A stretch of 35,505 nt of DNA from a bacterium. GTDB taxonomy: Bacteria > Vulcanimicrobiota > Vulcanimicrobiia > Vulcanimicrobiales > Vulcanimicrobiaceae. A program made the position numbers and the translations under genes. Where the stretch lies: assembly GCA_021790895.1 (NCBI GenBank), contig JAJYFM010000019.1, positions 1 to 35,505 of the forward strand, read 5' to 3'. Below the pieces are notes generated by a model, which worked only from the letters and a program-made list of their open reading frames with translations, was not told the DNA's origin and ran no database searches. Of this stretch, positions 1 through 35,505 are shown one piece after another. The stretch's first letter is position 1. Each line of letters begins with the position of its first letter.

Positions 1-99
1 TTCTCCCAGATTCGCGTCGAGCGAGTTGAGACGGTCGGCGACCTGTTCGTAGGCGCCTTCCAGGCGCGCGGTGCGTTCTTCGTGGGGGCGAGCCATCAT
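1..99 (-). CDS. Hypothetical coiled-coil-like protein, N-terminus only (cut by window edge)
   Basis: The gene reads leftwards and runs off the window, so only the first 33 codons are visible. The product begins MMARPHEERTARLEG and is rich in charged residues and leucine, with heptad-like spacing that suggests a helical or coiled-coil segment. A good ribosome binding site (GGAG) lies 7 bases before the first of two adjacent ATG codons, which favours the ATG at 99 over the one at 96. No family can be named from so short a piece. Confidence 0.5.
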   Translation of the reverse strand, partial: MMARPHEERTARLEGAYEQVADRLNSLDANLGE

Positions 100-218
100 G
101 GGGGTTCTCCTTCGTCTATCTTATCACTCGCCATGGCGCTCGTGACAAGAGCAAGCCGAAAAGCGTGCGCAACCCCCGCAGATGGTGAGGATAGCGCGAC
201 AGCCGCGGCGGGGCGGCG

Positions 219-359
219 CTAGCGATGCATTGCGAAGGCTTCGCCGATGACGGCGCCGATGATCAGTGCGGCTTGCCGGGACATCGCAACGATGAATGAA
301 GCCGCCATCCGGTGCAAATGGGTACCCCAGGGCTTTATCGGCAATTTGAAGCGTTGCAT
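219..359 (-). CDS. Small 46-residue ORF with a hydrophobic segment
   Basis: An ATG at 359 is preceded 9 bases upstream by AGGAG and opens a 46-codon frame that closes with TAG. The N-terminal 17 residues are basic (K, R and H). They are followed by a moderately hydrophobic stretch (AASFIVAMSRQAALIIGAVI) that could span or bind a membrane. I do not recognise a family. The support is the ribosome binding site and a sensible amino-acid composition; conservation cannot be seen here. It may be a small membrane peptide or a chance ORF in the spacer between two genes. Confidence 0.3.
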   Translation of the reverse strand: MQRFKLPIKPWGTHLHRMAASFIVAMSRQAALIIGAVIGEAFAMHR

Positions 360-520
360 AGAACGGCGCTCCTAATTATTCGTCATTTCTAAGGTTAGCG
401 AAAGAAGTATTCTACGCGTGAATTTACCCGGTCGATAGTCTAAGGGCAAGCGCCCCACACTGGAGGTCGAAGTGATGGCGATCGCGAGGAAGCTCATAGC
501 GAGGTTGGGAAGGGTGCTAG

Positions 521-1270
521 ATGCACGCTTTAGCGATGGCGGTTCTCATCGCCACCAGTGCGCCCAACCCACCGTGGACCGACGTCAGGATCGGCGAGAC
601 CATGAAGCAGGTCCGCGCAAAGCTTGGAGATCCGCTCACCGTCGCCCCCAAAGCAGGGGGCATGATGTCGCTCTATTACACTGCAAAAAACTCGGCGTAC
701 CTCGTGATTGTCGAACGCCGAGGATTTGTCGCGACGATCTCGATCCAAGCAATATCTGCCGGCGCGCGAATTCTCGCCGACCCGTACGGCGTAAAGATCG
801 GCGCGACGGAGGAACAAGTGATGTCGGTACGGGGGAAATCGGCGATGGTCGGTAACTCCGATGGGGTGCAGCGGCTGTTGTATTTCGGCCATGCGATCTG
901 GAGTTACATATTTCGCAAAGGGGTTGTGGTAAAAATCATCGAGGAGGGAAAGATCCCTAACGGCAGCAGCGCCATGTCCCCTGAGCATGCCGGCACGCCG
1001 TTCGCCGAAGCAATCGTCGTCAAAGGCGAGGACGCGAAGACGCTTCCCGGCTGGGAGAACACTTATATCTCCCTTCATCCGTGTCACGGCGGGTCAAAGC
1101 GACGCATCGTCCAGCGTGAGTCGATCTATGGCGTGACGGGCACCGCCTACGACAGGATTACCACGACGTGCGCCGGCAAATCGGTTCGAGAGGCGCTCTG
1201 GTTTGACGTTACGGCGGACTGGTCGGAACCGCCCAGTATGCGACCGGTCGCTGTTCCGTTTCGATCTTAA
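521..1270 (+). CDS. Probable exported protein with two BamE-like halves
   Basis: The 249-residue product starts with a short hydrophobic stretch (ALAMAVLIATSAP) that resembles the core of a signal peptide but lacks the usual positive residues before it. Two similar halves follow: 'IGETMKQVRAKLGDP' near residue 25 and 'IGATEEQVMSVRGK' near residue 92. Each is followed by a beta-rich stretch with aromatic residues. This 'G-T-x-x-x-V-x-x-x-x-G' pattern is the one seen in BamE/SmpA-like folds, so a tandem BamE-like periplasmic protein is my inference. The ATG at 521 has GGGAAGGG in front. A better-placed GGAGG precedes an ATG at 475 in another frame, whose first 15 residues are basic and would supply the missing signal-peptide n-region. 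A one-base frameshift near 515-520 is therefore possible. No close functional assignment can be made. Confidence 0.6.
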   Translation: MHALAMAVLIATSAPNPPWTDVRIGETMKQVRAKLGDPLTVAPKAGGMMSLYYTAKNSAYLVIVERRGFVATISIQAISAGARILADPYGVKIGATEEQVMSVRGKSAMVGNSDGVQRLLYFGHAIWSYIFRKGVVVKIIEEGKIPNGSSAMSPEHAGTPFAEAIVVKGEDAKTLPGWENTYISLHPCHGGSKRRIVQRESIYGVTGTAYDRITTTCAGKSVREALWFDVTADWSEPPSMRPVAVPFRS

Positions 1271-1483
1271 GCGATCGTTGGCGAAGACATCCGGGCTGAA
1301 GAATTTGCAACGCATCCGGCCATACAGGACGGTCCCATCACAAATCAGGATGCGGATGACGAGATCGTTCGCCCTGCCCCTCGGGAAACGAGAACGAAAC
1401 CGCCTCTCACCTCTTCCGGCCGCAAATGTGCTCCGATAGCTTCTGGCACGAGCACAAACAACGTCGTCGTGCGATCGCCCTCG

Positions 1484-1843
1484 TCACCCGGCCTGCATTG
1501 CGTGGGCTTCGACCCACGTGACGAATTCCGTCTCCGTCATATCGCCGCCCGCCGCGCTTGCGATCGCCTCGTAGCACCGCGCATCCGATGCGCGCAGTTC
1601 ATAACCGTTGAGCGTGAGGAATAAATCGAGCAGCACCAACCCGACGCGCTTATTGCCGTCGATGAACAGATGATCGCGAATAACGCCGAGCGTGTAGAGC
1701 GCAGCGAGCTTCGGAATCGTCGCTGCGCCGCCGTGCGAAGCCGCATGGCGCGGCCACGCAAGCGCCGACTCCAACAGCCCGAGTTCGCGAGCGCCGGCGA
1801 CACCGCCATGCTCGGCGATCTGCGCGTCGTGAATCGCGAGCAC
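1484..1843 (-). CDS. doc: Doc-family toxin (Fic fold, death-on-curing)
   Basis: The product carries the Fic/Doc core motif HLFIDGNKRVG near residues 57-67, in which the histidine is catalytic and the DGNKR loop binds nucleotide phosphates. It also has the family's N-terminal 'AIHDAQIAEHGG' and 'LGLLESALAWP' blocks. Doc proteins phosphorylate elongation factor Tu and halt translation until neutralised by the antitoxin. At about 120 residues it has the normal Doc length. The partner antitoxin ends just upstream. The first ordinary start is GTG at 1843, but eight in-frame codons before it read I-R-W-I-S-R-S-V, which looks like the conserved Doc N-terminus. The real start may thus be an ATT at 1867 overlapping the antitoxin stop, or another rare start codon. 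The toxin role is inferred from the family. Confidence 0.85.
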   Translation of the reverse strand: MLAIHDAQIAEHGGVAGARELGLLESALAWPRHAASHGGAATIPKLAALYTLGVIRDHLFIDGNKRVGLVLLDLFLTLNGYELRASDARCYEAIASAAGGDMTETEFVTWVEAHAMQAG

Positions 1844-1866
1844 GACCGAGCGCGATATCCAGCGAA

Positions 1867-2091
1867 TTATTTCGCGAGTTCGCGCAGCACGTCGCGGCGC
1901 CGCTTCATAATCGCTTCTGCCGCCGCCATTTGTTCGGCAAATTCTGGATCGTAGGGCGCCAGCCGAAACCCGTCGGGTGATTCGGTGAGGTAGAGCGTGT
2001 CGCTTATATCGGCGTGTAACCGCGCGGGCGCCTCCTTCGGCATCACCGCGCCGACTGAATTACCGACCCGAGAGAGCTTGACCGTTGTCAT
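1867..2091 (-). CDS. AbrB/MazE-type antitoxin of the Doc pair
   Basis: The short product begins MTTVKLSRVGNSVGAVMPKE, the typical swapped-hairpin AbrB (SpoVT) DNA-binding sequence of 'addiction module antidote' proteins. It continues with an acidic and helical C-terminal half (PEFAEQMAAAEAIMKRRRDVL) that would wrap the toxin. Such proteins bind their own promoter as dimers and neutralise a Doc or MazF toxin. The toxin gene follows directly, with conserved toxin-like coding sequence reaching into the antitoxin stop codon. That suggests translational coupling. An in-frame GTG at 2100 would add three residues; I prefer the ATG at 2091 because homologues usually start at M-x-x-V-K-L. Confidence 0.8.
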   Translation of the reverse strand: MTTVKLSRVGNSVGAVMPKEAPARLHADISDTLYLTESPDGFRLAPYDPEFAEQMAAAEAIMKRRRDVLRELAK

Positions 2092-2100
2092 AACCTGCAC

Positions 2101-2592
2101 GTACCTACCCGCGTAATAACGTCCTTCCCCTCCCCGCGACCGTCATTTCCACGAGTCAGTTCAACCGGAAGTATCTAAACCATGGATTTCGACATAAAGT
2201 CAGCTCGACTTCTGAGAGGACTGCCTGCGGTGCTTCCCTCAGCGGGTCGGGATGAAAGACGCAATTCCCATCGATACGCTACAATCGGCTGTCGTTGGGA
2301 AGAGTTTTTAGGTCTACTTTGCGCTCCATAGGAAAGCGTACGACCTCTTCCCCGCCACCCCCTTTGACTGTTCAATGACAGGTATACGACGTTTCCGAAA
2401 CCTATGCTCGAGCTTTTTGGAGATTTCGGGGCGCGGCCAAGCCCGTTGGGAAACGGGAAAATGACGGGTAGAGCGGCGTCCACGCGTTTTCGATGAACGG
2501 GCAGGAAGAGGAGCCATGTCGCCGGCATATTAGTGGGTGAGTAAATCGCCTGCATCTTCCTATACGGGAAAGAGCCACGAAGGGAATAGACC
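2101..2592. other. Intergenic stretch without a supportable gene
   Basis: About 490 bases separate the antitoxin from the methyltransferase. Open frames exist on the minus strand here, but their translations are rich in Arg, Ser and Pro with no recognisable motif, and they lack good ribosome binding sites. I see no tRNA, no direct repeats of a mobile element and no clear promoter. It marks the left edge of the lower-GC block and could contain the insertion boundary. Confidence 0.4.
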
Positions 2593-3855
2593 GTGATTAC
2601 AACGTTCGAGCACTGGACGAAAGGGCGATCGCCGCATCTTCTCAGCACGAACTGGAAGGCAGAATCGCTTCCGTTCCAGCGCTGGCGTCACTTTAAGGAG
2701 GCATTCGCGCCGGAATTGGTGGCGCGCGCCGTCCGCGAAAGTCCCGGTCCTGTTCATCATTGCCTGGATCCTTTTGGCGGTTCAGGCACGACGGCCTTGG
2801 CATGTCAATTTCTTGGTGTTCGCCCGTCCACGATAGAGGTGAACCCCTTTCTCGCGGATCTCATCGCTGCGAAGCTTACGGAGTATGACACCACCGCGCT
2901 GTTGCGGGACCTTAGGTCAGTGATCATTGCAAGTCATAACATTCATGGTCGGCGTGAGGCTTGGGCAAGCCTTCCGCCAACGTTCGTTGAACCAGGCATC
3001 AACGATCGATGGATTTTCGACCGTGGCGTTGCAAATCGCCTATTCGCGCTGCGTACCGCAATATCAGATTTGAGGGACCGGAAGAGCAGGCGTCTTTTTA
3101 AGGTGTTGCTGGGTGGAATCCTTATCGAGGTAAGCAATGTAATTACGAGCGGAAAGGGTAGGAGATACCGTAAAAATTGGGCGCAACGTCGCTACGATCC
3201 GACTCAAGTAACCGAGCTTTTTATCGAGAACGCCGAATCAGCGATCGCGGAGGTCCATCAATTCTCCAATCGCCCCTGCCTGGAGCATGAGGTCTACTGC
3301 GGTGACGCACGTGAAAGACTTGACGCACTCCCCAGTGCAGACCTTGCCGTTTTTTCACCTCCCTACCCAAACTCGTTCGACTATACAGACGTCTACAACG
3401 TGGAATTGTGGGCGCTCGGTTATCTAACAAAGAAGGAGAATCGCCGGCTTCGCGAAGCGACTCTCACCTCACACGTTCAAATCGCTCGCGATTTCGCGGA
3501 AGCGCCGAGCTGCTCGCCGAAGCTCAGGCGAACGATGAGGCGATTGAATCTTCGCCGAGACGAACTCTGGAATAAATCCATTCCGGAAATGGTTGGCGGC
3601 TATTTTTACGACATGGATTCCGTTCTAAGTAAGCTCCAGCGTATTGTAGCCAGACGGGGCACCGTTTGGATGGTGGTTGGCGACAGTCAGTATGCCGATG
3701 TCCCTATTCGCGTTTCTGCGATCCTATGCGAGATCGCTGAGGCACAGGGCTGGGCGATACATCTCGTCGAACCATTTCGCTCGATGAGGTCCTCAGCGCA
3801 ACAAGGTGGGGAATACAAGTTGGGCGAGGACCTAGTAGTGCTCTCGAAAGTCTGA
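2593..3855 (+). CDS. SPPY-type DNA methyltransferase (N4-cytosine/N6-adenine class)
   Basis: The 420-residue product has the S-adenosylmethionine-binding motif I DPFGGSGTT at residues 59-67, followed by 'VRPSTIEVNPF' with the acidic residue that contacts the ribose. The catalytic motif IV SPPY lies at residues 255-258, followed by N-S-F-D-Y. SPPY, rather than DPPY, is most common in m4C enzymes, but the modified base cannot be decided from sequence. The stretch between motifs I and IV (about 190 residues) may hold the target recognition part. The GTG start at 2593 has AAGGGAA six bases upstream. The gene converges with the minus-strand nuclease gene, and their ends overlap by 24 bases. It is therefore likely the modification partner of that operon, protecting host DNA, or a self/non-self mark for it. 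Confidence 0.85.
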   Translation: MITTFEHWTKGRSPHLLSTNWKAESLPFQRWRHFKEAFAPELVARAVRESPGPVHHCLDPFGGSGTTALACQFLGVRPSTIEVNPFLADLIAAKLTEYDTTALLRDLRSVIIASHNIHGRREAWASLPPTFVEPGINDRWIFDRGVANRLFALRTAISDLRDRKSRRLFKVLLGGILIEVSNVITSGKGRRYRKNWAQRRYDPTQVTELFIENAESAIAEVHQFSNRPCLEHEVYCGDARERLDALPSADLAVFSPPYPNSFDYTDVYNVELWALGYLTKKENRRLREATLTSHVQIARDFAEAPSCSPKLRRTMRRLNLRRDELWNKSIPEMVGGYFYDMDSVLSKLQRIVARRGTVWMVVGDSQYADVPIRVSAILCEIAEAQGWAIHLVEPFRSMRSSAQQGGEYKLGEDLVVLSKV

Positions 3856-4926
3856 CCCAAGAGCCCTCCTTACGTTACGAAACTGCTTCGCGCTTGAGAA
3901 AAGATACCACAAGCCCATAATCACTGCCGCTTCCAGCGCGGAAGCACGTACCTCTTTGGAAAAAATATCCCCGCACGAATGGCTTGAGCGCATATCAAAA
4001 CAACAAAGCGTCGTCACTCGCGCCTTTTTGTCTTTAGCGTACTCGGACGCCTGGGTGATGCCGTCGGCAATCGCATCTATTGCCACACTTTCGCCGACCG
4101 GATGTCCGGTGTTCGAGAACGACCTCAGCACTTTAAGCTCCACCACTGCGTGGCAGATTTCTTTACTAACATCAATTGGATCGGCTTCTGCAATCACGAT
4201 ATCAATGCGCCCCGAATCCACATCGACTTCTGGACGAAGTATGCATGTCAGCAGATCGGCGGCGAAGCCAGCAACGAGAATCGCTTGTATAGTCTTTTCT
4301 GCTCGACGCCCTGGCATACACTTCGATGCCGTTGCCCATATGGGGAATGATGCTGCCTTTCGCGGCGTTTGCAGCGAACTGCGCCATACGCGGTCAATTA
4401 CGGCAAAGATTCGCTCCGCAGAAACGGTAACGCCGGACAGTTGGAAGAGGCAGCAATGATTCTCATGGGCAAGGCCTCGTGGATAGTAACGGAGCTCCTT
4501 TTCGCTCGTTCGTGGATCGAAAAGTAAAGCAGGCACGTCGCCAAGCGCAAGATCGTCGGTAACAAACCGGAAGACTTTGTCGAGGTTTTCTGGCTCACTT
4601 AGTTGCAAGAAATGGCCGCTCATAGCACTCTCACTAACGAACCAGAGTCTACCCGTCAGTTGCACAAGTCCGCTATTTAAAACGGGTTCTCGCTGCGTCG
4701 CGTGCCGCGATTCGGGCGAAGGCTTTAATAGGAATACCGCCGGCATCATCGGGTCGCACCCATTTGCGTCACGAGCCATACGAAGGTGGAGAGCTTTTGC
4801 TATGCTCCCAAGGAAGCGTTCCCAGCTTGGCATCCCGGCATCGGCACCGGTACCGGCTACCGCTGCTTTTACCGTCGCCCTAAAATCATCGCTTGCCCAC
4901 GGGCCTAGATTCTCAAGATCCTGCAA
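3832..4926 (-). CDS. Predicted PD-(D/E)xK nuclease, last gene of the defence operon
   Basis: I recognise no named family, but the C-terminal half carries the elements of a PD-(D/E)xK nuclease. There is a helix with a glutamate (RRAEKTIQAILVAG, about residues 207-220), then D242 in 'GRIDIVI', then E263-x-K265 in 'AVVELKVL', and Q292 in 'ITQASEYAKD'. This resembles the Q-x-x-x-Y element of this fold. The first 200 residues are unassigned. No signal peptide or membrane segment is visible. The ATG overlaps the end of the preceding gene by 14 bases, so the two are co-translated. In context it would be the DNA-cutting effector of the ATPase operon. The 3' end overlaps the convergent methyltransferase. 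The fold call rests on motif reading only. Confidence 0.65.
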   Translation of the reverse strand: MQDLENLGPWASDDFRATVKAAVAGTGADAGMPSWERFLGSIAKALHLRMARDANGCDPMMPAVFLLKPSPESRHATQREPVLNSGLVQLTGRLWFVSESAMSGHFLQLSEPENLDKVFRFVTDDLALGDVPALLFDPRTSEKELRYYPRGLAHENHCCLFQLSGVTVSAERIFAVIDRVWRSSLQTPRKAASFPIWATASKCMPGRRAEKTIQAILVAGFAADLLTCILRPEVDVDSGRIDIVIAEADPIDVSKEICHAVVELKVLRSFSNTGHPVGESVAIDAIADGITQASEYAKDKKARVTTLCCFDMRSSHSCGDIFSKEVRASALEAAVIMGLWYLFSSAKQFRNVRRALGSDFREHY

Positions 4927-5575
4927 CCGCGCGCTCCAGTCGGCCCTTCAGATGAGATACGTAAAGGTGAACCTTTTCCCCTGGCGTCGTGAGCCGCCGC
5001 GCATCTGTGAAATTCGCGAAGTAGCCCGCAGCATTTGCGCTGAAATTATCGTGCGCCCATTCATCGAAATCGATGACACTTCCAACGTCCACGCGCGGGT
5101 CCATATAGGTCGCGTCCTGTGAAATCGCCTGGTCGAGTTCGTCGTCAGATAGCACCGCCAGAGCAAAAAATAGCTCCCGTATGAACGTTGCGGACTGGGC
5201 CTCGTCTTGAAACGAATCGATCTTCCGAACGATCCGGCCGGCGAAACGAGGATTCAATCTGTAGGATCCTTCAAGACGCCAACCGGACAGATCATCCAGC
5301 ACGTGCGACACGCCAGATATGCTGACTACGCCAAGGCCCACCATTCGATCCAACTCGTATTGGATCTCAGGGTAAAATGGCCCGCCGCGCCTTTTAAGAA
5401 GCTTTCCATCGAGCGGGAACAATTGCCATACCGGGGCGAGAACGTTGGAGAGATACGCGGCGGCATGTAGCTGACCGATTCTTATTGGTACCAAGCCAGC
5501 TCGTTCGGCAGCATCAAGAATGGTGACTATCCGAACTCGTCGCTCAGCGCTACCGAGGTCACATGCTGCGATCAC
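4913..5575 (-). CDS. Middle-component-like winged-helix protein (ABC-3C type)
   Basis: This product of about 220 residues lies between an SMC-like ATPase and a nuclease, overlapping both genes. Residues near 25-90 include 'PIRIGQLHAAAYLSNVLAP', 'RGGPFYPEIQYELDRMVGLG' and 'VVSISGV'. That layout recalls the middle components of ABC-three-component conflict systems, with a helical part followed by a winged-helix-like strand pair. The remainder is helical and acidic (LSDDELDQAISQDATY). I chose the GTG at 5575 because it forms a GTGA overlap with the upstream stop codon. A longer in-frame start at 5614 would add 13 residues. It probably bridges the ATPase and the effector. The assignment is tentative, based on context and pattern. 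Confidence 0.5.
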   Translation of the reverse strand: MIAACDLGSAERRVRIVTILDAAERAGLVPIRIGQLHAAAYLSNVLAPVWQLFPLDGKLLKRRGGPFYPEIQYELDRMVGLGVVSISGVSHVLDDLSGWRLEGSYRLNPRFAGRIVRKIDSFQDEAQSATFIRELFFALAVLSDDELDQAISQDATYMDPRVDVGSVIDFDEWAHDNFSANAAGYFANFTDARRLTTPGEKVHLYVSHLKGRLERAVAGS

Positions 5576-7530
5576 GTGAGGAGTTTCTTTCGCGCGCGCT
5601 TGTACTCGTCCCAAAAATCCCGCACCGCGGCAGTCTTCTCAGCAATCTCGAAAAGATCGACCACTCGTGCGCTGCGCTCTTTCCTTGGGATCGAATACAC
5701 GAGTTCGGAGACAAGGTCCGACGCCACAAGATTCGACGTCACGACGAGACGGTTGTCGCGCGCGCCGGCAAACTCAGCGAGCACGCCGCCGGCTCTCTTG
5801 GCAAAGACCATATCGAGTGACGACTCCGGCGCGTCGATGACGAGGGATCCCGACTGCGTCCCCGTCGCCACGTCAATGAGCGCCATACGAAATGCAAGAT
5901 CAATGAACTCGCGTTGGCTCTCCGAAACCTGATCGGGACCGGACCTACGAACGGGCTCTATGAAACCGGCGCCGCCCATGTTGAGCTCAAACGCTGGAAA
6001 ATCGAACTTTTCGCCCATCTGACCGAGTGTGTCCCGCCGCGGCTGCCAGACAAGCGAGCAATCTTCAACAAGAAATCCTTTCGCATACGAATGAAACGAC
6101 CGCTTAACTCGATCAGCAAATTTTTGAATCTCCAGGTTTTTATCGTCCACGAAGTTTTTGAAGGCAGCACGCAGGTTCGCTACTTCCGTGCGGGACGCAT
6201 CTTCGCGTGCTTTCCAACCTGCCAACTCTGAGAGCTTTCCATGGAGAATCGCCTCTTTCGGCGGAAGCTTTGCGACGAGCGCGTCGATCGTGCGACTTCT
6301 GTCAGTGATAGCCACATTTAGTTCGTCGATAGTGCGACTGATTTCTTGGTAGTGATTGTTGGCGTCGCGTAGTTCCGCGTCTGCCGCTGAAGCTTCCCTG
6401 TCTGCTTGATCGAGACGATTTCGCAATCCTTCCATTTGCTTGTCGCTGACTGACGCCCTCGATAATATCTTTAAGGGCGTCGCGCAGAGGGCGCACTGGT
6501 TCCGGCTAACTCGAGACGCAAGCAGCCTTGCCGCCCTCGTCGCATCTGAACCACAAACAAGGCAATGCCCATCTCCGACTAGTTGCCCTATAATGTAGCG
6601 GGTCGTCTCTGATTGAGTTGGAAATTCTGCGGTAATTGAAATTAGTTTCGCGCGCTCGAGCTCTCTGTAACGTTCTTCTCTCGCTTGTGCACCGTTCATT
6701 TGGCGAAGACGCGCCGCTCGTCGCTGCGCGTCTGCAGCATCAATTTCCGCGTTTAGCCGTTCGCGTCGTGCCATATCAACTTCTTGGAGCCCGTTCAGAG
6801 TATCAAGTTCGGTCCTCACTTCAGGAAGCGTTGCTACCTGCCGCGCCTGGACGGCCACGTCTCTCTCGAGGCGATTTCTAACAGCGCTGAGGTTACGGAT
6901 ATGACTGTCGAGCCTCAGAATCGCTCGTTCGTCCTCCGCCCACGTTCTTGCGTCATCAACTGACAAGAATAACGCTCTTAGTAGTTCTCGTTGTGCGGAC
7001 GCGTCCCAAACGAGCTCTTGTCGAGTTTCGAAATAAAAAACCAGCTGTTGCAAAACTAGCATGAAGTCACCGAATGACCAAACGCCGACGAGCCGCTTTA
7101 ATTCGTTCTTGAGATTATCCTCAGTGGGCTCAATGGGGTTGCCCCCGATGACGGCCGATAAGAGCGAAAGATCACGTAAAGACCGTTCCACGGTGACGTC
7201 GGTCTGGGCTATGCGAAAAGTCAGTGTGGCGGACGCATCCCGCGCGCCGTCCGCAGTGCGCTTTGCAAAAATAAGGCGCCGGTCGCGTGGTATAGAGGTC
7301 TCTTGCAATTCCGCTGTCCCGAGTGCGCGATACGCTAACGCTGGCACGTCGTAAGGCCCTGTGAACATGCGGTAGAGGATCGTGATAATGGTCGTCTTTC
7401 CAAGTCCATTAGCGCCAATAACGAGCGTGAGTCCGGAATGGAAATCCACGTCGAGTCCTGGCTTTCCCGTGCCGGGAAACAGACCGTAGTTTTTGACGAC
7501 CAACCGCTCCAGGAGTGGAAGATTGATCAA
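5572..7530 (-). CDS. Rad50/SMC-like ABC ATPase with two CxxC motifs
   Basis: The 652-residue product has Walker A GANGLGKTT at residues 39-47 after an N-terminal 'LVVKNYGLF' strand typical of RecF/SMC proteins. A central helical region of about 300 residues follows. It contains C-L-V-C near 322 and C-A-L-C near 345, spaced like a zinc ribbon or a Rad50-type zinc hook. The C-terminal half carries a signature-like VSESQREF near 535, Walker B LVIDAPESSLD near 563 with its D-loop, then 'VVTSN', where many ABC ATPases place a histidine. Such proteins sense or load on DNA and use ATP to control a partner nuclease. The start is a TTG with a weak ribosome binding site; no ATG or GTG exists upstream before an in-frame stop. 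It is the fourth gene of the minus-strand operon. Confidence 0.8.
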   Translation of the reverse strand: MINLPLLERLVVKNYGLFPGTGKPGLDVDFHSGLTLVIGANGLGKTTIITILYRMFTGPYDVPALAYRALGTAELQETSIPRDRRLIFAKRTADGARDASATLTFRIAQTDVTVERSLRDLSLLSAVIGGNPIEPTEDNLKNELKRLVGVWSFGDFMLVLQQLVFYFETRQELVWDASAQRELLRALFLSVDDARTWAEDERAILRLDSHIRNLSAVRNRLERDVAVQARQVATLPEVRTELDTLNGLQEVDMARRERLNAEIDAADAQRRAARLRQMNGAQAREERYRELERAKLISITAEFPTQSETTRYIIGQLVGDGHCLVCGSDATRAARLLASRVSRNQCALCATPLKILSRASVSDKQMEGLRNRLDQADREASAADAELRDANNHYQEISRTIDELNVAITDRSRTIDALVAKLPPKEAILHGKLSELAGWKAREDASRTEVANLRAAFKNFVDDKNLEIQKFADRVKRSFHSYAKGFLVEDCSLVWQPRRDTLGQMGEKFDFPAFELNMGGAGFIEPVRRSGPDQVSESQREFIDLAFRMALIDVATGTQSGSLVIDAPESSLDMVFAKRAGGVLAEFAGARDNRLVVTSNLVASDLVSELVYSIPRKERSARVVDLFEIAEKTAAVRDFWDEYKRARKKLLT

Positions 7531-7643
7531 TTTGGATGCAACTCTTGTAAGAACGTTACCACAAGCGGAGTCCTTCCGATGATTCGTTCTAGGTTATCGG
7601 CTCCATTCCATGCTTATCCTGCCATTCGGAGTTTCGTGGAGCC

Positions 7644-7661
7644 AGGCGGAGCAGCCCGCCT
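7644..7661 (-). other. Intra-operon hairpin after the GHKL gene
   Basis: A perfect 6-bp stem (AGGCGG/CCGCCT) with a 6-base loop starts in the stop codon of the GHKL ATPase gene. It sits at the head of the only sizeable gap in the operon (about 130 bases). No T-tract follows on the minus strand, so it is more likely a partial terminator or an RNA-stability element than a full stop. It could set different amounts for the two halves of the operon. Confidence 0.4.
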
Positions 7662-9900
7662 ATGCGGTGACCTGCTCTGGTGCGGATTCGTGCAATTTGC
7701 TATCCCGGTCCCAGTCGGCGTCGCTAACTTGCGCGCGATGCAAACGCGGAAGCAACTCTTGGAGCTTCCTCGAACGCTTTGCTTGAAGGGCGTCAATGTC
7801 TAGTGCACCGGCCGGAAGTCGCTCTGCTTCTTTGTTGAGCGCTTGTTGCAAAGCGACATCGGCCACGGCTTCTGCAACCATCATGCGCGCAGGTAAGCGA
7901 TTTTGGAACTGGAAGTCCGGAGCTGGACCAAAATATCTACGCGCAGCCGGGTGTGTCGCATTCACGCGAACAACGATTAAATCTTTCGTCTCTTCCCAAA
8001 CTGCACGATGAGCTCCCGGAATGTCTTCAATACGTATTTCCAGACGCGGCCCACGCGCATCGCGAACGACCACATGCGCACTTGCGTGTAGGCGTTTGTT
8101 TGGTGTGGTTGCTGTTATTTGCGCATCACCGCCGTGTTGGATGCCCTCGATAGTTACATCCGCCTCAAACCATCCTTCCGCAACGCGCTCGAGCTCAATA
8201 CGATACTCGCGAAGCTTCACGGCCTTCTGGTCACTGCACGAAAGAATAACGTCGGTGCCAATTTCTTGCACAATGTTCGCGGGGGCTAGCAAGAGAAGGC
8301 GCCGCTCCCTTCCGGTCGCTACGCTGTACTCCCGGCTCGCGAATTCGAAGTCGCCGGGTGGCGAAGCCTTAGGTAGTTCGACAGGTTCGACGACGGATAC
8401 GATCACCTCAGCGGTGTGGCCCGATGTCTTTCCGTCGAGCAGTAATTTTGCGGCAATCAGGGCTGAACCAGTACCGAAGCCTGCCTCCACGCGCAACGAT
8501 GCTTGCGAAAAATCATCGTCAAGAGACACGGCCGGCAACTCCACTGATCGCGGAAGATCAGCAATCGCGTCGGCTGGATCTTGATCGACATCAATTTCGA
8601 CCGTAGCAGCTTTGCCGTTTGTAACATCTGCTCGCGCGCGAACGGTAAACGATGCACGTTGTCCGTGCTCCAAGACGCGCGTTGTCGGAATTATTTCAAA
8701 CGCCGGCCGCCGTATTCCAGGCTCGGCGAGAAGTGTATCGATTTCTTGTTCCTGCTCAATCGTCCATTTCACCACCTCTCGCGCAGTAAGTTCACTGCGG
8801 CGTTGGGTCTCACTCGTCTCGTGGGCGCTAGCGCCGGCGCTATCTGCTGCACTCTTTAAGTATTCGTCAACGATGGGCCTCACAGCGGCACGCAGCGCTC
8901 GATATGCTGGGTGGGTCTTCTCGAGCCCATTTCTTATGCGACTGATGATAGGGAAGGGATTGGAGTCGGGGGGGTCTTCGTCGCGTTCCTCTAGGTCATC
9001 GAGCTCGCGCGTAAGTTCGTCAACGGCGTCGAACTCAAGCCATCCGAAAAGCCGATTTGCATATGGGTGGTTCTCGGAGCCAAATAGCGTCGACTCGTGG
9101 CACGCTGGTCCGCTCGTTATAACAATGCCTCCAAGGCGATAAACGTCAGAGTCCTCGTTAAACGGCTCGCTCGCGACGTAGAGCTTGAGCTTCGCCTCGT
9201 GATAACTGTTCACTTCGATAGCACCGTCATAGACTGTTTTGACCGCCTTCGGCGCGACGAATCGTACCGTCTCCTCTCGATCTGGATAGGAGAGGATAAC
9301 CGTACGATCGGGATTCTCCATTATCCGACGAAGAGCAACGGCGTTTTGCAACTGGCGTTTGAGGGAGTCGAATTGCTTTCGTGCGATGTTTTTGCGGCAA
9401 AGTATTGTTACGCGCGTTCCGCTCTTCGTGACCCCGATGTCTTTCTTGAACGCTTCGCTGGACTTCTGTCGCGTGTTTTCCAAAATCTGACCGTTGCGAT
9501 CCGCCTTAACAACTATGGCGTCTCGACCGCAAATGGACTCGAATTTTACACCGCCGAAAATGGCGAGATCCTTTGCGCCGCGTCCCCTATTTCCGCGCTT
9601 CCTTTCGCCGTGTTCATATCCACTCGTACGCTCACCGGTACTGATTAGCTTTTTCATTACGTCGGCAGCGGGAATTCCACACGCTCGATCCGACACAGAA
9701 ACTGTCCAGTCGCCGTCCGGGCCCTTTGCGGAAACTTTTATTAGTATTTTACCTGGTTGAGCAGCGTATGCGTCGTCGGCGTTTGTGATGGCTTCGATTA
9801 AACCGAGGATGATGTCACCGCGCATTGCGCCGGCGGCATCCTGCCGTCTTGCACGTTTGGTATAGATGAACTCATCAGGCGAGTCAGAGCGATTTTTCAT
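7660..9900 (-). CDS. MORC/MutL-like GHKL ATPase with beta-rich C-terminal half
   Basis: The N-terminal 200 residues form a GHKL (gyrase/Hsp90/MutL-type) ATPase. The N-box is LIEAITNADDAY (E36 and N40), the Mg/ATP motif G1 is SDRACGIP (D71, G75), and the G2 lid is GNRGRGAKDL at 103-112. A transducer-like region follows to about residue 360. A beta-rich half with repeated strands that look Ig-like (about 390-660) comes next, and the end is helical. GHKL ATPases of this kind close as ATP-driven clamps around DNA, and MORC-like members have been described in bacterial restriction-modification operons. The ATG overlaps the previous stop codon (ATGA), so expression is coupled. I infer a DNA-clamp or topology-sensing role beside the ABC ATPase encoded next. 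Confidence 0.8.
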   Translation of the reverse strand: MKNRSDSPDEFIYTKRARRQDAAGAMRGDIILGLIEAITNADDAYAAQPGKILIKVSAKGPDGDWTVSVSDRACGIPAADVMKKLISTGERTSGYEHGERKRGNRGRGAKDLAIFGGVKFESICGRDAIVVKADRNGQILENTRQKSSEAFKKDIGVTKSGTRVTILCRKNIARKQFDSLKRQLQNAVALRRIMENPDRTVILSYPDREETVRFVAPKAVKTVYDGAIEVNSYHEAKLKLYVASEPFNEDSDVYRLGGIVITSGPACHESTLFGSENHPYANRLFGWLEFDAVDELTRELDDLEERDEDPPDSNPFPIISRIRNGLEKTHPAYRALRAAVRPIVDEYLKSAADSAGASAHETSETQRRSELTAREVVKWTIEQEQEIDTLLAEPGIRRPAFEIIPTTRVLEHGQRASFTVRARADVTNGKAATVEIDVDQDPADAIADLPRSVELPAVSLDDDFSQASLRVEAGFGTGSALIAAKLLLDGKTSGHTAEVIVSVVEPVELPKASPPGDFEFASREYSVATGRERRLLLLAPANIVQEIGTDVILSCSDQKAVKLREYRIELERVAEGWFEADVTIEGIQHGGDAQITATTPNKRLHASAHVVVRDARGPRLEIRIEDIPGAHRAVWEETKDLIVVRVNATHPAARRYFGPAPDFQFQNRLPARMMVAEAVADVALQQALNKEAERLPAGALDIDALQAKRSRKLQELLPRLHRAQVSDADWDRDSKLHESAPEQVTA

Positions 9901-10559
9901 TGCTTAACCGCCGCTTGGCTACGAATGGCTCTCAGGAATCTTATCAGTTCGTCGTCTTGCCAAAATTCAGCCATAGCGTTTAATCGACTGAAGCGCTCGT
10001 CCCAGACACGCTTTGACGAGTTTGGTAAGCAGTTAAGCAGATCAGCGACCTCCCATTGCTCAAATGACACGCTGCCGTTTTGCCAACGCTTGAATAGTTT
10101 GTGGGCCCTCATCAGGCGCAGTTCCGCTTGCGACGGGCGGGCGGTAGTGCGGGTACGCGAAACAACGGCGTCTTGCGACCTGTCGTTTGTAGCCGAGCTC
10201 CGCTCCCGGTAATACTTTATCGCTTCGTCAGCGCTCGAGATATCGCGTTGCAATATGACACGGGCCGCATCAACTGCTTCCTTTACCCCCGCGCCTGTTA
10301 GCAAATATGTTTGCCTATGTTCGATAACCCGTGGCTCCTCGGTCTTGCGATCCTTCCAATGCTTAAATGCTTGCCGCGTCGTCTCAAGTGATGGGTAGTC
10401 GTAGCGATTCCAACGGAAGCGTGTCGGTGCAAGGCGGTAGGCATCAACGGCGATGTCTTCGAGATCAACGTGACCGGTTGCGCCACCGTGAAGAAGGAGG
10501 GCAAGAAGGACAACTTGTCGATTGTTAATTTCTTTATCAGACTGGCTTTGTGACGGCAT
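9897..10559 (-). CDS. Uncharacterised winged-helix-like protein of the defence operon
   Basis: I do not recognise this 220-residue protein. Residues 12-90 contain a helix-rich start (NRQVVLLALLLHGGATGHVD), then 'YPSLETTRQAFKHWKD', then a strand pair 'VIEHRQTYLLTGAG'. This pattern fits a winged-helix DNA-binding domain. A charged linker (about 120-145) leads to a helical C-terminal half rich in tryptophan and arginine (RLMRAHKLFKRWQNG). The ATG is preceded by AAAGGAG 10 bases upstream, three bases after the HARE-HTH gene ends. Its own stop overlaps the ATPase start. It probably acts as an adaptor or DNA-binding subunit for the GHKL ATPase. No catalytic motif is visible. Confidence 0.6.
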   Translation of the reverse strand: MPSQSQSDKEINNRQVVLLALLLHGGATGHVDLEDIAVDAYRLAPTRFRWNRYDYPSLETTRQAFKHWKDRKTEEPRVIEHRQTYLLTGAGVKEAVDAARVILQRDISSADEAIKYYRERSSATNDRSQDAVVSRTRTTARPSQAELRLMRAHKLFKRWQNGSVSFEQWEVADLLNCLPNSSKRVWDERFSRLNAMAEFWQDDELIRFLRAIRSQAAVKQ

Positions 10560-10562
10560 GGG

Positions 10563-11117
10563 CTACGTACTCCTTTTGACGCGCCGGCGGCGCCGGCTCT
10601 TGCGAGTTTTTTTCACTTTGTCGGCCTCGCCCGTCTGCGATGAGCTCGCGAGATGGTATGTGCCTCTTGCAGAACGCTCGAAGCGATAGCTGTACCTCGC
10701 GTTCGTTAGAATGGAGAGTAGCGTTCCGGCGGCGTCTTTCCCACCAAGAGCGACGCCACGATCCAGCACCAAATCGGTCAACGCTCGATAGTGGAGCGGC
10801 GCATTGTCATTTTCAGTAAACACCGCGCAGACGGCTTCGATTATGCTATCGCCCGTCGCCTTTGGGCTCTCGCTCTCGTCTACGGTCATTGGCGAAATCC
10901 CAATCGACGCTGCTGCTTGTGCATCACCCAGAAGATTAGAGATGGCGACGAGTGCGTTTTCACAGATCGCAATTAGAGAAGAAGTTTCTTCTAGGGCGCG
11001 CTGTCGCTCAGTGCGCTCCTGGAAAAGAGAAGCGAGTTTCGAGCGAAGCTGTTCGCGCTCTTCCGCGAGCGCCAGGCGACCGTTCTGGGAAAGCGCATTG
11101 TAAACATTGCCATACAT
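10563..11117 (-). CDS. Coiled-coil plus HARE-HTH domain protein, first gene of the operon
   Basis: The N-terminal third is a charged coiled coil (EEREQLRSKLASLFQERTER). The second half fits a HARE-HTH domain: 'SIIEAVCAVFTENDNAPLHY', then 'LTDLVLDRGVALGGKDAAGT', then 'YRFERSARGTYHLA'. This domain is known from ASXL proteins and from bacterial proteins associated with restriction-modification genes. It is thought to recognise DNA or chromatin modification states. The last 20 residues are a strongly basic tail (KKTRKSRRRRRVKRS) suited to nucleic-acid binding. An upstream TTG at 11156 would add 13 residues, but that TTG lies in what looks like a -35 box, so I prefer the ATG at 11117, which has no ribosome binding site and may be almost leaderless. 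It could sense methylation or regulate the operon. Confidence 0.7.
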   Translation of the reverse strand: MYGNVYNALSQNGRLALAEEREQLRSKLASLFQERTERQRALEETSSLIAICENALVAISNLLGDAQAAASIGISPMTVDESESPKATGDSIIEAVCAVFTENDNAPLHYRALTDLVLDRGVALGGKDAAGTLLSILTNARYSYRFERSARGTYHLASSSQTGEADKVKKTRKSRRRRRVKRST

Positions 11118-11127
11118 CGTATGATGC

Positions 11128-11156
11128 AAGTTATATAAACTTTGTGACGCTGTCAA
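11128..11156 (-). promoter_or_regulatory. Probable promoter of the defence operon
   Basis: On the minus strand a perfect TTGACA (11156-11151) is followed 15 bases later by TATAAC, or 17 bases later by TAACTT. Transcription would begin within about 10 bases of the ATG at 11117, so the message would have little or no leader. That agrees with the lack of a ribosome binding site there. Confidence 0.55.
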
Positions 11157-11182
11157 GCTATTCGCAGTTTAGGTTTATATAA
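11131..11182. repeat. 10-bp inverted repeat in the shared divergent region
   Basis: TTATATAAAC at 11131-11140 and GTTTATATAA at 11173-11182 are exact reverse complements, separated by 32 bases. The left copy covers the -10 region of the defence promoter. The spacing and symmetry suggest an operator for a dimeric regulator, perhaps a product of the operon. Both arms are AT-rich in an otherwise GC-rich genome. Confidence 0.55.
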
Positions 11183-11280
11183 AATTAATGGAGCAACGAC
11201 GTGTCGAGGTCGCACCACTTCAGTTCGGCCGCCGCGCCTTTTTGTCGAGTCGCCGTCTCTTCTGGAATCCGCTGCGACTC

Positions 11281-11309
11281 TTGCCTCACCCATCCGCAGC
11301 GGGTATAGT
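11281..11309 (+). promoter_or_regulatory. Promoter of the dcw operon (mraZ promoter)
   Basis: TTGCCT (11281-11286) and TATAGT (11304-11309) are separated by exactly 17 bases and resemble a vegetative sigma factor promoter. The start point would be near 11316, about 33 bases before the mraZ start codon and within the MraZ-type repeats. No other promoter as good is seen in the following 15 kb of tightly packed genes. Confidence 0.6.
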
Positions 11310-11331
11310 GGATCCCAGTGGTGTAAAGTGG
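11306..11331 (+). promoter_or_regulatory. Predicted MraZ operator: three AGTGG repeats at 10-bp spacing
   Basis: GTGG occurs at 11308, 11318 and 11328, each preceded by A, giving three direct AGTGG repeats on one face of the helix. MraZ proteins in other bacteria bind G-rich repeats with 10-bp periodicity just upstream of mraZ and repress the dcw operon. Here the first copy overlaps the -10 box and the others lie at and after the start point, a position suited to autorepression. Confidence 0.65.
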
Positions 11332-11348
11332 CGCCAAGGGGAGCAAAA

Positions 11349-11792
11349 GTGCAGGGCGAGTTTCCGCGATTTACGGGGTCGGCCGAGCATACCCTCGACG
11401 AGAAGGGTCGCCTCGTCGTGCCCTCTCGTTTCCGCGAGCGCCTCGGGGCGGGCTTCGTCATCACGATCGCCCAGCCCGAACCCTGCCTCGCCCTCTACCC
11501 CGCCCCCACCTGGGGCGCATTCTGCGCGCGGCTCGAGGCCGCGCCGCTGAAGGACGAGCGCTTCCGGCGCCTCGTTCGTCACCTCTTCGCCAATACTGAA
11601 GAGGTCGCGTGCGATGCCCAGGGGCGCCTGCTCATCCCCGCCGCCCTCCGCTCCTACGCCGGCATCGCGCGCGAAGCGACCAGCGTCGGCACCCTCACCC
11701 GCGTCGAGATCTGGGCGAAGGAACGCTTCGCCGCGCACGCCGCCCCCGAGGGCGAGGTCGCCGATTTCATGGCCGAGCTCGGGCTCTACTAA
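11349..11792 (+). CDS. mraZ: Transcriptional regulator MraZ
   Basis: The 147-residue product has two AbrB-like halves: 'HTLDEKGRLVVPSRFRE' near residue 14 and 'EVACDAQGRLLIPAALRSY' near residue 85. These are the two conserved DxxGR(L/V) blocks of MraZ, which assembles into rings that bind DNA repeats in the promoter of its own operon. The length is normal for the family (about 143-150). I chose the GTG at 11349 because GGGGAG lies five bases before it and the protein then starts M-Q-G-E-F-P, while the in-frame GTG at 11328 sits in the operator repeats. rsmH follows after 12 bases. MraZ likely represses this dcw cluster. Confidence 0.93.
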   Translation: MQGEFPRFTGSAEHTLDEKGRLVVPSRFRERLGAGFVITIAQPEPCLALYPAPTWGAFCARLEAAPLKDERFRRLVRHLFANTEEVACDAQGRLLIPAALRSYAGIAREATSVGTLTRVEIWAKERFAAHAAPEGEVADFMAELGLY

Positions 11793-11804
11793 TGGAGCGC
11801 CACC

Positions 11805-12674
11805 ATGCACGTCAGCGTCCTGCTCGCCGAATCGCTCGCCTACCTCAACATTCAGCCGAGCGGCATCTACGTCGATGCGACCTTCGGGGCGGGCGGTCAC
11901 TCCACCGCGATTCTTGCTGCATTGGGAACGGGCAAACTGATCGCCTTCGACGCCGATCCCGCTGCGCGGGAGCGCGCCGAAGCGCTGCACGAACCGCGCC
12001 TGCAGTTCGTCCACGCGAACTTTCGCGAGCTCGATGCGCAGCTCGATGCGCTGGGCGTACCGGAGATCGACGGCATCCTCTTCGATTTGGGGGTCTCTTC
12101 GATGCAACTCGATGAACGCGAACGCGGCTTCTCTTTCTCGCAATCCGCCCCGCTCGATATGCGCATGAATCCCTATGCCGGGCGCAGCGCGTACGACGTA
12201 TTGGCGCACGCCGAGGAGAGCGAGCTCGCCGATATCTTCTATCACTACGGTGAAATTCGCGAATCGCGGCGGCTCGCGCGCGCCATCGTCGCCCGTCGCG
12301 AAGCGGGCAAACTCCCCACCACCACCACCGATTTTGCAGCCTTCATCTCCGGGCTCATGCAACGCAGCGGACGGCGCGAACGTACCCACCCCGCTACGCG
12401 CGCCTTCCAAGCGTTGCGAATCGCGGTCAACGACGAACTCGGCTCGCTCCACGACGGACTCGCCGCCGCGATCGCGCGTCTGCGTGCCGGCGGTCGTATC
12501 GTTGCGATCTCCTTTCACTCGCTCGAAGACCGGATCGTGAAACAGACGCTGCGCGGCGACGAACGCCTCACCATCCTTACGAAAAAACCCGTCGTCGCTG
12601 GTGACGACGAGACCCACGAAAACCCGCGCGCGCGGAGCGCGAAATTACGAGCTGCAGAAAAGAAGGCCGGCTGA
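11805..12674 (+). CDS. rsmH: 16S rRNA (cytosine1402-N4)-methyltransferase RsmH
   Basis: The 289-residue product begins HVSVLLAESLAYL and carries the methyl-donor motif YVDATFGAGGHS, followed by 'LIAFDADPAA'. The family signatures FDLGVSSMQLDERERGFSF and ISFHSLEDRIVKQ are also present. RsmH adds the N4-methyl group to C1402 in the decoding centre of 16S rRNA. It is slightly shorter than the usual 310 residues but shows no missing motif. The ATG has GGAG seven bases upstream. Its stop codon overlaps the ATG of ftsL (TGATG), which suggests translational coupling. The second place after mraZ is its normal position in dcw clusters. Confidence 0.97.
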   Translation: MHVSVLLAESLAYLNIQPSGIYVDATFGAGGHSTAILAALGTGKLIAFDADPAARERAEALHEPRLQFVHANFRELDAQLDALGVPEIDGILFDLGVSSMQLDERERGFSFSQSAPLDMRMNPYAGRSAYDVLAHAEESELADIFYHYGEIRESRRLARAIVARREAGKLPTTTTDFAAFISGLMQRSGRRERTHPATRAFQALRIAVNDELGSLHDGLAAAIARLRAGGRIVAISFHSLEDRIVKQTLRGDERLTILTKKPVVAGDDETHENPRARSAKLRAAEKKAG

Positions 12675-13126
12675 TGGTACAGATGCAACCGCGTCGTCGC
12701 GAAGAACCGCGCATTCACAATCCGCGTAGTGCACGCAATGCCGCGCAGCGACGCGTCGTGCGAAACTCGCGCGCGCGCTATCGCCCCATCATGCTCGCAC
12801 TCACCGTCCTGCTCGCCGTGCTCGTTCCCGTTACCGGCTACGTGATGCTCACCTCATCGATGACCGGGCTCACTTACGCCGTCGAAAAAGCACAAGCGCG
12901 GCAAAAACGCTTGCAAGACGAAACGCTGCGTCTTGAAGACCGCGTCGAACAGCTCTCCTCCGACGCGCGCCTCGCCCGCCTCGCCGCACAGTTACACATG
13001 CACCCCGCCTCGACGGAGATTGCGGTGCAGCTCTCGCCGCCGCAAACGCAGCAGCAACGCATCGCATTCCTCTCCGGTCTCGCACGCTGGTTCCACCCGG
13101 CGGCGGCCGAGAAACGGCGATCCTGA
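12674..13126 (+). CDS. ftsL: FtsL-like septal membrane protein
   Basis: This 150-residue bitopic protein has a basic N-terminal cytoplasmic part (about 38 residues, many Arg). One membrane segment follows (about residues 39-62, LALTVLLAVLVPVTGYVML), then a short coiled coil (KAQARQKRLQDETLRLEDRV) outside the membrane. This is the architecture of FtsL, which joins FtsQ/FtsB in controlling FtsW-FtsI at the division site. Sequence conservation in FtsL is low, so the call rests on size, topology and position between rsmH and ftsI. The C-terminal tail of about 50 residues is longer than in many FtsL proteins. Its stop overlaps the probable ftsI start. Confidence 0.8.
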   Translation: MVQMQPRRREEPRIHNPRSARNAAQRRVVRNSRARYRPIMLALTVLLAVLVPVTGYVMLTSSMTGLTYAVEKAQARQKRLQDETLRLEDRVEQLSSDARLARLAAQLHMHPASTEIAVQLSPPQTQQQRIAFLSGLARWFHPAAAEKRRS

Positions 13127-14856
13127 AACGGAATTTCGCGCGCACGGCGACCGATCGGGCGCGCTGGTTTTACATCGGCGTCCTGGGGTTCGGGCTATTC
13201 CTCGCCGGAAAACTCGTCGTCGTTCAAGCGATGCAGGGTCCCGGGCTGGCACGCGATGCACTCGAACAGCGCTCGATTACGATCAATGTTTTCGCGCGTC
13301 GCGGTAGCATTCTCGACCGGCACGGCGCGGTGATCGCGCGATCGTTGCCATCGAAGAGTATCTACGCCGTTCCCCACGATATCAACGACCCCGATACGGT
13401 CGCGCGCAAACTCGGAAAAATTGTCGGGAAGCTGAGTCCCGATACCGTCGCGGCACTCCACGATAAAAGCCTCTGGTTCATCTGGATTGCGCGTAAGGTC
13501 GATCACTCGGTCGCCGCGCGCGTCGCTGCACTCAATTTGGTCGGGGTCGCGGAGCGTCGCGAAAAGACCGGGCGACGCGTCTACGTCGACGGGCCTGAGT
13601 TCTCTTCGACGATCGGTTTCGTCGGCACCGACGAGAACGGGCTCGACGGTTTAGAGTATAGCCTGAATCCCTGGCTGAAGGGGCGTTCGGGTAAAGAGAC
13701 GCTGGAGACCGACGAGATGGGGCGCCCGCTGCCGTTCGGTCATCCCGTCGTGCTGAAACGCGCTCGCCCCGGATACGACGTCGAACTCACGCTCGATTCC
13801 TATCTTCAGTTCGTCGCCGAACGCGCCCTGGAAAAACAAGTCAAGAAGTACCACGCCAGCTCCGGGGTGGCGATCGTTATGAATCCGAAGACCGGCGCGA
13901 TTCTCGCGCTTGCAAATCTTCCGCATTTCGATCCGAACCATTTTTGGCGCTATACGAACGCGCAACGGCGCGACCGCGCGGTGGAAGATGCCTACGAACC
14001 CGGTTCGACCTTCAAACTCGTCACTGCCGCTGCGGCGATTCAGTCCGGCAAAGTCACGCTTGCATCGCGCTTCCCCGCGCGCGATGAGATTACCGTCGGC
14101 GGCCACACCATCCACAACGCCGACGATGGTTTCACCGCCGGCAGTCACGGCACCGAATCGCTCGAAAACATCATCGCCTATTCGCATAACGTCGGTGCCG
14201 CCGAAGTCGGCATGAGTATCGGCGCGCGCACCTTCTACAATATGGAACGAGCCGCAGGCTTCGGCAAGCCGACGCAGATCGAACTCCCCGGCGAGAACCC
14301 TGGTATCGTTCCCAGCCCCAGCCAATTTAGCGGCTCGTCGCTGGCGACGATGTCCTTCGGTCAGGGCGTCGCGGTGACGCCGCTTGCTCTCGCGCGTTAC
14401 TATTGCGCGATCGCGAACGGAGGCTTGCTGCTGCGTCCGCATATCGTGCATGCTATCCTCAAGCACGATGGTAAGCTCGTCTATCGTTACCCGGTGCAGA
14501 TTGAGCGGCGCATTTTTTCCGAGAAGACTGCCGAAATTTTACGGAAGTTCTTGCGCGCGGTCGTGCGATACGGCACCGGAGATCCCGCTGCGCAAATTCC
14601 CGGCTACACCACCGCCGGAAAGACCGGGACCGCGCAGATCGAAGAGAACGGCATCTACGAACCCGGCGCATACGTCGCGTCGTTTATCGGCATGATTCCG
14701 GCACGCGATCCGCGTTTCGTCATACTCGTAAAGGTCGACCGTCCAATCGGTTCTTACTATGGCTCGCAGGTCGCCGCCCCGGCGTTCGATACCATCGCGC
14801 GTGCGGCGATGCTGCATGCCGGCTTGCTCCCGCAGGTTGCGGTGAAACATCGATGA
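13123..14856 (+). CDS. ftsI: Penicillin-binding protein FtsI (PBP3-type transpeptidase), non-AUG start
   Basis: This is a class B penicillin-binding protein that cross-links septal peptidoglycan with FtsW. The catalytic motifs are STFK near residue 294 (nucleophile serine), SHN near 353 and KTGT near 500. No PASTA domain follows. The first ATG or GTG start in frame is at 13231, but starting there would remove the membrane anchor. The in-frame codons before it encode an Arg-rich stretch and a hydrophobic segment (WFYIGVLGFGLFLAGKLVVV). The only sensible start is CTG at 13123, which overlaps the ftsL stop as CTGA, like the GTGA junctions elsewhere in the operon. From there the length is 577 residues, normal for FtsI. 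A sequencing error is the alternative. Confidence 0.9.
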   Translation: MKRNFARTATDRARWFYIGVLGFGLFLAGKLVVVQAMQGPGLARDALEQRSITINVFARRGSILDRHGAVIARSLPSKSIYAVPHDINDPDTVARKLGKIVGKLSPDTVAALHDKSLWFIWIARKVDHSVAARVAALNLVGVAERREKTGRRVYVDGPEFSSTIGFVGTDENGLDGLEYSLNPWLKGRSGKETLETDEMGRPLPFGHPVVLKRARPGYDVELTLDSYLQFVAERALEKQVKKYHASSGVAIVMNPKTGAILALANLPHFDPNHFWRYTNAQRRDRAVEDAYEPGSTFKLVTAAAAIQSGKVTLASRFPARDEITVGGHTIHNADDGFTAGSHGTESLENIIAYSHNVGAAEVGMSIGARTFYNMERAAGFGKPTQIELPGENPGIVPSPSQFSGSSLATMSFGQGVAVTPLALARYYCAIANGGLLLRPHIVHAILKHDGKLVYRYPVQIERRIFSEKTAEILRKFLRAVVRYGTGDPAAQIPGYTTAGKTGTAQIEENGIYEPGAYVASFIGMIPARDPRFVILVKVDRPIGSYYGSQVAAPAFDTIARAAMLHAGLLPQVAVKHR

Positions 14857-16304
14857 AGACGCTGCGCGAGCTCTACGAACGGCTAGGTTCCGACGCGCAC
14901 CTGCGCGGTGACGGGGCGACGCAAATCTCCGGCATCGAAGTCGATTCACGCCGCGTCACCCCCGGTGCGCTCTTCGTCGCGGTGCGCGGTGCGCACGTGG
15001 ATGGGCACGCGTTTCTCGCCGATGCGATTGCACGCGGCGCCGCCGCTGTCGTTATCGAAGCGCGCGCGGAGATTCCCCCGCTCTCCGTTCCGACGGTGAC
15101 CGTGCATGATTCGTTGCAATCGCTCTCGCCGATCTCCGCCGCCTTCTTCGACGATCCGTCGCATTCGCTCTCGGTGATCGGCATCACCGGAACCAATGGG
15201 AAAACGACTTCGACGCGTATGCTCGCCGCAATTTGCGCCGCCGCAGAAATTCCATGCGGTGTTATCGGTACCGTCGGCGCGGAGTTCGGAACGAAAACCT
15301 GGACGCTGGCGAATACGACGCCGCTTCCGCATGAGCTCCACGCGTTGCTCGCCGCAATGCGTGACGACGGCGCGCGCGCCGTCGCCATCGAAGTCAGCTC
15401 GCACGCGCTCGCGCTCGGTCGTGTCGAAGATGTGCGTTTTACCGCTGCGGGACTCAGCAATATCACGCAGGATCATCTTGATTTTCATGGCAGCATCGAG
15501 GCCTATGCGGCAGCAAAGCACCGTCTCTTCGAACTCGCGCCGATCTGTGCATTCGGGCTCGACGACCGGTGGGGCGCGCAGTGGTTCGCCGAGTTTGCCG
15601 GTCAACGTCGCTGCATCGGCTACGCGCTTGAAGGCCCCGCGGAGATTCGTCCCGAGGACCTCCATTTAAGTCCGACCGGAGCGAGTTTTACGCTCGACGG
15701 CGTCGCCTTCGAGCAGCATCTTCCCGGGCGGTTTAACGTTGAAAATGCGCTGCTCGCGGTTGCGCTCGCTCGCTTGATCGGCGTCGAAACGAACGTCGCG
15801 GCGCGCGGAATTGCCTCGTTGCAAGGGGTCCCAGGGCGGATGCAACGCGTCGTCGGCGGCGATATCAACGTCATCGTCGATTACGCGCATACCCCCAACG
15901 CGCTTGAAAACGCGCTGCTTGCCCTGCGCGAGAACCTGCAGGGACGACTGGTGCTCGTCTTCGGCTGCGGCGGTGACCGCGATCGCAGCAAACGACGCGC
16001 GATGGGCGAGGTTGCCGCGCGTCTTGCCGACCAAGTCTATCTCACCAACGATAATCCGCGTAGCGAAGAACCGCAGGCGATCGTCGAAGAGATCGTTGCC
16101 GGAATGCCGCACCCGCCGGCCGCGATCGAACTCGACCGTCGCCGTGCCATCGAACGCGCGGTTCTCCACGCTGCCGCCGGGGATACGGTGCTCGTCGCTG
16201 GAAAAGGACACGAGAACTATCAAGTCGTCGGCGACCGGGTGCTTCCCTTCGACGACGTCGCCACGGCGGCCGATGCCTTGGCGCGAAGGAGGGTCGGCGC
16301 GTGA
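14853..16304 (+). CDS. murE: UDP-MurNAc-L-Ala-D-Glu:meso-diaminopimelate ligase MurE
   Basis: The 483-residue product adds the third amino acid to the peptidoglycan precursor. The ATP-binding loop is GTNGKTTS near residue 112, the lysine expected to be carbamylated is in 'YAAAKHRLFE' near 220, and the substrate-specificity motif DNPRSEEP lies near 400. DNPR is the form found in meso-diaminopimelate-adding enzymes, so the cell wall probably has that residue and not L-lysine. The N-terminal domain binds the UDP end. The start codon overlaps the ftsI stop (ATGA), and the stop overlaps murF (GTGA). Confidence 0.97.
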   Translation: MKTLRELYERLGSDAHLRGDGATQISGIEVDSRRVTPGALFVAVRGAHVDGHAFLADAIARGAAAVVIEARAEIPPLSVPTVTVHDSLQSLSPISAAFFDDPSHSLSVIGITGTNGKTTSTRMLAAICAAAEIPCGVIGTVGAEFGTKTWTLANTTPLPHELHALLAAMRDDGARAVAIEVSSHALALGRVEDVRFTAAGLSNITQDHLDFHGSIEAYAAAKHRLFELAPICAFGLDDRWGAQWFAEFAGQRRCIGYALEGPAEIRPEDLHLSPTGASFTLDGVAFEQHLPGRFNVENALLAVALARLIGVETNVAARGIASLQGVPGRMQRVVGGDINVIVDYAHTPNALENALLALRENLQGRLVLVFGCGGDRDRSKRRAMGEVAARLADQVYLTNDNPRSEEPQAIVEEIVAGMPHPPAAIELDRRRAIERAVLHAAAGDTVLVAGKGHENYQVVGDRVLPFDDVATAADALARRRVGA

Positions 16305-17695
16305 GGCGCTTCACAATCGAGGAGATCGTACGCGCGACCGCGGCGCATCGCGTTCATAACGACGCGACGCTCGCTCCGATGCGCATCATTACCGATACGC
16401 GCAGTGTAGAAGCCGGTGATGCCTTTCTTGCGCTCCACGGCGAACGATTCGACGGCCACGACTTCGTCGCCGAGGCATTCGCCAAGGGAGCTGCGCTTGC
16501 CATCGTCGACCGGGTGGTTGTCTCGATGGCGGATCGCCCGATCGTTGAAGTTAGCGACACCCTACTGGCCTATATGGCGCTGGCGAGTGCTGCTCGTGCG
16601 CGATTTGACGGGCACGTTATCGCGATCACCGGTAGCAGCGGCAAGACGACGACGAAGCACCTTCTCTCGCAGTTACTTCGTGCGCGATATGGTAGTCGAT
16701 TGCACGTAACGAACGCAAATGAAAATAACGAAATCGGCGTCAGCAAACTGTTGCTTGAATCGCACGACGAACACGATGTCATCGTCGTCGAGATGGGGGC
16801 GCGAAAATATCGCGATATCCACCCGCTTGTGGAGATCGCGCAGCCGCACTTTGGGCTGCTCACCAACGTGGGCGAGGCGCACTTAGAGATCGTCGGCTCG
16901 CGCGAGCGACTCGCCGAGACGAAGTGGGGGCTTTTTTCGACCGGTGCATCGCCGTTGCTCAATGCACGCGATCGAGTCTCGCAACACCGCGCCGCAACCC
17001 TAGGGCAGATCCCCCACTGGTACGACGCTATGGACGAGGACCGCGACGATATCGTGCGCGCGCCGTTTACCGCGCTCCTTCGCGACGAAATCGTTCTGCA
17101 TCGCGAACTCAATGGTCGCCCGCGCCGCGCGCGCACCGAAATTTTTCTGCCCGGACACCATAATCGCGTAAATGCTGCCGGAGCTGCAGCCGCGGCAATC
17201 GAGCTCGGCTTCCGACTCGACGAAATCGCAGAACTTATGCCGACGCTTACACTGCCCGAAGGGCGCTACCAACGTCACGAAATCCCCGATTTCATCACCA
17301 TCGTGTATGATGCGTATAATGCCAATGCAAGTTCAATGCGCGCGGCGATCGACGCATTTGGAAACGAAAATGGCGCGCGTCACATCGCCGTGCTTTCGAG
17401 CATGGCTGAACTCGGCGACGAATCCGAACGCCTTCACGAACTTGTCGGTGAACATTTGCAGCCCGGAAAAATCGACGAAGTTCTCGTCGGCGGTGAATTT
17501 GCAGAAGCATTGGAGCGCGGCGCGCTGCGCGCCGGATTTTCACGCGACCGAGTCTGGCGCTTCGATGATAATCATGCCGCAGCGTTGTGGTTACTCGAGC
17601 GAACGAAGAGCGGCGATATCGTCTTATTGAAGGGCTCGCGGCGCTATCACATGGAAGAAATTCTCGAAGAGGTTCTGACGGCGTGCGGAGTTTAG
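16301..17695 (+). CDS. murF: UDP-MurNAc-tripeptide:D-Ala-D-Ala ligase MurF
   Basis: The 464-residue product attaches D-Ala-D-Ala, made by Ddl encoded later in this cluster, to the tripeptide. It has the ATP loop GSSGKTTTK near residue 111, 'NANENNEIGV', 'VVEMGARKYRDI' and 'DAYNANASSMRAAI', all typical of MurF. The length is normal. It starts with GTG in a GTGA overlap with murE. The last 13 bases overlap the next gene, whose product is CofE-like. Confidence 0.96.
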   Translation: MRRFTIEEIVRATAAHRVHNDATLAPMRIITDTRSVEAGDAFLALHGERFDGHDFVAEAFAKGAALAIVDRVVVSMADRPIVEVSDTLLAYMALASAARARFDGHVIAITGSSGKTTTKHLLSQLLRARYGSRLHVTNANENNEIGVSKLLLESHDEHDVIVVEMGARKYRDIHPLVEIAQPHFGLLTNVGEAHLEIVGSRERLAETKWGLFSTGASPLLNARDRVSQHRAATLGQIPHWYDAMDEDRDDIVRAPFTALLRDEIVLHRELNGRPRRARTEIFLPGHHNRVNAAGAAAAAIELGFRLDEIAELMPTLTLPEGRYQRHEIPDFITIVYDAYNANASSMRAAIDAFGNENGARHIAVLSSMAELGDESERLHELVGEHLQPGKIDEVLVGGEFAEALERGALRAGFSRDRVWRFDDNHAAALWLLERTKSGDIVLLKGSRRYHMEEILEEVLTACGV

Positions 17696-18393
17696 CGGTC
17701 ACCAACGAAGCGCTTCCTACCGGGATCGTGGCGATTCCGGTGCGGACGCGTTTGCTCGCAAAAGGCGACGATCTCGTCGCCGTCGTTCGCGATGCCGTGC
17801 GCGGAATTGCCGCACCGGGTGACGTCATCGCCGTCTCGGAAACGGCCGTAGCCATCGCGCAGGGAGCTTTCGTCGCTGCCGAAGCGATTCGCCCGTCGAA
17901 GCTTGCCTTCGCGCTTGCGCGCCGCGCGCACCCTCTCGCAACGGTGAACCAACCGGAATCCATGCAATTAGTCATCGACGATGTCGGCGTTCCACGCGTG
18001 CTGCTGGCGGTCGGCGCGCAGATACTTGGATTGCTCGTTGGGAAGCGCGGCCGTTTTTACGAGATGCTTGGAGATGCCATTACTGCGATCGATGGATATA
18101 CGGGAACGATGCCGCCCTACGAGCGCGCGATCGTACTCGCGCCACGCGAGCCCGATGCCGTCGCGGCGCAGATCTCCGCAGCGTTGCACTGTGGCTGCGC
18201 GATTGTCGACGTGAACGATTTGCATCGCGCGAAGGTGCTCGGTTCATCGGCAGGCCTCGCAATCGACACGACGGCAACGGCATTACTGGAGAACCCGCAC
18301 GGCAATGGCGACGAACAAACGCCGATCGTGGTGTTGAAGTGGCGCGGTCTCGGAGCAAATCCCTTTTATCGCCAGGAAGCTGCGGCATGCTGA
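17683..18393 (+). CDS. CofE-like (F420-0:gamma-glutamyl ligase family) protein inside the dcw cluster
   Basis: The 236-residue product resembles the ligase domain of CofE, which adds L-glutamate to coenzyme F420-0 using GTP. The blocks seen are a 'GIVAIPVRTRLLAKGDDL' start, 'PGDVIAVSETAVAIAQGAF' and 'YERAIVLAPREPD'. It is similar in length to stand-alone CofE proteins. No other F420 gene is visible here. It lies between murF and mraY, overlapping them by 13 and 7 bases, so it must be co-expressed with cell-wall synthesis genes. It could be an amide or glutamate ligase modifying a peptidoglycan precursor; that is inference. The GTG at 17683 is preferred, since the longer frame from 17587 would read through murF. 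Confidence 0.65.
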   Translation: MRSLAVTNEALPTGIVAIPVRTRLLAKGDDLVAVVRDAVRGIAAPGDVIAVSETAVAIAQGAFVAAEAIRPSKLAFALARRAHPLATVNQPESMQLVIDDVGVPRVLLAVGAQILGLLVGKRGRFYEMLGDAITAIDGYTGTMPPYERAIVLAPREPDAVAAQISAALHCGCAIVDVNDLHRAKVLGSSAGLAIDTTATALLENPHGNGDEQTPIVVLKWRGLGANPFYRQEAAAC

Positions 18394-19385
18394 TCTGGTT
18401 TTCGACGCCGCTGCATGGGCTCGATCTCGCGCGGAGCGCTATCCAGCCGACGATCGTTGGTTTCGTCCTTGCGGCGATTGCCGGAGCGGTCGCCTTGCCG
18501 TTGCTGCGTCGGCTCAAAGTTCGGCAAAACGTTTACGAAGATGCACCGGCGAGCCACCAAGTGAAGGCGGGTACGCCGACGATGGGCGGAATCGTTTTTG
18601 CCGTCGCCGTGCTGCCGCTCGCGCTCGACCTTCAGGTGCCGATGATCGGCGAATTTCTTATTCTCGTTCTTGGCTGCGCGGCGATCGGTGCGATCGACGA
18701 TTTACTCGGAATATTTCGCGGCAAGAATGCCGGCCTGAAAGCGCGCACGAAATTGCTGCTCACCGCCGTCATTGCGCTGCTCTTTCTCACGCGACTCGAT
18801 AGCTCGTACGCCGAGTTTCCGCGACAGACGCTGCTTGCCGTCGGCACCTGGCATCTTACGGTGCCATATATCTGGTGGTTGCTGCTGGGCACGCTTGCGG
18901 TAACCGGAACGATTCACGCCGTCAATCTTACTGATGGCCTCGACGGGTTGGCCGCCGGCTCGATGGTCGCGCCGCTCGCGGCGTTCGCTGCATTAGGCTT
19001 CGCGCACGTGCTTCCGCAACCGGCGATGGTTGCGCTCTTGGGATTGGGTGCGTGCCTTGCGTTCCTCATCTACAATCGACATCCGGCGAAAATGTTCATG
19101 GGCGATACGGGTTCGCTTGCGCTCGGGGCGCTGCTCGCCGGCGTCGCGATCGCCGAAGGCGAGATGCTCTTGCTGCTGCTCGTGGGCGGTATTTTTGCCG
19201 CCGAGGCGCTCTCGGTCATCGTGCAAGTAAGTTATTTCAAGGCAACGCGTGGGAAGCGTATCTTCCGTATGAGTCCGTTGCACCACCATTTTGAACTCGG
19301 CGGCATGAACGAACTCGAAGTGACGATGCGTTTTTGGGGCATTTCGTCGGTACTCTCGGCCCTTGGCTGGTGGATCGCAAAGTGA
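18387..19385 (+). CDS. mraY: Phospho-MurNAc-pentapeptide transferase MraY
   Basis: This integral membrane enzyme transfers phospho-MurNAc-pentapeptide to undecaprenyl phosphate, making lipid I. The 332-residue product has about ten hydrophobic segments. The conserved acidic motifs are 'AIDDLLGIF' near residue 103, 'NLTDGLDGLAAG' near 183 and 'MGDTGSLALG' near 239, and the cytoplasmic histidine motif is 'SPLHHHFEL' near 295. I chose the ATG at 18387, which overlaps the end of the previous gene and has AGGAAG upstream. The longer frame from 18339 adds only non-homologous residues. Its stop overlaps murD (GTGA). Confidence 0.97.
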   Translation: MLIWFSTPLHGLDLARSAIQPTIVGFVLAAIAGAVALPLLRRLKVRQNVYEDAPASHQVKAGTPTMGGIVFAVAVLPLALDLQVPMIGEFLILVLGCAAIGAIDDLLGIFRGKNAGLKARTKLLLTAVIALLFLTRLDSSYAEFPRQTLLAVGTWHLTVPYIWWLLLGTLAVTGTIHAVNLTDGLDGLAAGSMVAPLAAFAALGFAHVLPQPAMVALLGLGACLAFLIYNRHPAKMFMGDTGSLALGALLAGVAIAEGEMLLLLLVGGIFAAEALSVIVQVSYFKATRGKRIFRMSPLHHHFELGGMNELEVTMRFWGISSVLSALGWWIAK

Positions 19386-20737
19386 GCGAAGTCGGCGAAC
19401 GCGCTCTGGTTATCGGTCTTGGGAAGAGCGGCCTTGCTGTGTGCGAAGTGCTGCGCGAACGGGGTTGGGAGGTACTTGCTACCGATGAATATCCCGAGCG
19501 TTCTGCCAATGCAATAGCGTACGTTGCGTCGCTCGGCGTCGAATTTGTCCCGACGGAAAGATTGCACAAAGCACTGCTTGGGAGCGAGGTTGCCGTGCTC
19601 TCTCCGGGGATCCCGCATAGTGCGCAGCCAGTCGCAATCGCCTGGGCGATGGGCTGCACGGTGATCGGCGAGGCCGAACTCGCCTGGCGCTTCGCAACTG
19701 CGCCGATTCTTGCCGTCACCGGAACGAAAGGCAAATCGACGACCAGTTCCTTGCTCGCGCACCTCTTGCGAGCCGCCGGAAAAAAGACGGCGCTCGGGGG
19801 GAATATCGGCGATCCCCTCATCCGCGAAATTCTTCCGGAGGGGCTCGATGCGATCGTTGCCGAGCTCTCCTCGTTTCAACTCGAAAGTATCAATCGTTTC
19901 CGCGCTCGCGTGGCCGTGCTGCTGAATATTTCTCCCGACCATCTCGATCGTTACGGATCGATGGACGAATATGCGTCGGCAAAATATCGGATCGTCGAAA
20001 ATTCGCAAGCCGAAGATACTTTAGTAGCCAATCGTGACGACGACCGCGTCTGGTGCTTTGCGAAAAACTGCGCGGCAAAGATCGCAGTGATTGATTATTC
20101 CCTCGTCGATCCGTCAGCGCGCATCGCTACGATCGATGACAAAATCGTCGATACGCGGGCCGGTAAGGAGCTCGCGGCACTCAGCGACGTGCCGTTACTC
20201 GGACGCCACAATCTCGCCAATACGATGGCTGCGCTCGGCGCGGCGCTTGCGTTCGGCGTCGATCCGCAGCACTTCCCCGCTGCGCTGCGCAGTTTTACCG
20301 GCATGGCTCACCGTTTGCAACTCGTGGCGGAGATCGGTGGGGTTCGCTACGTTGACGATTCGAAGGCGACCAATCCCGAAGCGGCGATCGCCGCGCTTGA
20401 AAGCTTCACGCAGCCGATCGTTGCGATCGTCGGTGGCCGCGCAAAAGGGACCGAGTTCGGCTCTCTCGGCGATGCGCTGGCGAAGCACGCGCGCGCTGTG
20501 TTGACGATCGGTGAGGCGGCAGAGGAGCTTCGGAGTGCGATTGCAGAGCGCGTTCCGAACGAGCGTCCCGCGACGATGGCCGAAGCGGTTGCTCGCGCGA
20601 GCGAACTCGCCCACGAGGGGGATGTCGTCCTGCTATCGCCCGCGTGCGCCTCCTTCGATATGTTTCGCTCGGCCGAACATCGCGGCGATGAGTTTGCAGC
20701 TGCGGTTCGCGCGCTCTCCGGAGGCAACCGTGCGTAA
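19382..20737 (+). CDS. murD: UDP-MurNAc-L-Ala:D-glutamate ligase MurD
   Basis: The 451-residue product adds D-glutamate as the second residue of the stem peptide. It begins with a dinucleotide-like fold, 'ALVIGLGKSGLAV'. The ATP loop is GTKGKSTTS near residue 116, followed by 'GGNIGDPLI' and 'ISPDHLDRYGSMDEY', which are family hallmarks. The C-terminal domain has 'VDDSKATNPEAAIAAL'. The GTG start at 19382 overlaps the mraY stop and is clearly better than the longer frame from 19334, which lies within mraY. Its 3' end overlaps ftsW by 8 bases. Confidence 0.97.
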   Translation: MSEVGERALVIGLGKSGLAVCEVLRERGWEVLATDEYPERSANAIAYVASLGVEFVPTERLHKALLGSEVAVLSPGIPHSAQPVAIAWAMGCTVIGEAELAWRFATAPILAVTGTKGKSTTSSLLAHLLRAAGKKTALGGNIGDPLIREILPEGLDAIVAELSSFQLESINRFRARVAVLLNISPDHLDRYGSMDEYASAKYRIVENSQAEDTLVANRDDDRVWCFAKNCAAKIAVIDYSLVDPSARIATIDDKIVDTRAGKELAALSDVPLLGRHNLANTMAALGAALAFGVDPQHFPAALRSFTGMAHRLQLVAEIGGVRYVDDSKATNPEAAIAALESFTQPIVAIVGGRAKGTEFGSLGDALAKHARAVLTIGEAAEELRSAIAERVPNERPATMAEAVARASELAHEGDVVLLSPACASFDMFRSAEHRGDEFAAAVRALSGGNRA

Positions 20738-21902
20738 CGCCGCGCGCGTAGCGCCGCCGCCGCGTCTCTCGCGAAAACCGGAACGCCGCGTTCCCCGCGC
20801 GTACGAAAGCGCTCCACCGGATGCGATATTGTTTATTAGCGTTGCCTGCCTGGTCGCCATTGGAATGGTGATGGTCTTTTCGGCATCGAGCACGACGGCG
20901 TACGCCGTGCATCACGACGTCGCGTATTTCTTCAAGCGACAGTTAATGTGGCTGGGCGTGGGTTTGGTTGCCGCCTGGACCGCTTTTCGGATCGATTACA
21001 CGAAATTGCGTCGATACGCCCCGTTCTTTTTTATTCTAACGACGCTTGCACTTTTTGCGGTGCTCGTACCGCATCTCGGCGCAAGCGTGAACGGTTCGCG
21101 CCGTTGGTTAGGGTTCTCTTCCTTGAGTATTCAACCATCGGAATTTGCCAAGTTGACATTAGTGCTCTTCCTCGCGGTACGGCTGGCGGATATGGGAGAA
21201 CGCATTCTCTCATTCGTACACGGTACCGTACCGATGCTCATTGTAACGTTCGTGGTTGCGCTGCTCATTCAACGAGAACCCGATATGGGCACGGCAAGCA
21301 TTATCGTTGCCATCGGTATCGTGATGCTCTTCGTCGCCGGAGCGCGAATCCCGCATTTGCTCGGTGGGCTTGCATTTACGATTCCCGCCATCGCCTATTC
21401 GATTTTTGCGCACTCGTATCAGCGCGAACGAATTCTTGCGTTCTTAAACCCCTGGAAAGATCCGTTGAATTACGGCTTCCACATCGTGCAATCGCTCTAC
21501 GCATTGGGCTCGGGCGGCTGGTGGGGCGTCGGGCTAGGGGCCTCGCGCGAAAAGTTTTTCTATCTTCCGGAGCAGTACACCGATTTTATCTTTTCAATCG
21601 TCGGTGAAGAACTGGGATTGATCGGCACGCTCACGGTCGTCGCCCTCTTTATCGTCTTTGCCACTCGCGCGGTGAAGATCGCGATGCGCGCCGAAGACCG
21701 CTTCGGCTACTTTCTCGCCCTGGGCTGCACCGCGCTCATCGTCGTACAAGCCTTCATCAATATCGGCGTGGTCACATCATCGTGGCCGGTGACCGGCGTT
21801 CCGCTGCCCTTCATCTCCTTCGGCGGCAGCGCATTAGTCGTCGATCTCGTCGCAGTCGCATTGATCGCCAACGTCGGGCGCCGTCGCCGCATAGGAAGTT
21901 AG
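20730..21902 (+). CDS. ftsW: Septal peptidoglycan polymerase FtsW
   Basis: FtsW is the SEDS-family glycosyltransferase that polymerises lipid II at the septum together with FtsI. The 390-residue product has a basic N-terminal tail (about 30 residues) and then about ten membrane segments. Family motifs seen are 'VMVFSASSTTAYAV', 'NGSRRWLGFSSLSIQPSEFA', 'REPDMGTASI' and 'PFISFGGSALV'. The start is the GTG at 20730 with GGAGG five bases upstream. The much earlier in-frame start at 20511 lies inside murD and would add a spurious Arg-rich leader. It lies next to murG, as in most dcw clusters. Confidence 0.95.
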   Translation: MRNAARVAPPPRLSRKPERRVPRAYESAPPDAILFISVACLVAIGMVMVFSASSTTAYAVHHDVAYFFKRQLMWLGVGLVAAWTAFRIDYTKLRRYAPFFFILTTLALFAVLVPHLGASVNGSRRWLGFSSLSIQPSEFAKLTLVLFLAVRLADMGERILSFVHGTVPMLIVTFVVALLIQREPDMGTASIIVAIGIVMLFVAGARIPHLLGGLAFTIPAIAYSIFAHSYQRERILAFLNPWKDPLNYGFHIVQSLYALGSGGWWGVGLGASREKFFYLPEQYTDFIFSIVGEELGLIGTLTVVALFIVFATRAVKIAMRAEDRFGYFLALGCTALIVVQAFINIGVVTSSWPVTGVPLPFISFGGSALVVDLVAVALIANVGRRRRIGS

Positions 21903-21905
21903 CGC

Positions 21906-23024
21906 ATGCGCATCCTCTTCGCCGGAGGAGGCACGGGCGGACATCTCTATCCGGCGATCGCGATCGCCGACGCGCTGCGAGAACGCGACGGATCCGCTGC
22001 GCGCATCTCCTTCGTCGGCACCGCCGACCGACTCGAAGCGCGCCTGGTTCCGCAAGCGGGCTACCACCTCCATCGTATTACCGCGCAGCCGCTGCGCCGC
22101 GAGCAGCTCTTCGCGCTGCTCGGAACGAGCATCGCCAACGGGTGGGGCGTCCTTCAAGCGCTCGGCGTGCTGCTGCGCGAACGTCCGGAGATGATCGTCG
22201 CGACCGGCGGCTACGTCTGCTTTCCACTCGTCGTTGCGGCTCGGGGGCTGCGAGCGCTCGCGCTCTCGCGGACGAAAATCGCGTTGCTGGAGCCCAACGC
22301 GCACCCAGGGCTCACCAATCGTCTGCTCGCGCCGTTCGTCGACGAGGTCTGGGGAGCGTTGCCGCAGGGAGATCCGCGCTTCGGCAGTCGGTACCTCTGC
22401 ACCGGGGTGCCGATTCGCGCTGCGCTGCGCGCATTGCCGCCGCGTGCCGAGGCGATCGAGCGGCTCGGCCTCGACCCGCAACGCCGCACGCTTCTGGCGA
22501 TGGGGGGCAGCCAGGGCGCGCGTTCGCTCAACGATGCGCTCGTCGGCGCGATCGTGGAGGGAGGCCTCCCGGCGGGTTGGCAGGTGCTGCACCTGACCGG
22601 CGAGCGCGAGTACGAGCGCGTGCGTTCGCGGCTCCCGGGAACGCAGGGCGGCGGCATCCGTCCCTACCTCGACGATCCCGCCGATGCGTTCGCCGCTGCC
22701 GACCTGGTGCTCGCCCGCGCGGGTGCCTCGACGCTCGCCGAGCTGATTGCGCTCGGGCTCCCGGCGATATTGGTGCCCTACCCTCACGCCGCCGAGGATC
22801 ATCAAAGCGCGAATGCTCGCGCGCTCGAGGAGGCCGGTGCCGCCGTCGCAATCGCCGACGAACGGCTCGACGCCGAATCGCTCGGCGCTCTCCTGGCGAA
22901 GCTCTGCGAACCTGCAGCCCTGGCGCAGCTACGCGCTGCAATTGCGACTTTTCGCACCCCCGACCCGACGGCGGTGATTCTTGCACGGATAGCGGCGCTC
23001 GTGGGGCGAAATACCCCAACGTGA
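21906..23024 (+). CDS. murG: Lipid II synthase MurG (GlcNAc transferase)
   Basis: This membrane-associated GT-B enzyme transfers GlcNAc from UDP-GlcNAc to lipid I. The 372-residue product has the N-terminal loop 'FAGGGTGGHLYPAIAIADAL', the second glycine-rich loop 'LAMGGSQGARSLNDAL' near residue 200, and the UDP-GlcNAc-binding block 'ADLVLARAGASTLAELIALG' near 265. The last is followed by 'PAILVPYPHAAEDHQSANA', where the histidine and glutamine contact the nucleotide sugar. The ATG has AGGAAG seven bases upstream, just after the ftsW stop. The end overlaps murC by GTGA. The length is normal. Confidence 0.97.
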   Translation: MRILFAGGGTGGHLYPAIAIADALRERDGSAARISFVGTADRLEARLVPQAGYHLHRITAQPLRREQLFALLGTSIANGWGVLQALGVLLRERPEMIVATGGYVCFPLVVAARGLRALALSRTKIALLEPNAHPGLTNRLLAPFVDEVWGALPQGDPRFGSRYLCTGVPIRAALRALPPRAEAIERLGLDPQRRTLLAMGGSQGARSLNDALVGAIVEGGLPAGWQVLHLTGEREYERVRSRLPGTQGGGIRPYLDDPADAFAAADLVLARAGASTLAELIALGLPAILVPYPHAAEDHQSANARALEEAGAAVAIADERLDAESLGALLAKLCEPAALAQLRAAIATFRTPDPTAVILARIAALVGRNTPT

Positions 23025-24403
23025 CCCGCAGCGTGCGCCGACACTTTATCGGCATTGGTGGAATAGGAATGAGCGCGCTCGCGCGCATTCTGCTTGCGCG
23101 CGGCGAAAGCGTCGCCGGTTCCGATGTCAACGATAGCGATTTGCTTGAAGAACTCCGCGCGGAGGGTGCGCGCGTGTACGTCGGGCACGATGCCGCGTTT
23201 CTGGGTGATGCGGAAGAAGTTATCGTAAGTTCGGCGATCGATCGCGATAATGCCGAATTTTGCGAAGCGCGTCGTCGGAAGCTTCCTGTGGTGCATCGCG
23301 GAGAACTGCTCGCTCGCCTCTCGGATGGTCGCGACGGCATCGCCATTTGCGGAACGCATGGGAAAACGACGACGACGGCGATGCTCCATGCGATTTTACG
23401 CGCCGCCGACATCGACGCAGGGTTGGTTCTCGGCGGCATCGATCCGCAATTGGGGCGCAACGCCGTCGATGGAACGTCGCCGTGGTTTGTCTGTGAAGCC
23501 GACGAATCCGACGGATCGTTTGCATTACTGCAGCCGCGTATCGCCGCGGTGAACAATATCGAAAACGATCATCTCAACTCCGACGATGAATTGCCGCGCC
23601 TCATCGACGCCTTCGGTGAATTTCTCGGGCGCTTGCCGGCCGATGGGGCGGCGATCATCGGAATCGATAACGCCAATTCGGCCTCGCTTGCAGCGTTGCC
23701 GCGCGCGGCCCACACGGTGACGTTCGGTACGAGCGCGCTCGCCGATGTCACCGCTGCAAATGTGGTCTTCGCAGGCTTGAGCACGCAGTTCGATCTCGTC
23801 GTTGACGGCGAACGGCGCGGTACCGTCACGCTCAACGTTCCTGGAACGATCAATATGCTCAACGCACTCGCGGCGATTGCCGTCGCTGGCGAGGTGGGCG
23901 TACCGTTCTCCGCGGTCGTCGCCGGCTTGCGGGATTTTCGCGGCGTCCGTCGCCGCTTCGATATTCTTGCGCGCGGACAGCGCCTCACGGTCGTCGACGA
24001 CTACGCGCATCACCCAACGGCGGTTCGAGCGACGATCGCGGCGGCGCGCAACTATCATTCAGGGCCGCTCGTTGTCGCATTTCAGCCGCATCGCTATTCG
24101 CGTACCGGCTATCTTGCACGTGAATTCGCCGACGCGCTGCGCGGCGCCGACCGCGTCTACCTCGCGCCGATCTATGCCGCATCCGAAGCGCCGATCCCCG
24201 GCATCAGCGAACGCTCGATCGGCGAACGACTCAGCGAAAGCGGTGTCGATGTTCGCTACGTCGCGCGCGTCGAGGAACTCGTCGAACGCATCGAGGAAGA
24301 ATCGCTGCCTGGAACACTTGTCTTAATGTTGGGCGCGGGCTCGATCACGCGCAGCGCTGCGCGGCTTGCCGCGCGTGCGATGCCGGCGGCTGCATTGCGG
24401 TGA
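23021..24403 (+). CDS. murC: UDP-MurNAc:L-alanine ligase MurC
   Basis: MurC adds L-alanine, the first residue of the stem peptide. The 460-residue product begins VTRSVRRHFIGIGGIGMSAL with the N-terminal nucleotide fold. The ATP loop is GTHGKTTTT near residue 111, followed by 'CEADESDGSFALL', 'NIENDHLN' and 'VDDYAHHPTAV', all diagnostic of MurC. The GTG start at 23021 forms GTGA with the murG stop. The same frame is open back to 21782, but that leader is an Arg-rich shadow of murG. The stop overlaps murB (GTGA). Confidence 0.97.
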   Translation: MTRSVRRHFIGIGGIGMSALARILLARGESVAGSDVNDSDLLEELRAEGARVYVGHDAAFLGDAEEVIVSSAIDRDNAEFCEARRRKLPVVHRGELLARLSDGRDGIAICGTHGKTTTTAMLHAILRAADIDAGLVLGGIDPQLGRNAVDGTSPWFVCEADESDGSFALLQPRIAAVNNIENDHLNSDDELPRLIDAFGEFLGRLPADGAAIIGIDNANSASLAALPRAAHTVTFGTSALADVTAANVVFAGLSTQFDLVVDGERRGTVTLNVPGTINMLNALAAIAVAGEVGVPFSAVVAGLRDFRGVRRRFDILARGQRLTVVDDYAHHPTAVRATIAAARNYHSGPLVVAFQPHRYSRTGYLAREFADALRGADRVYLAPIYAASEAPIPGISERSIGERLSESGVDVRYVARVEELVERIEEESLPGTLVLMLGAGSITRSAARLAARAMPAAALR

Positions 24404-25383
24404 GCCTCACCACGACGGCGAGTATGAAATCGCTGCTCGACGACGACGACCGCGCGATGTTGCACGAATTGCTGAGCGATCGCGTCGCGTTCGACGAACC
24501 GCTCGCAGCGTACACCTCCTGGAAAATCGGCGGCCCGGCCGATGCCTTCGTGCAACTCGAACGCGAAAACGAACTCGCCGCGGTTCTCACCCACTGCGTG
24601 CGCCGTCGGTTGCCGTGGTTCGTTTTGGGGAGCGGCAGCAACTTGCTCGTCGGCGACGGTGGTATTCGCGGAATCGTACTGCGCTTGGGCGGCGAATTCG
24701 CGCGTGTCGACGTGCGCGCGAGCGACGATACCGTGCGCGTAATTGCCGGCGCATCAGCCTCGATGGCTGCAATTACGGCGCGAGCGGCGAGTGCCGGCGC
24801 CGTCGGCATTGCTTCTTTGGCCGGAATTCCGGGGACGTTGGGTGGATCGCTGCGGATGAATGCCGGAACCGACCGCGAGATGGGTGATTTTATCCGTGAC
24901 GTGCGCGTGCAATCGCCGAGTCGGCCGGCTCCGCACTCGGTCGATATTCGCTATTTTTATCGGCACACCAACCTTGCACGAGACGCGGTGGTGGTGGGGG
25001 CCGAACTCTCTTTTGTGCGTGGCGACGCGCACGGCGTACGTGAGGAGATGCAGGCGCGCCTCGTCCGCCGCAAACAAACCCAACCGATTGCGCTGCCGAA
25101 CGCAGGGTCGTGCTTTCGCAATCCGGAAGGCGAGAAAGCCGCACGGCTGATTGAAGCCGTTGGGGCGAAGGGTTGGCGCGAGGGCGATGCGGAAGTCTCA
25201 CCGCTCCACGCGAACTTTATTAATAATCTCGGCGCGGCGAGTGCCTGCGACGTCGCAACGCTCCTCGCGCGCGTTCGGCGTGCGGTCTTCGAACGATTCG
25301 GTATTGGATTGGAGTTGGAGGTGCATCTCGTGGGAGTTTTTATCGATCGGCAGTGGGATGGAGGCAATGGCCGAGTTGCGTAA
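24400..25383 (+). CDS. murB: UDP-N-acetylenolpyruvoylglucosamine reductase MurB
   Basis: This FAD enzyme reduces the enolpyruvyl group to give UDP-MurNAc using NADPH. Blocks seen in the 327-residue product are 'YTSWKIGGPADAFVQL', 'GSGSNLLVGDGGIRGIVL', 'IASLAGIPGTLGGSLRMNAG' and 'LPNAGSCFRNPEGEKAARLI'. The serine of GSCFRNP is the expected proton donor, and the ending 'LELEVHLVG' supplies the acidic residue. GTG at 24400 overlaps the murC stop. An internal ATG at 24424 is the alternative start, since the first eight residues carry no motif. Its last 17 bases overlap ddl. murA is not in the window. Confidence 0.96.
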   Translation: MSLTTTASMKSLLDDDDRAMLHELLSDRVAFDEPLAAYTSWKIGGPADAFVQLERENELAAVLTHCVRRRLPWFVLGSGSNLLVGDGGIRGIVLRLGGEFARVDVRASDDTVRVIAGASASMAAITARAASAGAVGIASLAGIPGTLGGSLRMNAGTDREMGDFIRDVRVQSPSRPAPHSVDIRYFYRHTNLARDAVVVGAELSFVRGDAHGVREEMQARLVRRKQTQPIALPNAGSCFRNPEGEKAARLIEAVGAKGWREGDAEVSPLHANFINNLGAASACDVATLLARVRRAVFERFGIGLELEVHLVGVFIDRQWDGGNGRVA

Positions 25384-26311
25384 AGCGCGCATTGCCGTGG
25401 TGATGGGCGGAAAGAGCTCCGAGCGCGAAATTTCCATCGCGAGCGGCACCCCGGTCGCGCAAGCGCTAGCAACGCTCGGCTACGAGGTTCATTCCATCGA
25501 CTACGACGAACGTTTTATCGATGCCGTCCGTACCATTGCGCCCGATGTCGTCTTCAACGCGCTCCACGGCACCGGCGGCGAGGACGGCGAGATGCAAGGT
25601 GTGCTCGATCATCTCGGCGTTGCCTATACCGGCAGCGGGATCGCCGCCTGCGCGCTCGCGATGGATAAACATCTCGTGAAAAAACTCTTCGCTGCAGAAG
25701 GGCTGCCCACGGCGGCGTGGGACTACTTCGATCTCGATGGTGGTGCGCTGCCGCTCTTGCCCGGCTCGCTCGATCTTCCGTTGGTTGTGAAACCGCGTTA
25801 CGAAGGATCTTCGATCGGCGTACGTATCGTTCGATCGCACGAACAGTGGAGCGCGGCGGTGATTGAGTTATCGCACAGCTATGGGTGCGTGCTTGCCGAA
25901 GAATTTATCACCGGACGTGAGTTCACATGTGCGGTGCTCGGCGAGGAGGCGCTTCCGGTCGTGGAGATCGTCGCCAATCGCGACGGGTTCTATTCCACCG
26001 ACGCGAAATACGAACCGGGCGGTAGCACGCATATCGCGCCGGCGAAAATCGACGCCGATCTGGCTTCCCGCATGCAGATGCTTGCGCTTTCCGCGCATCG
26101 GCTATTGGGCATGCGCGACTATTCGCGAACCGACTTCATCGTGAACGAACAGAACCGCCCTTTTTTACTGGAGATCAACGCATTGCCCGGGCTCACGACC
26201 ACCTCGCTGTTGCCCGATGCAGCAGCCGCGGTGGGGATTGGTTTCGATGCGCTGGTGGAGCGAATCGTCGGTTATGCGCTCGCTCGGGGGAGGCGGCGCA
26301 ACGCGGCGTAG
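25367..26311 (+). CDS. ddl: D-alanine-D-alanine ligase Ddl
   Basis: This ATP-grasp enzyme joins two D-alanines for MurF; the D-alanine would come from the alanine racemase encoded at 31263-32396. The product of about 314 residues shows 'VVMGGKSSEREISIASG', 'FNALHGTGGEDGEMQGVLDHL', 'LVVKPRYEGSSIGVRIV', 'EEFITGREFTCAVLG' and 'LLEINALPGLTTTSLLPDAA', in the family order. I favour the ATG at 25367 (M-A-E-L-R-K). Another in-frame ATG at 25358 is possible, and the GGAGG lies between the two. A longer frame from 25151 is an artefact inside murB. ddl closes the dcw cluster, with no ftsQ, ftsA or ftsZ after it. Confidence 0.95.
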   Translation: MAELRKARIAVVMGGKSSEREISIASGTPVAQALATLGYEVHSIDYDERFIDAVRTIAPDVVFNALHGTGGEDGEMQGVLDHLGVAYTGSGIAACALAMDKHLVKKLFAAEGLPTAAWDYFDLDGGALPLLPGSLDLPLVVKPRYEGSSIGVRIVRSHEQWSAAVIELSHSYGCVLAEEFITGREFTCAVLGEEALPVVEIVANRDGFYSTDAKYEPGGSTHIAPAKIDADLASRMQMLALSAHRLLGMRDYSRTDFIVNEQNRPFLLEINALPGLTTTSLLPDAAAAVGIGFDALVERIVGYALARGRRRNAA

Positions 26312-26329
26312 CGTACCGCTTTTGATAAA

Positions 26330-26345
26330 TGCGACGTTGGTCGCA
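26330..26345 (+). other. Short hairpin between ddl and the citrate synthase gene
   Basis: TGCGAC-GTTG-GTCGCA is a perfect 6-bp stem with a tetraloop, 18 bases after the ddl stop. No T-run follows, so a classic Rho-independent terminator is not supported. It may be a weak or Rho-assisted stop, or an RNA 3' end stabiliser, at the boundary of the dcw operon. Confidence 0.3.
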
Positions 26346-26437
26346 ACGCAGGCGCCACTCGATATGGGAACCTGCATGCCGGGGAAAGAAGAGTCTCCCC
26401 AAAAGAATCTATCGTGAAGATATCGTCCGGAGGTATC

Positions 26438-27607
26438 GTGTCCAGTACGGGTTTGATTGTCGACCGCGGCCTTGAAGGCGTTGTCGTTGGAAGCACCTTG
26501 CTCTCGAACGTTGAGGGAAAGATCGGTCGCCTCACGTACCGCGGCTACGATATCGACGACCTCGCGCCGAACGCGACCTTTGAAGAGGTCGTGCATCTCT
26601 TATTGTTTGGACATCTTCCAAGCGCAGACGAACTCGAGCACCTCAAGCGCGAGATTGGAACGCGGCGAATGCTGCCCGAACCCTTGGTCGATGGAATGCG
26701 TCGTTCACCGAAGACGGCGTGGCCGATGGATGTCCTGCGCACGGTTGCGAGCGGCCTCGCGCTCTTCTCGCCGGTCAATCGGATCGGCGAGCACGTCTCC
26801 GATGTCCACACGGCGATCGAACTCATCGCAAAAATGCCGACGATCCTCGCCGCATGGGATCGTATTCGCCGCGACCTCGACCCGATCGAGCCGCGCAACG
26901 ATCTTTCGCAGGCCGCGAACTTTCTCTACATGCGCACCGGAAAAATGCCGGCCGAGATCGAGGCGAAAGCGCTCGATACCTATCTCGTCCTGCTTGCCGA
27001 TCACTCGTATAACGCCTCGACGTTCTCTGCGCGCGTTACCGCGTCGACCCGTGCAGATATCTATGCCGCCGTTACCGCTGCACTAGCCACCCTCGAAGGA
27101 GATTTACATGGTGGAGCGGCGAGCGCGGCGTTCAATACGCTGCTTTCGGTCGGCTCCCCCGACCGCGCGGAAATTTACGTTCGCGATGCACTGGGACGCG
27201 GCGAACGCATCATGGGAATGGGACATCGCGAATATCGCGTTCGCGATCCGCGCGCCCGCCATCTCGAGGCAAAGGCGAAAGAACTCTCAATTTATCGTGG
27301 AGATTCTCGCTGGTATGAAATTGCTCGCGCGCTGGAAGAAGCGAGCAACAAGGTGCTCAAAGAGACCAAACCCGATAAGAGCATCTATGCGAACGTCGAT
27401 TTCTATACCGCTCCGTTGCTGGCCGATCTCGGTATGCCGGGCGACGAATTTACTTGCATGTTCGCGTGCGGGCGCATCGCCGGGTGGAGTGCGCACATTC
27501 TCGAACAGCTCGGCGACAACCGCTTAATTCGCCCGCAGGCGACGTACGAGGGACCGCCGCCGGGACCGTTCGTGCCGATCGGCTCGCGACCGACGACCGC
27601 GCACTAA
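26438..27607 (+). CDS. gltA: Citrate synthase
   Basis: The 389-residue product condenses acetyl-CoA and oxaloacetate. The catalytic elements are the histidine in 'DLHGGAASAAF' near residue 224, the histidine in 'GMGHREYR' near 262, and the aspartate in 'NVDFYTAPLL' near 316. 'RLTYRGYDIDDLA' near residue 30 and 'CGRIAGWSAHILEQ' near the end also fit. The size and motifs match the short, CitZ-like citrate synthases; 2-methylcitrate synthase cannot be excluded. I chose the GTG at 26438 because GGAGG lies five bases before it. The in-frame GTG at 26414 would add eight residues. About 100 bases separate it from ddl, and hisB follows after 4 bases. Confidence 0.92.
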   Translation: MSSTGLIVDRGLEGVVVGSTLLSNVEGKIGRLTYRGYDIDDLAPNATFEEVVHLLLFGHLPSADELEHLKREIGTRRMLPEPLVDGMRRSPKTAWPMDVLRTVASGLALFSPVNRIGEHVSDVHTAIELIAKMPTILAAWDRIRRDLDPIEPRNDLSQAANFLYMRTGKMPAEIEAKALDTYLVLLADHSYNASTFSARVTASTRADIYAAVTAALATLEGDLHGGAASAAFNTLLSVGSPDRAEIYVRDALGRGERIMGMGHREYRVRDPRARHLEAKAKELSIYRGDSRWYEIARALEEASNKVLKETKPDKSIYANVDFYTAPLLADLGMPGDEFTCMFACGRIAGWSAHILEQLGDNRLIRPQATYEGPPPGPFVPIGSRPTTAH

Positions 27608-27611
27608 TGCC

Positions 27612-28199
27612 ATGAGCGCTCCGGCGCGCACTGCGCGGCTGAAACGAGCGACCAACGAGACCGAGATCGATTTGGAAGTCGATCTCGATGGCGGTGAGAT
27701 TTCTATCGAAACGGGCGTCGATTTTTTCGATCACATGTTGCATGCGCTTGCGCTGCACGGTGGGATCGGGATGAAATTGCGCGCGCGTGGCGACGGGATG
27801 GACAACCATCACCTCATCGAAGACGTGGGCATCGCGCTCGGTAAAGCATTTTACGAAGCGTTGGGTGATAAACGCGGTATAGCGCGCTTCGGTTCGATTC
27901 TGTTGCCGCTCGACGATGCCTTGATCGCAGCGAGCATTGATATTTCCGGGCGCTCGTATCTGAACTTTCGCGTAGATTTCTTACGGAACGATCTCGGAGC
28001 AATGCCGACGGAGATGGTCGGTGAATTTTTTCGCGCGCTCGCCGACCATGCACGTATCACCGTCCACCTCATCGCTATGCACGGTAACGTGGCGCACCAT
28101 CTCTGCGAGGCAACCTTCAAGGCCTTTGCGAGAGCGTTCGCAGCAGCGAAAACAATCGACGGCGGCGGTATTGCCTCGACGAAAGGGCTGCTGGAATAA
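27612..28199 (+). CDS. hisB: Imidazoleglycerol-phosphate dehydratase HisB
   Basis: This is the monofunctional dehydratase of histidine synthesis, a manganese enzyme that converts imidazole glycerol phosphate to imidazole acetol phosphate. The 195-residue product has 'GVDFFDHMLHALALHGG', 'DNHHLIEDVGIALGKA' and 'GNVAHHLCEATFKAFARAF', in which the paired histidines bind the metal ions. There is no N-terminal phosphatase domain as in the enterobacterial fusion. The start is ATG four bases after the citrate synthase stop, with no clear ribosome binding site. It likely relies on translation of the upstream gene. Its stop overlaps the hisH start (TAATG). Confidence 0.97.
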   Translation: MSAPARTARLKRATNETEIDLEVDLDGGEISIETGVDFFDHMLHALALHGGIGMKLRARGDGMDNHHLIEDVGIALGKAFYEALGDKRGIARFGSILLPLDDALIAASIDISGRSYLNFRVDFLRNDLGAMPTEMVGEFFRALADHARITVHLIAMHGNVAHHLCEATFKAFARAFAAAKTIDGGGIASTKGLLE

Positions 28200-28810
28200 T
28201 GCGCTCGCGCCGAATCGTTGCGATCGACTACGGCGGCGGAAATATCGGTTCGTTGGTTGGGGCGCTTCGCAGGCGCGGCATCGAACCGATCGTTACCGAC
28301 GACCGAGATGCCGTGCTGGAAGCCGATGCCGCATTTTTTCCGGGTGACGGAGCGTTTGTCGCGACGATGGATGCACTGCACGAACGCCGCCTCGATAGCG
28401 CGATCTACGAACGTATCGAACGCGGCCGGCCGTACTTTGGGATCTGCGTCGGTATGCAGGTGCTCTTCGAGGGTTCGAGCGAGTTCGGCGGCGCGCGGGG
28501 CCTGGGGATCTTTCGCGGCGAGGTGGGGCGTTTCGAAGGCGACGTGCGACTGCCGCATATGGGCTGGAACCGGTTGGAGCCGAGCCTTGCCCACCCGGTT
28601 CTGCGCGATCTCGGCGAGGAAGAGTACGCCTATTTCCTCCACTCATATCGAGCGCTCCCCGGCGCCGACTGTATTGCCACGGCCACGCACGGAGAGCGCT
28701 TCGCGGCGGTCGTCGCTCGCGGCGCCGCAGTGGGAACGCAGTTTCATCCCGAGAAGAGCCAACGGACGGGAGAGAAGATTCTCGACGCATTTCTTGCATC
28801 GCTCGACTAA
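28199..28810 (+). CDS. hisH: Imidazole glycerol phosphate synthase glutaminase subunit HisH
   Basis: This class I glutamine amidotransferase supplies ammonia to HisF. The 203-residue product has 'DYGGGNIGSLVGAL' at the start, the nucleophile cysteine in 'FGICVGMQVLFEGS' near residue 83, and the histidine and glutamate of the triad in 'GTQFHPEKSQRTG' near 184. The length is normal. The gene overlaps hisB by one base. Its partner hisF is not in the window, although hisA follows 19 bases later. HisF must be encoded elsewhere. Confidence 0.96.
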   Translation: MRSRRIVAIDYGGGNIGSLVGALRRRGIEPIVTDDRDAVLEADAAFFPGDGAFVATMDALHERRLDSAIYERIERGRPYFGICVGMQVLFEGSSEFGGARGLGIFRGEVGRFEGDVRLPHMGWNRLEPSLAHPVLRDLGEEEYAYFLHSYRALPGADCIATATHGERFAAVVARGAAVGTQFHPEKSQRTGEKILDAFLASLD

Positions 28811-28829
28811 ATAGAAAGGAAGCCCCGCA

Positions 28830-29549
28830 ATGCTCGTCATTCCAGCCATCGATTTGCGCGCCGGCAAATGCGTGCGCATGGAGCAGGGAGATCCCTCACG
28901 CGAAACGACCTATGACGACGATCCGGTCGCGCGCGCCCGCGCATTCGTCGCGCAGGGCGCGAAACGCTTGCATGTCGTCGACCTCGACGGCGCATTCGGA
29001 TCGGGCGAGAACCTCGCCGCGATCGCCGCGATCGCCCGCGCGGTCTCCGTGCCGATTCAGGTCGGCGGCGGAATTCGCAGCGCCGAACATGCAGCGGCCC
29101 GCTTCGAAGCCGGCGCTGCGGAGATCATCATTGGGACGCTCTTCGTCGAAGATGAACGCATCGCGCGGCACATCGTGGGGCGCTACGGCGAGAAAGTGAT
29201 CGCCGGTATCGATGCGCGCGGACGCGAGGTCGCCGTGCGCGGTTGGCAAGAACGAACCCCGGTCGACCGCGATGCGCTGGTCCAAAGGGTCGCGCGGTGG
29301 GGAGTGCGGCGCGTCATTTTCACCGAGATTCACCGCGACGGAATGGGCGAGGGCTACGATCTCGATGCGCTGCGGGAGGTCGCCGCGGCGGCCGATGTGC
29401 GCGTGACCGCGAGCGGCGGCGCACAGAGCGTCGCCGATCTGCAGAAGCTTCGCGCCGCTGCTCCGCCCGCCGTCGACGCCTGCATCATCGGCAGTGCGCT
29501 CTACCGCGGCACCATCGATCTCGCTGCTGCGATCGCCGCGGTCGGGTAA
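28830..29549 (+). CDS. hisA: HisA, phosphoribosylformimino-AICAR-P isomerase
   Basis: This is a (beta/alpha)8-barrel isomerase acting just before the HisH/HisF step. The 239-residue product has the catalytic aspartate in 'MLVIPAIDLRAGKCVRM' (D8), 'QVGGGIRS' near residue 73, the second acid in 'TEIHRDGMGEG' near 170, and the phosphate-binding 'IIGSALYRGTIDL' at the C-terminus. HisA and HisF are homologous. 'AIDLRAGKCVRM', with no 'CLDV' start, marks this one as HisA. The ribosome binding site AAGGAAG lies seven bases upstream. The gene converges with the minus-strand gene ending at 29564. Confidence 0.95.
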   Translation: MLVIPAIDLRAGKCVRMEQGDPSRETTYDDDPVARARAFVAQGAKRLHVVDLDGAFGSGENLAAIAAIARAVSVPIQVGGGIRSAEHAAARFEAGAAEIIIGTLFVEDERIARHIVGRYGEKVIAGIDARGREVAVRGWQERTPVDRDALVQRVARWGVRRVIFTEIHRDGMGEGYDLDALREVAAAADVRVTASGGAQSVADLQKLRAAAPPAVDACIIGSALYRGTIDLAAAIAAVG

Positions 29550-29558
29550 ACGTCGCTC

Positions 29559-29572
29559 GCGCCTTAGGGCGC
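29559..29572. other. Hairpin between convergent genes
   Basis: GCGCC-TTAG-GGCGC forms a perfect 5-bp stem at the meeting point of hisA and the minus-strand His-rich gene, including the latter's stop codon. It could act on transcripts from both sides, but no T-tract follows, so a terminator role is uncertain. Confidence 0.25.
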
Positions 29573-31231
29573 CGAGGTCGCCTTCGGATGCGGCGTTGCG
29601 TGATGCGTCACGTGATGCGTTGTATGGTGCGTTGCGTGATGCGTCGTATGGTGCGTTGTGTGGGAGCTGCTCGACGCATGCACCGGGTGGCTCGCATGAA
29701 CGGGGCGTGAGATATGCACCGGCGCCCGCGGAGTCGGTCGTTTCGCCCCGCCTCCGAAATGCGGATGCGTGACGATCGGATGCGTGACGACCGGATGCGT
29801 GACGACCGGATGCGTGACGACCGGATGCGTAACGACCGGATGCGTAACGACCGGATGCGTGACGATCGGATGCGTGACGCGTACCGGCGTGTGCGGAGTC
29901 GGCCGTTTCGCCCCGCCGTCGAAGTGCGGATGCGTAACGACGGGATGCGTTACGATGGGGTGCGCGACGACGGGATGCGTGACGCGTACCGGCGTGTGCG
30001 ACGTCGGCCGCTTCACTCCGCCATCGAAGCGCGGCGGCACCGGTGCGGGCGTTCCACCGAGGATACAGCGTTGTCCCGGCGGGCAATTCCCAGGCGAGGG
30101 TGTGCGTTGCCCGATCGGCGGCGCACTCGTCGGTGAGGGCGAAGGCGAGGGTGAAGGCGTGGGTGTCGATTGGGCGCCACGATTGTGTCGATGATGGTGA
30201 TGATGGCGGTGGTGGTACCAACCATAGTAATCGTTGGCGTAGATGCTAACGAAGATCGAGAACGGCGCCTGATATTGAACGCCGCGCGCATCGACGTAAT
30301 ACCCTTGGATTGGGCAGTATTGAGTATCGCCGTAATATGGGAGTTGTACCCAGCCGTCGTAGATTTGCGGCGTACCGGGGTTGGCATAGAGCGGGTAACT
30401 CCAACCGCTGTAACAGGCTTGCGCGTAGGCATATCCGCCGGGCGGTGCGACCATCTCCACGTCGGCTGCGTCGCCCGATGAAAACGTCGAACCGTTGAGC
30501 GAATAGAACTGAATCTCGGGGAAACTTTGTCCGCTGGGTAGCGGCGACTGCGCCGGCTCCGGCGTAGCGACTGCACCGGTGACGGTGGTGGTAAAGGCCC
30601 AGCGTTCGGCGATCGTCGCTCCGTTATCGAGCGAAATCTCGGCGACGTGAGTGCCCATCGCTAACGGTGTGCTCGGAAGATAGAGAACGCCCTGCTTGGT
30701 GCGTTTTGCGAGCATCGTCACGTCGGTGCCGTCGAGCAACAATCGAATCGCGGATGCTGCAATCTTCGGATCGTTGATATTCGCTCCAATAACGGGGAAC
30801 GCCGTCGCGTTTGCACTATATGGACGCGGTAAGAGGCCGCTGATTCCCGGCGCCAACGCAACGTGAGTTTTTGCATTTGCCGGAATGAGCACCGCATGTT
30901 GTGCCGAGCTATAGTGGACGCGTACGTTCATCGCATCGGCAACGAAGCGTAGCGGGGCATACGTACGACCGCCGACGACGATCGGCGCGACGTCGAGCGC
31001 GGAGCGTTTCTGACCGATCCACGCCGTCCTCGAGCCGATGCGCAAGCGAATCGTTGGTCCGCTCGTCTGGTGAACGTCGATCTCGCGAAGCGAGGAAAGA
31101 TAGTCGACGCGGCTCCCAAGGGCTTGCGAAAGGGCGCGCACGGGCAAGAGCGCTCGCTCTTGTACGACGATCGCGCGCTCGCGCAAATTGGTGCCTCCGA
31201 CGATAATTGCAAGTGTAGCAGGGTGAAGCAT
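29564..31231 (-). CDS. Stalk-domain (copper amine oxidase N-type) protein with His-rich repeat tail
   Basis: The first 110 residues contain two copies of the 'copper amine oxidase N-terminal' stalk repeat: 'ERALLPVRALSQALGSRVDY' and 'VGGRTYAPLRFVADAMNVRV'. This surface domain is common in Firmicutes and related lineages and often binds cell-wall material; it does not imply amine oxidase activity. A beta-rich middle part follows, then a Tyr-rich part and a linker of Ser/Pro/Thr. The tail is long, with pentapeptide T-H-P-V-V repeats and a His-Thr-rich end. Histidine clusters suggest metal binding. A typical signal peptide is not clear (MLHPATLAIIVGG), so export is unproven. The ATG lies six bases from a 14-bp palindrome. 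It follows alr on the same strand by 31 bases. Confidence 0.75.
   Translation of the reverse strand: MLHPATLAIIVGGTNLRERAIVVQERALLPVRALSQALGSRVDYLSSLREIDVHQTSGPTIRLRIGSRTAWIGQKRSALDVAPIVVGGRTYAPLRFVADAMNVRVHYSSAQHAVLIPANAKTHVALAPGISGLLPRPYSANATAFPVIGANINDPKIAASAIRLLLDGTDVTMLAKRTKQGVLYLPSTPLAMGTHVAEISLDNGATIAERWAFTTTVTGAVATPEPAQSPLPSGQSFPEIQFYSLNGSTFSSGDAADVEMVAPPGGYAYAQACYSGWSYPLYANPGTPQIYDGWVQLPYYGDTQYCPIQGYYVDARGVQYQAPFSIFVSIYANDYYGWYHHRHHHHHRHNRGAQSTPTPSPSPSPSPTSAPPIGQRTPSPGNCPPGQRCILGGTPAPVPPRFDGGVKRPTSHTPVRVTHPVVAHPIVTHPVVTHPHFDGGAKRPTPHTPVRVTHPIVTHPVVTHPVVTHPVVTHPVVTHPVVTHPIVTHPHFGGGAKRPTPRAPVHISRPVHASHPVHASSSSHTTHHTTHHATHHTTHHVTHHATPHPKATSAP
29763..29875 (+). repeat. 15-bp tandem repeat encoding T-H-P-V-V units
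   Basis: The unit GGATGCGTGACGACC recurs at 29763, 29778, 29793, 29808, 29823, 29838 and 29853, with one or two base changes, then a partial copy at 29868. It lies inside the His-rich gene and encodes pentapeptides on the minus strand. A second, more degenerate array and a roughly 100-bp higher-order repeat (spacer sequence encoding 'GGAKRPTPHTPV') continue to about 30030. Strand slippage could change the copy number. Confidence 0.9.
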
Positions 31232-31236
31232 TTCCA

Positions 31237-31250
31237 GTAGAACGTTCTAC
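31237..31250. promoter_or_regulatory. 14-bp perfect palindrome GTAGAACGTTCTAC
   Basis: The two halves GTAGAAC and GTTCTAC are exact reverse complements without spacer, located six bases before the ATG of the His-rich gene and just after alr. Such a site could bind a dimeric repressor; the AGAAC/GTTCT core resembles, but does not equal, some SOS boxes. Its place in the leader suggests local control of the His-rich gene. Confidence 0.4.
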
Positions 31251-31262
31251 AGCGAGGGCTTG

Positions 31263-32396
31263 TTACCCCCGGCGGTCAATTTCGGCGAACGCTCGCGGAA
31301 GCGTACTCGGTAGACGGGTGACGATCTCGTAGGAAATGGTTTGCGCGCATCGTGCCCAATCGTCGGCGGCGATCTCTTCATTGCCGTCGCGTCCGATCAG
31401 CGTTACGCTCGTCCCGACCGCTGCGGCCGGAGCGTTCGTGAGATCGAGAATGCAGGTATTCATGGCGATACGCCCGAGGATCGGGCAGCGTTTTCCGTCG
31501 ATGAGAAAGGCGCCGCCGTTCGAGAGCAGTCGTGGGATGCCGTCGGCGTAGCCCAGCGGTAGCACCCCAATGCGCATCGCGCGCGGTGCGTGAAAAGTGC
31601 AGCCGTAACCGACCGCTTCGCCCGCGTCGATCTCCCGCGTCACGACGAGTTGGGAGCGATAGCGTAATGCGGGATGCAACGCGAGTTGCGAATCTCCCAT
31701 CGCCGACCGCGTCTGCTCCGAGGGCCAGATACCGTAGAGCGCGATGCCGAAACGTGCGAGATCGAGCCGTGATTGCGGCCAGAGCATCGCTGCTGCCGAT
31801 GCTGCAATATGCTGCTGCGCTGCCGGGAAGCGCGCGCGCAGGTGTTCGCGCGCTACCGAAAAGCGCGCGAGCTGATACTGCGTGTAGGGCGAGTCGATCT
31901 CTTCGGCGGCTGCAAGATGCGAAAAAACACCGACGATCTCGACATCGCGAACCGCGGCGACGGCATCTAAGAGCGATGCGCATGCTTCGGCTTCGATGCC
32001 GAAACGGTTCAGGCCGGTGTTGATTTTTACATGCACGCGAGCGGGTCGCCCGCAGGCGCGAGCGGCCGCTGCAAGATCGCGAAGATAGCCGCGATCGTCC
32101 CAGAGCGGAAGTTCGCAATCGCTCTCCATCGCGCTGCGCAATGCAGATGCAGGAACGGGCCCGAGGATGAGCAGCGGGGCGGTAATGTCGGCGGCGCGTA
32201 ATGCGAGCGCTTCATCGATCGTATAGACGCAGAGATACCGCGCCTGCTTTTCGATCGCGCGGGCAACCTCGACGGCTCCGTGGCCGTAGGCATTGCCTTT
32301 GACGACGAATGCCGCGCGCGTCGGTGCAACGAGCGAGCAGAGCGCATCGGCGTTCGCGCGGAGCGCCGCGAGGGAGATCTCAAGCGCGCCGTTCAC
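31263..32396 (-). CDS. alr: Alanine racemase
   Basis: This PLP enzyme interconverts L- and D-alanine, supplying Ddl and MurF. The 377-residue product has the cofactor lysine K33 in 'VVKGNAYGHG', 'HVKINTGLNRFGI' near residue 123, 'RFGIALYGIWP' near 215, and the second catalytic tyrosine in 'AVGYGCTFHAPR' near 250, followed by 'VLPLGYADGIPR'. The usual 'GR(I/V)(C/S)MD' reads 'GRIAMNTCILDL', with asparagine for the common aspartate. The GTG start follows the upstream membrane-protein gene by one base. It is coded away from the dcw operon but in the same neighbourhood. Confidence 0.96.
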   Translation of the reverse strand: MNGALEISLAALRANADALCSLVAPTRAAFVVKGNAYGHGAVEVARAIEKQARYLCVYTIDEALALRAADITAPLLILGPVPASALRSAMESDCELPLWDDRGYLRDLAAAARACGRPARVHVKINTGLNRFGIEAEACASLLDAVAAVRDVEIVGVFSHLAAAEEIDSPYTQYQLARFSVAREHLRARFPAAQQHIAASAAAMLWPQSRLDLARFGIALYGIWPSEQTRSAMGDSQLALHPALRYRSQLVVTREIDAGEAVGYGCTFHAPRAMRIGVLPLGYADGIPRLLSNGGAFLIDGKRCPILGRIAMNTCILDLTNAPAAAVGTSVTLIGRDGNEEIAADDWARCAQTISYEIVTRLPSTLPRAFAEIDRRG

Positions 32397-32397
32397 G

Positions 32398-32886
32398 TTA
32401 CGCTTGCGCGTCGGCCGAGGCGGGAGTCATTGCCGCGACGATCCACGCGATCGGAAGCCCGAAGAACACCGTATGCGCGATGAGCTGAAAGATCAAATCG
32501 TTGGGCGTCTTCGGATTTTGCAACACGCCGGCGGCGAGCATCACGACATCCATCGCGAGATAGACGACGACGCCGTAGGCAAGCCCCGAGGGCAGCCAGC
32601 GTTTCGCAATAAATGGTTGTGACGCAGCGACCCAGGCGAACGCGACACCCCATGCAAGCGAGACCAGCAGGTGGATCGCCGCTCCGTAGATCGGCGCGAG
32701 CGGGTTTGCGAGAATCGCCTTCCCCATCGCTGCCATGGCGACGAAGCTCCAAAATTGCTCCATGGTGCCGCCCTGAGGGCGTACCTGCGTGACGTAGAGA
32801 AAGCCGTCGATAAGGAGCGCGCCGACGAGGCCGGCGACGATGCCGCGAGCGAGAATCGCGGGGTATTGGCGAGTGGTTGGAGGCAT
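32398..32886 (-). CDS. Small four-helix membrane protein of unknown function
   Basis: The 162-residue product has about four hydrophobic segments: 'GIVAGLVGALLIDGFLYV', 'PIYGAAIHLLVSLAWGVAFA', 'LAYGVVVYLAMDVVMLAAGV' and 'LIAHTVFFGLPIAWIVAAM'. The connecting pieces contain conserved-looking Asp, Arg and Gln residues but no motif that I can name. It ends one base before alr and is thus probably in the same transcript. The ATG at 32886 begins M-P-P-T-T-R. No function should be inferred from alr, since the coupling may simply reflect genome packing. Confidence 0.7.
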   Translation of the reverse strand: MPPTTRQYPAILARGIVAGLVGALLIDGFLYVTQVRPQGGTMEQFWSFVAMAAMGKAILANPLAPIYGAAIHLLVSLAWGVAFAWVAASQPFIAKRWLPSGLAYGVVVYLAMDVVMLAAGVLQNPKTPNDLIFQLIAHTVFFGLPIAWIVAAMTPASADAQA

Positions 32887-33031
32887 GCGGGCGCTCTTCT
32901 CGCGCGCGCTCGTTCGCTCCCACTAGCGCCGGGCGGCTCGCCGCGAACGACGCAGGATCGGGCAAGGGCGAACGCGTTTGAAAGAGCTATCAGCAGATGT
33001 TCGCGTTCGGCGAAGTCATGAGGAGATCGAT

Positions 33032-33475
33032 ATGGCCAATCTTGAGGAACCCCAACCAACGAAACTCACCCTCGAACGGCGTGACGGCTACGAATTCATC
33101 GTGCGCGTCGAGGGGAGCAGCGTGCCGGAATTCCTCGCCGAGGAGGGTCCGCCGCTTGGAAAGGCGCGCGGCCCGAGTCCTGACGCGATGCTCGGCGCAG
33201 CGGTCGGCAGTTGTCTCGCGTCGAGCCTCATTTTCTGCATGGGAAAAACCCACGCAACGCTCGATGGATTGCGCGCGAACGTCGCGATCAAGAAGGCGCG
33301 GAACGAGCATGGGCGATTACGCATCGGCGCGATCGAGGTCGAACTGCATGCAGATATTCCCGCCGAGCAGCACGAGCGCTTCGAACGCTGCCGCGCGCTC
33401 TTTGAGGATTACTGCACCGTGACTGCAAGCGTGCGCCGGGGGATCGATGTCGAGGTGAAGCTGACGACATCGTAG
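33032..33475 (+). CDS. OsmC-family protein
   Basis: OsmC/Ohr proteins reduce organic hydroperoxides with a pair of cysteines. The 147-residue product carries 'GPSPDAMLGAAVGSCLASSL' with the first cysteine near residue 68, and the second in 'FEDYCTVTASVRRG' near 131, which fits the broad OsmC (YhfA-like) group more than Ohr itself. The peroxidase role is family knowledge, not shown here. I chose the ATG at 33032 because AGGAG lies six bases before it. An in-frame start at 32978 would add residues unlike the family. The gene is divergent from the membrane protein/alr pair. Confidence 0.85.
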   Translation: MANLEEPQPTKLTLERRDGYEFIVRVEGSSVPEFLAEEGPPLGKARGPSPDAMLGAAVGSCLASSLIFCMGKTHATLDGLRANVAIKKARNEHGRLRIGAIEVELHADIPAEQHERFERCRALFEDYCTVTASVRRGIDVEVKLTTS

Positions 33476-33518
33476 TGGTGGAGCGCCCGCCATGGGCCTC
33501 GCTGCGGTCGCGTCGCGT

Positions 33519-34127
33519 CTAGGGGAACCGCGTCACTTCCAGGCCTTTGCCGATATTGAAGGTTATGGACTCGACCATCGGGGTTTTGCGAACGTGGGCG
33601 ACGTAGTCGTTCAGCGAATGCGAGATGATATTGTCGGCGATGACGAAGCCGCCGCGACTGACGTTCAACATATCGAAAAAACCGATGTAGTCTTCTTTCT
33701 CGCAATCAAGAAGCACGAGATCCATCTGCGCCACGCTCGGCAATACCTCAATGGCATCGCCACAAACGTAATCGACGAACCGCTCGAGATTGAGGCGGCG
33801 TAGCGTCTCGCGCGACTCCGTTTGGCGTGCCGCGTCGATTTCGATCGATATCAACGTGCCGTTGACTTCACGCGCGGCACTCGCGAGAGCGATCGTCGAG
33901 ATGCCGCTCGATCCACCGATTTCGAGCATTCGCTTCGCACCAACGCCGAGGGCGAGCGCGCACAAAAATGCGGCGCTGGCCGGCTCGAGGTTGCGATGCC
34001 GCTCGGATTTCGGTAATCCGGCCGCATCTTGGCTGAGCTTTCGCTGCCAGAGTCGATCGATAGCCGCGCGCTCGGGTTCTCTCAACATGCCGCGCCGCTC
34101 TCGATTGGGGTACCCGCGCGCATTCAA
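33519..34127 (-). CDS. SAM-dependent O-methyltransferase-like protein
   Basis: The 202-residue product has a class I methyltransferase fold of the catechol/caffeoyl-CoA type. Motif I is 'MLEIGGSSGISTIALA' near residue 68, 'LISIEIDAARQ' carries the acidic ribose contact, and 'DLVLLDCEKEDYIGFFDML' and 'GGFVIADNI' hold the metal or catalytic acids of this group. Its substrate is unknown. The first start is TTG at 34127 with GGAG close before it. The first ATG in frame is at 34088, without a better site, so the start is uncertain by 13 residues. It converges with the OsmC gene. Confidence 0.85.
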   Translation of the reverse strand: MNARGYPNRERRGMLREPERAAIDRLWQRKLSQDAAGLPKSERHRNLEPASAAFLCALALGVGAKRMLEIGGSSGISTIALASAAREVNGTLISIEIDAARQTESRETLRRLNLERFVDYVCGDAIEVLPSVAQMDLVLLDCEKEDYIGFFDMLNVSRGGFVIADNIISHSLNDYVAHVRKTPMVESITFNIGKGLEVTRFP

Positions 34128-34217
34128 GCCGCTCCATTCTTGAAGGTTGCCTTCACGTTTCGGGTGTTGTCGGCGTTTGGTTGGGCCTCCTACTGTCGGC
34201 GCTCTTCGGCGATCGCG

Positions 34218-34253
34218 TAAAAAAATAGGCGGCCGCCTTCACGACGACCGCCT
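34218..34253 (-). terminator. Rho-independent terminator of the YXWGXW-type gene
   Basis: On the minus strand a 10-bp stem (AGGCGGTCGT with GCGGCCGCCT, two G-T pairs) and a 7-base loop are followed by A and seven T residues. It starts about 20 bases after the stop codon of the secreted protein gene. It is the clearest intrinsic terminator in the window. Confidence 0.85.
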
Positions 34254-34274
34254 TCTTTCTTCGCGCTCCGCGAC

Positions 34275-35114
34275 CTAACGCGGCGGCCGGCCGTGGCCGC
34301 CGTGTCCCTGGTTGCCGCGTCCCTGATTGCCGTGGGGTTGGTTCCCGTGCCCCTGGCTGCCGTGCCCCTGGTTGCCGCGTCCCTGGTTACCGCGGGGTTG
34401 GTTCCCGCGTCCTTGGTTACCGCGGGGTTGGTTTCCGCGTCCTTGGTTACCGTGCGGTTGCCGTTGCGGCTGATAGCGCGGTTGCGGCTGTCGTTGCTGC
34501 GGTTGATAGCGCGGCCGATGCTGCGGCTGGTAGCGCTGCTGCTGCTGTCGCTGCTGCGGGGCGTTCCGAGCTGCTCCATGGTTCATGCGGACGAAGCTCG
34601 AGCGGCCCTCCTGCGGGGTGCGCCGGTAGACGTGCGGATTGTAGTAAACCGCGTTCCCGACGGTGTTGCGATCGACGTGCGTCACGTAGCTGTTGTAGCG
34701 GAAGCGGTCGCCCTCCCATTCGCCACCGTCATAGCCGCGGCCATAGTAGCCGCACCCATAGTTGACGTCGCCATAGTAGCCGACGGTGCGCCCCCAGTAG
34801 CCGCCGTTCCAATAGTATCCGCCCCCGTTCCAGGCCCAGTAGCCGGGGGTCCAGTAGAGGCCGGGCTGCGGTGCCGGGGTCCAGCGCCCGCGAACCCAGT
34901 GGTAGCCGCCGCGATTCCAGCGCCAGTAGCCGGGAATCCAGATCCAATTCGCAGCCGGCGCCGGGGGCTGCTCGTAGGCGTAGTACGGGATCGGCGGCGG
35001 CGGGGTGCCGATCGAGACCCCGATGCCGATACTGATGTTCGCCTGCGCCGGGCGCGCCCCAACGAGGGTGAGGGCGAAGATCGCTGCGGTGAGGCCGAGT
35101 GCGAGGCGTTTCAT
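34275..35114 (-). CDS. Secreted YXWGXW-type repeat protein with Gly/Gln/Arg tail
   Basis: The 279-residue product starts with a clear signal peptide (MKRLALGLTAAIFALTLVGA, cleavage expected after AQA near 26). Aromatic repeats follow: 'WIPGYWRWNRGGYHWVRGRW' and 'WTPGYWAWNGGGYYWNGGYW', typical of YXWGXW/BBP-type repeat proteins found in envelope or exported proteins of unknown role. The C-terminal 110 residues are low complexity, first Q/R/P/Y and then G-N-Q-G-R repeats, likely disordered and positively charged. I chose the ATG at 35114 because AAAGGAG is 8 bases upstream and the signal peptide begins there. The longer frame from 35276 is spurious. A strong terminator follows. Confidence 0.8.
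   Translation of the reverse strand: MKRLALGLTAAIFALTLVGARPAQANISIGIGVSIGTPPPPIPYYAYEQPPAPAANWIWIPGYWRWNRGGYHWVRGRWTPAPQPGLYWTPGYWAWNGGGYYWNGGYWGRTVGYYGDVNYGCGYYGRGYDGGEWEGDRFRYNSYVTHVDRNTVGNAVYYNPHVYRRTPQEGRSSFVRMNHGAARNAPQQRQQQQRYQPQHRPRYQPQQRQPQPRYQPQRQPHGNQGRGNQPRGNQGRGNQPRGNQGRGNQGHGSQGHGNQPHGNQGRGNQGHGGHGRPPR
34303..34455 (+). repeat. Degenerate 15-bp coding repeat (G-N-Q-G-R/H and G-N-Q-P-R units)
   Basis: Variants of CCCTGGTTGCCGCGT alternate with GGGTTGGTTCCCGCG through this stretch, about ten units, and encode the Gly-Asn-Gln tail of the secreted protein on the minus strand. Copies have diverged by several bases, so the array is older or less active than a pure tandem repeat. Confidence 0.8.
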
Positions 35115-35232
35115 AACTGCTACTCCTTTGCCGACCGTTCGCTCGGTGTCGGCTCCCCTAGAGAACGTTCCGGCCCGCTCGCTCGGCACGCCCCCGAGGG
35201 AGTTTAACCAAACCCTCATCTCGTGAAACCGC

Positions 35233-35261
35233 TTGCACTCCCCAGGGGTCTCTGCTAGTAT
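35233..35261 (+). promoter_or_regulatory. Promoter of groES
   Basis: TTGCAC (35233-35238) and TAGTAT (35256-35261) are separated by 17 bases, a good vegetative promoter. The start point should lie at about 35268, right at the first arm of the CIRCE element, so a bound HrcA would block it. Confidence 0.75.
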
Positions 35262-35269
35262 CCGAGGCG

Positions 35270-35296
35270 TTGGCACTCATATGCTAAGAGTGCCAA
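35270..35296 (+). promoter_or_regulatory. CIRCE element (HrcA operator)
   Basis: TTGGCACTC, nine bases, GAGTGCCAA is a perfect inverted repeat with the 9-9-9 layout of CIRCE, with one base changed in each arm from the consensus TTAGCACTC. HrcA represses groES-groEL through such sites and releases them on heat shock. An HrcA gene is therefore expected elsewhere in the genome. Confidence 0.93.
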
Positions 35297-35341
35297 ATCC
35301 AACTCGAAACTCATTTCGAATCACACTTTTGGAGGTTTTCC

Positions 35342-35505
35342 GTGAACCTGAAGCCTTTGGCCGACCGCGTGGTCATCGAGCACGTCGAGCAAGAAGAGAA
35401 GAGCGTCGGCGGCATTTTCCTTCCCGACACCGCGAAAGAGAAGCCCCAGGAGGGGATCGTCCGCGCGATCGGGAGCGGCCGCGTGCTCGACAACGGCACG
35501 ACGCT
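35342..35505 (+). CDS. groES: Co-chaperonin GroES, N-terminal part (cut by window edge)
   Basis: The visible 54 residues start [19 protein letters not shown] and contain the mobile loop region '[19 protein letters not shown]', whose I-F-L segment docks on GroEL, then '[11 protein letters not shown]'. GroES forms the seven-subunit lid of the GroEL folding chamber. The GTG start has GGAGG six bases upstream. The promoter and CIRCE operator before it indicate heat-shock control. groEL would be expected just beyond the window. The 3' half is missing because the window ends. Confidence 0.97.

Follow-up and report, generated by a model that had tools for sequence, protein, structure and literature searches.

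We identified, in a 35,505-nucleotide stretch of DNA from a bacterium of the family Vulcanimicrobiaceae (contig JAJYFM010000019.1; hereafter, the window), an operon that is led by a HARE-HTH winged-helix protein with a very basic tail and also encodes a second winged-helix-like protein and a GHKL ATPase. In our estimate, there is about an even chance (roughly 0.5) that the HARE protein serves a GHKL clamp-ATPase module, encoded on a mobile conflict island, as its DNA-reading and DNA-anchoring subunit. Human chromatin proteins are the best-known carriers of the HARE-HTH domain, and comparison of homologous loci suggests a newer and more general point, namely that HARE proteins with a basic tail pair with GHKL clamp ATPases.

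The HARE-HTH protein

The HARE gene (10563..11117, minus strand; 184 amino acids) runs from an ATG at 11117 to a stop at 10563. This start is preferred because the longer TTG start (11156) sits within a promoter-like TTGACA. In the AlphaFold2 model, residues 11-71 (10905..11087, minus strand) form a long helix, predicted to be a coiled coil, with block pLDDT values mostly of 83-94 that drop at its end, followed by three helices and a two-strand wing, with pLDDT of about 52-66 in the wing region; a Foldseek search with this low-confidence model gave no significant match. The predicted winged helix spans residues 86-158 (10644..10862, minus strand), and the HARE-HTH signature positions P-x-H-Y, GK, F and G-x-Y are present (alignments A4, A6 and A7). 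The last 25 residues (10566..10640, minus strand) include 12 K/R and carry a net charge of +10, and this basic tail, which was part of the original prediction, is conserved among the orthologs.

The HARE-HTH assignment had also been predicted, and a profile search supports it for the orthologs but not for the window protein alone, which has no match at E ≤ 1 in Pfam, NCBIfam or PADLOC; likewise, a search of its whole genome with PF05066 yielded no match. An identical operon in L021, a Chloroflexi metagenome-assembled genome, encodes an ortholog that scores 32.7 bits against PF05066 (E 9.9e-8), over the curated cut-off of 25.9 bits; this ortholog is 30% identical to the window protein and has the same three parts, a coiled coil, a winged helix and a basic tail. 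The cut-off is also exceeded by the ortholog in L053 (27.5 bits), likewise part of a HARE-B220-GHKL operon (B220 being the second winged-helix-like protein), and by the HARE proteins of L134, L137 and L139, and an E-value of 1 or less against PF05066 was obtained for 11 of the 13 aligned family members. Furthermore, in genome G123, the A3 profile, built from two sequences, and PF05066 land on the same place (E 6.2e-4 and 8.3e-16, respectively). Among PDB chains, the sole relative found with a profile of the winged helix only was RNA polymerase delta, itself a HARE-HTH protein, at an E-value of 0.25-0.83 that is not significant alone; the full-protein A4 profile retrieved mostly coiled-coil noise. 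Through its orthologs, the window protein thus clearly appears to belong to HARE-HTH at the family level.

The domain is shared, by profile, with the PF05066 proteins, including ASXL, HB1, the RNA polymerase delta subunit and HARE-REase fusions, and the family aligns with bona fide members. In contrast to these, the window protein lacks a nuclease fusion, combines an N-terminal coiled coil with a C-terminal basic tail, and has a GHKL ATPase as its partner. When fused to nucleases, HARE-HTH has been proposed to read modified bases (PMC10853773), and cytosine rather than adenine modifications are considered the likelier target (PMC11037411).

The GHKL ATPase and its winged-helix-like partner

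The operon is tightly packed, with HARE as the first gene, as originally predicted, separated by 3 bp from B220 (9897..10559, minus strand; 220 amino acids), the stop codon of which overlaps the GHKL start (7660..9900, minus strand; 746 amino acids) by 4 bp. B220, recognized by a six-frame profile, has an N-terminal winged-helix-like region and is a common partner of GHKL genes; 3 of the 45 members of its family match HVO_A0261_N, the best at 3.9e-5. Of the 133 GHKL relatives detected across 84,980 species genomes, 80 were kept, and a six-frame profile search located B220 in 51 of these 80 GHKL-bearing loci. The B220-GHKL pair is spread over many bacterial and archaeal phyla and mostly occurs without HARE, which is present in 2 of the 80 loci; HARE therefore seems to be optional to B220-GHKL. 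A conserved small ORF of 71-93 amino acids (RFKRLAS.RTN..L.K...LGN.SN...YEY) lies upstream of or near B220-GHKL in several phyla, being upstream of B220 in L015, L022, L047, L051, L064, L070 and L077.

The GHKL protein comprises a Bergerat ATPase domain, a transducer domain, beta domains and C-terminal helices. It matches PF02518 at 7.7e-8, and residues E36, N40, D71, G75, G103 and G108, in the Bergerat N, G1 and G2 motifs, are invariant among 51 aligned sequences. By sequence alone, its nearest solved relatives are Hsp90 paralogs. The structural model (mean pLDDT 87.5) retrieved topoVI-B, ParE/GyrB, SMCHD1, MutL, MORC and Hsp90 in Foldseek with E-values of 1e-13 to 1e-10, and the alignments mostly extend over ~370-430 columns, which indicates an S5/transducer domain beside the ATPase domain. 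Thus, the predicted architecture is that of a gyrase/MutL/MORC-type two-domain clamp or gate. We also considered a histidine-kinase-like regulator and rejected it, as the matches of the model are to two-domain clamp ATPases rather than to kinases.

Prokaryotic MORC and paraMORC GHKL ATPases act in restriction-modification contexts (Iyer 2008, PMC2292703), with a superfamily II helicase in about 70% of MORC neighborhoods. The two-domain GHKL and S5-type ATPase is common to those systems and ours, and some HARE-GHKL loci (L138 and L221) likewise include a DNA methylase; by contrast, the window operon has no superfamily II helicase, and it has extra beta domains and the B220 partner. No helicase family was found in the Pfam scan of the gene block in the window, and HARE-HTH does not come up in the passages of the MORC/paraMORC account that were considered here (PMC2292703). 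Our search of the open literature found no HARE-GHKL link and no paper naming both HARE-HTH and GHKL.

Basic-tailed HARE proteins and GHKL neighbors

The HARE-B220-GHKL operon is found in the window and in six other loci (L021, L053, L133, with a truncated GHKL, L135, L142 and L248), and L220 has a variant order, HARE-GHKL(divergent)-B220. Directly 3' of the operon in L248 is a gene for a SEC-C-motif-like protein of 681 amino acids (L248:5319-7364), a possible extra component. Other basic-tailed HARE genes adjoin GHKL-type genes with matches below the cut-offs, just so in L137 (PF02518, 3.7e-5) and also in L138 (PF13589, 1.2e-3); the GHKL-type proteins of L134 and L221 belong to one family with that of L138 (phmmer 3e-22 and 1e-36, respectively). 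The GHKL-type neighbors of tailed HARE genes in L139 and L140 have N and G2 boxes, and the L140 protein matches the candidate-defense PADLOC model PDC-M33A at 1.4e-9. Comparison of the profile of the main GHKL family with the partners in L139, L220 and L221 was not significant, and we therefore treat these as separate or divergent families recognized by their motifs.

Across 38 HARE homologs, a GHKL-type neighbor (a gene on the same strand and no more than 3 kb away) accompanies all 13 basic-tailed proteins (tail with a net charge of +5 or more) and none of the 25 tail-less ones, counts to be read with a charge threshold that was chosen after the sequences were inspected, with sequences that are not independent of each other, and with five neighbor GHKLs (L137-L140 and L220) that entered as their own queries, supported by motifs or by profile matches under the threshold. 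GHKL had been the route to the window, L021 and L053, and the tail-less HARE proteins of Acidobacteria constitute a single clade in a constant neighborhood; without the GHKL-ascertained loci and with this clade collapsed, the association is 10/10 versus 0/12 (Fisher p 1.5e-6). A fresh later sample gave 1/1 for tailed HARE (L248, where it precedes B220-GHKL) and 0/3 for tail-less HARE. These comparisons support the view that tailed HARE proteins pair with GHKL ATPases from at least four families, a pattern far broader than the window. The link to ATPases that had been predicted is thus upheld as a functional link by gene association, specifically with GHKL.

The tail-less, coiled-coil HARE proteins of Acidobacteria (L226 and L228-L239) share a fixed neighborhood that includes a ~339-amino-acid ORF and a TatD-like ORF. 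From this context, they likely represent a housekeeping branch of HARE.

The main rival explanation, which we regard as unlikely, is that HARE is an operon autoregulator, that is, a repressor that would silence the GHKL module and respond to damage or infection in the manner of CapW, CapH+CapP or CapK+CapS. The position of HARE as the leading gene fits this role, as does the A/T-rich palindromic repeat TTATATAAAC, which occurs twice (11131-11142 and 11175-11186) in its upstream region (11118..11190, minus strand); the two copies are possible operators. The region also has a TTGACA followed by TATAAC; promoter and terminator scans gave no signal above chance. Moreover, a GHKL kinase and a winged-helix repressor are known to control immune operons as a pair (PMC13373217), and for CapK and CapS, as here, an immunity-like island encodes a GHKL-family protein with a winged-helix DNA-binding protein beside it. 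However, CapK is an HTH-STAS-GHKL kinase and CapS a STAS-wHTH protein (PMC13373217), whereas the GHKL protein here is of the gyrase/MORC clamp type with a transducer domain, not a kinase, and Pfam scans of the HARE, B220 and GHKL proteins gave no STAS match. Neither the association of one HARE type with at least four GHKL families nor the link between the tail and GHKL would be expected of a plain repressor.

Two cassettes in one insertion

The gene block comprises two adjoining cassettes in one insertion. In three congeners, the DNA runs straight across the site, with the equivalent of window positions ~2003-2140 joined to ~11268, beside mraZ and the dcw cluster; hence, ~2141-11267 (~9.1 kb), with all seven genes, is an insertion. 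No terminal repeat was found at its ends. At the left border (1484-2100), we observed a Doc/Fic toxin (PF02661, TIGR01550) and an AbrB-like antitoxin ORF (1867-2100), and DNA similar to this border adjoins mraZ in congeners.

The second cassette begins ~130 bp beyond the HARE trio, compared with near-zero gaps inside the trio, with an SMC/Rad50-like ATPase (5572..7530, minus strand; 652 amino acids; AAA_23, 1.2e-9) that matches PADLOC LmuB (PDLC03859) at 5.4e-16 over residues 9-572, nearly the full length. It is followed by a middle protein (4913..5575, minus strand), the GTG start of which overlaps the SMC stop (a longer ORF, of 233 amino acids, opens at 5614), and by a PD-(D/E)XK-like protein (3832..4926, minus strand; 364 amino acids) with a match to PDDEXK_9 at 0.0024, below the cut-off. 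The latter has a homolog (1.3e-39) in Burkholderia stagnalis (L148), with which its GRIDIVI...VVELKV region aligns, and the D...ExK pattern is common to both. An N6/N4 DNA methyltransferase gene (2593..3855, plus strand; PF01555, 1.8e-9; PADLOC MTase_II, 2.4e-45) converges on this cassette. Like Lamassu and other ABC three-component systems, the cassette combines an LmuB-like SMC ATPase with a middle protein and a variable third gene; unlike in Lamassu, the middle and third proteins match no PADLOC LmuC or LmuA model, and a DNA methylase is a constant companion.

The L148 locus unites the methylase with homologs of the SMC, middle and PD-(D/E)XK-like proteins, and an Azospirillum locus (L149) has the methylase, SMC and middle protein with another third gene; the middle-protein homologs occupy the same place in the gene order, and both loci are without HARE or GHKL. 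The constant partner of the methylase thus seems to be the SMC cassette, and we rejected the methylase as the HARE module's own partner. In L148, a second pair of SMC and middle-protein genes adjoins the cassette, and the L149 cassette lies beside genes that appear Tn7-like by inspection.

These loci bear on the improbable reading that all seven genes constitute one restriction system, in which HARE would read marks placed by the island methylase and license the GHKL, SMC and PD-(D/E)XK-like proteins against unmarked DNA. Such a system would account for the presence of all the genes in one insertion and for the adjacent N6/N4 methylase, HARE and GHKL genes in L138 (Chloroflexota) and L221 (Actinomycetota), two loci that differ in which of the first two genes comes first, and it would agree with the proposed role of HARE-HTH as a reader of DNA modification (PMC10853773, PMC11037411). 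However, the SMC-methylase cassette occurs without HARE and GHKL in L148 and L149, HARE-B220-GHKL occurs without methylase or SMC, and the ~130-bp gap separates the two cassettes. In particular, no methylase lies beside HARE-B220-GHKL in L021, L053, L133, L135, L142 and L248, so that the original argument, which took the nearby methylase as a sign that HARE senses methylation and gates the ATPases accordingly, is weak for the window and unsupported in its original form. The argument nevertheless regains some force, and methylation sensing by HARE is possible, given the methylase that adjoins HARE and GHKL in L138 and L221 and the location of the window methylase inside the same insertion.

Among 148 genomes, the GHKL family was found in four, including the genome with the window, and the SMC-like ATPase in that genome only; neither was present in any of the nine further congeners examined. 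No relative turned up in viral contigs searched with the GHKL and HARE alignments, and a tblastn search of plasmids detected no HARE homolog. This patchy distribution of GHKL and the location of the genes in an insertion argue against a further reading, which we find quite improbable, namely that the two cassettes are independent and the HARE-B220-GHKL module acts on the nucleoid or on DNA topology, without a role in defense. The same holds for the recombinase-like genes near HARE in L133, L135 and L138 (by sequence inspection) and for the one PADLOC candidate-defense match among the partner GHKLs. In its favor, B220-GHKL is widespread, with ordinary neighbors in some loci, and the tail-less acidobacterial HARE genes sit in a housekeeping-like setting. 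Thus, of the originally predicted defense operon, the operon stands, within a block that resolves into two cassettes, whereas the defense role is one that we infer.

Proposed mechanism and implications

Under the preferred reading, that of HARE as the DNA-reading and DNA-anchoring subunit of the GHKL clamp-ATPase module, the coiled coil would dimerize HARE, and the winged helix would contact DNA, where it might prefer one modification state. The basic tail, which was originally suggested to bind DNA without sequence preference, would keep the protein on DNA or recruit the ATPase. HARE could then load or license the GHKL protein, which, given its gyrase/MutL/MORC/Hsp90 architecture, might close an ATP-dependent gate around DNA, and B220 would serve as a second winged-helix, DNA-binding subunit. 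The module, on a mobile island beside a separate SMC/methylase cassette, would trap or silence invading DNA. The domain assignments, the conserved operon, the association of the tail with GHKL and the insertion are established by the analysis, whereas we infer the physical complex, DNA binding, clamp closure and defense function from sequence and gene context.

The three-gene module has no nuclease or other effector of its own, which, like the usual absence of HARE from B220-GHKL loci, counts against the preferred reading. In eukaryotes, silencing involves HARE-HTH domains as well as MORC/SMCHD1-type ATPases, and bacterial conflict systems are believed to contain relatives of each. Possibly, although we consider this rather doubtful, the tailed HARE proteins represent an unrecognized class of conflict systems in which a chromatin-type reader loads diverse MORC/MutL/gyrase-like clamps onto foreign or wrongly modified DNA and silences or compacts it without a dedicated nuclease, which would parallel, in bacteria, the reader-guided MORC/SMCHD1 silencing of eukaryotes. 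The bacterial HARE-GHKL module, in which the same type of reader appears to be combined with at least four GHKL families, would provide a compact test system for asking which feature HARE recognizes and how such a reader governs a clamp ATPase.
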